64,000 nucleotides of DNA, taken from positions 62,001-126,000 of the forward strand of contig NZ_JAALJI010000019.1 in NCBI RefSeq assembly GCF_011064595.1, in the 5' to 3' direction. Numbering within the stretch: position 1 is the stretch's first letter; each line of letters starts with the position of its first letter. This document shows positions 1-64,000 of the stretch, piece by piece. The notes below the pieces were generated by a model. The model worked only from the letters and a program-made list of their open reading frames with translations. It was not told where the DNA came from and searched no databases. Source of the DNA: Paludisphaera soli (GTDB taxonomy: Bacteria > Planctomycetota > Planctomycetia > Isosphaerales > Isosphaeraceae). A program made the position numbers and the translations under genes.

Positions 1-403
1 GGAACGCCTTCTGCTCGTAGCCGGGCTCCAGGCCGGCCCGCTCGGGGAGCAGCCAGATCTGGTACAGGTGCACCGGCTCGTCGGACGCGTTCATCTCGCT
101 GTGGCGGACTCCCCTCCCGGCGGTCATGCGTTGGAGTTCCCCGGCGCGGAGGACCGAGGCGTGGCCCATGCTGTCGCGGTGGCCGAGGGCCCCGGACAGG
201 ACGTAGGTGACGATCTCCATGTCGCGGTGGCCGTGCTCGCCGAACCCGCCGCCGGCCTGGACCACGTCCTCGTTCATCACGCGGAGCGTCCGGAAGCCCA
301 TGTGCTCGGGGTCGTGGTAGGTGTTGAACGAGAACGTGTACGCCGTCTGGAGCCAGCCGTAGTCGGCGGAGCCGCGGTCGGATGCTTTGCGAATCGTGAT
401 CAT
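1..403 (-). CDS. Pirin family protein, 3' end cut by window edge
   Basis: The minus-strand reading starts MITIRKASDRG at the ATG complementary to 401-403 and is still open at base 1, so only the first 134 residues are present. The sequence FNTYHDPEHMGF followed by GEHGHRDMEIVTYVL and GALGHRDSMGH is the N-terminal cupin of pirins (the YhaK/YhhW group, some with quercetin 2,3-dioxygenase activity). The His/Glu metal ligands of the first cupin (H-x-H...E) are visible. The cupin would bind Fe(II) in the cytoplasm. The gene lies 64 bases downstream of the marR gene on the same strand, so it is probably the second gene of a MarR-controlled unit, perhaps answering to phenolic or oxidative stress; that role is inferred. 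Family call is firm, substrate unknown. Confidence 0.9.
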   Translation of the reverse strand, partial: MITIRKASDRGSADYGWLQTAYTFSFNTYHDPEHMGFRTLRVMNEDVVQAGGGFGEHGHRDMEIVTYVLSGALGHRDSMGHASVLRAGELQRMTAGRGVRHSEMNASDEPVHLYQIWLLPERAGLEPGYEQKAF

Positions 404-467
404 GACTGCAAATCCTTACATAAATGCCGTGCACGAAGGAACGACGGTCGAAGCGGACGCTCCGCCG

Positions 468-944
468 CTACGGCCCTTCGAGCGGCTCCCGGACCCTATC
501 CAGCAGGCGGTCGAGCGCGTCCAGCTCGGCCGGCGAGAGGACCGAGCAGACGCGGCCCTGCAGCTCGCGGAGCGGGCCGTCCAGCCCCGCCAGGATCGCC
601 TCGGCCTTCGGCGTGATGACGACGAAGACCACCCGACGGTCCTCCTCGCAACGCCGACGCTCGACCAGTTCCAGCTTCTCCAGGCGGTCGACCAGGCCGG
701 TGATGCCGGGGGTCTCGGTGAGCATCCGGCCGGCGATCTCGGTGATCGGCGTCGGCCCGCCGAGCCCCCGGAGGATCCGCAGCACGTTATACTGGGCGTG
801 CGTCAGGCCGTGCTCGCGGAGCAGCCGGCCCGCGTGCGACTGCACCCGGTCCGCCGTCCGCACGAGGTTCAGCATCGCCGCCTCCTCCTTCGTGCCGAAC
901 GGCTCCCGCTTGCCGATCCGCCGCCCCAGGTCGCTGCCGGTCAT
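468..944 (-). CDS. MarR family transcriptional regulator
   Basis: A 158-residue winged-helix regulator. Helices typical of MarR come first (LVRTADRVQSHAGRLL), then the DNA-binding part (HGLTHAQYNVLRILRGLGG, TPITEIAGRM, TPGITGLVDRLEKLELVERR) and the wing (EEDRRVVFVVIT). A longer reading from a GTG at 977 is possible, but the ATG at 944 is preceded by GGGAGGT at ideal spacing, gives a normal MarR length, and lies well downstream of the promoter at 986-1014. It is followed 64 bases on by the pirin gene, its most likely target together with itself. Three 15-bp direct repeats overlap its promoter and may be its operator. MarR proteins usually repress and are released by small phenolic ligands or oxidation; the ligand here is unknown. 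Confidence 0.92.
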   Translation of the reverse strand: MTGSDLGRRIGKREPFGTKEEAAMLNLVRTADRVQSHAGRLLREHGLTHAQYNVLRILRGLGGPTPITEIAGRMLTETPGITGLVDRLEKLELVERRRCEEDRRVVFVVITPKAEAILAGLDGPLRELQGRVCSVLSPAELDALDRLLDRVREPLEGP

Positions 945-969
945 CGCCCACCTCCCGTCGCTCGGCCTC

Positions 970-1014
970 TGTCTCACACGTCATTAGTTTACGCGTCAAT
1001 TAATATCGCGTCAA
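970..1014 (-). promoter_or_regulatory. marR promoter inside three 15-bp direct repeats
   Basis: On the minus strand there is a sigma70-type promoter: TTGACG (1014-1009), a 17-base spacer, then TAAACT (991-986). The same stretch consists of three adjacent 15-bp units, TTGACGCGATATTAA (1014-1000), TTGACGCGTAAACTA (999-985) and ATGACGTGTGAGACA (984-970), each opening with a TGACG core. Repeats one turn and a half apart over the -35, -10 and start region are well placed to be an autoregulatory operator of the MarR protein. The promoter call rests on the hexamers and spacing; the operator role is inference. Confidence 0.7.
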
Positions 1015-1097
1015 GTACCGTCGGTGGATTCCGCTGGACGGCGCGGCCGCGTGCATGGTGTGATCACCGGTCGGATGTGACGGCGAGGGGGGCGATC

Positions 1098-1673
1098 ATG
1101 GCGACGGACGACGCGAAAACGGCCCGGCTCCCCTGCCCCTGGTGCGGCCTGGAGTCGTCGGGGGCGGATACGCGCCGGCCGGGACGCTGCCCGCACTGCG
1201 GGGCTCCGCTGACGACCGCCCGCGCGCCCGAGCCCTACGTACTGGCGGAGCCGATCCCGCCGGCTCCTCCGCCTCCGGTCCCGCCCCCGGCCCCTTCGCG
1301 ACGCACGGTCCGTGTCGCCTGGCGGGACTTCTTCCACGAGACGGCGCGCCGCGGGAGCCTCCTGGAGGGCGAGATCGTCGCCCTGGTCCTGCTCAGCGTG
1401 GCCGACCTCATGACCACGTACCACCTGCTGCGGGCGCACCCGAAGTTCTACGAGTCGAACCCGATCGCCCAGTTCGTCTTCGCCCGCTGGGACATCGCCG
1501 GGATGGCCGTCTTCAAGTTCTCGGTCGTCGCCTTCGTGGTCGTCGTCGGCGAGGTCGTCGAGCGCCGCCGCCCGGGCCTCGGCCGCTTCGTCATCCTCGT
1601 GGGCTGCCTGGCCTCGGCCCTCGTCGTCTTCCAGGGAATGCGGCTGGCCTTCGGCCACCTCGGCGGGGAGTGA
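1098..1673 (+). CDS. Zinc-ribbon and DUF5658 membrane protein
   Basis: A 191-residue protein starting at the ATG after GAGGGGGG. Residues about 12-40 form a zinc ribbon (CPWC ... CPHC), followed by a proline-rich linker near 55-70. The C-terminal half has three hydrophobic segments: IVALVLLSVADLMTTYHLL, then a loop YESNPIAQFVFARW, then AGMAVFKFSVVAFVVVVGEVV and FVILVGCLASALVVFQGM. The DLMTTYHLL...ESNPIA pattern is that of DUF5658, a small bacterial membrane domain of unknown function. The ribbon should face the cytoplasm, so this could be a membrane protein that binds a partner through the zinc ribbon. It is divergent from marR, and its own promoter probably lies in 1015-1097. Function unknown; fold assignments are fairly sure. 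Confidence 0.8.
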   Translation: MATDDAKTARLPCPWCGLESSGADTRRPGRCPHCGAPLTTARAPEPYVLAEPIPPAPPPPVPPPAPSRRTVRVAWRDFFHETARRGSLLEGEIVALVLLSVADLMTTYHLLRAHPKFYESNPIAQFVFARWDIAGMAVFKFSVVAFVVVVGEVVERRRPGLGRFVILVGCLASALVVFQGMRLAFGHLGGE

Positions 1674-1713
1674 TGGCGTGGCCTCCGACCGAGCGATGGG
1701 AGGGTTGGTTCTG

Positions 1714-2151
1714 ATGGACGAGGCTTCGAGTCAGGCTCTTGAGGAATCGATACGCTTCTACGCCGATCTGCATCAAGAGGTGGAGTCGCCGCCGTGCGGG
1801 GGCATGCTGCGCGGTCTCGGCCCTCGTGGCGTCCGGGTGGTCGCCGAACTCATGCGGGATTCGATCCACGAGGGTGATGCGTCGGTCGCCGGTTATTGCG
1901 TCGACCTCCTCGCCCATTCCGACCTCCCTGGCAGCGTCGAAGCCCTGACCGATATGCTGGCCGCCGCGATCGGCGTCGCACCTTTGCCGGATGAAATCCT
2001 CGAGGAGTTGTTCGACGACGCGGTCCAATACGATCGCTTCCTGGGCGATCCCCGCTTCCTGTCGACGGCTCGGGCGTTGATAGGACGTTGGAACAACAGT
2101 CAATTCGATCAGTTCCTCGCCGTCGCAGAGAGGCGTCTCCATGTGAATTGA
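1714..2151 (+). CDS. Small helical protein, possibly HEAT-like
   Basis: I do not recognise this 145-residue protein. It is soluble, acidic and predicted mostly helical, with a pattern (VVAELMRDSIHEGDASVAGYCVDLLAHSD) like two or three HEAT-type helical pairs. A GTG at 1678 would lengthen it by 12 residues and almost touch the previous stop. The ATG at 1714 is preferred because GGGAGGG stands about nine bases upstream. It may be translated with the DUF5658 gene, since only 40 bases separate them. No catalytic motif is visible. HEAT-like small proteins occur twice more in the window (5103-5759, 47145-47750), and this may be a member of the same loose group. Confidence 0.6.
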   Translation: MDEASSQALEESIRFYADLHQEVESPPCGGMLRGLGPRGVRVVAELMRDSIHEGDASVAGYCVDLLAHSDLPGSVEALTDMLAAAIGVAPLPDEILEELFDDAVQYDRFLGDPRFLSTARALIGRWNNSQFDQFLAVAERRLHVN

Positions 2152-2202
2152 TGAGGCGACGCCGAGCGCTGGCTGTGATTCGTGATTTACGACGTACGAT
2201 CG

Positions 2203-2886
2203 TTACCAATGACCATCCCCGTCGCGACGGACGCGGGCGAGCGGTAGGTCCTTGCGATGGACGAAGCCCGCCTTCTCGTAGGCGGACCGCGCGGCGTGGT
2301 TTTCGGCGTCGACGTGTAGGAAAGGCGTGAGGTCCTCGCCGAGGATCGCGGCGACGAGCCGGGAGACGAGCCGCCCGGCGTGGCCGCGGCCGCGATGCTC
2401 CGGCCGGGTGGCGACGCCGCTGATCTCGCGATGGCCGTCCAGGGCCATCCGCTGCCCGGCCATCGCGATGAGCCGCCCCCCCTCGCAGACGCCCAGGTAC
2501 AGGCCCATGGCGATCGTCCGGGGCCGGAAGTAGCCGGGGTAGATCTCGGCCATCAGGTCCAGCATGGCGGGGACGTCGGCCGGGCCCAGGATCGCGACGC
2601 GCCCGTCGACCTCCGTCGCGACGGCCGGCCCGTCGAACACCATCTGCGACACCAGCGCCCGGCGTTCGACGATCCAGCCGGGGAGCGCCGGCGGGATGAC
2701 GCCGACGAGGGTCAGCGTCTCGGCGGGTTCCGCCAGCGTGCGCAAAGCGGCGGCGGCCTCGGGCCCTTCGTCGGCCACGGCGAGGAACGGCGCCATGTCG
2801 GCGGGGTATCGGCGCGCGCGGTCGTCGCCCCGGGCGAGGTGGGCGTGCCGCGTCGCGAGCGCGCTCCAGATGACGTTGTCGAGCAT
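2203..2886 (-). CDS. GNAT family N-acetyltransferase
   Basis: 227 residues. The catalytic GNAT domain sits in the C-terminal half: ISGVATRPEHRGRGHAG is motif A, where R/Q-x-x-G-x-G/A binds the acetyl-CoA pyrophosphate, and LHVDAENHAARSAYEKAGF is the closing beta-alpha unit. The N-terminal 100 residues form a separate lobe without motifs I recognise, as in FR47-type acetyltransferases. It is the last gene of a run of three on this strand (MFS exporter, GNAT, GNAT) with gaps of 17-20 bases, so it is likely co-transcribed with them. The acceptor amine is unknown. An acetyltransferase next to an exporter suggests detoxification of a small amine or antibiotic, but that is inference. Confidence 0.85.
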   Translation of the reverse strand: MLDNVIWSALATRHAHLARGDDRARRYPADMAPFLAVADEGPEAAAALRTLAEPAETLTLVGVIPPALPGWIVERRALVSQMVFDGPAVATEVDGRVAILGPADVPAMLDLMAEIYPGYFRPRTIAMGLYLGVCEGGRLIAMAGQRMALDGHREISGVATRPEHRGRGHAGRLVSRLVAAILGEDLTPFLHVDAENHAARSAYEKAGFVHRKDLPLARVRRDGDGHW

Positions 2887-2903
2887 GGGCCCGGCCCCCG
2901 AGG

Positions 2904-3746
2904 TCAGCCCGTTTCGAACGCGGTGAGCCCGTAGATCCGGTCGAGCGGCAGGCCCGGGTCGCCGCGCAGGTACATGCGGTCGCAGGCGAAGCCGGGGGTC
3001 AGGCCGTGGCGATGCGCGAGCGCCAGGGCCTCGCGGTTCGGCTCGGGGACGTCCAGGTAGATCGGTTCGTTCAGGCCGTGGTTGGCGAGGGCCGCGAAGA
3101 GGGCCTCGGCGACGCGGCCGTCCTCGGCGAACAGCGGGCCGATCTTGCGGCCGGTCGCGGCGGGACGCAGCACGCCGAAGCCGCCGATCGAGCCCCCTTC
3201 GACGAACGCCAGGGCGACCGCGCCGGGCTGAGCGATCCAGCTCGCCAGGAAGCCCGCCCGATGCGCGGGGAAGTGGCGGGCGTCGTAATCCGCGAGGGCC
3301 TCGAAGGGGACCTGCCGGGCGTCCACGATCGCCGCGTGGGGCTCGGTCGTCCTCCGGGGCGTGAAGGCGTATCGGGTGCTCCGGTGGGCCGTGCGGTAGC
3401 CGAGGCGGGCGTACTTCTCGACCATCGCGGGCACGCCGTCGATCCCCGCGTTGCGGTCGCCGACGTGCCGCAGCCGGGCCTGCGTGATCGCGTAGCCGTA
3501 GCCCCGGCCCCGGAACTCGGGCTCGACGATGTAGAGGCCGCAGAAGGCGAAGGCGTCGTCATAGGCCACCGCCGAGGCGCGGCCCACGACTCGGCCGTCC
3601 AGGACCCCCATGAAGAACCCGGACGGGTCGATCGCCCAGAAGCACTCGGCGTCGTTCCGGCCGGGGTTCCAGCCCTCTCGCGCGGCGGCTTCGAGGGCCA
3701 GGTCCAGCTCGCGACGGGTCATCGGCTCCACTCGGAACGTACTCAT
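2904..3746 (-). CDS. GNAT acetyltransferase with second C-terminal lobe
   Basis: 280 residues. The first half is a GNAT domain: FCGLYIVEPEFRGRGYGYA holds the acetyl-CoA-binding R-G-x-G-Y-G loop. The second half (about 150-280: GFGVLRPAATGRKIGPLFAE..., EPIYLDVPEPNREALALAHRHGL) matches the C-terminal GNAT-like lobe of YitH/HolE-type acetyltransferases, giving a two-lobed enzyme. The start ATG has GGGGAGAG upstream. It lies 20 bases after the Fsr-like exporter and 17 bases before the next GNAT gene, which strongly suggests an operon. Substrate unknown. Two different acetyltransferases in one operon with an efflux pump is a reasonable resistance or self-protection arrangement. Confidence 0.85.
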   Translation of the reverse strand: MSTFRVEPMTRRELDLALEAAAREGWNPGRNDAECFWAIDPSGFFMGVLDGRVVGRASAVAYDDAFAFCGLYIVEPEFRGRGYGYAITQARLRHVGDRNAGIDGVPAMVEKYARLGYRTAHRSTRYAFTPRRTTEPHAAIVDARQVPFEALADYDARHFPAHRAGFLASWIAQPGAVALAFVEGGSIGGFGVLRPAATGRKIGPLFAEDGRVAEALFAALANHGLNEPIYLDVPEPNREALALAHRHGLTPGFACDRMYLRGDPGLPLDRIYGLTAFETG

Positions 3747-3766
3747 CGACTTCTCTCCCCGGAGGC

Positions 3767-4987
3767 TCAGGCCGGCCTCGCCTTCAGGTCCGGCAGGAAG
3801 GCGGTCAGCACGCCGATCAGCGGGAGGAACGAGCAGACGTGGTAGACGTACTCGATGCTCGTCCGGTCGGCCAGCACCCCGAGCACGGCGGCGCCCAGGC
3901 CCCCCATGCCGAACGCGAAGCCGAAGAAGAGGCCCGCCACCAACCCTACCCGGCTCGGGAGGAGTTCCTGCGCATAGACGATGATGGCCGAGAACGCCGA
4001 GGCCAGCACCACACCGATCGGGACAGTCAGGACGACCGTCCAGAAGAGGTTCGCATAGGGCAGGATCAGCGTGAACGGCACCACGCCCAGGATCGACGCC
4101 CAGATCACCGCCTTGAACCCGATCCGGTCGCCGATCGGCCCGCCCGCCAGCGTCCCGGCCGCCACCGCCCCCAGGAACACGAACAGGTAGAGCTGCGACG
4201 CCTGCACCGAGACGCCGAACTTCTCCATCAGGTAGAAGGTGTAATAGCTCCCCAGGCTCGCCATGTAGAAATACTTGGAGAAGACCAGGACCAGCAGGAT
4301 CGCGATGGCCGAGGTCACGCGCGCCCGCGATAGCGTCGAGTGCCCGAAGGCGTGGGCGGGCTTACGGGCGGCCCGGCCGTCGGCCAGCCTGCGGCCGTAC
4401 CAGCGGCCCACCGCGTAGAGGATGGCGATGGCCGTCAACGCGGCGGCCGAGCACCAGGCGATGCTCCCCTGCCCGAACGGCATCACGATGTACGCGGCCA
4501 GAAGCGGCCCGAGCGCCGTCCCCGCGTTCCCGCCGACCTGGAAGAACGACTGCGCGAAGCCGTGCCGCCCCCCGGACGCCAGCCTCGCCACGCGCGAGGC
4601 CTCCGGGTGGAAGACCGAAGACCCCACCCCCACCAGCCCGGAGGCCAGCAGGATCGCCCCGAAACGGTTCGCCCCGGCGAGCATCAGCAGGCCGACGAAC
4701 GTGAAGACCATCCCGAAGGCCAGCGAGAACGGCCTCGGCCGGCGGTCGGTCGACAGCCCCACCACCGGCTGCAACAGCGACGCCGTCGCCTGGAAGGTGA
4801 ACGTGATGAGCCCCACCTGCGTGAACGTCAGCGCGTACTTGTCCTTCAGCAGCGGATAGACCGCCGGCATCAGCGACTGCATCGCGTCGTTGAGCATGTG
4901 CGAGACGCTGAGCGCGACCAGCACCGCCGCCGTCGTCCCCTCGGCCAACCGTCTCCCGTCCACCCCGACCGTTTCGGCGCTCGCCAA
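3767..4987 (-). CDS. fsr: Fsr-type MFS exporter (fosmidomycin-resistance family)
   Basis: A twelve-helix major facilitator. The stretches LTFTQVGLITFTFQATASLL, STDRRPRPFSLAFGM, GSSVFHPEASRVARLASGG and SFFQVGGNAGTALGPLLAA closely follow Escherichia coli Fsr, the fosmidomycin efflux pump. The open frame extends upstream to 5188, but no ATG falls before the conserved part. The TTG at 4987 follows GGAGGAGGGG at good spacing and gives 406 residues, the length of E. coli Fsr, so I take it as the start. It leads two GNAT genes with only 20 bases between, and a HEAT-repeat gene lies 115 bases upstream on the same strand. Family membership is firm; the real substrate may differ from fosmidomycin. Confidence 0.88.
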   Translation of the reverse strand: MASAETVGVDGRRLAEGTTAAVLVALSVSHMLNDAMQSLMPAVYPLLKDKYALTFTQVGLITFTFQATASLLQPVVGLSTDRRPRPFSLAFGMVFTFVGLLMLAGANRFGAILLASGLVGVGSSVFHPEASRVARLASGGRHGFAQSFFQVGGNAGTALGPLLAAYIVMPFGQGSIAWCSAAALTAIAILYAVGRWYGRRLADGRAARKPAHAFGHSTLSRARVTSAIAILLVLVFSKYFYMASLGSYYTFYLMEKFGVSVQASQLYLFVFLGAVAAGTLAGGPIGDRIGFKAVIWASILGVVPFTLILPYANLFWTVVLTVPIGVVLASAFSAIIVYAQELLPSRVGLVAGLFFGFAFGMGGLGAAVLGVLADRTSIEYVYHVCSFLPLIGVLTAFLPDLKARPA

Positions 4988-5102
4988 AGTCCCCTCCTCC
5001 GCCAACGACCCCCGCGCGGAACGGACGTCCGATCCGATCCCCGATTGTACGATCCCGAGCAAGACACCCAAGCCCGCCGGAGGGTTCCCGGCGGGGCCGC
5101 GA

Positions 5103-5759
5103 TCAAGGCCCGGCGTCCCCGAGCGCTCGCTCGATCGTTTCGAGGGCGAGGATCGCCGCCCGGCCGACCTCTCGCTCCGCGTCCGCAACTCGCTCGGCGT
5201 CCCACACGCATTCCCGAAGGGCCGGGATCGCCTCGCGGGCCGCCGCCCCCATCCGGCCCAGCGCCCCCGCCGCGGCGAGCCTGACGTCGGCGTCGTCGGA
5301 GCGGAGCGCCGCGACGAAGAGCGGGGCGAGCCGCTCCCCGGGGGCGGGGAGGCGCGCCTCGGCGACTTCGCCGGCGTAGGCGCTTAGCGCGAGGGGGAGG
5401 CCGTTTCCCCACAAGAGACGCAGGGTCGTCCTCTCGATGACGTCGATCCACGTCGCCAGCTTGCGGCGGTCGTCCGGCGTGATGAGGCCGTTGCGGGGGA
5501 GCATCCCGGACTCCTTCACGCCCCAGAGCCGGGCGGTCTGGCACATGTCCCATAAGGCGTGCACCAGGCTCCGATCGACGAGGGGACCGGATCCGAGGTG
5601 CTCCGCGACGGCCGCGATCGCCTCCAAGACCTCCTCGAAGTTCCGGTCGTCGAGCCCGCAGTAGGGACGCAGCGACCCGATCAGGCCGGTCGCCATTTTC
5701 GGCCCGTCTTCGGTCCCGGCGTGCATTCGGATGATAGACAGGGCATCGGTGAACGTCAT
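5103..5759 (-). CDS. HEAT-repeat-like protein of unknown function
   Basis: 218 residues, soluble. The C-terminal part carries clear HEAT/PBS-lyase-type repeats: LAPLFVAALRSDDADVRLAA, AAGALGRMGAAAREAIPALR and GRAAILALETIERALGD. The N-terminal half is helical with no motif I know. The start is the ATG behind AGAGGCGAAGG. It is upstream of, and on the same strand as, the exporter/acetyltransferase genes but 115 bases away, so linkage is uncertain. HEAT repeats usually serve as protein-binding scaffolds. I cannot name a function. Confidence 0.7.
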   Translation of the reverse strand: MTFTDALSIIRMHAGTEDGPKMATGLIGSLRPYCGLDDRNFEEVLEAIAAVAEHLGSGPLVDRSLVHALWDMCQTARLWGVKESGMLPRNGLITPDDRRKLATWIDVIERTTLRLLWGNGLPLALSAYAGEVAEARLPAPGERLAPLFVAALRSDDADVRLAAAGALGRMGAAAREAIPALRECVWDAERVADAEREVGRAAILALETIERALGDAGP

Positions 5760-6336
5760 GGCCTTCGCCTCTTGATAAATTCACCGTCGTGGACGATCCG
5801 CGTAGGCCGCGACGAGAGTCGTCGGGCCGAGCATGTAACAAACGTCCTTCCCCCTGGCGGGGCAAGGTTGCCCGCAAGGCCGGATGAGGGGGGGACGAGC
5901 CCGAAAACCCCTGGAGAATCAGCCGGGCCGGCCGTCGATGACGCCGGACGGACCCCTCACCCCGACGCCCGCCCCAAGGGCCGCGTGCCGGGGCCGCCGT
6001 GAAGAGGAATTGATATCCAAATCCCTTCCCCCCTGGCGCGGGAAGGGCCGCGCAGCGGTCGATGAGAGGGAGGACGGGCACGAAAGCCGTCGGCGATCCG
6101 GCGGGTCAACCCGGGCCGTCGGCCGTGCGGGCGGGGCTGCGAACTCCACAACTCCCCGCGCGCCTCACCCCCTCATCTGACCGCTTCGCGGTCTGTCTTC
6201 CCCCGCGAGGGGGGAAGTCCGTTGAGTCGCCGTCGCCTCTTGATGCGTCCGCCTTGATGGTCCCCCTCATCCGGCCTTCGGCCACCTTCCCCCACCGAGG
6301 GGGGGAACGGAAGAGGTCCGAATCCCGACGGCCGCT
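5760..6336. repeat. Intergenic nest of hairpin repeats
   Basis: No gene is supported here. The stretch holds four related hairpin units: 5844-5899 and 6023-6082 in one orientation (CCTTCCCCCCTGGCG...GATGAGGGGGG) and 6163-6220 and 6261-6310 in the opposite one (CCCCTCATCCGGCCTTCGGCC...). Each contains a G/C-rich stem around a short variable core. The inner pair bounds a ~200-bp element listed separately; the outer two look like solo termini of the same family. Such repeats usually gather between genes and can act as transcription or mRNA-stability signals. Confidence 0.75.
6023..6220. mobile_element. MITE-like element, copy 1 (about 200 bp)
   Basis: Two terminal inverted hairpin units (6023-6082 and 6163-6220) enclose a middle part whose reverse complement reads GCGGGGAGTTGTGGAGTTCG then CAGCCCCGCCCGCACGGCC. 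The same order, in the opposite orientation, recurs at 10111-10310. It has no coding capacity, long imperfect terminal inverted repeats and dispersed copies, all features of a MITE or REPIN-like element moved by a transposase elsewhere in the genome. No target-site duplication could be defined by eye. Confidence 0.65.
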
Positions 6337-7188
6337 TCAGGAGTTCGTCCCGCGACGTCGGCCGAGGGCCGCTGCGCCGGCGAGGCCCAGGCCCATCAGG
6401 GCCCACGAGGCGGGCTCGGGGACGGCGGCGCCGGGGGCGAAGGTGGTCAGGTTGTCGACGGCGGCGGTGAGCGGGGTGCGGGCCTCGCCGTCGGGGCCGA
6501 CGTCGGTGGACTCGAAGTTGAAGCGGAGGGTCCGGGCGTCCGAGCCCAGCGAGGTCAGGTCGACCGTCGTCCAGTCGTCGAGGGCGTACCAGTCGAGCGG
6601 GTCTGCGGCGGTGTAGTCGGCCAGGGTGACGAGGACCGAGCCGATCAGGGAGCCCGAGGCGTCCAGGCCCTCGATCGCCAGCCGGAAGAAGTCGCCGGCG
6701 CCGAAGGCCCGGGCCCAGCCGTCGCCCTGCGTGATCGCCTGGTAGGCGTAGAGGGTGTTGGTCACGTCGATCGAGTAGGCGGACTGGCCGTCGGCCAGGG
6801 CGATCTCCGCGTAGTTCGTGCGGTAGACGCTCTCGGGCGAGTAGGCGACGGCGTAGTTCGCCGAACCCCCCGCGCCGGAACCCGGGACCGCCAAGTACTG
6901 GTTCAGGAAGTCCAGGTCGGGCTGATTGCTCAGCGGCTGGGTCTGGTTCGAGAGGGCCCAGCCGTCCCAGTAGGAGCCGAAGGTGCCGTCGAAGTAATTG
7001 TTGAATGCGTTGCCGTCGATGTCGAAGCTGCCGGAGGGGCCGGCGTCGTTCACGGCGCTCTCGGGCGCGGCCAGGCCGGGGAGGCCCTCGAAGGTCGTCT
7101 TCTTATAGACGTCGGCCGCGAGGGCGGGTGCCGAGGTGAAGGCCAGCGATAGGGAGAGGGCGAGCGTCGAGGCGGCGGCGAGGCGCAT
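6337..7188 (-). CDS. DUF4465-type PEP-CTERM surface protein under B12 riboswitch
   Basis: 283 residues from the ATG at 7188, just after GGAGTC. An N-terminal signal peptide (ALSLSLAFTSAPALAA) is followed by one beta-rich domain with the DUF4465 pattern: NAFNNYFDGTFGSYWDGWALSN, then DFLNQYLAVPGSGAGGSANY, VTNTLYAYQAITQGDGWARAFG, LADYTAADPLDWYALDDWT and the closing AVDNLTTF. The C-terminus is a PEP-CTERM sorting signal: VPEPASWALMG, a hydrophobic helix, then GRRRG. The protein should be exported and processed by an exosortase at the cell surface. Its long leader carries a cobalamin riboswitch, so it is expected to be made when B12 is scarce, and may bind or capture cobamides. Domain, signal and sorting calls are firm; the ligand is inferred. 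Confidence 0.88.
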   Translation of the reverse strand: MRLAAASTLALSLSLAFTSAPALAADVYKKTTFEGLPGLAAPESAVNDAGPSGSFDIDGNAFNNYFDGTFGSYWDGWALSNQTQPLSNQPDLDFLNQYLAVPGSGAGGSANYAVAYSPESVYRTNYAEIALADGQSAYSIDVTNTLYAYQAITQGDGWARAFGAGDFFRLAIEGLDASGSLIGSVLVTLADYTAADPLDWYALDDWTTVDLTSLGSDARTLRFNFESTDVGPDGEARTPLTAAVDNLTTFAPGAAVPEPASWALMGLGLAGAAALGRRRGTNS

Positions 7189-7294
7189 GGGGAGACTCCG
7201 AGGAGAAGACGCGCGGGAGGTCGCCGCGCGGGGATGGCGGGCCGTCGTCACCGGTGGGCGGCCGGGGGCGGATCGCCCGCGTGCACGCCCGGCC

Positions 7295-7317
7295 GGATGC
7301 TCGCGGCCGAAGCATCC
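7295..7317 (-). promoter_or_regulatory. Hairpin after the cobalamin aptamer
   Basis: GGATGCT (7317-7311 on the minus strand) pairs with AGCATCC (7301-7295) around a nine-base loop, directly downstream of the riboswitch core. No U-run follows it, so it is not a classical terminator. It may be part of the expression platform or only a spacer hairpin; control is more likely at translation. Confidence 0.45.
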
Positions 7318-7329
7318 CAGGCAATGGGG

Positions 7330-7498
7330 TCTCGACGGGCAGGTCTTCTGGCTCACGGCCTGGCGACGAGCGGCCTTCCCACCTCGCGGCAGTGGCCCTG
7401 CGGCTCGCGCTTCCGGCCGTTCACAGCGGCGGCCCCGCGCCGGATTCGCACCGGCTTCCCTATTCTCCCCGCTCCGGGGCCGACCCGAGGCCGGCCCG
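7330..7498 (-). promoter_or_regulatory. Cobalamin (B12) riboswitch
   Basis: Read on the minus strand, the leader contains the hallmark B12-aptamer elements in order: AATAGGGAAGCCGGTGCGAA followed by TCCGGCGCGG, then CCGCCGCTGTGAA, the B12 box GCCACTGCCGCGAGGTGGGA ending GGC (7396-7373), and the closing GAGCCAGAAGACCTGCC. It lies about 140 bases upstream of the DUF4465 PEP-CTERM start and behind a promoter at 7523-7552. There is no other gene it could control on this strand. Adenosylcobalamin or a related cobamide should bind and switch expression off. The downstream region has no U-rich terminator, so control of ribosome access is more likely. Confidence 0.93.
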
Positions 7499-7522
7499 CC
7501 GGGGCTCCCGTCGGACGGGCCG

Positions 7523-7552
7523 ATTAGATCATCGGGGCGGCCTGGGCGTCAA
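7523..7552 (-). promoter_or_regulatory. Promoter of the B12-riboswitch transcript
   Basis: On the minus strand TTGACG (7552-7547), an 18-base spacer and TCTAAT (7528-7523) make a good sigma70-type promoter. Transcription would begin near 7516, about 20 bases before the first conserved riboswitch element, which agrees well with the aptamer position. Confidence 0.65.
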
Positions 7553-7593
7553 GCGCCGCATTAGGCGTGTCGTCGGCCGGGCGGCGATTGGAC

Positions 7594-7622
7594 TTGAGTC
7601 GTTTTTCGAGGTCTGCTAGGTT
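7594..7622 (+). promoter_or_regulatory. Candidate promoter for the secretin-domain gene
   Basis: TTGAGT (7594-7599), 17 bases, TAGGTT (7617-7622), pointing at the gene that starts at 7744. The same -10 form TAGGTT with the same spacing appears before tex (28333-28361). Back-to-back with the riboswitch promoter. By-eye match only. Confidence 0.35.
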
Positions 7623-7743
7623 TCCGGTCGATTGATCGCGCCGGGGGGCGTCGGGTCCATCGGCGTCGCGGCCGAAGCCCGGGCCGATCCCAGCCGTCGC
7701 GAGCCGACCGGATCCGCCCCAACCGGCAAGGAGGCCTCGTGGC

Positions 7744-9018
7744 ATGGATCGCCGCACCGCGCTGCTGCACCTGACGACGATGCTCGGCGCCCTCGCGCCG
7801 ACGAGGCTCCGGGCCCAGGAGGAGCGGCGTCGGACGCCGAAGTCCCGGCCTCGCGAAGACCTGGAATTCCGCCCCGTCGGCGCCCCGGCCGAGGCCGAGC
7901 CCCAGTCTGATGCCGGCGACCCCCTGGACGCCGCCGGGCAGCCTCCGGCCGGGTTCGTCAACGAGCCGGGCTTCCAGTGGCGGCGCTACCCGATCTCGCG
8001 CTACACCCAGGTCGCCGCCGAGCAGAAGTCGCCCCAGAAGGCGATCCTGGACTGGATCTTCCGACGCACCGGGACGGCCGACTGGCACGGCGAGAAGACC
8101 GCCGTGCTCTCGGCGAGCAAGACCGAGGTGCGGGCCTACAACAGCCCCGAGATCCTCGACCAGGTGGACGAGGTCGTCGAGCGGTTCACCGACTCGATCG
8201 AGGACGTCCTGTCGCTGCACATCCAGGTCGTCGCGGCGGTGGACACCCGCTGGCGGCATACGGTCTACTGGCGGCTTGAGCCGGTCGGCGGCGGTCCCCA
8301 GGGCCAGCAGATCTGGACCCTCCGCATGGATGACGCGGCGCTGGTCCTCTCCCAGATGCAGATGCAGCAGGGCTTCCGCCGCCTGGTCGACCAGCGGGTG
8401 GAGGTCGTCAACGGCCAGACCCTGACGATCCGCACGTTCGAGCCCCGGACCTATTCCGGCGGCATCCAGCGCGAGAGCGCGGCGGGGACCGGATTCCAGC
8501 CCAAGACCGACAAGCTGGAGGAATCCATCGTCCTGCGGCTCAGCCCCCTGCTGACCTACGACGGCGACGCCGTGGACGCGGCGGTCGACCTGACGGTCAA
8601 CTCGGTGCAGGCCTTCCAGCGGACCAAGATCATCGCCCCCCGGGAGGTCGGCTCCAGCGAGATGTCGATCGACGTGCCGGTCGCCTACCAGACCCGGCTC
8701 GATCAGACGATCAAGACCTGGCCGCTGGGGCAGACCCTGCTCCTGAGCGGCGGCATCCACCCCGGCGTCATCGACAAGAAGGGGGGATGGCTGGGCACGC
8801 CGCTGGGCGCCCCCAGCAGCACCGAGGTCCTGGTCTTCCTGGACGCCGAGGTCGCCAGCCGCGCCAAGGGCCGCGCCCGCGCCGTCGCCCCCGACGTGGC
8901 CCAGGCCCCGGACGACCGCGACGACGAGCCGGCGCCGGCTCCCGCGCCCCGGGCCGCCGCCCGCAAGCCGGGCGGCCGCGCAGTCCGCGGCCCCGACCTC
9001 GACTACGAGGAACCCTGA
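7744..9018 (+). CDS. Exported secretin-domain protein (type II/III secretin-like)
   Basis: 424 residues; start ATG behind AAGGAGG. The N-terminus (MDRRTALLHLTTMLGALAPT) looks like a signal peptide, with two arginines that might allow Tat export. Residues about 90-170 resemble the short N-type domains of secretins (EVRAYNSPEILDQVDEVVERF). The region from about 255 to 355 (KLEESIVLRLSPLLTYDGDA, then DVPVAYQTRLDQTIKTWPLG and QTLLLSGGIHPG) follows the C-terminal secretin fold of GspD/PilQ. The tail is Ala/Pro/Arg rich. No pilus or secretion ATPase lies nearby, so this looks like a lone secretin-domain protein, a common planctomycete type with no known role. Domain call moderately sure. Confidence 0.65.
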   Translation: MDRRTALLHLTTMLGALAPTRLRAQEERRRTPKSRPREDLEFRPVGAPAEAEPQSDAGDPLDAAGQPPAGFVNEPGFQWRRYPISRYTQVAAEQKSPQKAILDWIFRRTGTADWHGEKTAVLSASKTEVRAYNSPEILDQVDEVVERFTDSIEDVLSLHIQVVAAVDTRWRHTVYWRLEPVGGGPQGQQIWTLRMDDAALVLSQMQMQQGFRRLVDQRVEVVNGQTLTIRTFEPRTYSGGIQRESAAGTGFQPKTDKLEESIVLRLSPLLTYDGDAVDAAVDLTVNSVQAFQRTKIIAPREVGSSEMSIDVPVAYQTRLDQTIKTWPLGQTLLLSGGIHPGVIDKKGGWLGTPLGAPSSTEVLVFLDAEVASRAKGRARAVAPDVAQAPDDRDDEPAPAPAPRAAARKPGGRAVRGPDLDYEEP

Positions 9019-9197
9019 CCCGACCGACGCCCCGGCTACCGACTTCCCTTGTCTCCGACCGTCGGCGTATCATTTTATGAACGCCGGACCACCCCCAGCG
9101 ACGTGACGGCCCGCGGCGGCGCCCCACCGGGCCCCGGGCGGCGAGGAGCGCCTCCCGAGCCGACCGCGGCGGATTCGACCCCAGGAGGTTCACCATC

Positions 9198-10091
9198 ATG
9201 ACGTTCGACCCCGCGCTCTCGACCCGGCCCGGCCTGCACGACCACGACGACCCCGACTCGCACGACCCGGGCGAGCCGAACTTCATCATCGACGAGGAGC
9301 GCCGGGACTGGCTGCTCAAGAACCTCGGCGAGTCGTTCTGCCGCAAGATCGGCGTCTACCCCATCCCCCCCGACTTCGTCCTCTCGGTGGTCATCCCGGT
9401 CTACAACGAGGCCAGGACGATCCACGAGATCCTCCGCCGCGTCCGCGCCGTCCCCATCCGCAAGCAGATCATCCTCGTCGACGACTGCTCCAAGGACGGC
9501 ACCGCCGACGTCCTCCGCAAACTCGCCGAGACCGACGACGACCTGACCATCGCCTTCCACGAGGTCAACCGGGGCAAGGGCGCCGCACTCCGCACCGGCT
9601 TCAAGCACGCCACCGGCGACGTCGTGATCGTCCAGGACGCCGACCTCGAATACGAGCCCGAGCAGTATCCCGAGCTGCTCCAGCCGATCATCGAGGGCCG
9701 CGCCGACGTCGTCTTCGGCTCCCGGTTCGTCGGCGAGACCCACCGCGTGCTCTACTTCTGGCACTCGGTCGGCAACAAGGTCCTCACCCTCCTGTCGAAC
9801 ATGTTCACGAACCTGAACCTGACCGACATGGAGGTGTGCTACAAGCTCTTCAAGCGCGAGATCATCCAGAACATCCCCCTGAAGAGCGACCGCTTCGGCT
9901 TCGAGCCCGAGGTCACCGCCAAGGTAGCCCGGTTCCGCATGAAGGACGAGAACGGCGGCGACCGCGCCTGCCGGATCTACGAGATCCCCGTCTCCTACCA
10001 CGGCCGGACCTACCGCGAAGGGAAGAAGATCGGGGTCAAGGACGGCTTCCAGGCCCTTTACTGCATCGTCCGCTACGCCTTCGGCGACTGA
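9198..10091 (+). CDS. Family 2 glycosyltransferase, dolichyl-P-mannose synthase type
   Basis: 297 residues after AGGAGG. The GT-A core is complete: [18 protein letters not shown] at the N-terminus of the domain, [12 protein letters not shown] (first Asp motif), the nucleotide-sugar site [15 protein letters not shown] (DAD, i.e. the DXD metal site), then [11 protein letters not shown] and KLFKREIIQ. An N-terminal extension of about 55 residues precedes it. There are no membrane helices, so this is a soluble enzyme of the DPM1/polyprenyl-phosphate transferase group acting at the inner membrane face. The gene stands alone, followed by a MITE-like repeat. The sugar and acceptor cannot be told from sequence. 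Confidence 0.9.
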
Positions 10092-10110
10092 GCGACGGCC
10101 GACGTTCCGA

Positions 10111-10310
10111 CGCCTTCCCCCCTGGCGGGGGAAGGCAGACCCCGCAGGGGTCGGATGAGGGGGGGACGCTCGCGGGGAGTTGCGGATTTCGTAGCCCCGC
10201 CCGCATGCCCCACGGCCTCGGAAGGCCCGCTGGAACTCCGAGAGTCGTCTCGCTCGCCCCCCCCTCATCCGGCCCTTCGGGCCACCTTCCCCCGCCAGGG
10301 GGGAAGGGCG
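10111..10310. mobile_element. MITE-like element, copy 2 (about 200 bp)
   Basis: Hairpin unit CCTTCCCCCCTGGCGGGGG...GGATGAGGGGGG (10111-10168) and its inverted partner CCCCCTCATCCGGCCCTTCG...GCCAGGGGGGAAGG (10255-10310) enclose a middle part containing GCGGGGAGTTGCGGATTTCG then TAGCCCCGCCCGCA. The middle part matches copy 1 (6023-6220) in reverse orientation, so two full copies of one element lie 4 kb apart. It fills nearly all the gap between the glycosyltransferase and methyltransferase genes, and any terminator or promoter for them would lie inside it. Confidence 0.7.
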
Positions 10311-10362
10311 TGAAATCGATCGAGCAACCACGTTTCGCGACCGTCTCCGAGCGACACACACC

Positions 10363-11166
10363 ATGACGAACTCGACCGGACGACTCCTGACGGCGGCCCT
10401 CTGCGCCGTCGCCCTCCTTACCTCTCCCGCCGCGAGGGCCCAGCAGCCCGCCCCGGAGTCGTCCGGCGAGGCCAAGGCGAAACCGAAGGCCGCGCCCCGC
10501 GACCGGCCCGGCTTCTACATGGGGCGTCGGATCGCCGACGTCATGTCGTGGCAGGGCTCGGAGTGGCTCTACCGCGAGACCCGCATCGAGGAAGAGCAGC
10601 CCGAGGCGATGCTCGACGCGCTCGAGATCGCCCCCGGCATGACCGTGGCCGACGTCGGCGCCGGCGTGGGCTATCACAGCCTTCGCCTGGCCCGCCGCGT
10701 CGGCGAGAAAGGCGTGGTCCTGGCGACCGACGTCCAGCCCGAGATGCTGAGGATGCTCCGCGACAACGCCCGCGCCGCCGGCGCCCGCAACGTCCGCCCC
10801 CTGCTCGCCACCCAGCGCGACACCAAGCTCCCCGCCGGCGAGGTCGACCTGATCTTGATGGTCGACGTCTACCACGAGTGCTCCGACCCGGAGACCTTGC
10901 TCGACGGCCTCCACGCCGCGCTCAAGCCCGGCGGCCGGCTCGTCCTGGTCGAGTTCCGAGGCGAGGATCCCGAGGTCCCCATCAAGCCCGAGCACAAGAT
11001 GACGCTCGAACAGGCTCGCCGGGAGGTGGAACCCCGCGGCTTCGCCTTCAAGACGTCGCACGAGTTCCTCCCCTGGCAGCACGTCATCGTCTTCGAGAAG
11101 CTCAAGGCCCTGCCCGCGCCCGAGCCCGCGGCGGGATCGGACGCCGAGCCCAGGCCCGCCCCGTGA
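10363..11166 (+). CDS. Class I SAM-dependent methyltransferase with signal peptide
   Basis: 267 residues. The first 26 (LLTAALCAVALLTSPAARAQ) are a convincing signal peptide. Then come a short polar linker and a Rossmann methyltransferase: motif I VADVGAGVGYHSLRLA, the acidic post-II loop LATDVQPEML, motif IV VDLILMVDVYHEC, and LKPGGRLVLVEF. The C-terminus is Ala/Pro rich. An exported SAM enzyme is odd because SAM is cytoplasmic; either the protein stays inside, or this class does something else. No Shine-Dalgarno is visible before the ATG, and the leader lies next to the MITE-like repeat. Fold sure, substrate and compartment unsure. Confidence 0.82.
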   Translation: MTNSTGRLLTAALCAVALLTSPAARAQQPAPESSGEAKAKPKAAPRDRPGFYMGRRIADVMSWQGSEWLYRETRIEEEQPEAMLDALEIAPGMTVADVGAGVGYHSLRLARRVGEKGVVLATDVQPEMLRMLRDNARAAGARNVRPLLATQRDTKLPAGEVDLILMVDVYHECSDPETLLDGLHAALKPGGRLVLVEFRGEDPEVPIKPEHKMTLEQARREVEPRGFAFKTSHEFLPWQHVIVFEKLKALPAPEPAAGSDAEPRPAP

Positions 11167-11181
11167 GCGGCGGCGGCCGGC

Positions 11182-12900
11182 TCACTCTTCGGGGGGGCCG
11201 GGGGGGGGCTCGCCCTCGTCGGCGTGCTCCCTGGGCTCGGGTCGGCGGAGGGCCGGCAGCTCGATCGTGAAGGTGGAGCCCTGCCCCAGCCGGGTGGAGA
11301 CGTGGATCGCGCCGCCGTGCTCGCGGACGATCTTCTGGGAGACGGGGAGGCCCAGGCCGGTCCCGCGCGACCCCTTGCTGCTGGCGAAGATCTGGAAGAT
11401 GCCCGGGACGTCGGATTCCTCCAGGCCCCGGCCGGTGTCCTTCACGCGGATGCGGACGAGGCCGGCGTCGGCGTCGTGCTCGATCGAGACGGTGACGCAG
11501 GCGTTCGTCGATCCCTCGGCGGCGTCGATGGCGTTGGTGACGACGTTCAAGACGGCGCGGTGGATCCCGTCCGAGTCGACCCAGACCTTGGGGAGGCCTT
11601 CGCAGGGGCTCCACTCCAGCTTGACCTCGAACTCGTCGGCGCGGGACTGCATCAGCTCGACCACGTCGCCGACGGTCTCGTTCAGGTCGGTCGGCTCCAG
11701 GGCCGGCTCGCGGTCCTTGGAGAACGAGAGCATGTCCATGACGAGGTTGTAGATCTTGGTCTGGTTCTTGTCGACGATCGTCCAGCCCCGACGGACGATC
11801 GACTCGTCCTTCTCGTTGAGGCCCAGGTCGATCAGGTAGCTGCCGCCCCGGACCCCCTGGAGGATGTTCTTGATGTGGTGCGAGAGCGTGGCGATCGTCT
11901 GCCCCACGGCGGCGAGCCGCTCGGCCTGGATCTTGTCGTTGTAGAACGTGGTGTTCTCGATCGCCAGGCCGGCCTGGTGGCCGATCGCCACCATCAGCAT
12001 CAGGTGGTCCTGCGAGAATTTGCCGTTGCGCCCGGGCTTGCCCAGGGGGATGAGGGCGGAGCCGTCGGCCTGGATGTCGGCGTAGAGGACGCCGAGGGTG
12101 GTGTGGCGGCCCTGGACGGGGACGCAGATGGCCTCGCGGATGCGCAGGTCGAGGATCGACTCGGCGGGGCCGAACCGGGTGTCGCCGGGGGCGTCGGTGG
12201 TGATGACCCCCTGGCCCTGTTCGAGGACGTAGTCGGTGATCGTGCTGGAGATGGTCATCCGCTCGTCGGCGTCGACGGTGGACCGCCAGCGGACCGCCTT
12301 GGGGACGAGGACGCCGGACTCGTCGCGCAGGAGGATCGCGCCGCGGTCGGCGCCGATGGACTCGAAGACGAGTTCGAGCACCTGGGGCAGGAGCGAGTCG
12401 ACGTCGAGGATGTGGCTGACGGCCTGGGTGGCCCGGTACATGACCGACAGGCTCATCAGCCGTTCGCGGAGCCAGCCGGCGGCCCCGTCGGGCTGCTGGA
12501 GGACGCGCGAGCCCTCGTCGGAGGGGATGCTCCGGAGGATGGCCGAGCGGTCCTCGGGGCTGCTCTTGGCGAGCAGGTCCACCCGCGCCGTCAGGTCGCG
12601 GCGGGCGCCGAGCGGCCCCTCGTTGTAGAGCATCACGGTCTGGCCGAGTTGGAGCCGGTCGCCGGTGCGCAGCGAGGCCTGGTCGACGAGGTGGCCGTTG
12701 ACGTACGTCCCGTTGGCCGAGCCCAGGTCGAAGACCCGATAGAGGTCGTCGTCCAGCCGGATCTCGGCGTGCCGGCGCGAGACTTCGGTGTCGTGGAGCC
12801 GCACGGCGTTCGAATTGTCGCGTCCCAGGGAGACGGGGCTCGCCTGGAACTCGAATCGCTTGCCCTGATCGGCCCCTTGGATGACGAACAAGGAGGCCAC
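11182..12900 (-). CDS. FHA-GAF sensor histidine kinase
   Basis: 572 residues, soluble. Residues about 1-95 are an FHA phosphothreonine-binding domain (VSLGRDNSNAVRLHD, VSRRHAEI, DLGSANGTYVNG). About 150-330 is a GAF-type sensor (EFESIGADRGAILLRDESG, ICVPVQGRHTTLGVLYADIQ). The kinase follows: H-box LAAVGQTIATLSHHIKN with phospho-acceptor His near residue 338, N-box AVLNVVTNAIDAAEG, G1 VKDTGRGL, G2 SRGTGLGLPVSQKI. The tail is acidic and Pro rich. It would sense a cytosolic signal and phosphorylate a response regulator that is not in this window. The FHA domain hints at cross-talk with Ser/Thr kinases, which are many in planctomycetes. Its promoter should lie in 12901-13015. Confidence 0.93.
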   Translation of the reverse strand: MASLFVIQGADQGKRFEFQASPVSLGRDNSNAVRLHDTEVSRRHAEIRLDDDLYRVFDLGSANGTYVNGHLVDQASLRTGDRLQLGQTVMLYNEGPLGARRDLTARVDLLAKSSPEDRSAILRSIPSDEGSRVLQQPDGAAGWLRERLMSLSVMYRATQAVSHILDVDSLLPQVLELVFESIGADRGAILLRDESGVLVPKAVRWRSTVDADERMTISSTITDYVLEQGQGVITTDAPGDTRFGPAESILDLRIREAICVPVQGRHTTLGVLYADIQADGSALIPLGKPGRNGKFSQDHLMLMVAIGHQAGLAIENTTFYNDKIQAERLAAVGQTIATLSHHIKNILQGVRGGSYLIDLGLNEKDESIVRRGWTIVDKNQTKIYNLVMDMLSFSKDREPALEPTDLNETVGDVVELMQSRADEFEVKLEWSPCEGLPKVWVDSDGIHRAVLNVVTNAIDAAEGSTNACVTVSIEHDADAGLVRIRVKDTGRGLEESDVPGIFQIFASSKGSRGTGLGLPVSQKIVREHGGAIHVSTRLGQGSTFTIELPALRRPEPREHADEGEPPPGPPEE

Positions 12901-13015
12901 GGGGATCGATCTCCTCGGCTCGGCGCGCGGGATGCTTACCGGGACGTCCGGTGCACGTCACCCTACCGCATGGCGCGCGCGTCGTCAACGGAGCGAGACG
13001 CCCGCCGGCCGCGGG

Positions 13016-14128
13016 TCAGGCCTGGGGGGTGAACAGGATGATCTCGACCCGCCGCGCCGGCGCCGGGTCGACGTTCTCGGCCAGCCTCGGGGCCTGGCCG
13101 CCGAAGCCCACGGCGGCCACCTTCCGCTTGCGGAACCAGCCGGCCGAGCCGATGCCGTGCTGGTCCACCAGGTACTTGCGGACGGCGTCCGCCTGCTCCT
13201 GGGTCAGCGTCTCGGCCAGGTCCGGGTCGAGCTGGGGGTCGGTGAAGGCGGCGATGACCACCTCGGACTTCTGCCGGCTGGTCTTCTGGAACCACCGAGC
13301 CACCTCGTCGAGGCGGGTCTTGCCCACGGGCGTCAGGGCCGCGCGACCGGGCTCGAACAGCTCCTCGGCCCGGAGCGACCGGCTCTCGCGCGCCGACCCG
13401 GGGCGATACAGGACGCGGTCGCGTTCGTAATACGCCCGCGACTCGAAGTACCGCGAGATCGGCCAGGTCTGCTTGATCGCCATGAGGTCGTCGTCGAGCG
13501 TCTCGACGGCCTTCTCGCCACGTTTCGTCAGGGCGACGAGGTTGTCGTAGACCGAGTCGTCCCGGATCAGCTTGCCCAGGCTCCCCTTGCCGTCGCGGAC
13601 GTCGCTCGCCAGGGCGGCGAGGTGCTCCAGCCCACTCCGGGCCTCCTTCGCGGTGGCGTCGAACTTCCTGAGCGACTCGCCCGCCTGGCGCATCAGGTCG
13701 GCGAGGTCGGTCGGCTCCTCGGACCGGATCAACGAGCCCTCGACGGCGGCCGGGGCGTCGGGCTCGCCGGGTTTGAGGTCGACCACGCGGGCCCCGATCA
13801 TCCCCTCGACGGCGATCCGCGCGGTGGTGTCCTCGCGGACGAGCCGGTGCAGGGTCTCGTCGATCCGCAGCACCAGCTCCACCGGGTCCCCGGGCTTCGA
13901 AGGCGGGACGACCTTCTCGACGACGCCGGCGTCGATCCCCTGGAAGCGGACCCGGTGGCCGGGCTCGACCCCGACGACACTGGGGAACTTCGCGCGGACG
14001 TGGAACGTCGGCTGGACCTGCCAACGACGGTTCGCGACCTGCACCAGGCCGAACCCCGCGACCGCCAGCACCAGCGCCGCGAACGCGAGGTTCGCCAGCA
14101 GCCGCCACCGCCCCATAGACTGCGCCAT
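13016..14128 (-). CDS. MCE (MlaD-like) protein fused to OmpA-type domain
   Basis: 370 residues from the ATG at 14128 (GAGGGGCGGTG upstream); the longer open frame is not needed. One N-terminal membrane helix (LLANLAFAALVLAVAGFGLV) is followed by an MCE domain, residues about 35-120 (FHVRAKFPSVVGVEPGHRVR, FQGIDAGVVEKV, IGARVVDLKPG). A helical stretch comes next (about 130-230). The C-terminal domain has OmpA-like features: ALTPVGKTRLDEVARWF, VVIAAFTDPQ, LTQEQADAVRKYLVDQHG and the closing PARRVEIILF. MCE proteins form lipid-transport tunnels; an OmpA-like end could hold peptidoglycan. The mlaE/mlaF partners are not in the window, so it is an orphan. MCE call firm, OmpA call likely. Confidence 0.85.
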   Translation of the reverse strand: MAQSMGRWRLLANLAFAALVLAVAGFGLVQVANRRWQVQPTFHVRAKFPSVVGVEPGHRVRFQGIDAGVVEKVVPPSKPGDPVELVLRIDETLHRLVREDTTARIAVEGMIGARVVDLKPGEPDAPAAVEGSLIRSEEPTDLADLMRQAGESLRKFDATAKEARSGLEHLAALASDVRDGKGSLGKLIRDDSVYDNLVALTKRGEKAVETLDDDLMAIKQTWPISRYFESRAYYERDRVLYRPGSARESRSLRAEELFEPGRAALTPVGKTRLDEVARWFQKTSRQKSEVVIAAFTDPQLDPDLAETLTQEQADAVRKYLVDQHGIGSAGWFRKRKVAAVGFGGQAPRLAENVDPAPARRVEIILFTPQA

Positions 14129-14808
14129 CCCGCACCGCCCCTCGCCCGTCGGCCTGGGAGTCGACCCGCCCGCCCCGTTGTAGGTAAAGGGACCGGATCC
14201 ATCATTCGCCTCGTCGGGATTCCTGACAAGTCGCGAAGCGGGGCGACCGCTCGGCTGGCGTGAATGGAGGTCGACGCTCGGACCACCGGGAAGGGGTCGA
14301 ACCTCCGAATCGACGGTCGGGCCTGCGACGGCCCGGGGATCGGCTTCGATTGGGTTCGATTGCGCGCGGTGTTTGGTCGGCTCATGCGATCTAAATTCAT
14401 GTCTTGAAAAGACTTGGGTTCGCACACCGAATTGGCTTCGTTCGGCGCGCTTTCCACGTAGCCGAGCCGACGCCGTCGGGATGCGGAAAGCGATCTTCGG
14501 GTGCCACGGCGAGCCGAGCTCGGCGTCGGCAAGCCTGGCCCGCGCGAGATGCCCCCAGGTTGATCATGGTCCCGGATCACGGATCTCGCGAAATTTAGGC
14601 CACCCCTCACTCGACACCACCGAGTCGCGCCGGAAAGCCCTCAGACACCCCGGAGTCGGAGAACCCGTGGACAGGCCGAGGATTTCGGCGACGGCTTCAG
14701 GACCGGCCCGACGCCGATTCACGGGTTCTCCGAACCCGTGGCACCCGGCGAAGGAGTCCGATCGAGGGGCTGGTCCGGACGGGCTGCCCGCACCACGAGA
14801 GAGCCTCG
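14129..14808. repeat. Gene-free stretch with dispersed repeats and an inverted repeat
   Basis: No gene is supported. It holds two units of a repeat family built on GATTGG(G/C)TTCGTTCGGCGCGC, a degenerate one near 14345-14370 and a good one at 14429-14458; the family recurs at 43896-44164. It also holds a perfect 13-bp inverted repeat, CGGAGAACCCGTG at 14657-14669 and its complement at 14720-14732. The second arm runs into a further GAACCCGTGG copy that forms a tight hairpin (14723-14739). The upstream side must hold the promoter of the MCE-OmpA gene; I see no good hexamer pair. Confidence 0.6.
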
Positions 14809-16332
14809 TCACTTCGCAGCCGGTTCGCCCGTCTGCGCGTCGCGGAACCGGCGAAGGCTCGTGAGGAGGGCCTCGATCTGCTCATGGCCGACGGGCGTGT
14901 GGCAGACGGTCAAGGTGTCGACCTCGGGGCCCGACACGATGTAAATGGTGCCCTGGTCGGTCGGCTGCCAGAATCGCGGATGGATCGTGGAGGTGATCAT
15001 TTCGATCAGGGCCTGTCGATCCAAACGGTCGGGTCGGCCGGGGGCGTCGTCCGGCGATCTCAGCAGGTCGCCGACTGCGAAAGTCTTGCGGAAGCACATG
15101 CCCGACACCCCGGACGCGGCGGCATGCCTTTCCGAGAATCGGCGGAGTCCCATGAGCAAGGCCGACACCCGCTCGTGCACCTCGGGCTCGGCTCGGATGA
15201 TGAGGCTGATGCTCAGGAAGAAGGGGGTGATGTTGCGGACGCTTCCATCGACGGCCTTCCAATGGTCCGGCTCGATCGAGCTCGTTATCAGCTCGATGAT
15301 CGGGGACATATCGACCTGAGGTCGACTCACTGGGGGCTCGCTCGGATCGGCGGTGTGCACCAGCACGGGGGGCATGCTGGGATCGGGGAAGAGTAGGTCC
15401 CCGACGTAATAGTGAGTTGTCGTCTGCGCGGCCTTCGACCTGGGCCTCGGGGCGGGCGTCTCCTGAGTCGTCGGACTCTCGTCCTGCCCCTGCGCCAGCA
15501 CCCCGATCCCCGTTGCGAGAATCCCGGCCGTCAGCAGGCCCAACGCGGTCGTCTTGAACTTGGTCATCAACATTCCTCCTTGAACTTCCTGGGATAACGC
15601 GGCCGCTTCGGCCGAGACGAGGGCCGTCCACGAGGCGCGGCCGGTGAGGCTCGCGGCCCTGAGGAGCGGTGCGAGGCGGGACGCCGGGAATGTCGCCGAC
15701 GCGGCTTCTCGGCACAGGCTCACGAGCGCGCCGGCCGAGAGGGCGACGCCCCGGCGGGCGAGTCGCTTCGCGAGCATCGCGCGGGCCCGGCAGAGGCGGC
15801 CCGAGACCGTGCCGATCGGCCAGCCGAGATGTTCGGCCGCCTCGGCGTAGGACCGGCCTTCCAGGTCGCACAGGACGATCGGCGTCCGGTACTTCTCGGG
15901 CAGGCCGGCGAGCGCCCGGTCGAGCGATTCGGCGAGGTCGTCGCCCGGCTCGCGGGGCGTCTCCGAGGGCTCCGGCGCGTGGCGGCCGGAGGCCTCGCGC
16001 GCCTGGCGTCGGGCCCGATTCGCCCTCGCCTTCAGTGCGGTCTGAAGGGCCACGCCGTGGAGCCACGCGCCGAGCCTGTCGGCCGGCGCGACCGAGCCCG
16101 CCCGCCGGGCCAGGACGAGGAAGGTCGCCTGGAAGGCGTCTTCGGCGTCGTGGTGGTCCCGGAGGATCCGCCGGCAGACGCCCCAGACCATCGGGCCGTG
16201 GCGGTCGACGATCGCCCCGAAGACCGCCTCGTCGCGGCGGGCGACGAAGCGATCCAGGAGCTGGCCGTCGGACAATCGGCCGGTGGCGCCGACTTCGAGA
16301 AGGTCCTGCAGGCCGTGGACTGTTCCGATCAT
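14809..16332 (-). CDS. ECF sigma factor with membrane-anchored duplicated C-terminal domain
   Basis: 507 residues. Residues 1-195 are a full ECF sigma factor: region 2 (AVFGAIVDRHGPMVWGVCRR, DAEDAFQATFLVLARRAG) and region 4 (LPEKYRTPIVLCDLEGRSYA, GWPIGTVSGRLCRARAML). Then comes a linker and one membrane helix near 258-280 (TTALGLLTAGILATGIGVLA). The outside part has two copies of one domain: IIELITSSIEPDHWKAVDGS...VHERVSALLMGLRRF and LIEMITSTIHPRFWQPTDQG...QIEALLTSLRRF. These resemble the short secretin N/STN-like domains frequent in planctomycetes. So one polypeptide may sense outside and direct transcription inside. No anti-sigma gene is adjacent. Architecture is clear; the signal is unknown. 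Confidence 0.9.
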   Translation of the reverse strand: MIGTVHGLQDLLEVGATGRLSDGQLLDRFVARRDEAVFGAIVDRHGPMVWGVCRRILRDHHDAEDAFQATFLVLARRAGSVAPADRLGAWLHGVALQTALKARANRARRQAREASGRHAPEPSETPREPGDDLAESLDRALAGLPEKYRTPIVLCDLEGRSYAEAAEHLGWPIGTVSGRLCRARAMLAKRLARRGVALSAGALVSLCREAASATFPASRLAPLLRAASLTGRASWTALVSAEAAALSQEVQGGMLMTKFKTTALGLLTAGILATGIGVLAQGQDESPTTQETPAPRPRSKAAQTTTHYYVGDLLFPDPSMPPVLVHTADPSEPPVSRPQVDMSPIIELITSSIEPDHWKAVDGSVRNITPFFLSISLIIRAEPEVHERVSALLMGLRRFSERHAAASGVSGMCFRKTFAVGDLLRSPDDAPGRPDRLDRQALIEMITSTIHPRFWQPTDQGTIYIVSGPEVDTLTVCHTPVGHEQIEALLTSLRRFRDAQTGEPAAK

Positions 16333-16460
16333 CCTGCCGCGTTTCCCCGAGTTCCGTCCCGTCGTTCCCTCCGCCTCATCCAGGATTTACCGGCTTGGGG
16401 CGGGTTTGCTACGGGATTTCCCCGGACGTCCGGAGAAAGCGGCGCGGCGGGGAGTCGCGA

Positions 16461-17045
16461 TCAGGGCACCGGGTAGACCGGAGCGGGGTAGTAGTTCATC
16501 GGGGCGTAGCCGTGCCAGTAGCCCGAGTAGTAGTTGGTCCCGTAGGGGCCCAGGCCGTAGGCCTGGCCGTAGGTCTGGTAACGGGATTCGGGGGTGTAGG
16601 CCGGGATGCCGCCCTCGGGGGCGAGGTTCAGGTCGGCCAGGTTGCCGCGCGGCAGGGCCCGGCGGAACGGGGCCGGGGGTCGGCTGTAGCCTCGGGCGTA
16701 GGTCCGGGTCGGCTTCCGATTCGCACCGACGGCGGCGGGCGCGTCCTTGGCCTCGGGGGCGAGGGCCGCGGCGGGGTCGACGGCGCCGGCGTGCGCGGCG
16801 TTGGTCGCATCGATCGTCGCCGCCTCGATGTGGGATTCCGGGACGCCCGGGACGACCGGCACCGTGAAGAAGGTCCCGAAGCGGGACTCGATCACGCCCG
16901 GATAAGGGTAGTAGAGCGAGGGCGCCTGGACGTAGGCCCCGCCGAAGCCGCCGTAAGCGGCCGGCTCGCCCACGTCCTGGGCCGAAGCCGAGGCCGCCGC
17001 GATCGTCGCCAGGCACGCCGTCACGCCGAGCAAATTCCGCCTCAT
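16461..17045 (-). CDS. Secreted Tyr/Pro-rich protein of unknown function
   Basis: 194 residues with a clean signal peptide (LLGVTACLATIAAASASAQ). The mature part is low in regular structure, rich in Tyr, Pro, Ala and Gly. The C-terminus is strongly aromatic (YGQAYGLGPYGTNYYSGYW then HGYAPMNYYPAPVYPVP). No domain or metal motif is recognised. Such Tyr-rich exported proteins are common in planctomycetes and may belong to the proteinaceous cell surface, but this is inferred. It is divergent from the Nramp-USP gene. Similar exported proteins stand at 25304, 26457 and 27645. Confidence 0.75.
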   Translation of the reverse strand: MRRNLLGVTACLATIAAASASAQDVGEPAAYGGFGGAYVQAPSLYYPYPGVIESRFGTFFTVPVVPGVPESHIEAATIDATNAAHAGAVDPAAALAPEAKDAPAAVGANRKPTRTYARGYSRPPAPFRRALPRGNLADLNLAPEGGIPAYTPESRYQTYGQAYGLGPYGTNYYSGYWHGYAPMNYYPAPVYPVP

Positions 17046-17179
17046 CGCTGGACACTCCTGATGCAGGTGCGAGGCTCGCGCCCGCCGCGTCGCCTTCGCG
17101 GTCGGGCCGCCTACCTCTTCTAGAGTAATGCGTCCCCGGCGCGGGCGCGCGGCGAATCCGGGCGGAATCGCAAGTCCGG

Positions 17180-17206
17180 CCGATTTTTGGTTTCCCTAAA
17201 AATCGG
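17180..17206. promoter_or_regulatory. Perfect palindrome upstream of the Nramp-USP gene
   Basis: CCGATTTTT (17180-17188) and AAAAATCGG (17198-17206) flank nine bases GGTTTCCCT. The TTTTTGG...CCNTAAAAA core is a 19-base two-fold site of the kind bound by MntR, DtxR or Fur-type metal regulators. It stands just ahead of a candidate promoter for a metal transporter, which makes an operator plausible. It could also be a simple hairpin. The regulator is not in the window. Confidence 0.45.
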
Positions 17207-17229
17207 TTTCGCCGATTTCCGATCTCCCC

Positions 17230-17258
17230 TTGTAAGTCGCCGAAACGAAAGTTACATA
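17230..17258 (+). promoter_or_regulatory. Candidate promoter of the Nramp-USP gene
   Basis: TTGTAA (17230-17235), 17-base spacer, TACATA (17253-17258), about 80 bases upstream of the start codon and 24 bases after the palindrome. The surrounding DNA is noticeably AT-richer than its neighbours. By-eye match. Confidence 0.4.
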
Positions 17259-17338
17259 GGTGAGATAAGATTCAGGTCCAAGCAAGAACGGCGCCGCTCC
17301 CCCTGGGGGCGTGGACGCCGACGGGAAGCGAGGGTGGC

Positions 17339-19297
17339 ATGGCCGTGGTCGAGGAGACGGGGTCGGATCGGCGGTCGCTGGAGGAGGTCCACGGCTCGGT
17401 CGACGTGCCGACGGGGGGCGGTCGGTTCGGCCGGTTCCGGCGGATGTTCTCGTTCATGGGGCCGGCGTATCTGGTGAGCGTCGGCTACATGGACCCGGGG
17501 AACTGGGCGACCGACCTGGAGGGCGGGGCGCGGTTCGGCTACGCCCTGCTCTGGGTCCTCTTGATGTCGAACGTCATGGCGCTCTTGCTCCAGACGCTGG
17601 CGGCGAGGCTGGGGGTGGTGACGCGGCACGACCTGGCGCAGGCCTGCCGGGCCGAGTATTCGCCTTGGGTCAACGCGGTCCTCTGGTTCCTGGCCGAGAT
17701 CGCCATCGCGGCGACCGACCTGGCCGAGATCCTGGGGACGGTCATCGCGCTGAAGCTCCTGTTCGGCATGCCGATGCTCCTGGGCTGCGTGATCACGGCC
17801 TTCGACACGTTCCTCCTGCTGTACCTCCAGCGCTGGGGGATGCGGACCATGGAGGCGATGATCCTGGCGTTGGTGGCGACGATCGGCGCCTGCTTCCTGA
17901 TCCAGGTGTTCATGGCCCGGCCCGAGCTGGGGGCGATGGCGGCCGGGCTGAGGCCGTCGCTGCCGCCGGGCTCGCTGTTCGTGGCGATCGGCATCCTGGG
18001 GGCGACGGTCATGCCCCACAACCTGTACCTGCACTCGTCGCTGGTGCAGACGCGTCGGATCGGGGCCGACAGGGCGAGCAAGGCGACGGCCTGCCGGTTC
18101 TACCTGTTCGACTCGGCGATCGCCCTGAACGCGGCCTTCTTCGTGAACGCGGCGATCCTGGTCCTGAGCGCGGCGGTCTTCCACGCCAGCGGTCGCGAGG
18201 TGGCGACGATCGAGGAGGCCCACAAGCTGCTTCCGGAATTCCTGGGGGCGGCGGCGCCGATCCTCTTCGGGGTGGCCCTCCTGTGCGCCGGGCAGAGTTC
18301 GACGCTGACGGGGACGCTCGCCGGCCAGATCGTGATGGAGGGCTACCTGCACATCCGGATCGCCCCGTGGCTCCGGCGGCTGATCACGCGGTTGATCGCC
18401 CTGATCCCGGCGGTAGTGGTGATCGCCCTGGCGGGGGAGGAGTCGACGCAGGGGCTCCTGGTGCTCAGCCAGGTGATCCTCAGCCTGCAGCTCTCGTTCG
18501 CGGTGATCCCGCTGATCCACTTCACCTCGAACCGGCGGAACATGGGGGCGTTCGCGACCCCCGGGTGGGGCCAGATCCTGGCCTGGGCGATCGCGGGGGT
18601 CATCGTGGCCCTGAACGGCTACCTCGTCTTCGACCAGATCGTGGAGTGGACGGCGGCGGCGGCGGAGTCGGGCGTGTACCTGGGGCCGATCCCGCTGGCC
18701 TGGCCCGTCGCAGCGGGCCTCTGGGGGGTGGCCGGCGGCGTGACGACGCTCCTGGGCTGGGTGCTCATCAAGCCGATCGTGCAACCTTCGCCGACGTGGA
18801 CCCCGCCGACCCGCGCGGAGATGGACTGGGCGGTGGCCCTCCGGCCGCGCTCGCTGGGGCGGATCGGCGTGGCCCTGGAGCACACGGCGGCCGACGTCGA
18901 GATCCTCAACCGGGCGATCAGCCTGGCCCAGACCCAGGGCCGCGGCGGGGAGCTGGTGCTGCTGCATGTGGTCGATTCCCCGCTCTCGGCCCTGCATGGG
19001 CCGATGACGGCCGACCTGGAGAGCGGGGCCGACGCCGAGTACCTGGAGAGCCTGGTCCGGGTCCTGACCGAGAAGGGCTACCGCGCGACCCCCGCCCTGC
19101 TCTACGGGCCGAACCCGGCCCGGAGCCTCATCGAGCACCTTCGCGAGCGCCCGGTGGACATCCTGGTGGTGGGCTCGCACGGCCACGGCTGGGTCCGCGA
19201 CCTCCTCTACGGCGAGACCGTGGACCGCGTCCGCCACGGCCTGGACGTCCCCATGCTCATCGCCCGCCACGACCCGCACGCCTCGCAGGACGCCTGA
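17339..19297 (+). CDS. Nramp divalent-metal transporter fused to a USP domain
   Basis: 652 residues. The first ~490 are an Nramp (MntH-type) transporter with eleven or so helices: VSVGYMDPGNWATDLEGG near residues 46-63 holds the metal-binding Asp-Pro-Gly-Asn of helix 1, and VMPHNLYLHSSL near 225 holds the helix-6 Met-Pro-His. These ligate Mn(II)/Fe(II) in a proton-coupled importer. After a linker, residues about 505-648 form a universal-stress-protein domain (RIGVALEHTAADVEILNRAI, LLHVVDSPLS, ILVVGSHGHGWVRDLLYG ETVDRV) with the ATP-binding G-x2-G-x9-G pattern. Fusion in one frame is certain; there is no stop between. The USP part may couple uptake to ATP or stress state (inferred). A palindrome upstream suggests metal control. 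Confidence 0.95.
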   Translation: MAVVEETGSDRRSLEEVHGSVDVPTGGGRFGRFRRMFSFMGPAYLVSVGYMDPGNWATDLEGGARFGYALLWVLLMSNVMALLLQTLAARLGVVTRHDLAQACRAEYSPWVNAVLWFLAEIAIAATDLAEILGTVIALKLLFGMPMLLGCVITAFDTFLLLYLQRWGMRTMEAMILALVATIGACFLIQVFMARPELGAMAAGLRPSLPPGSLFVAIGILGATVMPHNLYLHSSLVQTRRIGADRASKATACRFYLFDSAIALNAAFFVNAAILVLSAAVFHASGREVATIEEAHKLLPEFLGAAAPILFGVALLCAGQSSTLTGTLAGQIVMEGYLHIRIAPWLRRLITRLIALIPAVVVIALAGEESTQGLLVLSQVILSLQLSFAVIPLIHFTSNRRNMGAFATPGWGQILAWAIAGVIVALNGYLVFDQIVEWTAAAAESGVYLGPIPLAWPVAAGLWGVAGGVTTLLGWVLIKPIVQPSPTWTPPTRAEMDWAVALRPRSLGRIGVALEHTAADVEILNRAISLAQTQGRGGELVLLHVVDSPLSALHGPMTADLESGADAEYLESLVRVLTEKGYRATPALLYGPNPARSLIEHLRERPVDILVVGSHGHGWVRDLLYGETVDRVRHGLDVPMLIARHDPHASQDA

Positions 19298-19389
19298 CAC
19301 GCCCCCGCCGCGGGGGGATTTCGGGGGAAACGGCCGGAATCATTGGGCTTGACCCGGCGATCCGGCCGATTCCTTAACCGAGCAAGAAG

Positions 19390-19483
19390 CCCGGCGACCG
19401 TGACGCGAGGACCGCGGAACGGTCTTCGAGAGCGGATCGACCCGCGGTCCTCCGCGTCATCGCATCCGGTCGCCGGGTTTTTT
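19390..19483 (+). terminator. Long multi-segment intrinsic terminator
   Basis: Three successive stem segments pair: CCCGGCGACCG (19390-19400) with 19467-19477, TGACGCG (19401-19407) with 19453-19459, and AGGACCGCGG (19408-19417) with 19442-19451. Only a one-base and a seven-base bulge lie on one side, with a 24-base loop. Six T follow at 19478-19483. It stands 92 bases after the Nramp-USP stop. The 28-bp total stem is much longer than a usual terminator, so it may also mark the end of a small RNA. Confidence 0.85.
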
Positions 19484-19574
19484 AGAAATACGACTCCCCG
19501 CGGCGGCCCGCCTCCCCCAACCGGGGGCCTCAGGAACGGCGGGCCGGCCGAGAACGCCAAGGAGGGTGGAAGCT

Positions 19575-20033
19575 ATGGGGTTGCCCGGCATGAGTTCGCC
19601 GCGAGGAGCCACGCGCCGACGGGCGGCGCTCTGGTCGGCGTTGGCGATGGGCTTCGTCCTGCCGTCGGTTGGCTGTCAGGTCGAGTACGCCGGCATGACC
19701 TTGCCCTCCGGCAAGTACATGCACGACGACGTCCAGTACTTCTCCAAGGGTCCCGAGTTCCCCTGGGCGAACACCCAGGCGGCCACCCAGCGGGCCCGGA
19801 TGCGTTCCATGGGCATGGACGTGCCCGGAAGCGCCGAACCGATCACCCAGCAGCGCGTGGCGCCCGGGACCACCCCGGCCATCCAGCGCGGGTTCGGCAA
19901 CCCGACGGACGTCAACGCCAGCCCGCTCGAAGACATCCCGCAGCCGCCGAACCCGGGGATCGGCCCCGGCCAGAACGGCCCGGACCCGAATCCGGCGTTC
20001 GACGAGGCCGCGCCCCAGCGCAACCTCCCGTGA
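19575..20033 (+). CDS. Planctomycete lipoprotein of unknown function
   Basis: 152 residues from the ATG at 19575, eight bases after AAGGAGGG; a GTG nine bases upstream lies inside that ribosome site and is rejected. A basic N-terminus and hydrophobic stretch lead to LPSVGC, a lipobox, so the mature protein should be lipid-anchored at Cys. The conserved-looking part directly follows (VEYAGMTLPSGKYMHDDVQYF, FPWANTQAATQ). The rest is Pro/Asn/Gly-rich and probably disordered. I know similar short lipoproteins only as uncharacterised planctomycete proteins. A perfect palindrome (20065-20084) follows the stop. Confidence 0.75.
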   Translation: MGLPGMSSPRGATRRRAALWSALAMGFVLPSVGCQVEYAGMTLPSGKYMHDDVQYFSKGPEFPWANTQAATQRARMRSMGMDVPGSAEPITQQRVAPGTTPAIQRGFGNPTDVNASPLEDIPQPPNPGIGPGQNGPDPNPAFDEAAPQRNLP

Positions 20034-20064
20034 CCTGAGCAAAAGCCGAACGGGCCCCCGCCCG

Positions 20065-20084
20065 GTCGCCCTCGCGAGGGCGAC
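20065..20084 (+). terminator. Hairpin after the lipoprotein gene
   Basis: GTCGCCCTCGCGAGGGCGAC is a perfect 20-base palindrome 32 bases after the stop. There is no U-run, so it may act with Rho or only protect the 3' end. Confidence 0.4.
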
Positions 20085-20239
20085 GCCTCCGACGATCCCG
20101 GCGCCCGACGCACGGAGATCGACGGGGGCGTCGCCCTCCGGTCGTTTCCGGCCGGGCCGTTGACGCGAATTGCGGCCCAGCCTAGCCTCAGTGGGTCCCA
20201 CGCGGGCGATCCCGCTATCCAATCGAGAGTCCCACCGTC

Positions 20240-20566
20240 ATGACGCTCGCCCATTCCGCCCAGGTGCTGCTGGCGCTCTACGCCGCCTTCCTCGCCGTCG
20301 GCGGGGTGATGGGCTACAAGAAGGCCGGCAGCCGGCCCTCGCTGATCGCCGGGACCGCCAGCGCGGTCGCCTGCGCGATCGCCCTGCTCGTGTCGCTGTT
20401 CCTCGACACCGAGCGAGGGCTCCAGTTGGGGGCCGCCGTCGCCCTCGCGCTGACGCTGTTTTTCAACTATCGATTCGTCGCCAAGTCCCGCCGCCTCTTC
20501 CCCGCCGGCGCGCTCGCCCTCGTCAGCCTGGTCGTCTTCGGCTGGCTGTTGATCGCGATCATCTAA
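20240..20566 (+). CDS. TMEM14 family membrane protein
   Basis: 108 residues with four hydrophobic helices. The loop GYKKAGSRPSLIAGTASAVA after helix 1 is the family signature of TMEM14 (UPF0136), small membrane proteins known from mitochondria and bacteria; human TMEM14C acts in porphyrin transport and FAX1-type relatives in fatty-acid export. The bacterial role is unknown. There is no strong Shine-Dalgarno before the ATG. It is a single gene between the lipoprotein and the DUF1549/DUF1501 pair. Confidence 0.85.
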   Translation: MTLAHSAQVLLALYAAFLAVGGVMGYKKAGSRPSLIAGTASAVACAIALLVSLFLDTERGLQLGAAVALALTLFFNYRFVAKSRRLFPAGALALVSLVVFGWLLIAII

Positions 20567-20605
20567 GCCGGCCCCCCCCCCCGCCCCGGATGATGAAAAA
20601 TCTTT

Positions 20606-20651
20606 CCGACGCAACACCCCCACGGCGACGTGGTGTTGAATGGGGTGTCGG
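20606..20651 (+). promoter_or_regulatory. Overlapping inverted repeats ahead of the DUF1549 gene
   Basis: CAACACC (20612-20618) can pair with GGTGTTG (20632-20638), while ACACCCC (20614-20620) can instead pair with GGGGTGT (20642-20648), extended by CCGAC/GTCGG (20606-20610 with 20647-20651). Two mutually exclusive hairpins share one arm, 60 bases before the start codon. This could be a leader switch or chance in GC-rich DNA. Confidence 0.3.
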
Positions 20652-20710
20652 AAGGACGCGCGTCCTCGGCGCACCGATCGTCGTCCATGTCGAAGGGGAG
20701 AGCGGCCGTC

Positions 20711-22666
20711 ATGCACGAGGCAACCGTCGATCATCGTCGAGGATCCGGGACTTGGGCCTGGGCCCGATCGGGCTCGTGGGCTGCGGCCGCGACGGCCGGC
20801 TGGCTCGGCCTGGCCGCGTTCGGCCTGGCGGAGGAGCCCGCCAAGTCCGACCCGAAGTCCGACGCCAAGGCCGCCATGAAGGCGGAGGCCGACGCCCCCC
20901 TGGACCCCGCCGCCGCTCGTGAGGTCGTCCAGGCCGTCCAGCGGCTCCGCCAGGCGGCGCAGAAGAAGGCCGCCAAGGCCGCCCCCGCCGAGCCCCCGAA
21001 GCGGCCGGAGCGGAAGGTCGTCGCGCCGACGATCACTCCGGCCGACCTCGACGCCCTCGTCGCCGCCCGGCTCGCCAAGGAGAGTCCGGACGTCAAGCCG
21101 GCCCCGCCGACCGGCGACCTGGAGTTCGTGCGGCGGGTCTACCTGGACGTCGCGGGCGTCGCCCCCACCCCGGCGCAGGTCCGCGAGTTCGTCCAGGACA
21201 AGGCGGCCGACAAGCGGGCGAGGCTGATCGACGAGTTGCTCGCCACCCCCGAGTACGCCCGCAACTGGTCGCGATACTGGCGCGAGGTGATCCAGTTCCG
21301 GGCCTCGAACGCGAACGCCCAGCAGGTCCGATACGACCTCCTCGAAGATTGGATCGCCGACCAGTTCGAGCGCAATCGCCCCTGGGACGAGATCGCCGTC
21401 GGCCTGCTGACGGCGACCGGCCGGACCGACGAGAACGGCGCGACCGGCTTCACCGCGGCGCATACGGCGTCGCCGGTTCAGCTCGCGGGCGAGGCCTCGC
21501 GGGTCTTCCTGGGCGTGCAGATCCAGTGCGCCGAGTGCCACGACCACAAGACCGACTCGTGGAAGCGCGAACAGTTCCACGAGTTGGCCGCGTTCTTCGC
21601 CGGCGGCCGGGTGCGGCGGGTCGTGAAGGCTTCGCCGGGCGTCCGCGCGGCCTTCGCCGTCGAGCAGACCCCCCGCGCCCGCTACGCCATGCCCGACCTG
21701 AAGGACCCGGCCAAGACCATCCCCGTCAAGCCACGGTTCTTCCTGACCTCGAACGGGACCGAGCCGGCCGCGAAGCTGCCCGACGGCCTCTCCCCCGCCC
21801 AGCTCCGCGAGCTGGCCGCGTCCTACATCACCGGCCAGGACAACCCCTGGTTCGCCCGCGCCTACGTCAACCGGATCTGGACCGTCTTGATGGGCGAGGG
21901 CTTCTACGAGCTGGTCGACGACATCGGGCCCGAGCGCGAGGCCCAAGGCGCGGAGATCCTCTTCCCGCTGGCCGACCAGTGGCGCGAGGGGGGCTACGAC
22001 GTCCGCTGGCTCTTCCGCACCCTGCTGAACACCGAGGCCTACCAGCGCCGGGCGCGGTCGTCCTCGTCGCCCGCCGGCCGGGCCCAGCTCGCCGCCGCCT
22101 GCCCCAGCCGCCTGCGGGCCGACCAGATCTTCGAGGCGCTCGCCGTGGCGCTCGACCTCCCGGTCGGCGGCGCCGCGCCGACCGGCTCGCCGAAGACGGC
22201 CGACGGCAAGCCGCTGAAGCCGGTCAAGGCGTCCGCCGGGCCCGCCGCGAAGAACGGCAAGAAGGCCGCCGAGGCCGCCGGGCTGGCCGGGGCCGTCGGC
22301 AAGGGCGCCGCCCGCAACGCCGGGCTCCGCACGCCCTTCAACAAGCTCTTCGGCGTCGACCCCTCGACCACCCCCGACGAGGTCCTGGGCACGATCCCCC
22401 AGGCCCTGTTCCTCATGAACGGGCCGATCGTCCACAACCGCACGCAGGCCCGGCCCGGCACCCCCCTGGGGGCGATCCTCGCCCGATCGGCCGGCGACCG
22501 CGAGGCCCTCGACGCCCTCTACCTCCAGGTCCTCTCGCGACGCCCGACCCCCAAGGAAGTCGCCGTGTGCGGCGAGTACCTGGGCAAGGCCGGCGACCGC
22601 AAGGAGGCCTTCGAGGACGTCTACTGGAGCCTCGTGAACTCCACCGAGTTCCTCTCGCGACGCTGA
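20711..22666 (+). CDS. DUF1549/DUF1553 planctomycete protein
   Basis: 651 residues from the ATG at 20711; the frame is open further upstream but that part lacks support. An N-terminal hydrophobic signal (AWARSGSWAAAATAGWLGLAA) is followed by an Ala/Lys-rich linker. DUF1549 spans about 110-320 (FVRRVYLDVAGVAPTPAQVR, TPEYARNWSRYWREVI), including IQCAECHDHKTDSW with a CxxCH that could bind haem c or metal. DUF1553 spans about 370-640 (FARAYVNRIWTVLMGEGFY, FRTLLNTEAYQRRAR, LYLQVLSRRPTPKEV). The usual N-terminal PSD1 cytochrome domain is absent. It pairs with the DUF1501 gene 67 bases downstream, the classic planctomycete pair thought to act on sulfated or complex glycans outside the cytoplasm. 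Pairing is certain, function inferred. Confidence 0.92.
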   Translation: MHEATVDHRRGSGTWAWARSGSWAAAATAGWLGLAAFGLAEEPAKSDPKSDAKAAMKAEADAPLDPAAAREVVQAVQRLRQAAQKKAAKAAPAEPPKRPERKVVAPTITPADLDALVAARLAKESPDVKPAPPTGDLEFVRRVYLDVAGVAPTPAQVREFVQDKAADKRARLIDELLATPEYARNWSRYWREVIQFRASNANAQQVRYDLLEDWIADQFERNRPWDEIAVGLLTATGRTDENGATGFTAAHTASPVQLAGEASRVFLGVQIQCAECHDHKTDSWKREQFHELAAFFAGGRVRRVVKASPGVRAAFAVEQTPRARYAMPDLKDPAKTIPVKPRFFLTSNGTEPAAKLPDGLSPAQLRELAASYITGQDNPWFARAYVNRIWTVLMGEGFYELVDDIGPEREAQGAEILFPLADQWREGGYDVRWLFRTLLNTEAYQRRARSSSSPAGRAQLAAACPSRLRADQIFEALAVALDLPVGGAAPTGSPKTADGKPLKPVKASAGPAAKNGKKAAEAAGLAGAVGKGAARNAGLRTPFNKLFGVDPSTTPDEVLGTIPQALFLMNGPIVHNRTQARPGTPLGAILARSAGDREALDALYLQVLSRRPTPKEVAVCGEYLGKAGDRKEAFEDVYWSLVNSTEFLSRR

Positions 22667-22733
22667 TCGAACGAACCCGACCTCGGACCCGAACCGGCCC
22701 GCACGGCCCCCTTATGCACGGAGCAGACCGTCC

Positions 22734-24041
22734 ATGCGCACCGAATCGAGCATCGTCCAGGTGGCCATGAACCGCCACGGGGTCGTCGGCCGCCGCGGGT
22801 TCCTCAAGAGCCTGGGCCTGGGCGCGGCCGGTCTCGCCGCCGGCGGCTTGGCCCCGCTCGGCCTCACCGACCTGCTGACCCTCCGGGCCGACGAGCTGCG
22901 CAAGAGGCAGTCCGCCTGCATCCTGCTCTGGATGTCCGGCGGCCCCAGCCAGATGGAGACCTTCGACCCCAAGCCGGGCACCGCCAACGGCGGCGAGACC
23001 AAGGTCGTCGAGACCGCCGTACCCGGCATTTCGATCGCCGAGGGCTGGGAGAAGACCGCAGGCGTCATGAAGGACGTGGCCCTGATCCGCTCGATGACCA
23101 ACAAGGAAGGCAACCACCAGCGGGCCGACTACCAGCTCCACACCGGGTACGTCCCCACCGCCACCCTCAAGCACCCCGGTCTCGGCTCCATCGCCGCGTG
23201 CGAGCTGGGCGACTCCGGCTTCGACCTCCCCCACATGGTCGCCATCGGCGGCCCCACGGTCGGCGCCGGGTTCCTCGGGGCCGAGTACGAGCCGTTCATC
23301 GTCCCCAACGTCCAGCGCCCTCCCGACAACGCCCAGGCCCGCGTCCCCGTCGAACGATTCCAGCGCCGGCTCGGCCTCTTGAATCAGCTGGAGAAGGCGG
23401 GCTTCGAGCAGGCCGGCGGCGCCGACCGGGTCCGCGACCATCGCGCCCTCTACAAGCAGACCTCGAAGATGGTCCTCTCCCCCCGGATGAAGGCGTTCGA
23501 CCTGGATCAGGAGGACTCCGCGATCCGCGACGCCTACGGCCGCACCCCGTTCGGCCAGGGCTGCCTGCTGGCCCGACGGCTGGTCGAGTCCGGCGTCACC
23601 TTCGTCGAGGTCCGCTGCGGCGGCTGGGACACCCACAACCAGAACAACGAGCGCGTCGGCAAGCTCGCCGGCCAGGTCGACCCCGGCTTCGCGACCCTGA
23701 TCAACGACCTGAAGGGGCGCGGGATGCTCGACCGCACCCTCATCGTGTGGATGGGCGAGTTCGGCCGGACGCCGAAGATCAACGCCACCGCCGGCCGCGA
23801 CCACTTCCCCCGCGTCTTCAACGTCGCCCTCGCCGGCGGCGGCGTGAAGGGGGGCCAGGTGGTCGGCGCCTCCAGCGCCGACGGGACCGAGGTCCAGGAC
23901 CGTCCCGTCACGGTCCCTGACCTGATGGCCTCCATCTGCAAGTCCCTCGGCGTCGACGCCGAGAAGGAGAACCAGACCGCCATCGGCCGCCCCATCCGGA
24001 TCGTCGACGGCGGCAAGCCCGTCGCCGAACTCTTCGCCTGA
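22734..24041 (+). CDS. DUF1501 protein, Tat-exported sulfatase-like
   Basis: 435 residues. A Tat signal is plain: GRRGFLKSLGLGAAGLAAGG. The body belongs to DUF1501, which has an alkaline-phosphatase/sulfatase-type fold: LLWMSGGPSQMETFDPKPG (first metal site region), VALIRSMTNKEGNHQRADY, VEVRCGGWDTHNQNN, LIVWMGEFGRTPKIN and GRDHFPRVFNVALAGGG. It follows the DUF1549/1553 gene with a short gap, so both are likely made together. The family is very abundant in planctomycetes; the biochemical activity is not established. Start chosen at the first ATG of the frame with the Tat motif near residue 18. Confidence 0.92.
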   Translation: MRTESSIVQVAMNRHGVVGRRGFLKSLGLGAAGLAAGGLAPLGLTDLLTLRADELRKRQSACILLWMSGGPSQMETFDPKPGTANGGETKVVETAVPGISIAEGWEKTAGVMKDVALIRSMTNKEGNHQRADYQLHTGYVPTATLKHPGLGSIAACELGDSGFDLPHMVAIGGPTVGAGFLGAEYEPFIVPNVQRPPDNAQARVPVERFQRRLGLLNQLEKAGFEQAGGADRVRDHRALYKQTSKMVLSPRMKAFDLDQEDSAIRDAYGRTPFGQGCLLARRLVESGVTFVEVRCGGWDTHNQNNERVGKLAGQVDPGFATLINDLKGRGMLDRTLIVWMGEFGRTPKINATAGRDHFPRVFNVALAGGGVKGGQVVGASSADGTEVQDRPVTVPDLMASICKSLGVDAEKENQTAIGRPIRIVDGGKPVAELFA

Positions 24042-24088
24042 TCGGAGAGCGGACCGGCCGGGGGCTCGGGAGGGCCCCCCGCTCCGCC

Positions 24089-24883
24089 TCAGGCGGCTTC
24101 CATCGCCCGGCGTCGGCCGACGAAGGCCCGGACGCCGAGGGCCGCGGCGACGCCCCCGAAGATCCAGAGCGCCGACGGCTCGGGGACCGGCGAGGGCGCG
24201 GCCAGGCCCGGGGGGGTCAGCAGGTACGCGTCCACGTCCCACTCCCCCGCCGCCCCGCCCGGCCTCGGGCGCGAGGCGCGGATCAGCAAGTCGCCGCGAT
24301 CGTCGATGCCGGTCGGGTGGAATGCGGCGTACGACGCCAGCAACTGCGGAGGCGCCAGGGAGTCGACGGGCGTCGCGGTCCGCGTCGCCACGTCGTACAG
24401 CCAGGATTTCTCCGGGTCGCTGAGCAGGATCTGGTTCGACTGGCTCAGCGCGATCCAGCCGCGGGTCGCGGGAGTCAGCTCGACGAGCGGGGCGTACCGG
24501 CCGTCTTCCGACCGGACGGTGAAGGTCCGCGTCGTTACGCCCGGGGGGCCGGCGGGGTCGGAGACGCCGCCGATGTAGGTTCCCGCGTCGTTGATCGCCG
24601 TGACGACCATGGGGATGGCCCGGGTCCCGCCGTTTCCGTCGGGCAGGGTCGCCATGGGCGGGTCCGCGATCTCGCCGGGCTCCGGGTACCTCGTCGTGAT
24701 CGGGAACAGATACGACACGCCATTCGAGGCGTTGTCGAGGTTCGATCCATTCGACCGGAGATCCTCGAACCTCCCGAGATAGGTGGCCGTGTAGGGCGAG
24801 GCGTGGGCCGCCGAGGTCAGCCCAAGGCCGAGGGCCAGCGCCCGCAGAGAGAGCGGGATGATCCTGATCGCGGCTTCCTTCAT
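24089..24883 (-). CDS. PEP-CTERM sorted protein
   Basis: 264 residues from the ATG at 24883, behind GGAAGG. Signal peptide near residues 5-26 (SLRALALGLGLTSAAHAS). The middle is beta-rich with recurring INDAGTYIGGV, GWIALSQSNQILL and FHPTGIDDRGDLLIR segments, like the repeated strands of WD/Kelch-type extracellular propellers seen in PEP-CTERM proteins. The C-terminus is a PEP-CTERM signal: PVPEPSALWIFGG, helix, then GRRRAM. It should be exported and handled by an exosortase, which is not in this window. It converges with the DUF1501 gene. No enzyme motif seen. Confidence 0.85.
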   Translation of the reverse strand: MKEAAIRIIPLSLRALALGLGLTSAAHASPYTATYLGRFEDLRSNGSNLDNASNGVSYLFPITTRYPEPGEIADPPMATLPDGNGGTRAIPMVVTAINDAGTYIGGVSDPAGPPGVTTRTFTVRSEDGRYAPLVELTPATRGWIALSQSNQILLSDPEKSWLYDVATRTATPVDSLAPPQLLASYAAFHPTGIDDRGDLLIRASRPRPGGAAGEWDVDAYLLTPPGLAAPSPVPEPSALWIFGGVAAALGVRAFVGRRRAMEAA

Positions 24884-25303
24884 CGCTTTCGCCTTCCGTG
24901 ACCTTGTGGTGCCGAGCGCCGTCCAGCCGGATGATTGCGATACTGTAACAATTACGGATTTCGTCAAGGCGGACCGCCGGGCGGACGTCCCGGAGGAGCC
25001 CGCCGGCCGTCGAGTTCCGCCTGGCGCGGTTTTCCCGAAAGCCGGGGGCCCGCCCTGCCGATGATAGGGGATGTATCGGGAGGGCCCGGCGCGGGCGTTC
25101 GAACGAGAGCGACGCGTCGAAGCGTCGCGGGGCCGGAGGCCTCGGGGCGACGGTCGGGAGGGACGAGGGGCGGAGCCCCTCGGAGGGCCCGGCCGAACTG
25201 GTCAAGCAAGACGGCCGACCCGGTTTCGACCGCAAACGGCCGCGAGCCGCTGGTCCCGATCCGGGACTCGGCGGGCGCGGCCTCCTGGGAAAGGAGTTCC
25301 CGC
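24884..25303. other. Divergent intergenic region without genes
   Basis: Holds the start regions of the PEP-CTERM gene (leftward) and the His/Cys protein gene (rightward). On the minus strand TTGACG at 24967-24962 is a candidate -35 for the PEP-CTERM gene, in an AT-rich patch, but the -10 match is weak. Near 25110 is a small hairpin (GCGACGCGTCGAAGCGTCGC). Nothing else recognised. Confidence 0.4.
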
Positions 25304-26182
25304 ATGCGATTCTCCACACGGTTGGTTCCGGGGCTGCTCGGACTGGCGTTCGCCGCCCCGCTGGCCGCCCAGGCGGTGGGCCAGGAGCTGGGCGGCCCGC
25401 AGGCGCCCCCGATCGTCCTCGAACACGGGGCCGCCCCGAGCGAGCCGGCCCGGGCGTTCGCCGCCCGGCCTTCGGCGGCCGCCGCCAAGCACAGCCACAA
25501 GGGCCTGCTGGCCCGTCGGAGCTGCACCGAGTGCCAGCGGGCGAAGGCCAAGTCGCGCGACGGGATCGACGTCCCGCCGCCGCCGTCCGCCCTGCCGCCG
25601 GGCTCCGTCCCGGTCGGCGCGGGTCACCAGCATCAGCACGCGCACGTCGCGGCCGTCGCCCCCGGCTCGACCGGCTGCGCCTCGTGCGAGGCCGACGCCG
25701 CCGCCATGGGGGGGACGATCGTCCCCGGCTCGATCGTCGTGACCGACTCCCGGATCGATCCCCAGGCGCCGGGCCGGGCCGTCGTCGGCGGCGAGGCCGT
25801 CGCGGCCGAGTTCCCGACCGGCCGGGCCGTCTCCGGCGGAGCCGCCCCCGAGCCGGTCGGCGTGGCCCGGGCCAGCCAGGGTAACTTCACGCCCGTCGCG
25901 GGGGCGATGGCCGCCGGCCCCCAGGCCGGCCCCCGCGACCCCTCGGTGACGCCCACCAGCATGATCCCGGCCCAGACCGCGATCGGCGGGACGACGGCCC
26001 GAAGCCCGCGGATCCTCACCCACCTGCTCGACCTCCCCGACCTCACCCGGATCGGCCGCGACGCACGCGCCCGCCGCGACCGCGCCGACCGCTCGTCGCA
26101 CGCCGCGATCTCCTACCAGGACGGCGTCGGCCCGGTCACGGAGCTTCCCGCCTCGGTCGTCTTCGGCAAGGGCGGCCGCTGA
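25304..26182 (+). CDS. Exported low-complexity protein with Cys pairs
   Basis: 292 residues, ATG behind AAGGAG. Signal peptide: LVPGLLGLAFAAPLAAQAVG. The mature protein is Ala/Pro/Gly-rich. It carries two Cys pairs, RRSCTECQRAK near residue 75 and GCASCEADAA near 128, and a His cluster GHQHQHAHV between them. This is a composition suited to metal binding or disulfide bridging. The C-terminal 60 residues are charged (GRDARARRDRADRSSHAA). Not a known domain. It begins a run of three exported low-complexity proteins (25304-28169) that probably contribute to the cell surface. Function unknown. Confidence 0.72.
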   Translation: MRFSTRLVPGLLGLAFAAPLAAQAVGQELGGPQAPPIVLEHGAAPSEPARAFAARPSAAAAKHSHKGLLARRSCTECQRAKAKSRDGIDVPPPPSALPPGSVPVGAGHQHQHAHVAAVAPGSTGCASCEADAAAMGGTIVPGSIVVTDSRIDPQAPGRAVVGGEAVAAEFPTGRAVSGGAAPEPVGVARASQGNFTPVAGAMAAGPQAGPRDPSVTPTSMIPAQTAIGGTTARSPRILTHLLDLPDLTRIGRDARARRDRADRSSHAAISYQDGVGPVTELPASVVFGKGGR

Positions 26183-26456
26183 GCCGGACGGCCGCCGAGC
26201 CCGGCTCGTCGCCTGATTGATTCGGATGGTCCGTTCCCCCGGCCTGTAGCGGGGGGGCGGGCCGTCCTCGCGTTTCGAACGCCGGATTGGTTCGAGGTTC
26301 TCCGCGCCCCGCACCGATCTCAAGAGGCAAGGTCAGAGATGGCCGCAGGAGATCGGCGGCGACGCCCCGTGCAGGACGCGCGGGGAGCCACGGTCCTCGC
26401 TCGATTGATTCCGGACGATCCAGGAGGGGACATGCGACTCAGGTAAGGGATTAACC

Positions 26457-27515
26457 ATGCGTTGTTTCGGAATTCGGCGAGAGACGTCGTTCGCCCTGGG
26501 GCTGGCCGCCCTGCTCGGGATGAGCCTGGGCGGTCGGGCGGTCGCGGATGGATACCATCTGCACCCCACGCTCCCCAAGGAAATGCCGGCCTACGACTTC
26601 AACACCGGCGGCGAATACTTCGCCCCGCCGGTCCCCTACGGCCACTACGCCAAGGACAAGCACGCGGCCGCGGCCAAGGCCCTCGGCCACGTCGCGGGCC
26701 CGATCCACGGCGCGGCGGGGCACCTGAAGGGGAAGCTCGCGGGTCTGCACGGCCTGGGGGCGGGACACGGACACGGTGAGGGCGGCCACGGCCACGGTCT
26801 CGGCCACGGCCACGGCCTTGGACACGGCGGGCTCGGCGGCGGTTGCGGCCTGGGCGGCTGCAAGGACGGCGGCGCGGTCGTCGGCTCCGGCCTGGCCGGT
26901 CTCGCCGGCCACGGCCACGGACTTGGCCTGGGTAAAGGCCACGGTCACGGGGCGGCGACGTACGCTCCCGTCGTCGCCGGCCATCCCAAGAACTTCGGGC
27001 CCTATCACCCCGCCGGGGTGGTCGCGACCGGCCAGTCGGTCCCTTCCGGCCAGGCGATCGTGAGCCCGGCCGGCCACGGCGGCTGCGGGCCCAACGGCTG
27101 CGGCCGGGGCGGCTGCGGGCTGGGCGGCCACCTCGCGGGCCTCGGCGCCAAGCTGAAGTGCAAGCTCTGCGGCGGCGGCGGATGCGGGGGCTGCGGCGGC
27201 GCCGGGTTCGGCGACCCTTGCGGCTCCTGCGGCGGCGGCGGCTGCGGGGCGTGCGGCGGCTGCGGCCTGCTCTCGAAGCTCAAGCAGTGCCTGCACTGCG
27301 GCGGCGCGGGGTGCAAGAACTGCCTGGCGGCCCTCGGCGGCCTGAAGGGCAAGCTCCACGGCCTGCTCGGCGGCCTCGTCGGGCCCAAGTACGACTACTT
27401 CGTCGGCGCCGGCGGCCCCGTGCCGCTGACCCCCGGCTACGTCCCCTATATCGTCACGACCCGTTCGCCCCGCGATTTCTTCGCCTTCCCGCCGATGACC
27501 CCGGACGGTTTCTGA
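26457..27515 (+). CDS. Exported Gly/His/Cys-rich repeat protein
   Basis: 352 residues. An N-terminal signal (FALGLAALLGMSLGGRAVAD) is followed by a Tyr-containing segment and then Gly/His repeats (GHGHGEGGHGHGLGHGHGL). The second half is Gly/Cys-rich (GGCGPNGCGRGGCGLGG, LKCKLCGGGGCGGCGG, CGSCGGGGCGACGGCG, LKQCLHCGGAGCKNC) and ends in a structured-looking Tyr/Pro tail (VPLTPGYVPYIVTTRSPRDF). More than twenty Cys and many His point to metal binding or dense cross-linking outside the cell. The C/G-x2-C spacing resembles DnaJ zinc-finger repeats but without their order. Flanked by two other exported proteins on the same strand. Confidence 0.8.
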   Translation: MRCFGIRRETSFALGLAALLGMSLGGRAVADGYHLHPTLPKEMPAYDFNTGGEYFAPPVPYGHYAKDKHAAAAKALGHVAGPIHGAAGHLKGKLAGLHGLGAGHGHGEGGHGHGLGHGHGLGHGGLGGGCGLGGCKDGGAVVGSGLAGLAGHGHGLGLGKGHGHGAATYAPVVAGHPKNFGPYHPAGVVATGQSVPSGQAIVSPAGHGGCGPNGCGRGGCGLGGHLAGLGAKLKCKLCGGGGCGGCGGAGFGDPCGSCGGGGCGACGGCGLLSKLKQCLHCGGAGCKNCLAALGGLKGKLHGLLGGLVGPKYDYFVGAGGPVPLTPGYVPYIVTTRSPRDFFAFPPMTPDGF

Positions 27516-27644
27516 CGATCTACTGAACACGGAACGGTGACGGCCCGACGCGCCCGGCGCGCGACCCGCGCCGGGCCCGTCGTCGTCGTCGGGATTAGAG
27601 CCCGGGCAGGACTTCCGGGCGCCTCGCTCACGGAAAGGAACGCC

Positions 27645-28169
27645 ATGCCAGAGCCCTCGCCCCGCATCGGGGGCCGCCTCGCGGCCGCCGTCGCCCTGAC
27701 GCTCGCCCTCTCGGGAGGCGTCGCCCGGGCCCAGGCCCCCCCGCCCAACGTCCCCGACCTGGAGACCCGCAGCGGCCTCGTGATGCGGTTCACCAACCCC
27801 GCCGGGAAGCTGCCGCAGGACCCCTACCGCGACAACTTCTACGCCACCCGCTACGCCGACCGCGGCCTGGTCAAGCACCTCCGCGTGAAGCCGAAGGATC
27901 AGGGCCTCTACGGCCTGGGCTGGAAGGCGGCCGACACCGAGAGCGTCTATCCGTATTTCTACGGCAATCCCGGCCAGTCCACCGTCACCGCGTCGAGCAA
28001 GCCCTGGCCCCGCCCCCTCCGCGTCTTCCAGGGGATGGCCGAGCCGTTCCGGCCGGTCGGCATGTACTACAGCATGGGGAGCTACGTGCCGATCTACGAC
28101 GTCGACCCCGTCGTCCCCGGCCCGGGCCCCTACCCCTATCCGTTCTACTTCAACTGGCACGGCGGCTGA
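27645..28169 (+). CDS. Exported Tyr/Pro-rich protein
   Basis: 174 residues; the ATG at 27645 follows AAAGGAA. Signal peptide LAAAVALTLALSGGVARAQ. The mature part contains RFTNPAGKLPQDPYRDNFYA, KPKDQGLYGLGWKAAD and ESVYPYFYGNPGQST, and ends in an aromatic Pro tail (GPGPYPYPFYFNWHGG) like that of the protein at 16461-17045. No known domain. It follows the Gly/His/Cys protein by 129 bases and is followed by a very strong hairpin, so the three-gene run probably ends here. Likely a surface protein; role unknown. Confidence 0.75.
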   Translation: MPEPSPRIGGRLAAAVALTLALSGGVARAQAPPPNVPDLETRSGLVMRFTNPAGKLPQDPYRDNFYATRYADRGLVKHLRVKPKDQGLYGLGWKAADTESVYPYFYGNPGQSTVTASSKPWPRPLRVFQGMAEPFRPVGMYYSMGSYVPIYDVDPVVPGPGPYPYPFYFNWHGG

Positions 28170-28190
28170 CGCCGGACCTGATTCGCGAGG

Positions 28191-28225
28191 CGGGGCCGGT
28201 CCGACGAGGCGTCGGACCGGCCCCG
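28191..28225 (+). terminator. 16-bp hairpin after the exported-protein cluster
   Basis: CGGGGCCGGTCCGACG (28191-28206) pairs perfectly with 28210-28225 across a three-base loop, 22 bases after the stop. There is no U-run, but the stem is extremely stable; likely a transcription-end or mRNA 3'-end barrier. Confidence 0.6.
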
Positions 28226-28332
28226 TCCGCGCGCCGCGTCGAGGACGACGCGCCTTGCCCATCTTTCCAAATCGCCGTCCGAAAGCTTGGCCGCATCAGG
28301 ATTTGGGAACGGGTTCCCGCCCGACGGGGTTC

Positions 28333-28361
28333 TTGACAGGCCCCGGACGATGAGATAGGTT
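28333..28361 (+). promoter_or_regulatory. Candidate tex promoter
   Basis: TTGACA (28333-28338) is a perfect -35, followed by 17 bases and TAGGTT (28356-28361). It stands about 155 bases ahead of the tex start codon. Confidence 0.5.
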
Positions 28362-28516
28362 GTCCAGACTTGTTTTCAGGCTAGGCGTCTTCGTGCGCTC
28401 GGATCGAACCGCGAGCCGTCTTCCATGGGGTGCGGCGCTGCACCCGGCCCAACGCGGTCGGCCTCGTCGCCTCCCCCCATCGCCGTCGTCACACCTTGGT
28501 GCAGAGTAGAGGCTCC

Positions 28517-31500
28517 ATGGACAACCCGATTCAGGTCGACCTGGGCCGAATCGCGCAAGACCTGCAGATCCGGCGCGTTCAGGTGGAGAGCGTCGTCCAG
28601 TTGCTGGACGAAGGCAACACCGTCGCCTTCATCACGCGCTACCGGAAAGAGCGGACCGGGAACCTCAACGAGGTCGTGATCCGCGAGATCCAGATCCGCA
28701 TCCAAAGGCTTCGCGAGCTCGCCGAGCGCAAAGAAACGATCCTCAAGACGATCGACAAGCAGGGCAAGCTCACGCCCGAGCTCGACGTCGCGATCCGATC
28801 GGCCGAGAACCTCAAGCGCCTGGAAGACCTCTACCTGCCGTTCAAGCCCAAGAAGCGGACGAAGGCGTCCGAGGCGCGCGAGAAGGGCCTGGAGCCCCTC
28901 GCCGCCCGGATCTGGACCCGCGACGAGACCCTGACCGACCTGCCCGCCGCCGCGGCGGAGTTCGTCGACGCCGAGAAGGGTTTGGACTCCCCCGAGAAGG
29001 TCCTCGAAGGCGTCCGCCACATCCTCGCCGAGGCGATCAGCGAGATGGCCGCCGTCCGCGAGGCCGTGCGCAAGGCCGTCTGGAAGACCGGCAAGCTCGT
29101 CACCACCAAGGGCGAGGTCGCCGAGGGCCAGGGCCTGGAATACCGCGACTATTTCGACTACAGCGAGCCCGTCGCCCAGGTCCCGCCGCACCGCGTGCTG
29201 GCGATCAACCGGGGGGACAAGGAAGGTCCGCTCAAGGTCAAGATGGAGGTTTCGCGGCCCGACCTGGAGTCCGCCTTCTTCGGCCAGCTGCCGCTCGAAG
29301 GCCACCCCCAGGCCGACGCCTTCCACGCCGCGGCCGTCGACGCGCTCGAGCGCCTGATCCTCCCCAGCATGGAGCGCGAGGTCCGCCACGACCTGACCGA
29401 GACCGCCGAGAAGCACGCGGTCGACGTCTTCGCCCGCAACCTGCGGAGCCTGCTCCTCCAGCCCCCCATCCCCAAGCAGGTCGTCCTGGCCATCGACCCG
29501 GGCCTGCGATCGGGCTGCAAGGTCGCCGTGCTCGACCCCAACGGCAACCTGCTGGAGCAAGGGATCGTCTACCCCCACGCCCCCCAGAGCCGGCGTTCCG
29601 AGGCCAAGACGTTCATCAAGGACCTCGTCGGCAAGCACCACGTGAACGTCGTCGCCATCGGCAACGGCACAGCCTGCCGCGAGACCGAGGAGCTGGTCGC
29701 CGAGATCATCTCCGAGGGGACCGAGTTCAGCACCAACCCCGAGGCCCGCGCCGCCGCCGAGGCCGCCTACGCCGCGGCCCTCGCGAACGCCGCCGCCCGC
29801 CCCCCCCGCGAGCCTCGGCCCGAGGCCGACGAGCCGACCGAGCCCGAGGCTGCGTCCGAACCCGAGACGCCGGCCGAACCCCAGCCCGAGGCGGGGTTCG
29901 ACGCCGTCGCGCAAGCCGCCGAGTCTCCGGCCGAGGTCGTCGAGGCCGAGGCCGAGAGCCCGGCCCACCCCCACGACCTCCCCGCCGAGGTCGCGGCCGA
30001 GGCCGAGGTTGAGGCCCCGACCGCCGAGGAGGCCGCGACCCCGGTCGCCGTCGAGGCCGGGACCCCGGTCGCCGTCGAGGCCGGCGCGGACGGCTTCACG
30101 GTGCCGGACGACTTCCAGCCCGAGGAGGAGGAGGAGTTGCCGCCGATCTCCGGCGGCTCTCCCGAGGCCGAGGCCGGCGAGCAAGTCCAGCCCGACGCCG
30201 CCGACCTCCAGGCCCAGCCGGCGGGCGATCCCGCGGCTTCGCCCGAGTCCCAGGCACCCGCCGAATCCCACTCCCCCGAGCCGACGGCCCACGCCGAGAC
30301 CCAGGCCCCCGAGCCGACCGCCCACGCCGAGACCCCGGCGAGCCTCGAGGCACCGGAGAGCCACGAGGCCCTCCCGGGTCCCGAGGCCCCGCCGGCCGAG
30401 ACGCCCGCCCCCGCCGAGGGCGGCGAGGTCCGGGCCTCCTCGGGCCGCCCCGAGGGGGGGAGCCCCCGCGGCGAAGGCCGCCGCGGCAAGAGCCGAGGCT
30501 CGCGCTCGCGCAACCACCAGCCGCCGCCGCAGACGCCCCCCGCGCCCCACGCGGCCGACGGCCTGCTGGCTCAGCTCGCGTACGTGATCGTCAACGAGGC
30601 CGGCGCCAGCGTCTACTCGGCCAGCCCGATCGGCCGCGAAGAGCTGCCCGAGTACGACGCTACGCTCCGCAGCGCCATCTCGATCGGCCGTCGGCTCCAG
30701 GATCCGCTCTCGGAGCTGGTCAAGATCGAGCCCCAGAACATCGGCGTGGGCCTGTACCAGCACGACGTCAGCCCCAAGCAGCTGAAGGAATCGCTCGACG
30801 CGGTGATCGCCAGCTGCGTGAACTTCGTCGGCGTGGACCTGAACACCGCCAGCGTCCCCCTGCTCCGCTACGTCTCGGGCCTGAACCAGCTCACCGCCCG
30901 CCGTATCGCCGACCGCCGGACCGAGAAGGGCCCGTTCGCCAGCCGCGACGAGCTGATCGAAGTCGAAGGGGTCGGCCCGGCGACGTTCACGCAGGCGGCC
31001 GGCTTCCTCAAGATCGGCGACGGCCCCCACCCGCTCGACCGGACCTGGGTCCACCCCGAGAGCTACGCGGCGGCGACCCGGCTCCTGGAGAAGTTCGGAT
31101 ACGCCCCGGAAGTGGTCCGCGACAAGGACAAGCTCCCCGAGCTGCGGGCCAAGCTCGCCGAGGCCGACGTGCCCGCGCTGGCCGCGGAGCTGGAGATCGG
31201 CGAGCCGACCCTCAAGGACATCATCGAGGCCCTCGGCCGTCCCGACCGCGACCCCCGCGACGACCTCCCCAAGCCCATCTTCAAGAAGGGGGTCCTCAAG
31301 CTGGAGGACCTGACCGCCGGGATGGAGCTGAAGGGGACGGTCCTGAACGTGGTCGACTTCGGCGCGTTCGTCGACATCGGCCTGAAGGACTCCGGGCTGG
31401 TGCACATCAGCCAGCTCGCCAACCGCTACATCAAGAGCCCGCACGACGTGGTGAGCGTGGGCGACGTGGTCACCGTCTGGGTGATGTCGGTGGACCAAGA

Positions 31501-32128
31501 CCGCAAGCGGGTCTCGCTGACGATGGTCAAGCCGGGCACCGAGCGCCATCGCGGCGGCCCCGGCGGACCCGGCGGCGGCGGCGGTCGCCGCGAAGGGGCC
31601 CCTCAGGGCCAGGGCGGCGAGGGCCAGGGACGCCGCGGCCGGGGCCCTCGCCCCGGCCCGTCCAGCCTGACGGCCCCTCCGGTCGGCGCCGCGCCGATCG
31701 ACGCCAGGCCCGAAGGGGGCGACGCGGGACCGCGTCGATCCGGCCCCGGCGGCCGGCCTCCCGGCCCGGGAGGCTATCGCACCGGCGGACCCGGCCAGGG
31801 CCAGAACCGCGGCGGGCCTCGCGGCGGCGGAGGCGGCGGGGCCTACGGGCGCGACGGCGGCCGCTTCGGCGGCCCCAGGCCCGACCAGCGCAACGAGCGC
31901 CCGGCCATGCCGCCGCGGCCGGCCCGGCCGGCCCCGCCCCCGCCGCCCCTCTCCAAGGACGCGCTGACCGGCAACGTCCCGCTCCGCACCTTCGGGCAGC
32001 TCAAGCAGCTCTGGCAGGCCCGCGAGGACGACGTCCCGGGCGAAGGCCCGACGGCCTCGGGATCCGCCCCGTCCGAGTCGGCCCCGCCCGGCTCGGAAGC
32101 CGTCCATCCGGAGCCGGGCGACGCTTGA
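28517..32128 (+). CDS. tex: Tex-type S1 RNA-binding protein with large disordered insertion
   Basis: 1203 residues against about 720-780 for normal Tex. The order is: N-terminal helical domain (IAQDLQIRRVQVESVVQLLD, FITRYRKERTGNLNEV), YqgF RNase-H-like domain opening near 322 (VVLAIDPGLRSGCKVAVLD), helix-hairpin-helix near 780-835 (LNQLTARRIADRRTEKGPF, EVEGVGPATFTQAAGFL), and S1 domain near 930-1005 (GMELKGTVLNVVDFGAFVDI, DSGLVHISQLANRYIKSP). About 280 residues rich in Glu, Ala and Pro (roughly 400-680) split the YqgF domain between EELVAEIISE and LAQLAYVIVNEAGASVY. The final ~200 residues are Gly/Arg/Pro-rich. Tex acts in transcription and RNA metabolism. Start: ATG at 28517, weak ribosome site. 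Reading frame is intact throughout. Confidence 0.95.
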   Translation: MDNPIQVDLGRIAQDLQIRRVQVESVVQLLDEGNTVAFITRYRKERTGNLNEVVIREIQIRIQRLRELAERKETILKTIDKQGKLTPELDVAIRSAENLKRLEDLYLPFKPKKRTKASEAREKGLEPLAARIWTRDETLTDLPAAAAEFVDAEKGLDSPEKVLEGVRHILAEAISEMAAVREAVRKAVWKTGKLVTTKGEVAEGQGLEYRDYFDYSEPVAQVPPHRVLAINRGDKEGPLKVKMEVSRPDLESAFFGQLPLEGHPQADAFHAAAVDALERLILPSMEREVRHDLTETAEKHAVDVFARNLRSLLLQPPIPKQVVLAIDPGLRSGCKVAVLDPNGNLLEQGIVYPHAPQSRRSEAKTFIKDLVGKHHVNVVAIGNGTACRETEELVAEIISEGTEFSTNPEARAAAEAAYAAALANAAARPPREPRPEADEPTEPEAASEPETPAEPQPEAGFDAVAQAAESPAEVVEAEAESPAHPHDLPAEVAAEAEVEAPTAEEAATPVAVEAGTPVAVEAGADGFTVPDDFQPEEEEELPPISGGSPEAEAGEQVQPDAADLQAQPAGDPAASPESQAPAESHSPEPTAHAETQAPEPTAHAETPASLEAPESHEALPGPEAPPAETPAPAEGGEVRASSGRPEGGSPRGEGRRGKSRGSRSRNHQPPPQTPPAPHAADGLLAQLAYVIVNEAGASVYSASPIGREELPEYDATLRSAISIGRRLQDPLSELVKIEPQNIGVGLYQHDVSPKQLKESLDAVIASCVNFVGVDLNTASVPLLRYVSGLNQLTARRIADRRTEKGPFASRDELIEVEGVGPATFTQAAGFLKIGDGPHPLDRTWVHPESYAAATRLLEKFGYAPEVVRDKDKLPELRAKLAEADVPALAAELEIGEPTLKDIIEALGRPDRDPRDDLPKPIFKKGVLKLEDLTAGMELKGTVLNVVDFGAFVDIGLKDSGLVHISQLANRYIKSPHDVVSVGDVVTVWVMSVDQDRKRVSLTMVKPGTERHRGGPGGPGGGGGRREGAPQGQGGEGQGRRGRGPRPGPSSLTAPPVGAAPIDARPEGGDAGPRRSGPGGRPPGPGGYRTGGPGQGQNRGGPRGGGGGGAYGRDGGRFGGPRPDQRNERPAMPPRPARPAPPPPPLSKDALTGNVPLRTFGQLKQLWQAREDDVPGEGPTASGSAPSESAPPGSEAVHPEPGDA

Positions 32129-32294
32129 TCGTCCCGCACGACCCCGCCGCATTCGGTCCGGCCGGCCCCTCGCCCTGCGGGGGCCGGTCGGACCCCGGCG
32201 GTCGCGATCTCGACAGCCGCGACGCGAGGGCCCGCAGCGCGTCGCCCGGGGGGGATCCCGGGAGCCCGGCCGAACACAGGATGGATGAATCAAC

Positions 32295-33515
32295 ATGGGT
32301 GTCTTCGCCTGGCGCAACCTGCTGACCCGTCCCATGCGGACGCTGCTCGCCCTGATCGGCCTCTCGATCCCGATCCTGGGCGTGCTCGGCCTGTTCAGCC
32401 TCTCGGACGGCCTCCGCAACATGGTGGGGGACACCCTCAGCCAGATCGAAGGGGTGATCGTCCTCCGCGAGAACACCCCGAGCCCGGTCGCCAGCACGCT
32501 GTCGATCGGCGTGGTGGATAAGATCCGCGCCGTGCCGGGCGTCCGCGCCGTGGCGCCCGAGGTGTGGGGGATCGCCCCCAACATCGAGGGCCAGGGGATG
32601 CTGATGCGGGCCGCCGGCAACCTGATGTCCAAGAAAGGCGCCGGGTCGATCTGGGACCAGCCGGTGATCTCCGGCCAGGATTACCCGACGCACAAGGACC
32701 TGAAGAGCGCGGTCTTCCCCCGGGCGCTCAAGGAGCGGGGCGAGGGCCGGTTCCTCGACGAACGCGACGTCGGCAAGTCGAGCATCGTCATCAGCCGGAA
32801 GATCGCCCGCAACTTCCCGAACGACAAGGGCGAGCCCCGGAAGGTGGGCGACCGCCTGCTCGTCGGCGAGGAGGATTGCGAGATCGTCGGCATCTACGAA
32901 ACCGGCTCGATGCTGCTGGACGTGGTGGTGGTCATGGACATCCAGACCGCCCGTCGGATCCTCAAGATGCCGGTCGAGACCGTCTCCAGCATCTACGTGG
33001 AAGCCCAGACGCCCCCCGGCTACCAGGCGGTGTGCGCGGCCATCGAGGCGGCCGAGCCGGGCGTGAGCGCCCGGAGCATGAACGAGGTGCAGGCGAACTT
33101 CGGCATGCTGATGGGCCAGGTGGACAAGGTCCTCATGATGATCGTCAGCCTGGCCCTCCTGGTGGGGGTCGTGGGGATCGTGAACACGATGCTCATGAGC
33201 ACGACCGAGCGGTTCGTCGAGTTCGGCGTGCTGCGCACCAACGGCTGGTCGCAGGCGAACGTCCTGGGGCTGGTCACGTTGGAGAGCGCCTATCTGGGGC
33301 TCCTCGCGGGGGTCTCGGGCTGCGTCCTGGCCTGGCTGGGGACGCTGGTCGCCAACCAGTTCGTCGGCGGCGGCCTGCGGCTGGGGGTCTCGCCGTTCTC
33401 GCTCCTGCTGGGGCTGGGGCTGTCCGTCGCCACGGGCGTCCTGGGGGGGCTGTACCCCGCCTGGCGCGCCGCGAGGATGGTGCCGATGGAAGCCATCCGC
33501 CTGGGGTCGCACTGA
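32295..33515 (+). CDS. MacB/FtsX-type ABC transporter permease
   Basis: 406 residues. One N-terminal helix (TLLALIGLSIPILGVLGLFS), a large periplasmic MacB-type domain (about 45-270), then three C-terminal helices of the FtsX domain (MMIVSLALLVGVVGIVNTML, LESAYLGLLAGVSGCVLAWL, LLLGLGLSVATGVLGGLYPA), ending PAWRAARMVPMEAIRLG, the usual FtsX tail. It pairs with the ATP-binding protein 46 bases downstream. This type carries out mechanotransmission, exporting lipoproteins, peptides or macrolides with an outer-membrane partner, or works on lipids; no substrate clue is present. Start ATG near AGGATGG. Confidence 0.92.
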   Translation: MGVFAWRNLLTRPMRTLLALIGLSIPILGVLGLFSLSDGLRNMVGDTLSQIEGVIVLRENTPSPVASTLSIGVVDKIRAVPGVRAVAPEVWGIAPNIEGQGMLMRAAGNLMSKKGAGSIWDQPVISGQDYPTHKDLKSAVFPRALKERGEGRFLDERDVGKSSIVISRKIARNFPNDKGEPRKVGDRLLVGEEDCEIVGIYETGSMLLDVVVVMDIQTARRILKMPVETVSSIYVEAQTPPGYQAVCAAIEAAEPGVSARSMNEVQANFGMLMGQVDKVLMMIVSLALLVGVVGIVNTMLMSTTERFVEFGVLRTNGWSQANVLGLVTLESAYLGLLAGVSGCVLAWLGTLVANQFVGGGLRLGVSPFSLLLGLGLSVATGVLGGLYPAWRAARMVPMEAIRLGSH

Positions 33516-33561
33516 CCGCCCGACGGATCGGGGTCACCTACCGCTGTTCCGAGGACGCTCG

Positions 33562-34272
33562 ATGATCGACGTGGTGGACGTCTGGAAGTCGTACAAGAGC
33601 GGCACGCGGACCCTGGACGCGCTCCGCGGCGTGAGCTGCACCATCGAGAAGGGCCGCTTCGCGTTCATCGTCGGCCCCAGCGGCTCGGGCAAGAGCACCC
33701 TGCTCTACCTGCTCGGGGCCGTCGACCGTCCCTCGCGGGGGCGGATCCTCGTCGAGGGCCGCGACCTGACGGCGATGTCCGAGGCTGAGCAGAACGACTA
33801 CCGGCGCGACACGGTGGGCTTCATCTTCCAGTCGTTCAACCTGATCAGCAACCTCTCGGCCGTCGAGAACGTCCTGATCCCGTTCATGCCCCGGGGCGTG
33901 ACGGCCGAGCAGCGGGCGCGGGCCGTCGACCTGCTCAAGCGGGTCGGCCTGGGGGACCGCCTGGACCATCACCCCTACCAGCTCTCCGGCGGCGAGCAGC
34001 AGCGGGTGGCGATCGCGCGGGCCCTGGTCAAGCAGCCCCTCGTCGTGCTGGCCGACGAGCCGACCGGCGAGCTGGACAGCAAGACCGGCGACGAGATCTA
34101 CCGGATCCTCCGCAGCCTCCAGGAGTCGCTGGAGACGACCCTCGTGGTCGTCACCCACGACCGCCGCTTCATCACCCCCCAGGACCTCGTCCTGGAAATC
34201 CAGGACGGCCTGCTGGCCGACGACGCCGAGCCCGCCGCCGGGTTCGCCACCGGGCTCCACGCCGCCGATTGA
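33562..34272 (+). CDS. LolD/MacB-type ABC transporter ATP-binding protein
   Basis: 236 residues. All nucleotide-binding elements are in place: Walker [11 protein letters not shown]-loop [18 protein letters not shown], signature [15 protein letters not shown], Walker [14 protein letters not shown] with catalytic Glu, and H-loop VVVTHDRRF. The [15 protein letters not shown] and [12 protein letters not shown] forms are those of the LolD/MacB/FtsE group, matching the FtsX-type permease just upstream. The two subunits should form a homodimeric exporter. It converges with the quinone reductase gene 25 bases away. Confidence 0.95.
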
Positions 34273-34297
34273 ACGACCGGACCGCCTGCCGGCCCGG

Positions 34298-35281
34298 TCA
34301 GGGCCGCAGGACGATCTTGCCGAAGCCCGCGTTCGAGGCCATCCGCTCGTGGGCCTTCCGCACTTCTTCGAGCGGATAGACGACGTCGAGCACGGGCTTC
34401 ACCGTCCCCCGATCCAACCAGGGGACGACCTGCGCCGCGAACAGGCGGGTCGCGGCGATCTTCTCCTCCAGCGGCCGGGCCCGGAGCGTCGTGCCGACGA
34501 GCGTCGCCCGCTTCGCCAGCAGGGCGTTCAGGTCGATCTCCGCCTTCGCCCCGGCCAGCAGGCCGACGACCACGATCCGGCCCCGCTTCGCGACCGACGC
34601 CAGGTTCTCGGCGAGGGCCCCGGCGCCGAGCAGGTCGAGGATGACGGAGGCCCCTTCGCCGCCGGTCTGGGCCTTCACCTCGTCGGCGAAGGTCCCGGAC
34701 GGGTTGACGATCGCGACGTCCAGGCCCAGGTCGCGGGCCCGCTCCAGCTTCTCGGCCGTGCGCGACGTCCCCAAAACGGTGCAGCCCATCGCGCGGGCGA
34801 TCTGCACGGCCGCCGTCCCCACGCCGCTCCCCGCCGCGTGGATCAGGACGCTCTCGCCCGGCTCCAGCCCCCCCTGCGTCACGAGCGCGTCGTGTGCGGT
34901 GAGGAACGCCTCGGGGACGGCCCCGGCCGCGTCGAACTCCAGCCCGGCGGGGATCTTCGCGAGCATCCGGGGGTGGGTCGTCAGATACTCCGCCTGGGCG
35001 CCGCCGGCCACGATCCCGAAGACCCGGTCGCCGACCCTCGCCTGCCCCTCGGCGTCGGGCCCGAGCGCCTCCACCTCGCCGGCGAACTCCAGCCCCGGGA
35101 TATCGGCCGGCGCCCCCGCCGGCGCGGGATAGAGCCCCTTCGCCTGGAGCAGGTCCGCCCGATTCACCGCGCAGGCCCGCACCCGGACGAGCACCTGCTC
35201 TCCGCGCGGCTCCGGCTTCGGCCGGTCCACCACTTCCAGGACTTCCGGCCCACCCTTGCCCTTGATGACGACCGCTTTCAT
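34298..35281 (-). CDS. NAD(P)H quinone oxidoreductase, PIG3 type
   Basis: 327 residues from the ATG at 35281 (GGGAGAT upstream). Medium-chain dehydrogenase fold without structural zinc: GroES-like N-terminal domain (VLVRVRACAVNRADLLQAKG, IPGLEFAGEVEALG), the quinone-oxidoreductase signature around GESVLIHAAGSGVGTAAVQIA (NADPH loop AAGSGVG), and the C-terminal LEEVRKAHERMASNAGFGKI. This is the PIG3/QorB-like group, which reduces quinones or enals with NADPH. The gene is single; its upstream region is shared with the divergent M48 protease gene. Confidence 0.9.
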   Translation of the reverse strand: MKAVVIKGKGGPEVLEVVDRPKPEPRGEQVLVRVRACAVNRADLLQAKGLYPAPAGAPADIPGLEFAGEVEALGPDAEGQARVGDRVFGIVAGGAQAEYLTTHPRMLAKIPAGLEFDAAGAVPEAFLTAHDALVTQGGLEPGESVLIHAAGSGVGTAAVQIARAMGCTVLGTSRTAEKLERARDLGLDVAIVNPSGTFADEVKAQTGGEGASVILDLLGAGALAENLASVAKRGRIVVVGLLAGAKAEIDLNALLAKRATLVGTTLRARPLEEKIAATRLFAAQVVPWLDRGTVKPVLDVVYPLEEVRKAHERMASNAGFGKIVLRP

Positions 35282-35535
35282 CGACGATCTCCCGACCTTG
35301 AGACGGAACCGCGAGCCCTCGGCCCGGGACGGACGACGCAACTCATGTTCCTTCGGACGGATCGCCCTCCAGTCTAACCGGCCCGGGGGCCGGAGGGGCG
35401 GTCCCCGCGCCTCGATCCGGCGCCGGCCCTCGCGGGAGGGCGCTCGGCGGATTCCCGTCTGTCCCGACATCGAGGTCGCATGATAGAACCATGTTGATTC
35501 CGGGAAGCGACGGCTCACTGATGCGAGGGCTGCCG

Positions 35536-36858
35536 ATGGCGAGAGTCTGGCGATGGGGCGCGGCGGTCGTCCTGATCGGGGTCGCGATGAGCGTCGCGGC
35601 GCGGGCCAAGGAAACCCCGACGGTGCCCGCGCCCGCCCGGGCCGAGGCCGTCGCGGAGGTCGACGAATCCGAGCCGGTCGCCGTCCCCGAGCCTTCCGAG
35701 AAGGCGATGACCTACTACCGCACCGGGATGGGCTGGTGGGCGTTCAACCGGGTCTGGGGGTTGGCGTTGCCGGCGTTGATCGTCTTCACGGGCTTCTCGG
35801 CCCGGCTGCGGACGGTCGCGGCGAAGGTCGGCCGGGGCTGGTTGGGGACGGTCGCCGTCTTCATACCGCTCTATCTGCTGGTCACGGCCCTGATCGAGCT
35901 GCCGCTCGACTACTACCTGGGGTTCGTCCGCCAGCACGCCTACGGGCTGTCGAACCAGTCGAACGCGAAGTGGTTCCGGAATCTGGCGATCGGCCTGGGA
36001 GTGAACATGGGAGTGGGCGTGCTGATCGCCTGGGGGCTCTACGCCCTGCTCCGCCGCAGCCCCCGGCGCTGGTGGCTGTACATGGCCCTGGGCTCGATCC
36101 CGTTCTTGCTGGTAGGGGCGTTCGTCATGCCGATCTGGATCGACCCGCTCTTCAACGAGTTCGGGCCGATGAAGGACAAGGCGCTGGAGCGCTCGATCCT
36201 CGACCTGGCCGACCGCGCGGGTATCGAGTCCGGGCGGGTGTTCGAGGTGGACAAGAGCGTGGACACCGAGACGGTGAACGCCTACGTCACCGGCCTGCTG
36301 GGCTCCAAGCGGATCGTGCTCTGGGACACACTCCTGAAGAAGCTGAACGGGCGCGAGGTGCTGTTCGTGATGGCCCACGAGATGGGCCACTACGTCCTGG
36401 GCCACGTCGTCCGGTCGATCCTGCTCTCGTTCACCCTGACGCTGGCCGGGCTGTATTTCGTGCACCGGGCCGCGCCGGCGTTGATCGCCCGGTTCCGGGA
36501 TCGCCTGGGTTTCGATTCGCTGGCGGACGCGGCGTCGGCTCCGTTGATCCTGCTGCTGGTGCAGGTCGCCATGCTGGCCCTGAACCCGGCGGCGATGGCC
36601 TACAGCCGGGCGCAGGAGCACGAGGCGGACCGGTTCGCGATCGAGCTGACGGGGATGAACCATTCGGGGGCGTCGGCGTTCGTGAAGCTGCAGACGCAGA
36701 ACCTGAGCAACCCCCGGCCGGGCTGGGTCTATCGGATTTTCCGGGCGTCGCATCCAAGCATAGGCGAGCGAGTCGATTTCTGTAATACTCACCGGCCGAG
36801 ACGCGAGCCCGCCGGGGCGGCGGGCGGGTCGCCGCCGTCGGCCGCGCCGGACGATTGA
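35536..36858 (+). CDS. M48 family metalloprotease, Ste24-like
   Basis: 440 residues from the ATG at 35536, eight bases after GAGGG; ATGs at 35491 and 35521 are alternatives. The N-terminus (WRWGAAVVLIGVAMSVAARA) is a signal or first membrane helix. Several more helices follow (LPALIVFTGFSARL, FIPLYLLVTALIELPLDYYL, LAIGLGVNMGVGVLIAWGLY). The catalytic site VMAHEMGHYVLGH lies near residue 281 (HExxH, zinc), with the third ligand in QEHEADRFAIEL. YGLSNQSNAKWF and FNEFGPMKD are Ste24 hallmarks. Such enzymes cut CAAX proteins in eukaryotes; in bacteria the substrates are membrane proteins. It is followed by a promoter for the MMPL gene. Confidence 0.92.
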   Translation: MARVWRWGAAVVLIGVAMSVAARAKETPTVPAPARAEAVAEVDESEPVAVPEPSEKAMTYYRTGMGWWAFNRVWGLALPALIVFTGFSARLRTVAAKVGRGWLGTVAVFIPLYLLVTALIELPLDYYLGFVRQHAYGLSNQSNAKWFRNLAIGLGVNMGVGVLIAWGLYALLRRSPRRWWLYMALGSIPFLLVGAFVMPIWIDPLFNEFGPMKDKALERSILDLADRAGIESGRVFEVDKSVDTETVNAYVTGLLGSKRIVLWDTLLKKLNGREVLFVMAHEMGHYVLGHVVRSILLSFTLTLAGLYFVHRAAPALIARFRDRLGFDSLADAASAPLILLLVQVAMLALNPAAMAYSRAQEHEADRFAIELTGMNHSGASAFVKLQTQNLSNPRPGWVYRIFRASHPSIGERVDFCNTHRPRREPAGAAGGSPPSAAPDD

Positions 36859-36880
36859 CCGTCGGGCCCGAGGATTCCGG

Positions 36881-36909
36881 TTGTCGGGACTAACCGGCCG
36901 CTCTATAAA
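36881..36909 (+). promoter_or_regulatory. Promoter of the MMPL gene
   Basis: TTGTCG (36881-36886), 17-base spacer, TATAAA (36904-36909), in the 213-base gap before the MMPL gene. The -10 stands out clearly in GC-rich DNA. Confidence 0.6.
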
Positions 36910-37071
36910 AGGATAGGGTGGGAAAGAGGCCCGCGGGGGACCCGAAGCCGGGCCCCGGAGGATGACGATCCGCCCGCGAAGGCGACGCTCGGCCGCTCTC
37001 GGCACGAGGTTTCCATGAAGGGACGGGACGTTCGGCGCAGGGAGCCACGCTGTCCCCAGGAGTCGGGAGTG

Positions 37072-40029
37072 ATGCCGCTGTTGGAATCGATCGGGACGTT
37101 CTCCAGCCGCCGACCGAGCTGGGTCGTCGCGGCCTGGCTGGCCCTGGCGACGGGCGTGGGGCTGACGGCGCCGAACCTGACGAGGCTCGCGGCCGAGGGG
37201 CAGTCGAAGCTGCTGGGCGACGAGGCCGAGTCGCGTCGCGCGGCCGAGCTGGTCCTCCGATGGTGGCGCGACCAGGCGTACGAGTGCACGGTCGTCGCCG
37301 CGATCCACCGTCCCCAGGGGCTGACCGAGGCCGACCGCCGCTACGCCGCCTCCCTCGCCCGCCGCATCGAGGATCCCGACCGCCCGGCGACGATCCTTCG
37401 CGTCATGGGCCCGGAGTCGCGGCGGGAGATCGCCGAGCGTCTGACCAGCGAAGACGGCACCACCACCCTGGTCTTCGCCCCGCTCGGGACGGCGAACGTG
37501 GCTCCGGCCACCCACGCGGCCGTCGCCTGGCTCCAGGAGCGGGGCGAGGAGCTGCTGGCGCAGACCCCCGAGGCGGCCGGACTCCAGGTCCGCTGGACCG
37601 GCGACGCGGTGATCGGACGGGACTACATGCACCTGGTCCAGGTCTCGCTGGACCGCGCGGCGGTGGTCACCGTGATCCTGCTGCTGATCGTCCTGGTGAC
37701 GGTCTACCGCTCGTTCTGGCTGGCCCTGGTACCCCTCGTCACGATCGGGGCGAGCCTGATCATCGCGCGGGGCGTCCTGGCTTGGATGTACGGGATCGGC
37801 TGGCAGATTTCACCCCTGGTGGAGCTGTTCCTGGTGGCGATCCTGTTCGGCACCGGGACGGACTTCTGCCTGTTCCTCTCCTGGCGGTTCGGGGAGCACT
37901 TCAACCCCCGCAACCCGGCCGGCGTGATGCGGATGACGCTGTCGCGGTCGTTCGTCCCGCTGGTCACCAGCGCGGGGACGATCATGATCGGCCTCATGCT
38001 GATGGGGACGACCAACTTCAAGCTCTTCTCGACCACCGGGCCGAGCGTGGCGCTGGGGCTGGCGATCTCGCTGCTGGCCACCCTGACGCTCACCCCCTCG
38101 CTGCTGGTGCTGCTGGCTAAGGTCCGCCCGGCCTGCTTCGAGTCGTTCGGGAGCGCCTCCAACGGCTTCTGGGAGAAGGTCGGCCGCAAGGCGATGGCCC
38201 GGCCGCTGCGGAGCTGGTCGATCACCCTGCTGGCCATGATCCCCCTGGCCGCGGTGGGCGCCCAGACCCGCTTCGTGATGGACATGCTCAGCGAGATGCC
38301 CCGCGAGGCCGAATCGTCCGACAACCTGAGGCTGATCCTGACCAAGTTCGACCCTGGCATGGCGGCCCCGCTCACCGTCGTCCTGGAGACGGCCGACGTC
38401 GATTTCCGGAGCTCGGAGGGGCTCGCGCTGATCGATCAGGTCAGCGGGCTCCTCTCGCACCAGCGCCGGAACGAGGAGGTCCGCTCCGCCACCCAGCCCC
38501 TGGGAAGCCCCGAGCCGCTCAACCGGGCGCGGCTGTCGTCCCGGCTGGGCGAGGTCAACGCGGGCTTCAAGCAGCTGGCCGAGGGGAGCGTCAGCCTGGA
38601 ACGGGGGCTCAACGCCGGCGCCGCCAAGCTCCGCGCCGCGCTGTGGCTCGAAGAGAAGCTGGGCCTGAACATCTCCGGCGGGCCCGCCGCCCCGAAGCCG
38701 TCCGCCGAAGCCCCCGCCCCCGCCGCGCCGCAGCCCGAGGCGGCTGAAGCGTCGTCCTCCCCGTCGCCCGAGGCGGTCTCGCAAGGCCTGCGCACGGCCT
38801 CGGCCGCCCTGCTCTGGTCGCAGGGCGTCCCCTCCACCTGGAACACCCCCGCCCTGGGCTCGGCCTTCAATCAGCTGGTCGTCCAGGGGGCCAAGGAGGG
38901 CGTCCGCCGCCGGGGCGTCGACTCCGGGACCGGCTTCCTCGACGCCGCCGTCCGGCTGGTCGGCGGCGACGCCCCTCTCCCGAACCCGGACGCCGCGAAG
39001 CCGGAGGCCGCCGCGAAGCCGGCCCCCGATCCCGCCGCGACGCCGACGCCGACCCCGTCGCCACCCGAGAAGCCCGCGCAGACCCTCCTCCGCGAGCTGA
39101 CCCGCGCCGCCGAGGGTGCCGGCCAGATCGCCAAGGGGGCGGAACAGGCGCATCGCGAGGTCAGCGCGATCCTGACCGACCCGCTCGGCCGCCGGGCCCT
39201 GGACCGTCTCCTGATCACGCCGGAGACCGTGAAGGAGAACCCCGAGCTACTGGAGAGCTTCGCCGCGTACATCACCGAGGACGGGCACCACGCCCGGATC
39301 GACGTGACCCTCGCCGACCGGATCTTCTCCGACGGCGCGATGAATCAGGTGGAGACGATCCGCAAGCGGCTGGCGGACTACCTGGGCGAGTACGAGGGGA
39401 TCCGCGTCACGGCCGCGGTCGCCGGGGCCAACGCCGAGTCGGCCGACGTCCGCAGGCTCACCCGCGCCGACCAGGTGCAGAGCTGGTTCATCGTCCCGAT
39501 CGGGGTCTTCCTGGTCCTGATGATCGCCCTGCGGGACCCCCTGGCCTGCTTCAACCTGGTCGCCACGATGGTCCTGACCTACGGCTTCGCCCTGGGGGCC
39601 ACGCACCTGGTGTTCGTCAACCTGATGGGGGGCGGCGGCCTGGACTGGAAGGTCCCCTACTTCCTGTTCGTCCTGCTGGTGGCGGTGGGGGTGGACTACA
39701 ACGTCTTCCTGATGACCCGCCTGCACGAGGAGACGGCCGGCCACGGGTTCCGGGGGGGGATCATCCGGGCCATCGGCCAGACCGGCGGCCTGATCACGTC
39801 GGCCGCGGCGATCACCGCCTGCAGCTTCGCCTCGTTCCTGTTCAGCCCGCTGGGCTCGCTCCGCCAGCTGGGCTTCGCCCTGGTGGTCGGCATCACGATC
39901 GACGCGGTCCTGGTCCGCCCGCTGCTCGTCCCCTGCGGACACTGGCTCCTGCGACGGTCGCGCGAGGTCCTGGGCCCCCGTTACAGCGTCTCCAGCGAGA
40001 ACTTCCGCCTGACCGGCGTCCCCGATTGA
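37072..40029 (+). CDS. MMPL/RND family exporter
   Basis: 985 residues from the ATG at 37072, nine bases after AGGAG; an in-frame ATG at 37015 (CGAGG upstream) would add 19 residues and is possible. The protein has the two-fold RND plan. First helix SSRRPSWVVAAWLALATGVG, periplasmic loop, helices with VVTVILLLIVLVTVYRSFWL and the conserved GTGTDFCLFLSWRFGEHF (proton-relay segment), second helix set, then VAVGVDYNVFLMTRLHEE in the second half. The second periplasmic loop holds an Ala/Pro-rich disordered stretch (about 540-570 and 640-690). MMPL proteins export lipids, siderophores or hopanoids through the inner membrane. No partner genes adjoin. Family certain, cargo unknown. Confidence 0.92.
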   Translation: MPLLESIGTFSSRRPSWVVAAWLALATGVGLTAPNLTRLAAEGQSKLLGDEAESRRAAELVLRWWRDQAYECTVVAAIHRPQGLTEADRRYAASLARRIEDPDRPATILRVMGPESRREIAERLTSEDGTTTLVFAPLGTANVAPATHAAVAWLQERGEELLAQTPEAAGLQVRWTGDAVIGRDYMHLVQVSLDRAAVVTVILLLIVLVTVYRSFWLALVPLVTIGASLIIARGVLAWMYGIGWQISPLVELFLVAILFGTGTDFCLFLSWRFGEHFNPRNPAGVMRMTLSRSFVPLVTSAGTIMIGLMLMGTTNFKLFSTTGPSVALGLAISLLATLTLTPSLLVLLAKVRPACFESFGSASNGFWEKVGRKAMARPLRSWSITLLAMIPLAAVGAQTRFVMDMLSEMPREAESSDNLRLILTKFDPGMAAPLTVVLETADVDFRSSEGLALIDQVSGLLSHQRRNEEVRSATQPLGSPEPLNRARLSSRLGEVNAGFKQLAEGSVSLERGLNAGAAKLRAALWLEEKLGLNISGGPAAPKPSAEAPAPAAPQPEAAEASSSPSPEAVSQGLRTASAALLWSQGVPSTWNTPALGSAFNQLVVQGAKEGVRRRGVDSGTGFLDAAVRLVGGDAPLPNPDAAKPEAAAKPAPDPAATPTPTPSPPEKPAQTLLRELTRAAEGAGQIAKGAEQAHREVSAILTDPLGRRALDRLLITPETVKENPELLESFAAYITEDGHHARIDVTLADRIFSDGAMNQVETIRKRLADYLGEYEGIRVTAAVAGANAESADVRRLTRADQVQSWFIVPIGVFLVLMIALRDPLACFNLVATMVLTYGFALGATHLVFVNLMGGGGLDWKVPYFLFVLLVAVGVDYNVFLMTRLHEETAGHGFRGGIIRAIGQTGGLITSAAAITACSFASFLFSPLGSLRQLGFALVVGITIDAVLVRPLLVPCGHWLLRRSREVLGPRYSVSSENFRLTGVPD

Positions 40030-40305
40030 TCGACGGGGTAGTCGCGGTCGGGACGACTTTCCCACTGGCGACGGCCCCGCCGCGCCGATATACTATGTGG
40101 GACGCCACAATGATGACGTAACGATCTCAGCCAACCGCCCGGGTGGGGACAGGAATCGCCCGCCCGTCACCGGTCGGCAACCCCGCCTCAACCTCCGCAT
40201 TCCCCCGGACGCGTCGACGCGTCCATCCCGCCCCACCCTCCTCAACGCTCCGCCTGCGGCCGCCCGGCCGTTTGTTCCGGAGCCCTCGTGCATGGAGCCG
40301 ACTCA

Positions 40306-40743
40306 ATGAAGTTCTCACGATTCGAAACCGTCCTGGGATTGGCCACGTTGCTCGGCCTCGGCTATATGGTTTACGACTACTCGGGATTCGGCGGCGAGTC
40401 CGTCCAGGGGCTCTCCGGTTCCATCCGTTTCGAGGGCAAGCCGCTGGCCAAGGGAACCGTTCGCTTCCTCTCGGTCGACGCCGAGAACCCCAAGTGTTTC
40501 GGGGGTTACGTCAACAACGGACGCTACGAGGTCCCCGCGGAGTTCGGCCTGGTCCCGGCGCGGTACGTGGTCGAGTTCAGCAGCATCCACAGCGACGACA
40601 TGGAGCGGATGCTGAAGGCCCGCCAGCGCGGCGAGGACCTCGAACTCAAGGAGGAGATCCCGGCCCGCTACAGCCGTAACAGCGAGGTACAGGTCGACCT
40701 CTCCTCCGGCGGCGTCCTGGAAGTCGATTTCGACCTGGACTGA
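40306..40743 (+). CDS. Membrane-anchored transthyretin-like small protein
   Basis: 145 residues from the ATG at 40306 (GGAG upstream). One N-terminal helix (TVLGLATLLGLGYMVYDYSG) anchors a beta domain with the planctomycete carboxypeptidase-regulatory/transthyretin-like pattern: LSGSIRFEGKPLAKGTVRFL, FGGYVNNGRYEVPAEFGLVP ARYVVEF, IPARYSRNSEVQVDLSSGG. The IPARYS...V.V..G form is typical of short planctomycete surface proteins usually carrying a lipobox; here it is a membrane anchor instead. Function unknown. The preceding gap (40030-40305) has a TATACT at 40089-40094 as a possible -10. A perfect terminator hairpin follows. Confidence 0.8.
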   Translation: MKFSRFETVLGLATLLGLGYMVYDYSGFGGESVQGLSGSIRFEGKPLAKGTVRFLSVDAENPKCFGGYVNNGRYEVPAEFGLVPARYVVEFSSIHSDDMERMLKARQRGEDLELKEEIPARYSRNSEVQVDLSSGGVLEVDFDLD

Positions 40744-40774
40744 CCGGTCCGGCCGAGCTGCGTCCGCGCAGGCG

Positions 40775-40801
40775 AAGGCCCGGGGGGAAACCCCGGGCCT
40801 T
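40775..40801. terminator. Bidirectional terminator between convergent genes
   Basis: AAGGCCCGGGG (40775-40785) pairs perfectly with CCCCGGGCCTT (40791-40801) around GGAAA. It lies midway between the small anchored protein (plus strand) and fabF (minus strand). Short A and T ends on both sides let it work in either direction. Confidence 0.75.
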
Positions 40802-40825
40802 CTGCGTTCCCGAGTTGCGAACGGG

Positions 40826-42085
40826 TCAGGCCCGGCGCGAAGGCTCGTAGCGGCCCACGAGCAGGCTGGCGTTGTGGCCGCCGAAGCCGAAGCTGTTGGA
40901 CATGACGTGGTCCACCCGGGCTTCCCGCGCGACGTTGGGGATGTAGTCGAGGTCGCAGCCCTCGCCGGGCTCGTCGAGGTTGATCGTCGGCGGCAGGACG
41001 CCGCGGTGGATCGCCAGGGTCGAGGCGATCAGCTCGACCCCGCCCGAGGCCCCGAGCAGGTGGCCGAGCTGGCTCTTGGTGCTGGAAATCTGCAGTCGCG
41101 AGGCGTGCGGGCCGAACACGGACTTCATGGCCACCGTCTCGGCCAGGTCGCCGAGCGGGGTGCTGGTGCCGTGGGCGTTGATGTAGTCGACGGCGTCCGC
41201 GGGGACGCGGGCGTCGGCCAGGCAGCGCTTCATGGCGCGGGCGGCGCCGCGGCCCTGCTCGTCGGGGGCGGTGATGTGGTAGCCGTCGCCGGCGGTGCCG
41301 TAGCCGAGGACCTCGGCGTAGATCCGGGCCCCGCGGGCGCGGGCGACCTCTTCGGCCTCGAAGATCAGGATGCCGGCGCCCTCGGCCAGGACGAAGCCGT
41401 CGCGGTCGCGGTCGAACGGCCGGCTGGCGCGCTGGGGGTCGTCGTTGCGGGTCGAGAGGGCCCGCATCGCGGCGAAGCCGCCGAGGCCCATGTGGGTGAT
41501 CGCGGCCTCGCTGCCGCCGGTGATGATCACGTCGGCGTCGCCGCACTGGATGAGCTTCAGCGAGTCGCCCATCGCGTTGGAGGCCGAGGCGCAGGCGGTC
41601 GCGATGGCCGAGATCGGCCCCCGCAGCCCCCATCGGATCGAGACCTGGCCGCTGCCGGCGTTGACCATCAGCTTGGGGATGGTGAACGGGCTGATCCGCG
41701 AGGGGCCCTTCTGCATGCAGACCGAGTGCTGGGCTTCGAACTCGTTCAGGCCGCCGATGCCCGAGCCGATCATCACCCCGCAGTTCTCCGGCGGGAGCTG
41801 GGCGAAGTCGATCCCCGAGTCGGCCACGGCGGCCTCGGAAGCCGCCAGCGCGAACTGGGCGAACCGGTCCAGGTGCCGGGCCTCCTTCACGCCGAACCGC
41901 GCCGCGCCGTCCCAGTCGCGGACCTGGCCGCCGAAGTGCACCTTGAATTCCGTCGTGTCGAACAGGGTCAGCGGTCCGACCCCGCTCCGGCCGGCGCAGA
42001 GCGCCTCCCAGAACCGGTCCAGAGTCTCACCCAGCGACGTGACCACCCCCATGCCGGTGATGACGACGCGTCGCGGCTCTCCCAT
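40826..42085 (-). CDS. fabF: Beta-ketoacyl-ACP synthase II
   Basis: 419 residues, normal length. The thiolase-fold synthase condenses malonyl-ACP with acyl-ACP in fatty-acid elongation. The active-site Cys is C165 in [11 protein letters not shown]; the two His are H305 in [11 protein letters not shown] and H404 in [10 protein letters not shown]; Lys is K337 in [15 protein letters not shown]. The N-terminal [13 protein letters not shown] and central [21 protein letters not shown] (with [17 protein letters not shown] following) are FabF signatures, not FabH or FabB. It is third in the run fabG-acpP-fabF on this strand, 137 bases after acpP. Confidence 0.97.
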
Positions 42086-42222
42086 GATTGATCTTCTCGT
42101 CCCAATATTGGCTAGGCGTTACGGACGGACCGACGGCTCGACGTGCGGGCCCGGGACGGCGGCGCGGCGGGGCCGCCCGCCGAATGGGGCGGGCGCGGCT
42201 TGGCCGCGCGGGCCGGCCGGGG

Positions 42223-42462
42223 TCACTTGGCGTGCGCGTGCTGCTCGATGTAATCGATCGCCTGGCCCACGGTCTGGATCTTCTCGGCCTCGTCGTCAGG
42301 GATGGTGATGTCGAACTCTTCCTCGAACTCCATGACCAGTTCGACGGTGTCCAACGAGTCGGCGCCGAGGTCGTTGACGAACGACGTCTCCTTGCTGACC
42401 TGATCCTTCGACACACCCATCTGCTCGCTGACGATTTCGATCACGCGCTCTTCCACGGACAC
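42223..42462 (-). CDS. acpP: Acyl carrier protein
   Basis: 79 residues from a GTG at 42462 that follows AGGAGGTC at ideal spacing; this length is exactly that of ACP, and the longer frame from 42555 is not a real start. The phosphopantetheine attachment Ser is S36 in [13 protein letters not shown], and the helices [13 protein letters not shown] and [20 protein letters not shown] are typical. The charge is strongly acidic. It carries acyl chains for FabG and FabF, whose genes flank it on the same strand. Confidence 0.97.
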
Positions 42463-42915
42463 GGGCGGACCTCCTGTTTGGAGACGATTCGAGTATTCGA
42501 GCCTGGCCGTCCATCGCCCGTGCCGGGGCGCAAGCTTTGGGGACGCAGGTGTCAAGATTCGGGTAAAGGGTGTCTGTCACGATCGCGAACTTCCCGCACG
42601 GCCCTTGGGGGGGGCGGGGAGTACGAGGCGGGGCCGACCGGTCGGGCTCGGGGCGTCGGCCCCGTCCGAGGGCGGCGACGAGGAGCAGATGCCCCCCGGG
42701 CCGGCCACGCGCCGGCGGGTCCTCTTTCGGGTCGAAAGCCTCCCCGCCGAGTCCCGATTCCGTCGTTCGATCGAGTAAAATAGCATGGCCCCGGGGCCTT
42801 GTCCATCCGGCGGGCCGGGCGATCCCGAGATCCCCTGCGGACGGCGCGACCCTTACCAGGCTAATCCCCCCATCGGTATTCGGCCAGGGTTTCTGCAGCG
42901 AATCCGCCCCGGCGG
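42463..42915. other. Gap between fabG and acpP, no supported gene
   Basis: The 453 bases probably hold the acpP leader. On the minus strand TTGACA (42555-42550) is a perfect -35, but no good -10 follows at 16-18 bases. Short open frames here (for example complement 42577-42786) have no codon pattern or family match. The length is unusual inside a fab gene run and suggests that acpP is transcribed on its own at high level. Confidence 0.45.
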
Positions 42916-43692
42916 TCAGACGGTCATGCCGCCGTCGACGGCCACCACCTGGCCCGTCACGTAGCTCGACGCCGGCCCGCTGAAGAACGCCACCATCTCG
43001 GCGATGTCCTCGGGCGCGCCCAGCCGCTTCAGGGGGATCCGTTCCTTAACCTCCGCCTTGATCTTGTCCGGCAGCACGTCGGTCATGTCGGTCGTGATGA
43101 AGCCCGGCGCCACCACGTTGACGGTGATCCCCCGCGAGGCCAGCTCGCGGGCGATCGTCTGGCTCAGGCCGATCACGCCGGCCTTGCTCGCCGAGTAGTT
43201 CGCCTGCCCCGGATTCCCCCGGATGCCCGACACGCTGCTGATGTTGATGATCCGGCCGTAACGGCCGCGCATCATCACCGCGCCGACCGCCCGGCAGAAG
43301 AGGAACGTGCCCTTCAGGTTGATGTTCATCACATCGTCCCAGGCGTCGTCCTCCATCCGCAGCATCAGGCCGTCCTTGGTGACTCCGGCGTTATTGACCA
43401 GGACGTGGATCTTCTGATATTTCGCCTCGACGTCGTCGACGACCCGCTTGACGTCCTCGGCCGAGGAGACGTCGGCCGCGTAGCCCTCGGCCTCGCCGCC
43501 GGCGGCGCGGATCGCCTCCAGCGTCCCCTCCAGCGCCTCGAGCGACCGGGCGACGCCGACCACCCGCGCCCCGCAGGCCGCCAGCTTCACCGCGATGGCG
43601 CGGCCGATGCCCCGCGAGGCCCCCGTCACCAGGGCCGTCTGGCCCGTCAGGTCCACGTGACAGCCCGCCTTCGAGCCCGCTTCTTCGGCCAT
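42916..43692 (-). CDS. fabG: 3-oxoacyl-ACP reductase
   Basis: 258 residues from the ATG at 43692. Short-chain dehydrogenase: cofactor loop LVTGASRGIGRAIAVKLA, VLVNNAGVTKDGLMLRM, catalytic Ser in IINISSVSG, and Tyr/Lys in NYSASKAGVIGLSQTIAREL. The C-terminal IPLKRLGAPEDIAEMVAFF and YVTGQVVAVDGGM are FabG hallmarks. It reduces 3-oxoacyl-ACP with NADPH in fatty-acid elongation. Ten or so extra N-terminal residues (MAEEAGSKAGCHVDLTGQ) exceed the E. coli protein. It heads the fabG-acpP-fabF run; promoter at 43801-43830. Confidence 0.95.
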   Translation of the reverse strand: MAEEAGSKAGCHVDLTGQTALVTGASRGIGRAIAVKLAACGARVVGVARSLEALEGTLEAIRAAGGEAEGYAADVSSAEDVKRVVDDVEAKYQKIHVLVNNAGVTKDGLMLRMEDDAWDDVMNINLKGTFLFCRAVGAVMMRGRYGRIINISSVSGIRGNPGQANYSASKAGVIGLSQTIARELASRGITVNVVAPGFITTDMTDVLPDKIKAEVKERIPLKRLGAPEDIAEMVAFFSGPASSYVTGQVVAVDGGMTV

Positions 43693-43800
43693 GACGCCCT
43701 TGTCCTGCCAGCTAGAGTCGCCGCGTCTCGAAGGCGGGTCGGGGACGACCGATCGGCCCGCCCCCCGCCTGAACACGTCGATGCAAGGATTCGATTTCCG

Positions 43801-43830
43801 GTTATAATCCCGCCCCGAGAATCCCATCAA
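43801..43830 (-). promoter_or_regulatory. fabG promoter
   Basis: On the minus strand TTGATG (43830-43825), 18-base spacer, TATAAC (43806-43801). It leaves a leader of about 100 bases before the fabG start. No obvious operator palindrome was seen. Confidence 0.6.
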
Positions 43831-44390
43831 CCCCAAATCCGACGCCGCCCCCGCCCCGGCCCCATCCCCGCCCTGACCCCGGCCTTCAGCCCGGGAATCG
43901 GCTTCGTTTTGGGTTCCTTCGCCGCCCTTCCGGCGGGCTTTTTGCGCCCTAAACCCCTGCTATTGGAGGGCTTCGAACGGACTCGACGATTGGCTTCGTT
44001 CGGCGTCTTTCGCGTGCGGCGCTCGCTCGCCGCGTGAGAGCGCCGGATTGGGTTCGTTCGGCGCGGCGTAGAACGAAGCCATCGGACGCAAGTCGTTTCC
44101 AGATATCCATTTAACCATGAATCTCGGCTCCAGGGATTGGGTTCGTTCGGCGCGCTTCGCCTCGTCTCGGGGCGCGGCTCGCGGCGAGCCGTCCTGGGAT
44201 CGGGCCGAACGCCCATCGCAGCGGACGCGGGCGACCCCTCGCTCGGCGCGCGAGCCCTTCCAGAGTGACCATGCCACCGGAATGGCGAATGGGGGTTCGG
44301 CACCCCGCGAATCATCATCCGGGGGCGGCGAGCCCGGCTGGACCGAATTGCGTCGTCCTCGGGCGCAGGAATCCGTCTCGGCGTCGCGCC
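43831..44390. repeat. Gene-free stretch with dispersed GGGTTCGTTCGGCGCG repeats
   Basis: Between pfk and the fabG promoter there are four units of one repeat: 43896-43920 (degenerate), 43988-44014, 44046-44068 and 44135-44164, built on GATTGG(G/C)TTCGTTCGGCGCG. The same family is at 14429-14458. Units are spaced by about 55-90 bases, with a shared CATGAATCT-like patch before the last. Around 43925-43945 lies the small hairpin CGCCCTTCCGGCGGGC before TTTTT, in position to act as a terminator. On the opposite strand the repeats read as peptide APNEPNP in short open frames, which are not genes. Confidence 0.6.
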
Positions 44391-45416
44391 TCAGTAGAAA
44401 AAGGCGGCGGCGTCCTGGTAGAAGGCGAGGTCGAGGGAGCGGGTGGCGAGGGCGGCGGAGTCGAGGGGGACGTCGGCGATCTGCGAGCCGCGCAGGGTGA
44501 GGACGGTCCCGAAACGGCGGCGGAGGACGAGTTCGGCGGCGGCGAGGCCCATCCGGGTGGCGAGGACCCGGTCGTGGGCGGTGGGTGCCCCCCCGCGCTG
44601 GAGGTGGCCCAGGACGACGGTGCGGGTCTCGACGCGGAGCTGGCGGTCGATGACGTCGGCGATCAGGGCCCCGATCCCGCCGGTCCGTGGGTGGCCGAAC
44701 GCCTCGGCGTCGAGGACGGGCGGGTCGGCGTCGAGGTAGCGGGCCCCCTCGGCGACGACCACGATGGCGTGGTTCTTCGCCGAGCCTCGCACACGCTTGA
44801 GGGCGGCGACCAGGTGGGGGACGTCGATGGGGACCTCGGGGACGAGCACGTAGTCCGCCCCCACGGCCATCCCGGCGAAGCAGGCGAGCCAGCCCGTGTT
44901 GCGGCCCATCGTCTCCACCACGATCACGCGGCGGTGGCTCTCGGCCGTGGTGCGGAGCCGCTCGACCGCCTCGACCACGACGTTCACCGCCGTATCGAAC
45001 CCGAACGAGAAGTCCGCCAGCATCAGGTCGTTGTCGATCGTCTTGGGGACGCCGACGATCGGCATCTGGAAGTCGTTCACCAGCCTCGCCGCCACCCCCA
45101 GCGTGTCGTCCCCGCCCACGACCACCAGCGCATCGATCCCGGCCTCCAGCAGGTTCTGGCGGACCCGAGGGACGTCGGCGTCGGGGTTCTTGTAAGGGTT
45201 GGTGCGCGACGAGCCGAGCAGCGTCCCGCCCCGCCCGATCAGCGGCTCGACCTCGCGCGGGTCCAGCGGCCGGAAGGTCCCCCGGATCAGCCCCCGCCAG
45301 CCCTCCAGGACCCCCACGCACGTCCCGCCCGCGTCCGAGACCCGGCGCACGACCGCCCGGATCACGGCGTTCAAGCCGGGACAGTCCCCGCCCCCCGTCA
45401 ACAAGCCGACTTTCAT
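44391..45416 (-). CDS. pfp: Phosphofructokinase with PPi-type active-site residues
   Basis: 341 residues. The family is plain: MKVGLLTGGGDCPGLNAVIR, LLGSSRTNPYKNP, PKTIDNDLMLADFSFGFDTA and VVETMGRNTGWLACFAG. Two residues decide the phosphate donor. ATP enzymes have Gly at the second position of GGDG and Gly in PGTIDND; here the sequence is GGDDT (Asp at 104) and PKTIDND (Lys at 125), as in PPi-dependent enzymes, where Asp blocks ATP and Lys holds PPi. So I call it diphosphate-fructose-6-phosphate 1-phosphotransferase of the long-chain group III branch, working reversibly in glycolysis and gluconeogenesis. Catalytic Asp is D128. A small relic of a related gene lies at 50304-50363. Confidence 0.9.
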   Translation of the reverse strand: MKVGLLTGGGDCPGLNAVIRAVVRRVSDAGGTCVGVLEGWRGLIRGTFRPLDPREVEPLIGRGGTLLGSSRTNPYKNPDADVPRVRQNLLEAGIDALVVVGGDDTLGVAARLVNDFQMPIVGVPKTIDNDLMLADFSFGFDTAVNVVVEAVERLRTTAESHRRVIVVETMGRNTGWLACFAGMAVGADYVLVPEVPIDVPHLVAALKRVRGSAKNHAIVVVAEGARYLDADPPVLDAEAFGHPRTGGIGALIADVIDRQLRVETRTVVLGHLQRGGAPTAHDRVLATRMGLAAAELVLRRRFGTVLTLRGSQIADVPLDSAALATRSLDLAFYQDAAAFFY

Positions 45417-45611
45417 GGGTCGCCGTCCGTCCGCACGAGTCCAGTCCGCGACGCCGGGGCCCGTCCGACGTCGACGGCTCCCTCAACCTCGACCCTATCA
45501 CGCCCCGGTCGAGGCGGCCACCCGCCGGGACCGAAAACGTGCAGCCTGCGGAGGGACTGGAGCCTGTTGGGAACCGATGGCGAGCGTCGAGGCTGGGGTC
45601 GGCCCGCGCCG

Positions 45612-46304
45612 CTACGGGGCCGGGAGGGAGAAGTCGCCGTCGTCCAGCTCGTAGGACTGCACGACCCTGGCCCCGTCCACGACGCGGGGGCCGCTGATCA
45701 GTTCGGTCATCCCCCCGGCCGCCAGCACGCGATCCCTGTGCATCAGGACGCCGAGGCCGTGGTCCCGGTCCCAGCCGGTCTGGAACTCGAACGAGCTGAA
45801 CCCGCACTCGTCCAGCCCGCTGTCGGCCAGGCCGATGCCGACCAGTTTGAACAGGTGGTCGATCGCCGACGGCTCTTCGACCGGCACCTGCCGCTCGATA
45901 TCCTTCCAATACTTCTGCAACGGCTTGATGTGCGGCAAGTCTTCGTCGCGGAACTGCGCCAACGACTTCTTGTGCCAGGCGAACAGCTTGCGGCGCAGGG
46001 CGATCTCGATCGCGGCGGCGTTGGCGAGGATGAAATCCCACGCCCGCTCCTGAAAGCCGTCGAACCCGTCGCCGCTGGCGGCATACATCGCGACCTCGAC
46101 CTCTGGACTCGCGACGCGGGCGGACGGGCAACTCGGGTCGGTACCCGGCCCGCGGGCCTTGGCGACCTTCAGCTTCGGGTACTCGGGGTACGGCGGGGCG
46201 ACCGCGACAACTGCGTCCCGGAACAGCGGCTTGGCAGTCCGCCAGAGTCGCCGCGAGCCGTCCCATTCCGGATCGGGTTGGAAGCTGTCCTGAAACGCGC
46301 TCAT
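45612..46304 (-). CDS. Uncharacterised protein, DUF6985-like
   Basis: 230 residues, soluble, mostly helical in the middle (ERAWDFILANAAAIEIALRR). The C-terminal half (HLFKLVGIGLADSGLDECGF, SSFEFQTGWDRDHGLGVLMH, RDRVLAAGG) resembles the DUF6985-type domain often met beside SUKH-superfamily genes. I am not certain of the match. The 62 bases upstream of its leader (46315-46376) are a diverged copy of the leader of the SUKH gene at 46590-47045, so the two seem to be cassette-like units. Possible role as immunity or stress protein is only inferred from such company. Confidence 0.6.
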   Translation of the reverse strand: MSAFQDSFQPDPEWDGSRRLWRTAKPLFRDAVVAVAPPYPEYPKLKVAKARGPGTDPSCPSARVASPEVEVAMYAASGDGFDGFQERAWDFILANAAAIEIALRRKLFAWHKKSLAQFRDEDLPHIKPLQKYWKDIERQVPVEEPSAIDHLFKLVGIGLADSGLDECGFSSFEFQTGWDRDHGLGVLMHRDRVLAAGGMTELISGPRVVDGARVVQSYELDDGDFSLPAP

Positions 46305-46314
46305 GACCGCGCTG

Positions 46315-46376
46315 CCCTCCGTCGCCGAACGAAAACGCTGAGCAAACGACCCGCCCGTGCGACCTTTGATTGTACC
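46315..46376 (-). repeat. Cassette-leader repeat, copy 1
   Basis: Minus-strand pattern GGTACAATC...CGGGCGGG...GCTCAGCGTTTTCGTTCGGCG...AGGG. It aligns along its length with 47051-47115 (about 70 percent by eye), and both copies end just before a start codon. TACAAT (46374-46369) could be a -10. The GCTNAGC...CGTTCGGC end resembles the L'/R' end of integron attC sites, and a matching GCCGAAC lies 92 bases upstream on the same strand (46422-46416). Confidence 0.5.
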
Positions 46377-46589
46377 GGCAGACGACGCGGCGGGGTGATT
46401 CCGATGCCGTGCGAGGTTCGGCGGAGTTCCCGCTCCGCCCGGATGACAATGCCCACTCGACGATCTGTTCCGGCGTCGGATCCTACCCGCCCATCTGCCG
46501 GCCCCCGCCCCGGGGCCGTTGCGGCGAGAGCTTGGGCGGCGGATTCACGACCGCCGGATGTAGGACCCGCCTACGGGCCACTTCCGTAC

Positions 46590-47045
46590 TCACGGGAGCA
46601 ACCGGCTCGCGGCGTTACACACCCACTCCGAAAGCGTCGTGTCAGGTTCTCGGCCCTCGGAGAAGCCCTCCCAGTACATGTACTGACGATCGCCGGTGAG
46701 CTCGGCGCCGCAGAGTGTGTCGCCGTTTGGAAAGTAGCCGATCACCACGTGCGGCTTGGTGTTCCAGTACTCCAACCCGGGTGGGTCGTCGTTATTCATG
46801 TCTTCGAGGAAGACATCAACGCCCCAGGCCGCCTGCAACAGACAGATCAGCCGGGTCGACCTGTAGTAGTGATGCAGTGAATCGGGCATCTCCACCCCGT
46901 ATTTCGCCTCGAACTCCCTGACTCCGGGCTCTGTCGAGAGGCGAATCAGCCATTCCGGGATCCGTCGCTCCAGTTCGATGACGACCGGGAACGCGACATG
47001 GGCTCGGGCGAGTGCCAGTTCGTTCGCGATGAGGATTGGCTCCAT
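46590..47045 (-). CDS. SUKH (SMI1/KNR4) superfamily-like protein
   Basis: 151 residues, soluble, acidic. The core REFEAKYGVEMPDSLHHYYR is the SMI1/KNR4 start motif (E-x-x-x-G-x-x-L/M-P-x-x), followed by the beta part (WNTKPHVVIGYFPNGDTL, CGAELTGDRQYMYWEG) with the late Trp. In bacteria this superfamily mostly serves as immunity proteins against nuclease toxins of contact-dependent systems. No toxin gene is present nearby, so it may be an orphan immunity gene. The leader (47051-47115) is a copy of that of the neighbouring gene, suggesting cassette-type duplication. Confidence 0.75.
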   Translation of the reverse strand: MEPILIANELALARAHVAFPVVIELERRIPEWLIRLSTEPGVREFEAKYGVEMPDSLHHYYRSTRLICLLQAAWGVDVFLEDMNNDDPPGLEYWNTKPHVVIGYFPNGDTLCGAELTGDRQYMYWEGFSEGREPDTTLSEWVCNAASRLLP

Positions 47046-47050
47046 CTCGG

Positions 47051-47160
47051 CTCCCTTCGCCGTTGAACGAAAAAGCTCAGCGGACCACCCCGCCCGAGCG
47101 CCCTTCGAGTCTACCGCAAAGCGCCGCGGCGGGCCGGGGCCGCTTCAGCGGTTGGTCAGG
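47051..47160 (-). repeat. Cassette-leader repeat, copy 2, attC-like palindrome
   Basis: The conserved part is 47051-47115 (GGTAGACTC...CGGGCGGG...GGTCCGCTGAGCTTTTTCGTTCAACGG on the minus strand, quoted in pieces). Its inner arm GGTCCGCTGAGC can pair with GCTGAAGCGGCC near 47150-47139, leaving one extra base, as in attC sites. That arm overlaps the stop codon of the HEAT gene (47145), a usual place for attC. The outer core sites are poor. Confidence 0.4.
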
Positions 47161-47750
47161 CGTGCCTTGTTCTCCTGCAGAACTTCCCGGACCGACTCGT
47201 CGGGCTCCGACGCAAGCGCCGCGTCGATCGCCGGAACCGACCACGACGCGTGCTCGGGGAAAAGGCCGAGGGTTTCCGCCACGAGGGAGCCCAGTCCCTC
47301 TCGGTCGCTCAAAAAGGGGAGCAAGTGTTCCAGCCCCGCGGCGACATCGCGGTGGATCGCTTCCATCACCGCCCGCTCCTCGTCCACCGCTTCCTCCAAC
47401 GATCGGCCCCTCCTGGCGAGCCTCCTTCGCAACGACGGCTCACCGTCGACGCGAAGCCCGTACTGGAGCCAACCCTCTCCGGTCGCAATGCAGCCCAGCA
47501 GGGAGGCGGCCCAGCCCGGATCGTGCAGGCCGGGGCGAGTGAGCAACTCGAACAGGAACGGGACGGCGGCGGCCGAGGCGGGGTATACGGTGCCCTGATG
47601 CCAGATCGTCTCGCTCAAGGCCGCGAACGCCTGGAGCCGCACGTCCGGGTCCTCGGACAGCAGCGACCGGAGCAGTTCCGGCACGTCCGTGGCAGGGCCA
47701 TGAGCATGCGTCAGGATCGACCAGTCCAGTGCGTCCAGACCTTCCAACAT
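47145..47750 (-). CDS. HEAT-repeat protein
   Basis: 201 residues from the ATG at 47750, behind GAGAGG; the frame open to 47942 has no support. Helical repeats: DVPELLRSLLSEDPDVRLQA, SAAAVPFLFELLTRPGL, HLLPFLSDREGLGSLVAETL and SVPAIDAALASEPDESVREV. This is a small HEAT/armadillo-like scaffold of a type frequent in planctomycete and myxobacterial gene arrays, of unknown function. Together with the SUKH and DUF6985-like genes on the same strand it forms a three-gene row whose spacers carry related repeats. Confidence 0.72.
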   Translation of the reverse strand: MLEGLDALDWSILTHAHGPATDVPELLRSLLSEDPDVRLQAFAALSETIWHQGTVYPASAAAVPFLFELLTRPGLHDPGWAASLLGCIATGEGWLQYGLRVDGEPSLRRRLARRGRSLEEAVDEERAVMEAIHRDVAAGLEHLLPFLSDREGLGSLVAETLGLFPEHASWSVPAIDAALASEPDESVREVLQENKARLTNR

Positions 47751-48118
47751 CCGCGGATGCCTCTCGTCAGGGCCTGATTCCGAGTTCCTGTTTCCTTCCG
47801 ACTCGCTTCCCGTCCGGTGTCGCAATTCCGCCATTCTACGAGGCGAGACAGCTCGCCCATCGGGCCTTCGAGACCGATCTCGCCGACATCGAGGACTTGA
47901 CGGCCGCCGAGGACGTCTGGGCGAGACGTCCCACCACCTCATCGCATCGATCGACGGGGCCGACGGCCGCGATGCGCCCGCCGGACGCGCCGCCGGCCGG
48001 CCGGCCTTGATGAGCCCTCCTGGAGCTTGCGGGCCGACGCTCGTCGGTCGATAATCGCGACAGGTGTGGCGTCCTTCTGCGACGCCTTTTCGATCCGTCC
48101 TCGGGAGTTCGCTTCGCC
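47751..48118. other. Gap before the PGRP gene, no supported gene
   Basis: The 368 bases separate the leftward HEAT gene from the rightward amidase. Short open frames (such as 47729-48010 on the plus strand) lack start signals and families. The end of the gap (48030-48118) should hold the amidase promoter; TCGATAATCG near 48048 is the only AT-rich patch. Confidence 0.4.
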
Positions 48119-48799
48119 ATGAGAGCGCCGATCGTCGTCGCCGTCCTCGCCGGGTTGATCGTCGCGGACGACGAGTCCGGGCTGAAGGCTCTCACCGCCA
48201 GGCCGGAGATCGTCGCGGCGACGGAGTGGGGGTCGAAGCCCCAGCCGATCCCGGATTCGCGCAAGCAGACGCCGAAGTTCGTGACGATCCATCACGCCGG
48301 GGTGGTCTGGACCGCCAAGGTCGCGCCCGAGGTCTTCGTGCGGAACATGCAGTCCTGGGGGCAGCGGGACAAGGGGTGGCCCGACCTCCCCTACCACTTC
48401 CTGATCGCCCCGGACGGCCGGATCTTCGAGGGCCGTCCGCTGGAGTACGAGCCCGAGTCCAACACCAAGTACCCGCTGGCGGGGAACGTCGGGGTCGAGA
48501 TGATGGGGAGCTTCGAAACCCAGCGCCCCGACCCGCGCCAGATCGCCTCGTGCGTCAAGCTGACGGCCTGGCTCTGCGACCGCTTCGCCATCGACCCGGC
48601 GACGGTCCGTGGGCACAAGGACGCCGCGTCGGGCCAGACGACCTGCCCCGGCAAGGACTTCGACCGCTACCTCAAGGACGGCCAGTTCGTCCGCTGGGTC
48701 CGCGAGACCCTCGCAGGCGAGGCCCCCGCGATCGACCCCGGCCCCCCCCTCCCCGGCGGGCCGACCGAGACGATCCCGTCGACCAGTCCTGCATCCTGA
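48119..48799 (+). CDS. N-acetylmuramoyl-L-alanine amidase, PGRP/AmpD type
   Basis: 226 residues. A short hydrophobic N-terminus (APIVVAVLAGLIVADD) may be a signal peptide, though weak. The amidase_2 fold follows: FVTIHHAGVVW (first zinc His), LPYHFLIAPDGRIFEGRPLE, NVGVEMMGSF, VRGHKDAASGQTTCPGKDF (second His and the Cys zinc ligand). The Cys rather than His/Asp as third ligand is normal in amidase PGRPs. It cleaves the amide between MurNAc and L-Ala in peptidoglycan or recycled muropeptides; planctomycetes do have thin peptidoglycan. The tail is Pro-rich. Single gene. Confidence 0.9.
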   Translation: MRAPIVVAVLAGLIVADDESGLKALTARPEIVAATEWGSKPQPIPDSRKQTPKFVTIHHAGVVWTAKVAPEVFVRNMQSWGQRDKGWPDLPYHFLIAPDGRIFEGRPLEYEPESNTKYPLAGNVGVEMMGSFETQRPDPRQIASCVKLTAWLCDRFAIDPATVRGHKDAASGQTTCPGKDFDRYLKDGQFVRWVRETLAGEAPAIDPGPPLPGGPTETIPSTSPAS

Positions 48800-48889
48800 C
48801 GCCGGCCGGTCGGTCCACGACGGCGCGGATTTTGCCAACGATCGGCCGTCGCGAATCACCCCTGGCGCCGATCGTGGGAGCGGGATCAG

Positions 48890-50290
48890 ATGGCCGAGTC
48901 TTCGGAAGCGTTCGACGTGGTTTTGCTCGGGGCGGGGCAGGCGAACAACCCCCTGGCCCGGTCGCTGTCGAAGGCCGGGCGGCGCGTGGCGCTGGTCGAG
49001 CGGGGGGAGATCGGCGGGACGTGCGTCAACGTCGGCTGCACGCCGACCAAGACGATGGCGGCGAGCGCGCGGGTGGCGTACCTGGCCCGTCGCGCGGGCG
49101 AGTTCGGGGTGCATTGCGGCGAGGCGCGCGTGGAACTCGCCGAGGTGCGGGCGCGAACGCAGGCCCTCGTGGAGCGGTTCCGCACTGGGAGCGAAAAGCA
49201 GCTGGAAGCTACGGACGGGCTGGATCTGATCCGCGGGGAGGGCGCGTTCGAAGGCCCTCGCACGGTTCGGGTCCAGCTCAACGGCGGAGGCGTGCGTCGG
49301 CTCTCCGGCGAGATCGTCGTCATCGACGTCGGCTGCCGCCCGGCGCGGCCGGACCTGCCGGGGCTGAACTCCGTCACGCCTCTCACCTCGACGACGATCC
49401 TGCAGCTCGAATCCACGCCGGAGCATCTGCTGGTGCTGGGGGGCGGGTACATCGGCGTCGAGTTCGCCCAGATGTTCCGGCGGTTCGGCGCCCGGGTGAC
49501 GCTCATCCACCGGGGCGGGCGGTTGCTGCGTCGCGAGGACCCCGACATGGCCGAGGCGCTCGCCGAGGTCCTCCGCGAGGACGGCGTCGCCATCGTCTCG
49601 AACGCGGAGGCGACGCAGGTCGCGGGGGGCGAGGGCGACGTGCGGCTGACCGTCCGCGAGGAAGGCCGGGATCGGGAGCTGGCGGGCTCGCACTTGCTGC
49701 TCGCCGTCGGGCGGACGCCGGTCACCGACGGGCTGAACCTGCAGGCGGCCGGGATCCATGCGGATGATCGCGGCTTCATCCCGGTCGACGAGCGGCTCCA
49801 GACCAACGCGCCCGGCGTGTACGCCGTCGGCGACGTGAACGGCGGCCCGGCGTTCACCCACGTCGCCCACAACGACAACCAGATCCTCCGCGAGAACCTG
49901 CTGCGCAACGCCGGCCGCACGACCGCCGGCCGGCTGGTCCCCTTCACCGTCTTCACCGACCCGCAGTTCGGCCGGGTCGGTATGACCGAGCGCGAGGCGC
50001 GCGAGGCCGGGCATCGGGTGCGGATCGCGAAGATGCCGATGACCGAGGTGGCGCGGGCCGTCGAGGTCGGCGAGGCTCGCGGCGTCCTCAAGGCGGTGAT
50101 CGACGCCGACTCCGACCTTATCCTGGGCTGCACCGCCCTGGGGGTCGAGGGGGGCGAGATCATGTCGATGATCCAGCTGGCGATGATGGGCGGACTCACC
50201 TACCAACGCCTGCGCGATGATATGTTCGCCCACCCCACCCTGGCGCGGGGCCTCAACGCGCTGTTCTCCCACATCGGGGAGGAAGAGTAA
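48890..50290 (+). CDS. FAD-dependent pyridine nucleotide-disulfide oxidoreductase, MerA-like
   Basis: 466 residues. FAD site FDVVLLGAGQANNPLARSLS (G-x-G-x2-N is slightly off the usual G-x-G-x2-G), then the redox disulfide GGTCVNVGCTPTKTM. NAD site LLVLGGGYIGVEFAQMFRRF, second FAD motif GVYAVGDVNGGPAFTHV, and dimer domain VFTDPQFGRVGMTEREA. It has the look of mercuric reductase-like or dihydrolipoamide dehydrogenase-like enzymes (the Mer-like group) but lacks the N-terminal heavy-metal domain and the C-terminal Cys pair, so mercury reduction is unlikely. Catalytic His lies in FAHPTLARGLN near the end. Substrate unknown. Confidence 0.88.
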   Translation: MAESSEAFDVVLLGAGQANNPLARSLSKAGRRVALVERGEIGGTCVNVGCTPTKTMAASARVAYLARRAGEFGVHCGEARVELAEVRARTQALVERFRTGSEKQLEATDGLDLIRGEGAFEGPRTVRVQLNGGGVRRLSGEIVVIDVGCRPARPDLPGLNSVTPLTSTTILQLESTPEHLLVLGGGYIGVEFAQMFRRFGARVTLIHRGGRLLRREDPDMAEALAEVLREDGVAIVSNAEATQVAGGEGDVRLTVREEGRDRELAGSHLLLAVGRTPVTDGLNLQAAGIHADDRGFIPVDERLQTNAPGVYAVGDVNGGPAFTHVAHNDNQILRENLLRNAGRTTAGRLVPFTVFTDPQFGRVGMTEREAREAGHRVRIAKMPMTEVARAVEVGEARGVLKAVIDADSDLILGCTALGVEGGEIMSMIQLAMMGGLTYQRLRDDMFAHPTLARGLNALFSHIGEEE

Positions 50291-50627
50291 GAGGCCGACC
50301 GCGACGCCGGTCCCGCCTTCCGAGACCCGGCGCCCGCCCGCCCGGATCATGACGTTCAAGCCGGTCGGGGCGGCCGCCATCGACCGACCCCCGGCGACGG
50401 CTCCGCCCCGCCCGAGCCGACCATCCGCCGGGGCGGAACGGCGATGGGGATCCGCGAGCCCGCACCATTCGCACCGGCCGCGCGTCGGGCCTCCGCGCAG
50501 GAGGACGACGCGGGCCCATCATGAGGAAATCCGGCCCTCGGTCCAATCGACGGTTGCCGCGGTTGCTAAAGTATGGAATGATTGCATTCGGGTCGAAATC
50601 ATGCATTCGGGTCTACGGAGCCGTGAC
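50291..50627. other. Gap after the flavoprotein gene
   Basis: 337 bases with the pfk relic (50304-50363) at the left end. The right end (50560-50620) is AT-richer, with two copies of GCATTCGGGTC (50584-50594 and 50603-50613) just before the next gene; this may be its promoter area. No gene supported. Confidence 0.45.
50304..50363 (-). pseudogene. 60-bp relic of a phosphofructokinase gene
   Basis: Read on the minus strand this piece encodes GLNVMIRAGGRRVSEGGTGV, which aligns with PGLNAVIRAVVRRVSDAGGT of the pfk gene at 44391-45416. At DNA level 53 of 60 aligned bases are identical to 45316-45378, with one 3-base gap that keeps frame. No further pfk sequence follows on either side. It is a fragment left after duplication or loss of a paralogue, not a functional gene. 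Confidence 0.75.
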
Positions 50628-51371
50628 ATGCATCCGGGACGAAGTCTCTCGCGTCGGATCGCCTCGCTCGCCATCCTTGGCTCGTTGGTCCTCGCCCCCG
50701 CGGCGACGGCCGAGGGGCCGTCGCAGTTCCGGGCCGCGAACATCCCCAGGGGGGCTTTCGAGCATCTCCAGCTCTTCGGCGCGTCGGGCATTCAGGCCTT
50801 CGCGGTCGCCCCGAACGGCGGGTGGGCCGTCGTCTCCGGCGATGGGCGCATCGCCATGGATGGGACGCCCCCTGGATTCGACGCCGAGCTGCGGACCTGC
50901 GTCCAGCAGGGCCACCGGATCCTGAACTTCGCCTTCACCCACGCGGGAGGATGGACCCTGTTCACGGATCGGGCCTTCCGCAACAGCAACGTCGGGGTGC
51001 CCCAGGGATGCCTGCAGCGGCAGGAGGAACTGGCGGAGGGGGGCAAGCTCCTGGCGGTCTCTTACGGCAAGGACGACTCCTGGGTCGTGACCTCGGATCG
51101 CGGCGGCGTCTTCACCAACATCGGGCCGGGCGGCGACTTCGAGGGTCGCATCCGTGCTTTCGTCGAACGGGGGCCGATTCGGGCCGTCGCCCTGGCGCCG
51201 GGCGGGGGGGCCAGCGTGCTGATCGACGGCCGTCGTTACGACGCCAAGTCGCTCCCCGGCGAGTGCTTCAAGGCGATCGAAGAGGCCGCGGCGGAGGGCT
51301 TCGCGGTCGACAACGTCACCCTCACCCCGAACGGCGGCTGGGCGGTCATCGTCAGCCGTCCCCGCGAGTAG
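50628..51371 (+). CDS. Exported beta-repeat protein
   Basis: 247 residues from the ATG at 50628 (GGAG upstream). Signal peptide: RIASLAILGSLVLAPAATAE. The mature chain has about five copies of a short strand pattern with a Gly-Gly-Trp core: IQAFAVAPNGGWAVVSGDGR, NFAFTHAGGWTLFTDRAF, AVSYGKDDSWVVTSDRGG, AVALAPGGGASVLIDGRR and NVTLTPNGGWAVIVS. This looks like a small beta-propeller or beta-solenoid outside the cytoplasm. No enzyme residues are apparent. It ends 15 bases from the convergent GH gene. Confidence 0.7.
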   Translation: MHPGRSLSRRIASLAILGSLVLAPAATAEGPSQFRAANIPRGAFEHLQLFGASGIQAFAVAPNGGWAVVSGDGRIAMDGTPPGFDAELRTCVQQGHRILNFAFTHAGGWTLFTDRAFRNSNVGVPQGCLQRQEELAEGGKLLAVSYGKDDSWVVTSDRGGVFTNIGPGGDFEGRIRAFVERGPIRAVALAPGGGASVLIDGRRYDAKSLPGECFKAIEEAAAEGFAVDNVTLTPNGGWAVIVSRPRE

Positions 51372-51386
51372 GGCGACGTCCGCTCG

Positions 51387-52727
51387 TCATCGCCCCGACC
51401 CGGCTCCTCGGCCCCTCGGCGACGGGTCGGCGGGCATCGTCCAGGAGAGCGGCGTCTCGCCCCGGATCATCCGAGCGGCCTCGCCGGTGAGGCGGAGGTA
51501 GTGGTCGGCGGGGAGCCCTTCGGCGCCCAGGAAGTGGCGGCCGACGGGGAGCGTGTCGGCGAGCTTGTAGATAGCGGTCCCCTCGTCGACCTCGTCGAAC
51601 ATGCCGACGAACGCCGTGCGGACGCCGAGGTCGCGGAACGTGGCGAATTGCCGCCAGTAGAAGGCGCCCCCCCGGCGCGGGATGACGGTGGTCCCGGGGG
51701 ACTTGCGTTGGAGGTTGTCCCAGGAGAAGCCGGCGAAGGCGGTGGGAATGTATCCCTTGCCGGCGGCCTTCAGCTCGGCCAGGTCCGGCTCCCAGACCTC
51801 GCGGCGGATGCGGTCCATCGAGGCGTCGTCGTGGTAGCGGCCGGCGTCCCAGGGGCTGATGGCGTCGAACGAGCGATAGACCTCGGCCCAGTCGGCGTCC
51901 TTCCGCGAGTCCCCGCGCAGGGTCCGCCAGTGGGCGTCGACGCCGCCGATCAGGTAAACGCCGCCGTATTTCGGGTCGTCTCGGAAGAAGGCGATCAGTT
52001 CCTTCGCCTGTTCGACGCTCCAGGGCCGGTCCTTGAACCCCAGGCCCCAGAGCAGGACGACGGGCTTGCCCCGGTGGTGGAGATACCGGGAGTCCTCGCG
52101 GATCTTGACGCGATCGCAGAGGAACTTCCAGTCGTCCATCACCATCTTCGCGTCGCCGCGGCGGCCGGTGGAGAGGTCGAGCATCATCGCCCAGACCCGC
52201 CCCTCGCGGTGACACCCCTCGCGCACGTTCGCCAGCACGCGGTTGACGTGCCGGGCTCGGTCCGGGTTCGCCGCCTCGCCGACGAACCGGCTCAGGAAGA
52301 CGCCGTCGAGCCCGTACTCGCGCATCCAGCGCGTATGGACGAGCGTCGGCCCTTTCGAGAATCCGCTGTAGAGCCTAGCGGGCGAGCCGTCGGGCATCCG
52401 CAGGCCGGGGACCTCGCAAAGGTCCTCGGCCGCATACTCCGAGACGTCCGGCCACATATCGATCGTGAACCGCCCCTCGTCCGGCCGCTCCAGCCCCTCC
52501 CCCCAGTGCACGAACCCGAACCCCGAGCCGTCGCAAGGAGTGTTGAACCACCCCTGATAGCCGCAGAGCACCTTGCCGTCGAGCGTCGTCGCGTCCACGT
52601 CCGACCGCGAAGGCCCGTCGTAGGGCTTCAGCCAGGGCTGGTCGTCGGGGGCCTGGGCGGCGGCAAGCCCGAAGGCCGCAAGGTGGACGACCAGGACGGC
52701 CGCGAAGGAGAGTCGGCCGAGGCGCAT
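51387..52727 (-). CDS. Glycoside hydrolase, GH71/GH99-like
   Basis: 446 residues from the ATG at 52727 (AGGGAG upstream). Signal peptide: LSFAAVLVVHLAAFGLAAAQ. The catalytic domain opens with KVLCGYQGWFNTPCDGSGFG FVHW, the start motif of the GH99/GH71-like family, and continues with GLDGVFLSRFVGEA, VWAMMLDLSTGRRGDAK, GKPVVLLWGLGF and AFVGMFDEVDEGTAIYK, where Asp/Glu of FDEVDEGT are typical of the barrel end. Members act on alpha-mannan or alpha-1,3-glucan-type polymers outside the cell. The exact substrate cannot be told. Family fairly sure. Confidence 0.82.
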   Translation of the reverse strand: MRLGRLSFAAVLVVHLAAFGLAAAQAPDDQPWLKPYDGPSRSDVDATTLDGKVLCGYQGWFNTPCDGSGFGFVHWGEGLERPDEGRFTIDMWPDVSEYAAEDLCEVPGLRMPDGSPARLYSGFSKGPTLVHTRWMREYGLDGVFLSRFVGEAANPDRARHVNRVLANVREGCHREGRVWAMMLDLSTGRRGDAKMVMDDWKFLCDRVKIREDSRYLHHRGKPVVLLWGLGFKDRPWSVEQAKELIAFFRDDPKYGGVYLIGGVDAHWRTLRGDSRKDADWAEVYRSFDAISPWDAGRYHDDASMDRIRREVWEPDLAELKAAGKGYIPTAFAGFSWDNLQRKSPGTTVIPRRGGAFYWRQFATFRDLGVRTAFVGMFDEVDEGTAIYKLADTLPVGRHFLGAEGLPADHYLRLTGEAARMIRGETPLSWTMPADPSPRGRGAGSGR

Positions 52728-52877
52728 CGTCGGGCTCCCTTGGGGTGAGGCGGCGGCATCGGGGACGTGCCGTCCCGGACCACGCACACCCTGGAAGCTA
52801 CCGCGCCCGCCCGCCTCGGGCCAGCCGGTCCCGCCCCGCCGGGAGGGCCGAGGGATCGTAAGCCGGACGAGCGGCCT

Positions 52878-53429
52878 TCACGCCGCCGATCGCCGCCGCG
52901 ACCATCCGGCCCCGGCGCAAGCGGCCGCGATGCCGCCGAGCGTCAGCGTCGAGGGCTCGGGGACCGCGGGGGCCCCCAGCGTCCGGGCGATGACCCACGG
53001 GTCGGTCCCACCCATCGACGGCGATTTGACGTCCCAGCCGAAGGGGCCGAACCCGCCCGAGTACTCGTCGGCCCCCAGCCGCGAGTAGCTGAGCAAGACG
53101 GCGTCGCTCTGGATCAGGAGGCCGCCCTGGCCGGGGGCGATGGTCAGCCCGGCCGCCGTGCGCCTGATGTTGCCCACCGGGGTGAGCAGCGAAGAGGGGT
53201 CGCTCACGCCCGTCGTGTAGGAGGCGCCCCCCTGCGAGATGGTCACGCTCCAATCGAGGACGTCGTCCGTGGAGAAGTCGGAGTCGTCGGGCTCGGGTCG
53301 GAGCGTGAAGTAGCCCGACAACGTCGCGCCATCCTGGTCGGCGGCGTAGCTGATGAGGTGGTAGGTGACGCCGGCCGCCTCGGCCTGGGAGGCGACGGCG
53401 AGGAGGCAGAGGGTGATCGTGAGTCTCAT
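52878..53429 (-). CDS. Small PEP-CTERM protein
   Basis: 183 residues from the ATG at 53429, behind GGGGA. Signal peptide LTITLCLLAVASQAEAAG. A single beta domain follows (TYHLISYAADQDGATLSGYF, LDWSVTISQGGASYTT, GLLIQSDAVLLSYSRLG), of the type commonly seen in short PEP-CTERM proteins where a lipocalin-like FTLRP strand recurs. The C-terminus is a PEP-CTERM signal: AVPEPSTLTLGGIAAACAGA then WSRRRS. Divergent from a second PEP-CTERM gene 300 bases away. Needs an exosortase outside this window. Confidence 0.85.
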   Translation of the reverse strand: MRLTITLCLLAVASQAEAAGVTYHLISYAADQDGATLSGYFTLRPEPDDSDFSTDDVLDWSVTISQGGASYTTGVSDPSSLLTPVGNIRRTAAGLTIAPGQGGLLIQSDAVLLSYSRLGADEYSGGFGPFGWDVKSPSMGGTDPWVIARTLGAPAVPEPSTLTLGGIAAACAGAGWSRRRSAA

Positions 53430-53729
53430 CGGCGCGTCCCCGGGGAGGATCATGCGAAAGAGTCCGATGATCCCAAAGGGGCGCGGGGGCGGGCAAGCCG
53501 AGACCGGGCGGAGGACGACGGCCGACCGTGACGGGAAGCTCCACCTTGCGGTTTTCAGGCGATGGGCCCGTCGGTCGCCGTCGGCCGGGCCATGTTCCGC
53601 GAAGACGACACGCGTCGGGCGGTCCCGCCGACCCGCTTGCATGTCCCGCCGGGCCGGGCGAGCATGGGGGTCCTTCTGGTTCTTCGCGACAGACCCACCA
53701 GTGTCGCCGCCTCGGAGCGGCGGGGAGCG

Positions 53730-54332
53730 ATGGCGATGAGGTCGGCGGCCATGATCCTGGGCCTCGCGCTCGTGCTGGCGGACGCCGGGCGTGCCGATGC
53801 GGAATACATCCAGTACACGCTGCGGACGACCGCTTCGGGCAGCCTGGGGGGCCGGGATTTCGCCGACCGGTCGCTCCTGATCGTCGGATACGGCGACACG
53901 TCGCAGATCGTCAGCCCGTCGCCGGGCATCTTCAACCTGCAACTCTTCGCGAACTCGGTGATCATCGACGGCTTCCCTGCCGCCTCCTTCGAGCTGACGG
54001 GCCTGGTGGTCGGCCTGGACCAGGACGCCGGCGGGGTCGGATTCCTCTACGGGCCGTCGCTGAGCCCGATCCTCGGCGTCGCTTCGCGCGGGCTGGCGAG
54101 CTACGACCTGGCGACGGCGGATGGGCCGTTCGAGGGCGACACGATCTTCGCGCCAAATCCGCCGTTGGAGACGACGGCGGGCTCGCTGATCCTCCTCGCG
54201 CCGGCCGACCGCAGCGAGTTCAGCTCCAGCGTCGTGGCGGGCCCGGCGGTCCCGGAGCCCGCCTCGCTGGCCCTCGCCGCGACGGGGGCCGCGGGGGTCG
54301 CGGGCCTCGCGCGGCGTCGGCGACGGGCATGA
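53730..54332 (+). CDS. Small PEP-CTERM protein
   Basis: 200 residues; ATG at 53730 after GGGGAGCG, with another ATG two codons later. Signal peptide MILGLALVLADAGRADA. The mature part is beta-rich (YIQYTLRTTASGSLGG, DFADRSLLIVGYGDTSQIV, SFELTGLVVGLDQDAGGVGF). The C-terminal sorting signal is PAVPEPASLALAATGAAGVA followed by RRRRRA. It faces the PEP-CTERM gene at 52878-53429, and the two share a 300-base divergent region; their mature domains are similar in size and strand pattern but not obviously paralogous. The accC gene ends 21 bases beyond on the other strand. Confidence 0.83.
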   Translation: MAMRSAAMILGLALVLADAGRADAEYIQYTLRTTASGSLGGRDFADRSLLIVGYGDTSQIVSPSPGIFNLQLFANSVIIDGFPAASFELTGLVVGLDQDAGGVGFLYGPSLSPILGVASRGLASYDLATADGPFEGDTIFAPNPPLETTAGSLILLAPADRSEFSSSVVAGPAVPEPASLALAATGAAGVAGLARRRRRA

Positions 54333-54353
54333 CTCCCGCCGCCCGTCCCCGGC

Positions 54354-55709
54354 TCAGGCCTGGGGCTTCGGCGGCATGAGGACGCGTTCGACCCAGGTGG
54401 TGTCGACGTTGCCGTCGATGAAGTCCTTGTGGCGGAAGATGCGCTGGTGGAGGGGGATGGTGGTCTTGATGCCCTCGATGGACAGCTCGTCGAGGGCCCT
54501 TCGCATCCGGGCGATGGCCTCGGGGCGGGTGGGGGCGTGGACGATGAGCTTGCCGACGAGGGAGTCGTAGTTGGGGGGGATGCTGTAGCCGGCGCGGATG
54601 TGGGAGTCCCAGCGGACGCCGGGTCCGCCGGGGACGTTCAACGCGGTGATGCGGCCGGCGGAGGGGCGGAAGTCGTGGTCGGGGTCCTCGGAGTTGATCC
54701 GGACCTCGATGGCGTGGCCCTCGGACTTCACGTCTTCCTGGCGGAACGGCAGGGGCTCGCCGGCGGCGACGCGGATCTGCTGCTTCACCAGGTCGATGCC
54801 GGTGATCTCCTCGGTGACCGGGTGCTCGACCTGGATCCGGGCGTTGACCTCGATGAAGTAGAAATTGTCCTGGGCGTCGACGAGGAACTCGCAGGTGCCG
54901 GCGTTGGTGTAGCCGACGGCCTTGGCCAGGCGGACGGCGGCCTCGCCGAGCTTGACGCGGACCTCCAGCGGGAGCTGGGCGGCGGCCTCCTCGACGAGCT
55001 TCTGGTGCCGGCGCTGGAGCGAGCAGTCGCGGTCCCAGCAGTGGACGACGTTGCCGTGGTGGTCGGCGAGGATCTGGACCTCGACGTGGCGAGGGCGGTC
55101 GATGTACTTCTCGAGGTAGATCGACGGGTTCTTGAACGCGGCCTGGGCCTCGTTGCGGGCGGCCTGGATCGACGAGGGGAGCGAGGCCTCGTCGCGGCAG
55201 ACGCGCATCCCCTTGCCGCCGCCGCCGGCCGCCGCCTTGATGAGGACTGGGAAGCCGATGACCTTGGCGAGGCGGACGGCCTCGGCCTCGTCGGCGACGG
55301 CCCCGTCGGAGCCGGGGACGCTGGCGACCTTCGCCTGGGCGGCGATGACCTTGGCCTCGGTCTTGAGGCCCATCTTGCGGATGGCCTCGTGCGGCGGGCC
55401 GATGAACTCGAAGTTGCAGCTCCGGCAGATCTCGGCGAACTGGGGGTTCTCCGAGAGGAACCCGTAGCCGGGGTGGATCGCCTGGACGTCGGCGACCTCG
55501 GCGGCGGCGATCAGCCGGGGGATGTTCAGGTAGCTGTCGGCGGAGGGCGCCTTGCCGATGCAGATGGCGCGGTCGGCCAGCTCCAGGTAGGGGGCGTCGC
55601 GATCGGCCTGGGAATAGACGGCGACGACCTCGACGCCCAGCTCCTTGCAGGCCCGGATGACCCGGAGGGCGATCTCGCCGCGATTGGCGACCAGTATCCT
55701 CTGAAACAT
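54354..55709 (-). CDS. accC: Acetyl-CoA carboxylase biotin carboxylase subunit
   Basis: 451 residues, normal length. It carboxylates biotin on AccB using ATP and bicarbonate. N-terminal [20 protein letters not shown] and [19 protein letters not shown]-grasp glycine loop [16 protein letters not shown]; catalytic [20 protein letters not shown] with the Glu-x-Asn-x-Arg trio; C-terminal [17 protein letters not shown]. Everything needed is present. It lies 79 bases downstream of accB on the same strand, so M24 peptidase-accB-accC is most likely one operon. Confidence 0.97.
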
Positions 55710-55788
55710 CGGACTTCACCACCTCGACTCGGCGGCCGGGGCCGCCCTGGGATCACGGACATCTCGGGATCGACGCGGCCCGGGCGGG

Positions 55789-56304
55789 TCAGGCGGGGAT
55801 GACGCGGAACATGGGCTGGCCGAACTCGACCGGCTGTCCGCTCTTGACGAGGATCTCGGAGATGGTCCCCGAGACGCCGGCGGGGATGTCGGTGAAGACC
55901 TTCATCGCCTCGATGATGCAGAGGGTCGTCGAGGGCTGGACGGCGGTCCCGATCGAGACGAACGGCGGCGAGTCCGGCGAGCCCGACGAGTAATACGTGC
56001 CGACCATCGGGCTCTCGATCACGATGGTCTTGGGCCCGGAGTGGGCCTCGGCGGCCGGCTCGGGCCGGGGCGCGGCGGCGGCCGGGGCCGACGGCGGCGG
56101 GGCGTAGGCGGCCGGCGGATAGGCCGGGGCGAACGCCGGCGCGGCGGCGGCTTCCGCCCCGCGGCGCTGGAGGTGGACCCGGTACGGGCCGTCCGTCACC
56201 TCCAGGTCGCTCAGGTCGTACTGCTTCATCAGACGGACGAGGTAGTGGACCTTCTTCACGTCCAGCGGCTCGCCGCCCTTGCCTTCGGGACCCTGTTCGC
56301 CCAT
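55789..56304 (-). CDS. accB: Biotin carboxyl carrier protein of acetyl-CoA carboxylase
   Basis: 171 residues from the ATG at 56304. The N-terminal part (VKKVHYLVRLMKQYDLSDLE VTDG) is the usual AccB start. A Pro/Ala linker (about 52-90) leads to the biotinyl domain: ESPMVGTYYSSGSPDSPPFV, then IEAMKVFTDIPAG with the biotinylated Lys at 135. The YYSSGSPDSPPFVSIG thumb is characteristic of AccB and not of other biotinyl proteins. It works with AccC, whose gene follows. AccA and AccD are not in the window. Confidence 0.96.
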   Translation of the reverse strand: MGEQGPEGKGGEPLDVKKVHYLVRLMKQYDLSDLEVTDGPYRVHLQRRGAEAAAAPAFAPAYPPAAYAPPPSAPAAAAPRPEPAAEAHSGPKTIVIESPMVGTYYSSGSPDSPPFVSIGTAVQPSTTLCIIEAMKVFTDIPAGVSGTISEILVKSGQPVEFGQPMFRVIPA

Positions 56305-56445
56305 GTGCCTTCGCTCCGCTCCTCTTCGGCCGTATCGTGGTCGCGGCGGCCTTCGGCCGGAGGGCCGTTGCGCCGCGGGATCGTCGCTTCCGCTGTTTTC
56401 GTCGGGAGTACGGGACGGGCGGGGGGCCACGTCTCGCCTGGGCGA

Positions 56446-57543
56446 TCAGGCCCGGACCGCGTCGAGCCCCTTGGGGAGGCTGGACAGGACCTCATGGCCG
56501 TCCGGGGTGACCAGCACGTCGTCCTCGATGCGGACGCCGCCCCACTCGGGGAGGTAGATCCCCGGCTCAACGGTCACCACCATGCCCGGCTCCAGGATCG
56601 TCGGCGATTCCCGTCGCAGCCGAGGCCCCTCGTGGACGTCCATGCCGATCCCGTGGCCCAGCCCGTGGTCAAAAAAACGGCCGAATCCCGCTTGCTCGAG
56701 GAACGAGCGGGCTTCGGCGTCGACGTCTTGGGCGCAGGCCCCGGGCCGGATCGCCGCGATGGCCCGTTCCTGGGCCGCCAGGACGAGGCGATAGACCCTT
56801 TCAAATTCCGGAGTGACCTTACCGGTAACCACCACCCGCGTCAAGTCGCTCTTGTAGGATCGGCGGCAGGCCCCCCAGTCGATCAGGACGAAATCGTCGT
56901 CGCCGATCCGGGTCTCGGCCGTCGGCCGGGCGTGGGGCAAGGCCGCCCGCCGGCCGACGGCCACGATCGTCGGGAAGCTCGTCCCCGTCGCCCCCAGCGC
57001 TCGCATGTGCGCCTCCAGGCGGTCGGCCGCGTCCTTCTCGGTCGCCGGCCCGCCGGCGCGCAACTCCCCTTTCAGCTTCAGGAAGGCGTCCTGGGCGATG
57101 GCGACGGCCTCGCGGATCCGGGCCACTTCGTCGTCGTCCTTCACGGCCCGAAGCGTCTCGACCAGCTCGGTCGTGGCGGCGAGGCTCGTCCCGGTCAGCT
57201 CGCCCTTGAGGGCCTCCCAGTCGGCCACGCTCAGGTGCGCGGCCTCGAACCCGAGCGAGCCGACGCCGAGCCTGGTCGCCACCTCGGCGACGGCCTTGTT
57301 CAGGCTCTGCACGTTGGGCCGGATGTGGGCCTCCAGGCCCGGGCATTCCTGCTCGAGCTGGGTGGTGAACCGGCCGTCGGAGACGATCAGGTCGCGGTCG
57401 CGGCCGAGGAGCAGGTACGACGAGTCGCCGGTGAACCCGGTCAGGTAGGCGACGTTCGTGGGGGCGACCACGAGCAGGGCGTCGAGCTTCTTCGCGGCGA
57501 GCTGGGCCCGCAGCGCGTCGCGGCGGCGGAGGATCCGGTCCAT
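56446..57543 (-). CDS. Xaa-Pro peptidase (M24 family)
   Basis: 365 residues from the ATG at 57543 (GGAG upstream). The N-terminal creatinase-like domain (LDALLVVAPTNVAYLTGFTG, IVSDGRFTTQLEQE) is followed by the pita-bread catalytic domain. Metal ligands are visible: Asp in VLIDWGACRR, Asp in YKSDLTRVV, His in GHGIGMDVHEGP, Glu in VTVEPGIYLPEWGG, Glu in VRIEDDVLV. It removes N-terminal residues before proline, in the cytosol. In Bacillus the same order is yqhT (M24)-efp-accB-accC; here efp is missing between. The divergent gene at 57726 shares its upstream region. Confidence 0.93.
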   Translation of the reverse strand: MDRILRRRDALRAQLAAKKLDALLVVAPTNVAYLTGFTGDSSYLLLGRDRDLIVSDGRFTTQLEQECPGLEAHIRPNVQSLNKAVAEVATRLGVGSLGFEAAHLSVADWEALKGELTGTSLAATTELVETLRAVKDDDEVARIREAVAIAQDAFLKLKGELRAGGPATEKDAADRLEAHMRALGATGTSFPTIVAVGRRAALPHARPTAETRIGDDDFVLIDWGACRRSYKSDLTRVVVTGKVTPEFERVYRLVLAAQERAIAAIRPGACAQDVDAEARSFLEQAGFGRFFDHGLGHGIGMDVHEGPRLRRESPTILEPGMVVTVEPGIYLPEWGGVRIEDDVLVTPDGHEVLSSLPKGLDAVRA

Positions 57544-57725
57544 GGGGGGCTCCGGGGATCGGTCGATCGGGCGGGGGGGCGTCCGCGCGGGGCCTCGAAA
57601 TCGGCACGGGGAGGCCGGCGGGATGGATTCGGGGCCGTCGCATGATACGTTAGCCGGAACCGAGGCCGCCGCAAAGGGGTGGCGGCCCCTCGCCTTCCCT
57701 CCCCCCTGCCCCACGAGCCACCACC

Positions 57726-58388
57726 ATGACGCTCCGCAAGCCGACGCTCCTGGCCGTCGCGGCCCTCGCGACGCTCGTCCTCCCCGCCCTCGCCCGCGGC
57801 GCGGACGAGGCCAAGCCGATCTTCGACGGCTCCACGCCCAAGGGCTGGATCCTGACCGACGGCAAGCCCCTGCCCGCCGACTTCGTCCAGGAAGGCGCGA
57901 TCAACCCCCACGGCACCGGCAGCTACATCGTCGTCCACGAGAAGCCGCACGGCGATTTCGTGCTCGACTTCGACTACAAGCTCAGCCAGGGCTGCAACTC
58001 GGGCGTCTTCCTCCGCGTCGGCGACCTGAAGAACCCGGTCTACACGGGCCTGGAGATCGCCCTCGACGACACCACCGGCCAGGGCTATCACGACTCGGGC
58101 GCGTTCTACGACCTGGTGAAGCCGAAGTCCAACGCCCAGAAGCCGGCCGGCGAGTGGAACCACGTGACCATCACCGCCAAGGGCGCCCACATCGCCGTCG
58201 CGATCAACGGGACCGAGGTCTCCACGATCAACCTCGACGAGTTCAAGGAGCCCGGCAAGCGTCCCGACGGCTCCCAGCACAAGTTCTCGAACGTCGCCAT
58301 CGAGAAGCTCCCCAGGACCGGCTACCTCGGCTTCCAGGACCACGGCCAGAACTGCTGGTACAAGAACATCACGCTCAAGAAGCCCTGA
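57726..58388 (+). CDS. DUF1080 exported protein
   Basis: 220 residues. Signal peptide: LLAVAALATLVLPALARGAD. DUF1080 (3-keto-disaccharide hydrolase, laminarinase-like beta-jelly roll): KPIFDGSTPKGWILTDGKPL, FVLDFDYKLSQGCNSGVFLR, YHDSGAFYDLVKPKSNAQKP, AGEWNHVTITAKGAHIAVAI and TGYLGFQDHGQNCWYKNI. The family is strongly expanded in planctomycetes and some members hydrolyse 3-keto-glycosides. Single gene. A short ribosome site is not obvious, but the frame and start are clear. Confidence 0.93.
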   Translation: MTLRKPTLLAVAALATLVLPALARGADEAKPIFDGSTPKGWILTDGKPLPADFVQEGAINPHGTGSYIVVHEKPHGDFVLDFDYKLSQGCNSGVFLRVGDLKNPVYTGLEIALDDTTGQGYHDSGAFYDLVKPKSNAQKPAGEWNHVTITAKGAHIAVAINGTEVSTINLDEFKEPGKRPDGSQHKFSNVAIEKLPRTGYLGFQDHGQNCWYKNITLKKP

Positions 58389-58620
58389 TCCGGCCGGCTG
58401 CGAGGTCCCTTCCCCTCGCGCCCCGGGTCGGGACGAGGGTGCCGCTTCTCGACCGGCGGCGGCCTGGAGTCGCCGGGGTGGACTTTTTCGATCGCTCCGA
58501 CCGGGACGCCGCGCCTCGGTCGCACCCGGCGACCCCGCCCCCTTTGAACCGCTCGACGGGTGATGTAGGCTGGCGTGGCGTCGCGTCTCCCGCCCTTTCA
58601 GGCTCGTCGAGTCTCGCCGG

Positions 58621-59751
58621 ATGGAGCATCTCGCCGCCAGGAACGTCGTCGTGGGGGCGGGGGCGGTCGGCTCCGCGGTCGCCTATCATCTGGCGAGCCG
58701 GGGAGAGCCGGTCGTCCTGGTCGAGCAGTTCGGCCTCGGGCACTCCCGGGGAAGCTCGCACGGCGCGGCGCGGATCACCCGGCACTCGTACGCCGATCCC
58801 GACTACGCCCGGCTCATGCCCTCGGCCTTCCGCGCCTGGCGGGAGCTGGAGGCCGACGCCGGGCGGAGTTTCTACGTCCGCACCGGGGGCGTCTCGTTCA
58901 ACCCGCCGGGGGTGGGCTACGCCGATCGGGTCGCGGCCAACCTCGCCGGGCTGGACGTGCCGCATCGTCGGATGACCGGCGACGAATGGAACGCCGCGCA
59001 GCCGGCCTTCTCGCTGCCGGCGGACTACGAGGCCGTCTTCGAGCCCGACGCCGGGATGCTCGCCGCGGCGAAGGCCCAGGAGGCGATGATCGAGCTGGCC
59101 CGTCGCGGTCCCGACACCCGCATCCTGATCGAGACGCCGATCCGCCGCATCGACCTCGACGGCGAGCGGCCGACCCTGGTCGCCGACGGCCTGACGATCG
59201 AGGCCGATCGGCTGATCCTCGCGGCCGGACCGTGGACCGGCCGCCTGCTCCCGGAACTGGCCCCGACGCTCCGCCCCACGCGCCAGCAGGTCCTGTACTT
59301 CCGCGCGCCGAACCCCGCGCCGTTCCAGGTCGGCCGGTTCCCGACCTTCATCCACATGGGGGGCGGGGAGGACGAGGCCTTCTACGGCATGCCGGAATTC
59401 CTCGGGCCGGGCGTGAAGGTCGGGCGGCACGGCGGGCCCGACGTCGACCCCGACCTCCAGGACTCGACGATCGCCGACGACTACGTCGGACGGCTCCGGG
59501 CCTTCCTGGCGAGGCACGTCCCGCCGCTGGCCGAGGCCGAGGTCGCGGCGACCGAGACCTGCATGTACACCGTCGCGCCCGAGGAGCGGTTCCTCGTCGA
59601 CTTCCACCCGGCGCGCCGCGACGTGATCGTCGCCAGCCCTTGCAGCGGCCACGGGTTCAAGTTCTCCATCCTCGTCGGCCGCGCGATCGCCGAGATGGCG
59701 ACCGCCGGCGCGGCCGACCCCGCCTTCGAAGCCTGGAAGCGCCGTCCCTGA
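58621..59751 (+). CDS. solA: FAD amine oxidase, MSOX/SolA type
   Basis: 376 residues. FAD-binding start NVVVGAGAVGSAVAYHLASR, then GLGHSRGSSHGAARITRHSY, the mark of monomeric sarcosine oxidase/N-methyltryptophan oxidase, with the Arg-His near the flavin. ETCMYTVAPEERFLVDFHP holds the Cys to which FAD is covalently bound in this family, and CSGHGFKFSILVGRAIAEM is the C-terminal FAD contact. It oxidises N-methyl amino acids with oxygen, giving formaldehyde and peroxide. Family is certain; choice between sarcosine and N-methyl-Trp is not. It is 20 bases upstream of the esterase-like gene, so likely co-transcribed. Confidence 0.9.
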   Translation: MEHLAARNVVVGAGAVGSAVAYHLASRGEPVVLVEQFGLGHSRGSSHGAARITRHSYADPDYARLMPSAFRAWRELEADAGRSFYVRTGGVSFNPPGVGYADRVAANLAGLDVPHRRMTGDEWNAAQPAFSLPADYEAVFEPDAGMLAAAKAQEAMIELARRGPDTRILIETPIRRIDLDGERPTLVADGLTIEADRLILAAGPWTGRLLPELAPTLRPTRQQVLYFRAPNPAPFQVGRFPTFIHMGGGEDEAFYGMPEFLGPGVKVGRHGGPDVDPDLQDSTIADDYVGRLRAFLARHVPPLAEAEVAATETCMYTVAPEERFLVDFHPARRDVIVASPCSGHGFKFSILVGRAIAEMATAGAADPAFEAWKRRP

Positions 59752-59771
59752 CCTCTCGGGAGTTCCGCGCC

Positions 59772-61904
59772 ATGACGAACCGCCTCCGAACGACGATCCT
59801 GCTCGCCGCGATCCTCGCGGCCGGATCGACCCGGGCCCTGTCCGCCGACGAGCCGATCCCGCCGCCGATCAAGGCGTACCTCGTCGCCGAGGCCGGCCGT
59901 CTCGCCCAGCGCCCGCTGCTCGGCGTGACGTCGGCCGAGGAATGGAAGGCGCGCCGGCCCGAGTTCCAGCGCGAGCTTCGCGAGATGCTCGGCCTCGACC
60001 CGCTCCCCGCGCGGACGGACGTGAAGGCCGAGATCCGGGGCGTCGTCGAGCGTCCCGACTTCGTCGTCGAGCGGATCGTCTTCCAGTCGTCGCCCACCCT
60101 CTACGTCACGGGGAACCTCTACCGGCCGAAGGTCGTCGAGAAGCCGCTGCCGGCCGTGCTGTACGTCTGCGGCCACGCGAAGGTGGAGCAGGACGGCGTG
60201 ATCTACGGCAACAAGGCCCATTACCAGCACCACGCCGCCTGGTTCGCCGCCAACGGCTACGTCTGCCTGGTGCTCGACACGCTCCAGCTCGGCGAGGTCC
60301 CCGGCCTCCACCACGGCACCTACCGCGAGGGGATGTGGTGGTGGTCCTCGCGCGGCTACACCCCCGCCGGCGTCGAGGTCTGGAACGGGATCCGGGCGAT
60401 CGACTACCTCGTCTCCCGTCCCGAGGTCGACCCCGACCGCCTGGGGGTCACCGGGCGTTCCGGCGGCGGGGCGATGTCGTGGTACCTGGGCGCGGTCGAC
60501 GACCGGCTCAAGGTCGTCGTCCCGGTCGCCGGCATCACCGACCTGCACGACCACCTGGTCGCCGGCAACCCGAAGGTCGCCCATCCGAACGGCGTGATCG
60601 ACGGCCATTGCGACTGCATGTACTTCCTGAACACCTACCAGTGGGACTATCCGATGCTCGCGGCGCTCGTCGCGCCCAAGGGCCTGCTGGTCGAGAACAC
60701 CGACGTCGACCCGATCTTCCCCGAGGCGGGCGTGCGGCGGATCTTCGCCCAGCTCGAAACGGCCTACGGCTGGTACGGGGCCCGCGAGGCCCTCGACCTC
60801 GTCGTCGGCAAGGGGGGCCACGAGGACACCGCCGAGATCCGCCACCCCGCCTTCGCCTGGTTCGAGAAGCACCTCAAGGGGGACGCCGCCCAGCCCCTCG
60901 CCGCGATCCGGGAGCCGGATCGCGCCGTACCGAACGCGGAGCTGAAGGTGCTCGACCCCGGGAAGCCGCTGCCGGCCAACGAGAACGACACGGTGCAGGA
61001 ATCGTTCGTCCGCCGGGCGGCCTGGCGGCGGGTGCCGGCCGACGCCGGCGAGTGGGACCTCCTCAAGGGCGCCTGGCGGCGCGAGCTGGCCCTCAAGAGC
61101 TTCGCCGGGGCGGCGTCGGACGACTCGCGTCCGCTGGCGGTCCACGCGCCTTACCCGCCGCGCCGCAATCAGACCGCGACCGAGATCGCGAAGCACGGCC
61201 TGGCCGTGACGGCCTACGACCTCGCGCCTCAGGACTTCCCGGACCTGACGAACCGCCTCTGGGTGTTCCACGACCCGGGCCGCGAGAAGCCCGCCGTCGG
61301 CATCGAGCTGACCGTCCTGGGGCCGGAGGAGTGGGAAGTCTACGGGCCGCTGTTCGACGCCTTCGAGGACGAGGCGGCCGATCCGTCGACGCACGCCGAG
61401 TTCGCCGCCCTCAAGGCCGCGGCCGAAGCGGGCGTCTGGCGGGCGTTCGTGGCGCCTCGGGGCGTCGGCCGGACGGCCTGGCCGAAGGCGAAGGAGACGA
61501 CGATCCGCCGTCGCTTCGCGCTGCTCGGCCAGACGATCGATAGCCTTCGCGTGCTGGAGGTCCGGCACGCCATCCGGGGCCTGTCGCGCCCGGACGGCCC
61601 CCCCGTGACGGTCGCCGGCCGGGGCGATTCCGCCGCCCTGGCCTTGTGGGCGACCTACTTCGAAGGGGGCGTTGCGAAGGTCGTCCTCGTCGACCCGCCG
61701 GCGACCGTCCGCGACGGCCCGGCGTTCCTGAACCTGGATCGCGTGCTGGACATGCCGCAGGCCGTCGCCCTGCTCCACCCGATCGACGTCCGGATCGTCG
61801 GCTCTCGCCCCGAGCTTTGGGAGTGGCCTCGCAAGCTCGCCGAGCGGCTGGGCGGGCCCGGTCCCTGGCCGACCTGCTCGCCCGCCGGCCGCGCCTCGCC
61901 GTGA
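59772..61904 (+). CDS. Large exported alpha/beta hydrolase, acetyl-xylan-esterase-like
   Basis: 710 residues from the ATG at 59772 (GGGAG upstream); the frame is open further up but overlaps solA. Signal peptide TTILLAAILAAGSTRALSAD. The first ~370 residues form an alpha/beta hydrolase: GNLYRPKVVEKPLPAVLYVC, AAWFAANGYVCLVLDTLQLG, nucleophile Ser in LGVTGRSGGGAMSW, acid DVDPIFPEAG, His in GKGGHEDTAE. This is the pattern of acetyl-xylan-esterase or prolyl-oligopeptidase-type esterases found in planctomycete glycan loci. A second half of about 340 residues looks like a degenerate second hydrolase lobe (GLAVTAYDLAPQDFPDL, VAGRGDSAALALWATYFEGG) without clear catalytic residues. It ends in a Pro-rich tail. 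Substrate unknown. Confidence 0.8.
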   Translation: MTNRLRTTILLAAILAAGSTRALSADEPIPPPIKAYLVAEAGRLAQRPLLGVTSAEEWKARRPEFQRELREMLGLDPLPARTDVKAEIRGVVERPDFVVERIVFQSSPTLYVTGNLYRPKVVEKPLPAVLYVCGHAKVEQDGVIYGNKAHYQHHAAWFAANGYVCLVLDTLQLGEVPGLHHGTYREGMWWWSSRGYTPAGVEVWNGIRAIDYLVSRPEVDPDRLGVTGRSGGGAMSWYLGAVDDRLKVVVPVAGITDLHDHLVAGNPKVAHPNGVIDGHCDCMYFLNTYQWDYPMLAALVAPKGLLVENTDVDPIFPEAGVRRIFAQLETAYGWYGAREALDLVVGKGGHEDTAEIRHPAFAWFEKHLKGDAAQPLAAIREPDRAVPNAELKVLDPGKPLPANENDTVQESFVRRAAWRRVPADAGEWDLLKGAWRRELALKSFAGAASDDSRPLAVHAPYPPRRNQTATEIAKHGLAVTAYDLAPQDFPDLTNRLWVFHDPGREKPAVGIELTVLGPEEWEVYGPLFDAFEDEAADPSTHAEFAALKAAAEAGVWRAFVAPRGVGRTAWPKAKETTIRRRFALLGQTIDSLRVLEVRHAIRGLSRPDGPPVTVAGRGDSAALALWATYFEGGVAKVVLVDPPATVRDGPAFLNLDRVLDMPQAVALLHPIDVRIVGSRPELWEWPRKLAERLGGPGPWPTCSPAGRASP

Positions 61905-61950
61905 GGGCTCGCCATAAAACGTCGGCCGCCCCGCGGCTTATCGACTTTGT

Positions 61951-61981
61951 TTGTCCTCGACTCGGCGAACAATGATATGAT
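61951..61981 (+). promoter_or_regulatory. Candidate promoter of the KaiC-type unit
   Basis: TTGTCC (61951-61956), 19 bases, TATGAT (61976-61981). The -10 is good, the -35 and the spacing are weak. It lies about 205 bases upstream of the first gene of the pair, in the only AT-rich patch of the gap. Confidence 0.3.
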
Positions 61982-62184
61982 GGAATCCTGAGAATCCAGG
62001 ACTCTCAACCGAAGCCGCGCCGTTCGACGAGTGAAGCGCGCGGCCACGAGTGGCCAACGCGACCTGAAGGCTGGAACGCGGCCGAGCCGAGGCGGTCCGA
62101 CAGAGTCGAGCGGGAGCGAGCCGCGACCCGCCTCGACCGAGCGTGCGCGGCGCCGACCTGGACCCTGATCGCATCCGAGCCCTA

Positions 62185-62610
62185 ATGTCCATGTACCAAT
62201 CCGATCCCGATCTCCTGAAGCTCGCGCGGCGATTGGTCGCCATCGAGTCGTCGCGCGAGCCGCCCGGCGGGATGGTCGGGGCGGCGCGGGCTTGCGAGAA
62301 GTTGCGGAGGCCGCTCGTGAAGCTCGTGGGGGCGGACGGGTTCCGCTCGCTGCTGTCCCGGGCCCTGGCGATGGCGAAGGCCGAGGCCCCCGCGCTGGCA
62401 TCGATCCGCGTCGGGGCTCTCGGGTCGCTCGAATCGATCGACGGCGGCGAGCCGGCCCTGGGCGTCGAGGCCGGGGCGGTCCTGCTGGCCCACCTGATCG
62501 GATTGCTGGCGGTCTTCATCGGAGATCGGTTGACGTTCCCGATCGTGGCCGAGGCGTGGCCCGACGTGCCCCTGGATCGACCGGGTAGGGAAGACGAGGT
62601 TGCATCATGA
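62185..62610 (+). CDS. Small protein coupled to a KaiC-type ATPase
   Basis: 141 residues from the ATG at 62185 (ATG at 62191 and GTG at 62143 are alternatives; none has a strong ribosome site). Helical N-terminal half (GAARACEKLRRPLVKLVGAD, FRSLLSRALAMAKAEAPALA), then VEAGAVLLAHLIGLLAVFIG DRLTF and a short acidic tail. I recall similar uncharacterised proteins, with the same RALALAKAE...LLGLLV.FIG pattern, beside KaiC-like ATPases or histidine kinases in other bacteria, but no name. Its stop overlaps the next start (ATGA), a sign of translational coupling. It probably works with the ATPase as regulator or partner; inferred from coupling only. Confidence 0.75.
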   Translation: MSMYQSDPDLLKLARRLVAIESSREPPGGMVGAARACEKLRRPLVKLVGADGFRSLLSRALAMAKAEAPALASIRVGALGSLESIDGGEPALGVEAGAVLLAHLIGLLAVFIGDRLTFPIVAEAWPDVPLDRPGREDEVAS

Positions 62611-64000
62611 GCGCGGACGACAGGGTGACGATCCGGAAGTTGCCGACCGGGGTGCCGGGCCTGGACGACATCCTGGGGGGGGGCCTGCCCGAGTACTCGT
62701 TCAACATCATCGCCGGCTCGCCGGGGAGCGGGAAGACCACCCTCGCCCATCAGATGGTGTTCGCGAACTCCTCGCCGGAGCGGCCCGCGCTCTATTTCAC
62801 CGTGCTGGGCGAGCCGGCGATCAAGATGCTCCGCTACCAGCAGCAGTTCGGCTTCTTCGACCCGGAGAAGCTGAACGACGCCATCCGGTTCATCAACCTC
62901 AGCGAGGTGGTGCTGGAGGAGGACCTGGACGCGGTCCTCGCTGCGATCGTCAAGGAAGTCGAGGCGGTCAGCCCCGGCTTCGTGGTGGTGGATTCCTTCC
63001 GGACGGTCGTGAGGAAGGTGGCGGGCGCCACCGGCGAGGCGGACCTGCAGGCCTTCATCCAGAGGCTGGCCCTCCACCTGACGAGCTGGCAGGCGACCAC
63101 GTTCCTCATCGGCGAGTACTCGGAGGGGGAGGTCCGCGACAACCCCGTCTTCACGGTCGCCGACGGGCTGTTCTGGATGTACCAGCAGACCGAGCGGAAC
63201 TCGATCGTGCGGAAGCTGCAGGTCATGAAGCTGCGCGGCCAGGCGTCGGTGCCGGGGCTCCACACCTTCCGCATCACCGCGCAGGGCATCCAGGCCTTCC
63301 CCCGCACCTTCGGGCTGAGCGGGCGGGTGGAGAGGGAGGCCGTGCGGCGGCGGCTCTCGCTCGGCGTCCCCGAGCTGGACGCGATGATGGGGGGCGGGGT
63401 CCCGGAGGGGGACAGCCTGCTGATCGCCGGGCCGTCGGGGGCCGGCAAGTCGGTGATCGCGACCCAGTTCGTGGTCGAAGGGCTCCGCGGGGGCGAGTCG
63501 GCGATCATGGCCATCTTCGAAGAACGCCCCGAGGAGTACTGCGAACGCGCCGCCAAGCTCGGCCTGGATCTCGACACGCCCCGCCGCGAGGGCCGGCTCG
63601 ACCTGCTCTACCTGCGGCCCCTCGACCTCTCGGTCGACGAGACGATGCGCGAGATCGTCGACGCGGTGGAGCGGACCGGCGCGACTCGGGTGGTCATCGA
63701 CTCGCTCGCCGGCTTCGAGCTGGCCCTGGCCCCCGGCTTCCGCACCGATTTCCGCGAGTCGCTCTACCGGATGATCGGCGCCCTGACGCGCACCGGCGTC
63801 ACGGTGGTGAGCACGGTCGAGCTGGTGGAGCGCTTCACCGAGCTGGCCCTGAGCCCGTACTCGATCTCGTTCCTGAGCGACGACATCATCCGGCTCCGCT
63901 ACGCCGAGGTCGACGCCCAGCTCCGCAAGCTGATCATGGTCGTCAAGATGCGCGGGGGCGAGCACAGCAAGGACATCCGCGAATACGAGATCTCCTCCGA
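62607..64000 (+). CDS. Double-domain KaiC-like ATPase, 3' end cut
   Basis: At least 464 residues, open at the window end. Two RecA-type domains in tandem. First: LPTGVPGLDDILGGGLPEYS, Walker A GSPGSGKTT near residue 37, FVVVDSFRTVV Walker B. Second: RLSLGVPELDAMMGGGVPEG, Walker A GPSGAGKSV near 275, IFEERPEEYCERAAKLG, VVIDSLAGFELAL Walker B. Both keep the EE pair expected after strand 2 only in the second domain (FEERPEE), while the first has LGEPAIK there, so only one domain may hydrolyse ATP well. This is the KaiC/RAD55 type; no kaiA or kaiB is here, so it is probably a signalling ATPase rather than a clock. Start overlaps the previous stop. Confidence 0.92.
   Translation, partial: MSADDRVTIRKLPTGVPGLDDILGGGLPEYSFNIIAGSPGSGKTTLAHQMVFANSSPERPALYFTVLGEPAIKMLRYQQQFGFFDPEKLNDAIRFINLSEVVLEEDLDAVLAAIVKEVEAVSPGFVVVDSFRTVVRKVAGATGEADLQAFIQRLALHLTSWQATTFLIGEYSEGEVRDNPVFTVADGLFWMYQQTERNSIVRKLQVMKLRGQASVPGLHTFRITAQGIQAFPRTFGLSGRVEREAVRRRLSLGVPELDAMMGGGVPEGDSLLIAGPSGAGKSVIATQFVVEGLRGGESAIMAIFEERPEEYCERAAKLGLDLDTPRREGRLDLLYLRPLDLSVDETMREIVDAVERTGATRVVIDSLAGFELALAPGFRTDFRESLYRMIGALTRTGVTVVSTVELVERFTELALSPYSISFLSDDIIRLRYAEVDAQLRKLIMVVKMRGGEHSKDIREYEISS

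Follow-up and report, generated by a model that had tools for sequence, protein, structure and literature searches.

A cobalamin riboswitch precedes the gene of a probable exosortase-anchored, BtuJ-like cobamide catcher in Paludisphaera soli

In the stretch of Paludisphaera soli DNA analysed here (64,000 nucleotides, hereafter the window), a cobalamin riboswitch precedes a minus-strand gene that quite probably encodes a BtuJ-like cobamide catcher that is anchored by exosortase and has a divergent pocket, working under riboswitch control in a system that lacks TonB. The original prediction was of a cobamide-capture surface protein, sorted by exosortase instead of being lipid-anchored and hitherto unrecognised; family, fold, regulon and gene content favor the first part, but "unrecognised" has to be dropped, because B12 binding by DUF4465 proteins is described in the available portions of PMC12751083 and PMC13398666. 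The assignment of DUF4465 as a B12-binding family is right and was already in print (2025-26), hence the core idea is not new; no publication joining riboswitch control with exosortase sorting was found by searching an open-access library. The features under discussion are the following:

6337..7188, minus strand: gene for the DUF4465 PEP-CTERM protein, 283 residues (open reading frame and profile matches)
7114..7188, minus strand: signal peptide, residues 1-25, without a lipobox cysteine (translation read by eye)
6448..6981, minus strand: DUF4465 domain, residues 70-247 (PF14717, 138 bits; AlphaFold2; Foldseek)
6748..6750, minus strand: conserved Tyr147 of the DE helix (placed at the position of BtuJ1 Tyr146 by motif)
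6466..6480, minus strand: HI loop R237-T-P-L-T241, which in the family is N-T-P-x-Y (alignment)
6352..6426, minus strand: PEP-CTERM exosortase sorting signal, residues 255-279 (PF07589, TIGR02595)
7523..7552, minus strand: promoter-like TTGACG-18 nt-TCTAAT (read in the sequence)
7335..7488, minus strand: cobalamin riboswitch aptamer RF00174 (Rfam, 73.7 bits)
7295..7318, minus strand: hairpin GGGATGCT-TCGGCCGCG-AGCATCC directly 3' of the aptamer (identical across five loci)
7196..7199, minus strand: Shine-Dalgarno sequence GGAG, 7 nt 5' of the ATG at 7188 (read in the sequence)

The protein matches PF14717 with 138 bits on residues 70-247 (cut-off 25), the profile check that had been proposed for it, as well as PF07589 with 29.9 bits on residues 255-279 (cut-off 20.7) and TIGR02595 with 23.1 bits (cut-off 16); with the signal peptide, these matches bear out the predicted signal-peptide DUF4465 PEP-CTERM protein. 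The window genome has three exosortase matches to PF09721. A GTG start inside the aptamer (frame 6337-7356) was passed over for the ATG at 7188, where inspection by eye shows a Shine-Dalgarno sequence and a signal peptide. A pseudogene is rejected on the intact frame and on the rough dN/dS of 0.32-0.45 among L049, L093 and L094. On the minus strand, the following plausible gene begins at 5759, a distance of 577 nt, and judged from this gap the DUF4465 gene is likely monocistronic; the gap speaks for the claim that the aptamer leads into one gene only, but no terminator-like site was found 3' of the gene (5700-6400). The divergent neighbor of the riboswitch (7744-9018, plus strand, 424 residues) matches no Pfam family at E 0.001. 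Intergenic GC-rich elements that carry CGGATGAGGGGG in both orientations lie at 5881-6273, downstream of the gene, and at 10152-10271, and this sequence has six matches in the window at no more than one mismatch versus 1.6 expected.

The aptamer, claimed at 7330-7498, was found by the Rfam scan at 7335-7488 (minus strand) with 73.7 bits (gathering score 31.5 bits, E 2.7e-16, model positions 16-175 of 189), and it is the sole match above threshold to any Rfam family within the 64 kb window. Chance placement is ruled out by this score and by the family-wide association described below, against about 0.01 pairs expected. The claim that the aptamer has its own promoter at 7523-7552 holds insofar as TTGACG-18-TCTAAT is present and CTTGAC-18 nt-TCTAAT lies 5' of the aptamer in the window, at four other examined loci of the same paralogue and at L075, but the consensus promoter scanner reports 0 sites in 7100-7800, because its rule requires an A in second place of the -10 box, where this sequence has C. 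The hairpin that follows the aptamer, identical in the window and at four other loci of the same paralogue, has no U-run and may belong to the expression platform. The leader (7100-7800) yielded no terminator-like site, which speaks against a transcription-terminator platform; therefore the riboswitch perhaps acts on translation. Comparison of leader folding with shuffles gives no signal (z -0.74 and +1.45), and therefore no switch structure is claimed.

The linkage of DUF4465 to the riboswitch extends well beyond the window. The window's taxonomic family is represented by 45 genomes: 41 of them carry the 92 listed cobalamin riboswitches, and 29 carry the 39 DUF4465 matches. For 36 of these 39 matches, an aptamer is found on the same strand no more than 2.4 kb upstream, whereas uniform placement would yield about 0.01 pairs. 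The three misses are a fragment of 63 residues and two domains close to contig ends (172 and 710 nt away), and Rfam finds no aptamer on these sequence stretches. A sample of the phylum contains 13 DUF4465 loci in 11 of 392 genomes, the window's two included, with an aptamer at 12 of the 13; the remaining locus starts 127 nt from a contig end. The survey for DUF4465 genes behind RF00174 that had been suggested as a check thus supports the coupling in both samples. Among 79 named loci from many phyla (the top slice, best 80 of 564), a covariance model trained on 25 of the aptamers, with matches accepted at E <=0.1, gives 68 matches (weakest E 5e-4) that cover 66 loci, and all 68 lie upstream of the gene and on its strand. 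On 12 of the 79 loci, Rfam finds an aptamer at the same 10 as the covariance model. The 13 misses comprise nine loci with no more than 900 nt upstream, L169 with 2.2 kb, and three with the full 6 kb; at these last three and at L169, Rfam finds no aptamer either. Riboswitch coupling is the rule for DUF4465. The three loci with full upstream length are cyanobacterial, namely L127 (which we take to be Cylindrospermum), L157 (Amazonocrinis) and L172 (Okeania), and have no cobalamin riboswitch in 6 kb upstream, whereas the other loci with that length have one.

Modeling of residues 26-252 by AlphaFold2 with 70 homologues (pLDDT 93, pTM 0.90) indicates that the window protein is an augmented beta-jellyroll with a helix in the DE loop. 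The first nine ranks of a Foldseek search of the PDB are all DUF4465 chains, with TM-scores of 0.84 to 4jqr, 0.82 to 9qpm (BtuJ1 with cyanocobalamin) and 0.73 to 9hmu (with B12), and the next match has E 5e-4 and TM 0.29. The accession IPR013424 is taken here to be the PEP-CTERM entry. In the available part of PMC12751083, 88 of 824 sequences are listed with IPR013424; exosortase-type DUF4465 members are probably already in print. The accessible text of PMC13398666 reports B12 binding by eight divergent DUF4465 members, one of them from Mucisphaera calidilacus, a planctomycete, as well as the B12 complex structure 9HMU of a DUF4465 protein. BtuJ1 and BtuJ2 (BT_1491 and BT_1957) belong to riboswitch-controlled Bacteroides loci (PMC12751083, in part), which bears out the original remark that DUF4465-type proteins occur near B12 transport genes in Bacteroidetes (PMC12751083, PMC13398666). 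Tyr146, Asn241, Thr242 and Tyr245 of BtuJ1 are given among the conserved hydrogen-bonding residues, with inconsistent numbering of the Asn pair in the source, and the Tyr of the HI loop is stated to be universally present (available sections of PMC12751083).

Relative to Asn-Thr-Pro-x-Tyr, the HI loop of the window protein (RTPLT) keeps Thr and Pro and has Thr in place of Tyr and Arg in place of Asn; by its sequence, the protein is a member of the DUF4465 domain family and not a canonical BtuJ. The original prediction had taken in neither the absence of these corrin-binding residues, a hallmark of the family, nor the scattered regulon in a genome lacking TonB plug domains. Across 49 of the 50 survey domains (the window protein included, one fragment excluded), the HI-loop Tyr is present in 40 and replaced by Phe in 2; the seven that have another residue are the window protein, its orthologues L093 and L094, L083, and L086, L089 and L090 of one genus. 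Among the named sequences (best 80 of 564), which were fetched with canonical motifs and may under-sample HI-loop variants, 70 of the 79 give 65 Tyr and 5 Phe in this column, and their Asn and Thr never vary. Identity among the window protein, L093 and L094 is 68-80%. By a simple NG86 calculation, which is rough for GC-biased genomes, dN/dS is 0.32-0.45 among the Tyr-less L049, L093 and L094, and therefore the window protein is under constraint; comparisons with the more distant L091 and L096 give a similarly rough 0.64-0.93. L091 and L096, of the same genus and paralogue type, keep a Tyr (PTYAAIDN). The other DUF4465 protein of the window genome keeps the full motif (GMNTPAY), which leaves room for the window copy to be a weak or a specialised paralogue; the best named relative of this sister copy is from a Planctomycetales MAG, at 56% identity (best 80 of 564). 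We read the two copies as one standard and one retuned catcher, the rewired HI loop of the latter probably altering affinity or corrinoid preference.

The window genome encodes MetH (412 bits), and CbiC, the single corrin-synthesis marker searched, has no match in it; de novo corrin synthesis is rejected on this one marker, and judged by the same marker gene the bacterium seems unable to make vitamin B12. A profile search for the TonB plug domain, positive in the controls (E. coli, Caulobacter and Bacteroides), finds none in the window genome or in any of the 45 family genomes, and a TonB receptor is rejected on this plug-domain result. The result agrees with PMC3422733, in whose available text just four of the planctomycete genomes studied there have detectable TonB plus its receptors. 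The presence of MetH and the missing matches to CbiC and to the TonB plug domain suggest that cobamide is probably imported, and not through BtuB. The missing plug domain means that cobamides must cross the outer membrane by a non-canonical step. Two secretins are present in the window genome.

Five riboswitches of the window genome lead to two DUF4465 genes, a prepilin, a companion protein and an importer (FecCD permease, ABC ATPase and Peripla_BP_2 protein). Taking as target the first matching or coding-like gene downstream on the strand, 28 of 31 riboswitches in six genomes of the same genus lead to DUF4465 (12, one of them via a prepilin), a DUF1559 prepilin (5), the companion (6) or a Btu-type importer (5); the remaining three lead, one each, to DUF6580 followed by metE, to the large subunit of ribonucleotide reductase, and to a fatty-acid desaturase. 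At the survey loci, the DUF1559 prepilin is often found between aptamer and DUF4465, and the gene of the companion surface protein is often nearby. In 32 of 47 survey loci, the distance between prepilin and DUF4465 is at most 2.5 kb, and the density of prepilin genes is 39 in 263 kb near DUF4465 versus 4 in 393 kb further out, as detected by a profile of which seven of the eight sequences come from the survey loci themselves. Among the named loci (best 80 of 564, flanks up to about 6 kb), the prepilin is found at 43 of 79 and the companion at 58 of 79, the latter versus 12 of 47 survey loci. These units often share an operon in relatives, and the B12-capture module has come apart in the window's genus; the window protein is probably one piece of a scattered B12-capture kit. 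Several other riboswitch loci have arrangements of their own. At L055:8596-9130, two divergent cobalamin riboswitches stand back to back, facing a DUF1559 prepilin and DUF4465. A DUF6580 gene (L180:4320-5087, minus strand) lies between a cobalamin riboswitch and metE. The first gene of a riboswitch-led importer operon (L061:8644-10011, minus strand) has DUF1289 and DUF6925 domains and is kept in three of four other importer loci of the genus, with a partial match in the fourth. At L188:5001-6527 (minus strand), two riboswitches stand in a row, one before the fatty-acid desaturase (FA_desaturase_2, 416 bits) and one before the large subunit of ribonucleotide reductase.

The companion surface protein is taken to be BtuH-like, an assignment to which profile and model point. 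Pfam assigns it no family apart from C-terminal anchors, and a single-sequence search of the PDB with it gives no match. A profile of 49 homologues has one match in the PDB, residues 374-497 of 8BLW chain B (E 3.8e-4); BtuG1 bears a C-terminal BtuH domain (PMC10404256, in the part available), and BtuH is treated in the accessible part of PMC8941943. A model of the L121 homologue, which is not the window genome's own copy, has pLDDT 92.9 and aligns by VIA-align with 7biz (BtuH2) at Z 12.7 over 159 residues (rmsd 3.1) and with 8blw_B at Z 11.5, unrelated folds beginning at Z 9.7. Foldseek alone is less decisive, with 8blw_B first (E 1.1e-4), muskelin at 3.4e-4, and 7biz not among the 50 matches listed. 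By analogy of fold, the companion may itself bind B12. Reading frames of more than 1000 codons that fuse a BtuH-like domain with two to five DUF4465 domains occur at L107, L108, L111-L114, L119, L120, L131, L133, L138, L141, L147, L148, L154 and L164, mostly on contigs named Rhodopirellula or Rubripirellula.

The main rival to a cobamide catcher is that the window paralogue has lost cobamide binding and taken up another job, for instance with a partner protein, another tetrapyrrole or another metabolite, while inheriting its riboswitch. Both the Tyr and the Asn of the HI loop are gone from the window protein and its two orthologues, and there is a precedent in B. theta, where BtuK1 binds B12 and BtuK2 does not, both being upregulated without B12 (available part of PMC12751083). 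However, Tyr147 of the DE helix, the AB-loop motif WxGxxxSN and the predicted fold are all kept; many ligand contacts of BtuJ1 are main-chain or hydrophobic (same source, in part); and L083 and L086, L089 and L090 are Tyr-less as well, in groups drawn without a tree, and their genes keep the riboswitch. Loss of binding is thus considered unlikely. The riboswitch might instead regulate the gene by chance or for reasons outside B12 handling. One riboswitch of the same genus leads to a fatty-acid desaturase, which is unexpected and not an obvious B12 target, and therefore riboswitch control alone is no proof of a B12 role; but since the linkage, both in the family and across phyla, greatly exceeds chance, and since B12 binding by the domain family is in print, such a passive association is so improbable that it hardly weighs in the balance. 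A scavenger released from its anchor or borne on vesicles, and not fixed to the cell, would resemble the BtuJ proteins that act on extracellular vesicles in B. theta (PMC12751083, available text), but the window protein bears a sorting signal for exosortase and lacks a lipobox, which makes this version quite improbable, though less so than passive association.

The preferred reading, an anchored cobamide catcher, implies the following sequence of events. When intracellular cobalamin falls, the riboswitch would permit synthesis of the window protein; the signal peptide would export it and exosortase would anchor it outside, where it would bind cobamides and supply the riboswitch-controlled Btu-type ABC importer, the window gene being one of the five riboswitch-led units of the genome. 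The aptamer, the family, the predicted fold, the anchor signal, the regulon and the missing TonB plug and CbiC matches are results of the analysis, whereas binding, the direction and level of control, the location on the surface, the change of specificity and the route of hand-over are inferred. A more elaborate scheme, which is tentative and rather doubtful as a whole, is that in TonB-less planctomycetes exosortase-anchored BtuJ-like and BtuH-like catchers pass cobamides to a riboswitch-controlled DUF1559 pseudopilin, and a secretin-gated fibre carries them across the outer membrane to a BtuFCD-type importer, with the window protein as a second catcher adapted to different corrinoids. Shared regulation is the only ground for this pilus route, which is a hypothesis and casts the prepilin as a suspect for the outer-membrane step.

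With these results, a published biochemical family becomes a regulon, riboswitch control of DUF4465 being common well beyond Bacteroides and found here in a lineage that has MetH and no detectable TonB receptor. The passage of a 1.3-kDa cofactor through the outer membrane can now be put to the test, the suspects being a BtuH-like protein and one particular DUF1559 prepilin, and DUF1559, a prepilin family of unknown function, gains a first physiological handle. The Tyr-less proteins offer natural binding-site variants for asking which residues set cobamide affinity or preference.

In comparison with known systems, the window protein is like BtuJ1, BtuJ2 and D5EK51 (9HMU; DUF4465, IPR027828) in domain, predicted fold and export signal; its locus, like the Bacteroides BtuJ loci, has a cobalamin riboswitch; and the Tyr of the BtuJ1 DE helix is kept. 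It differs in having a PEP-CTERM/exosortase anchor where BtuJ has a lipid anchor, in the HI loop (RTPLT versus NTPxY in the family), and in belonging to a lineage with the TonB plug domain absent from 45 of 45 genomes. The canonical BtuB-TonB-BtuFCD system likewise has a FecCD permease, an ABC ATPase and a Peripla_BP_2 protein, which are here behind one riboswitch, but its TonB plug domain is unmatched in the window genome and family. BtuH2 (7BIZ) and the H-domain of BtuG1 (8BLW) are the closest solved relatives of the companion, at 17-18% identity, whereas the companion members examined end in PEP-CTERM or dockerin. The riboswitch-linked prepilin shares the N-terminal methylation motif and the DUF1559 and H-X9-DG domains with the DUF1559 (SBP_bac_10) prepilins of planctomycetes, and is set apart by its position behind cobalamin riboswitches.
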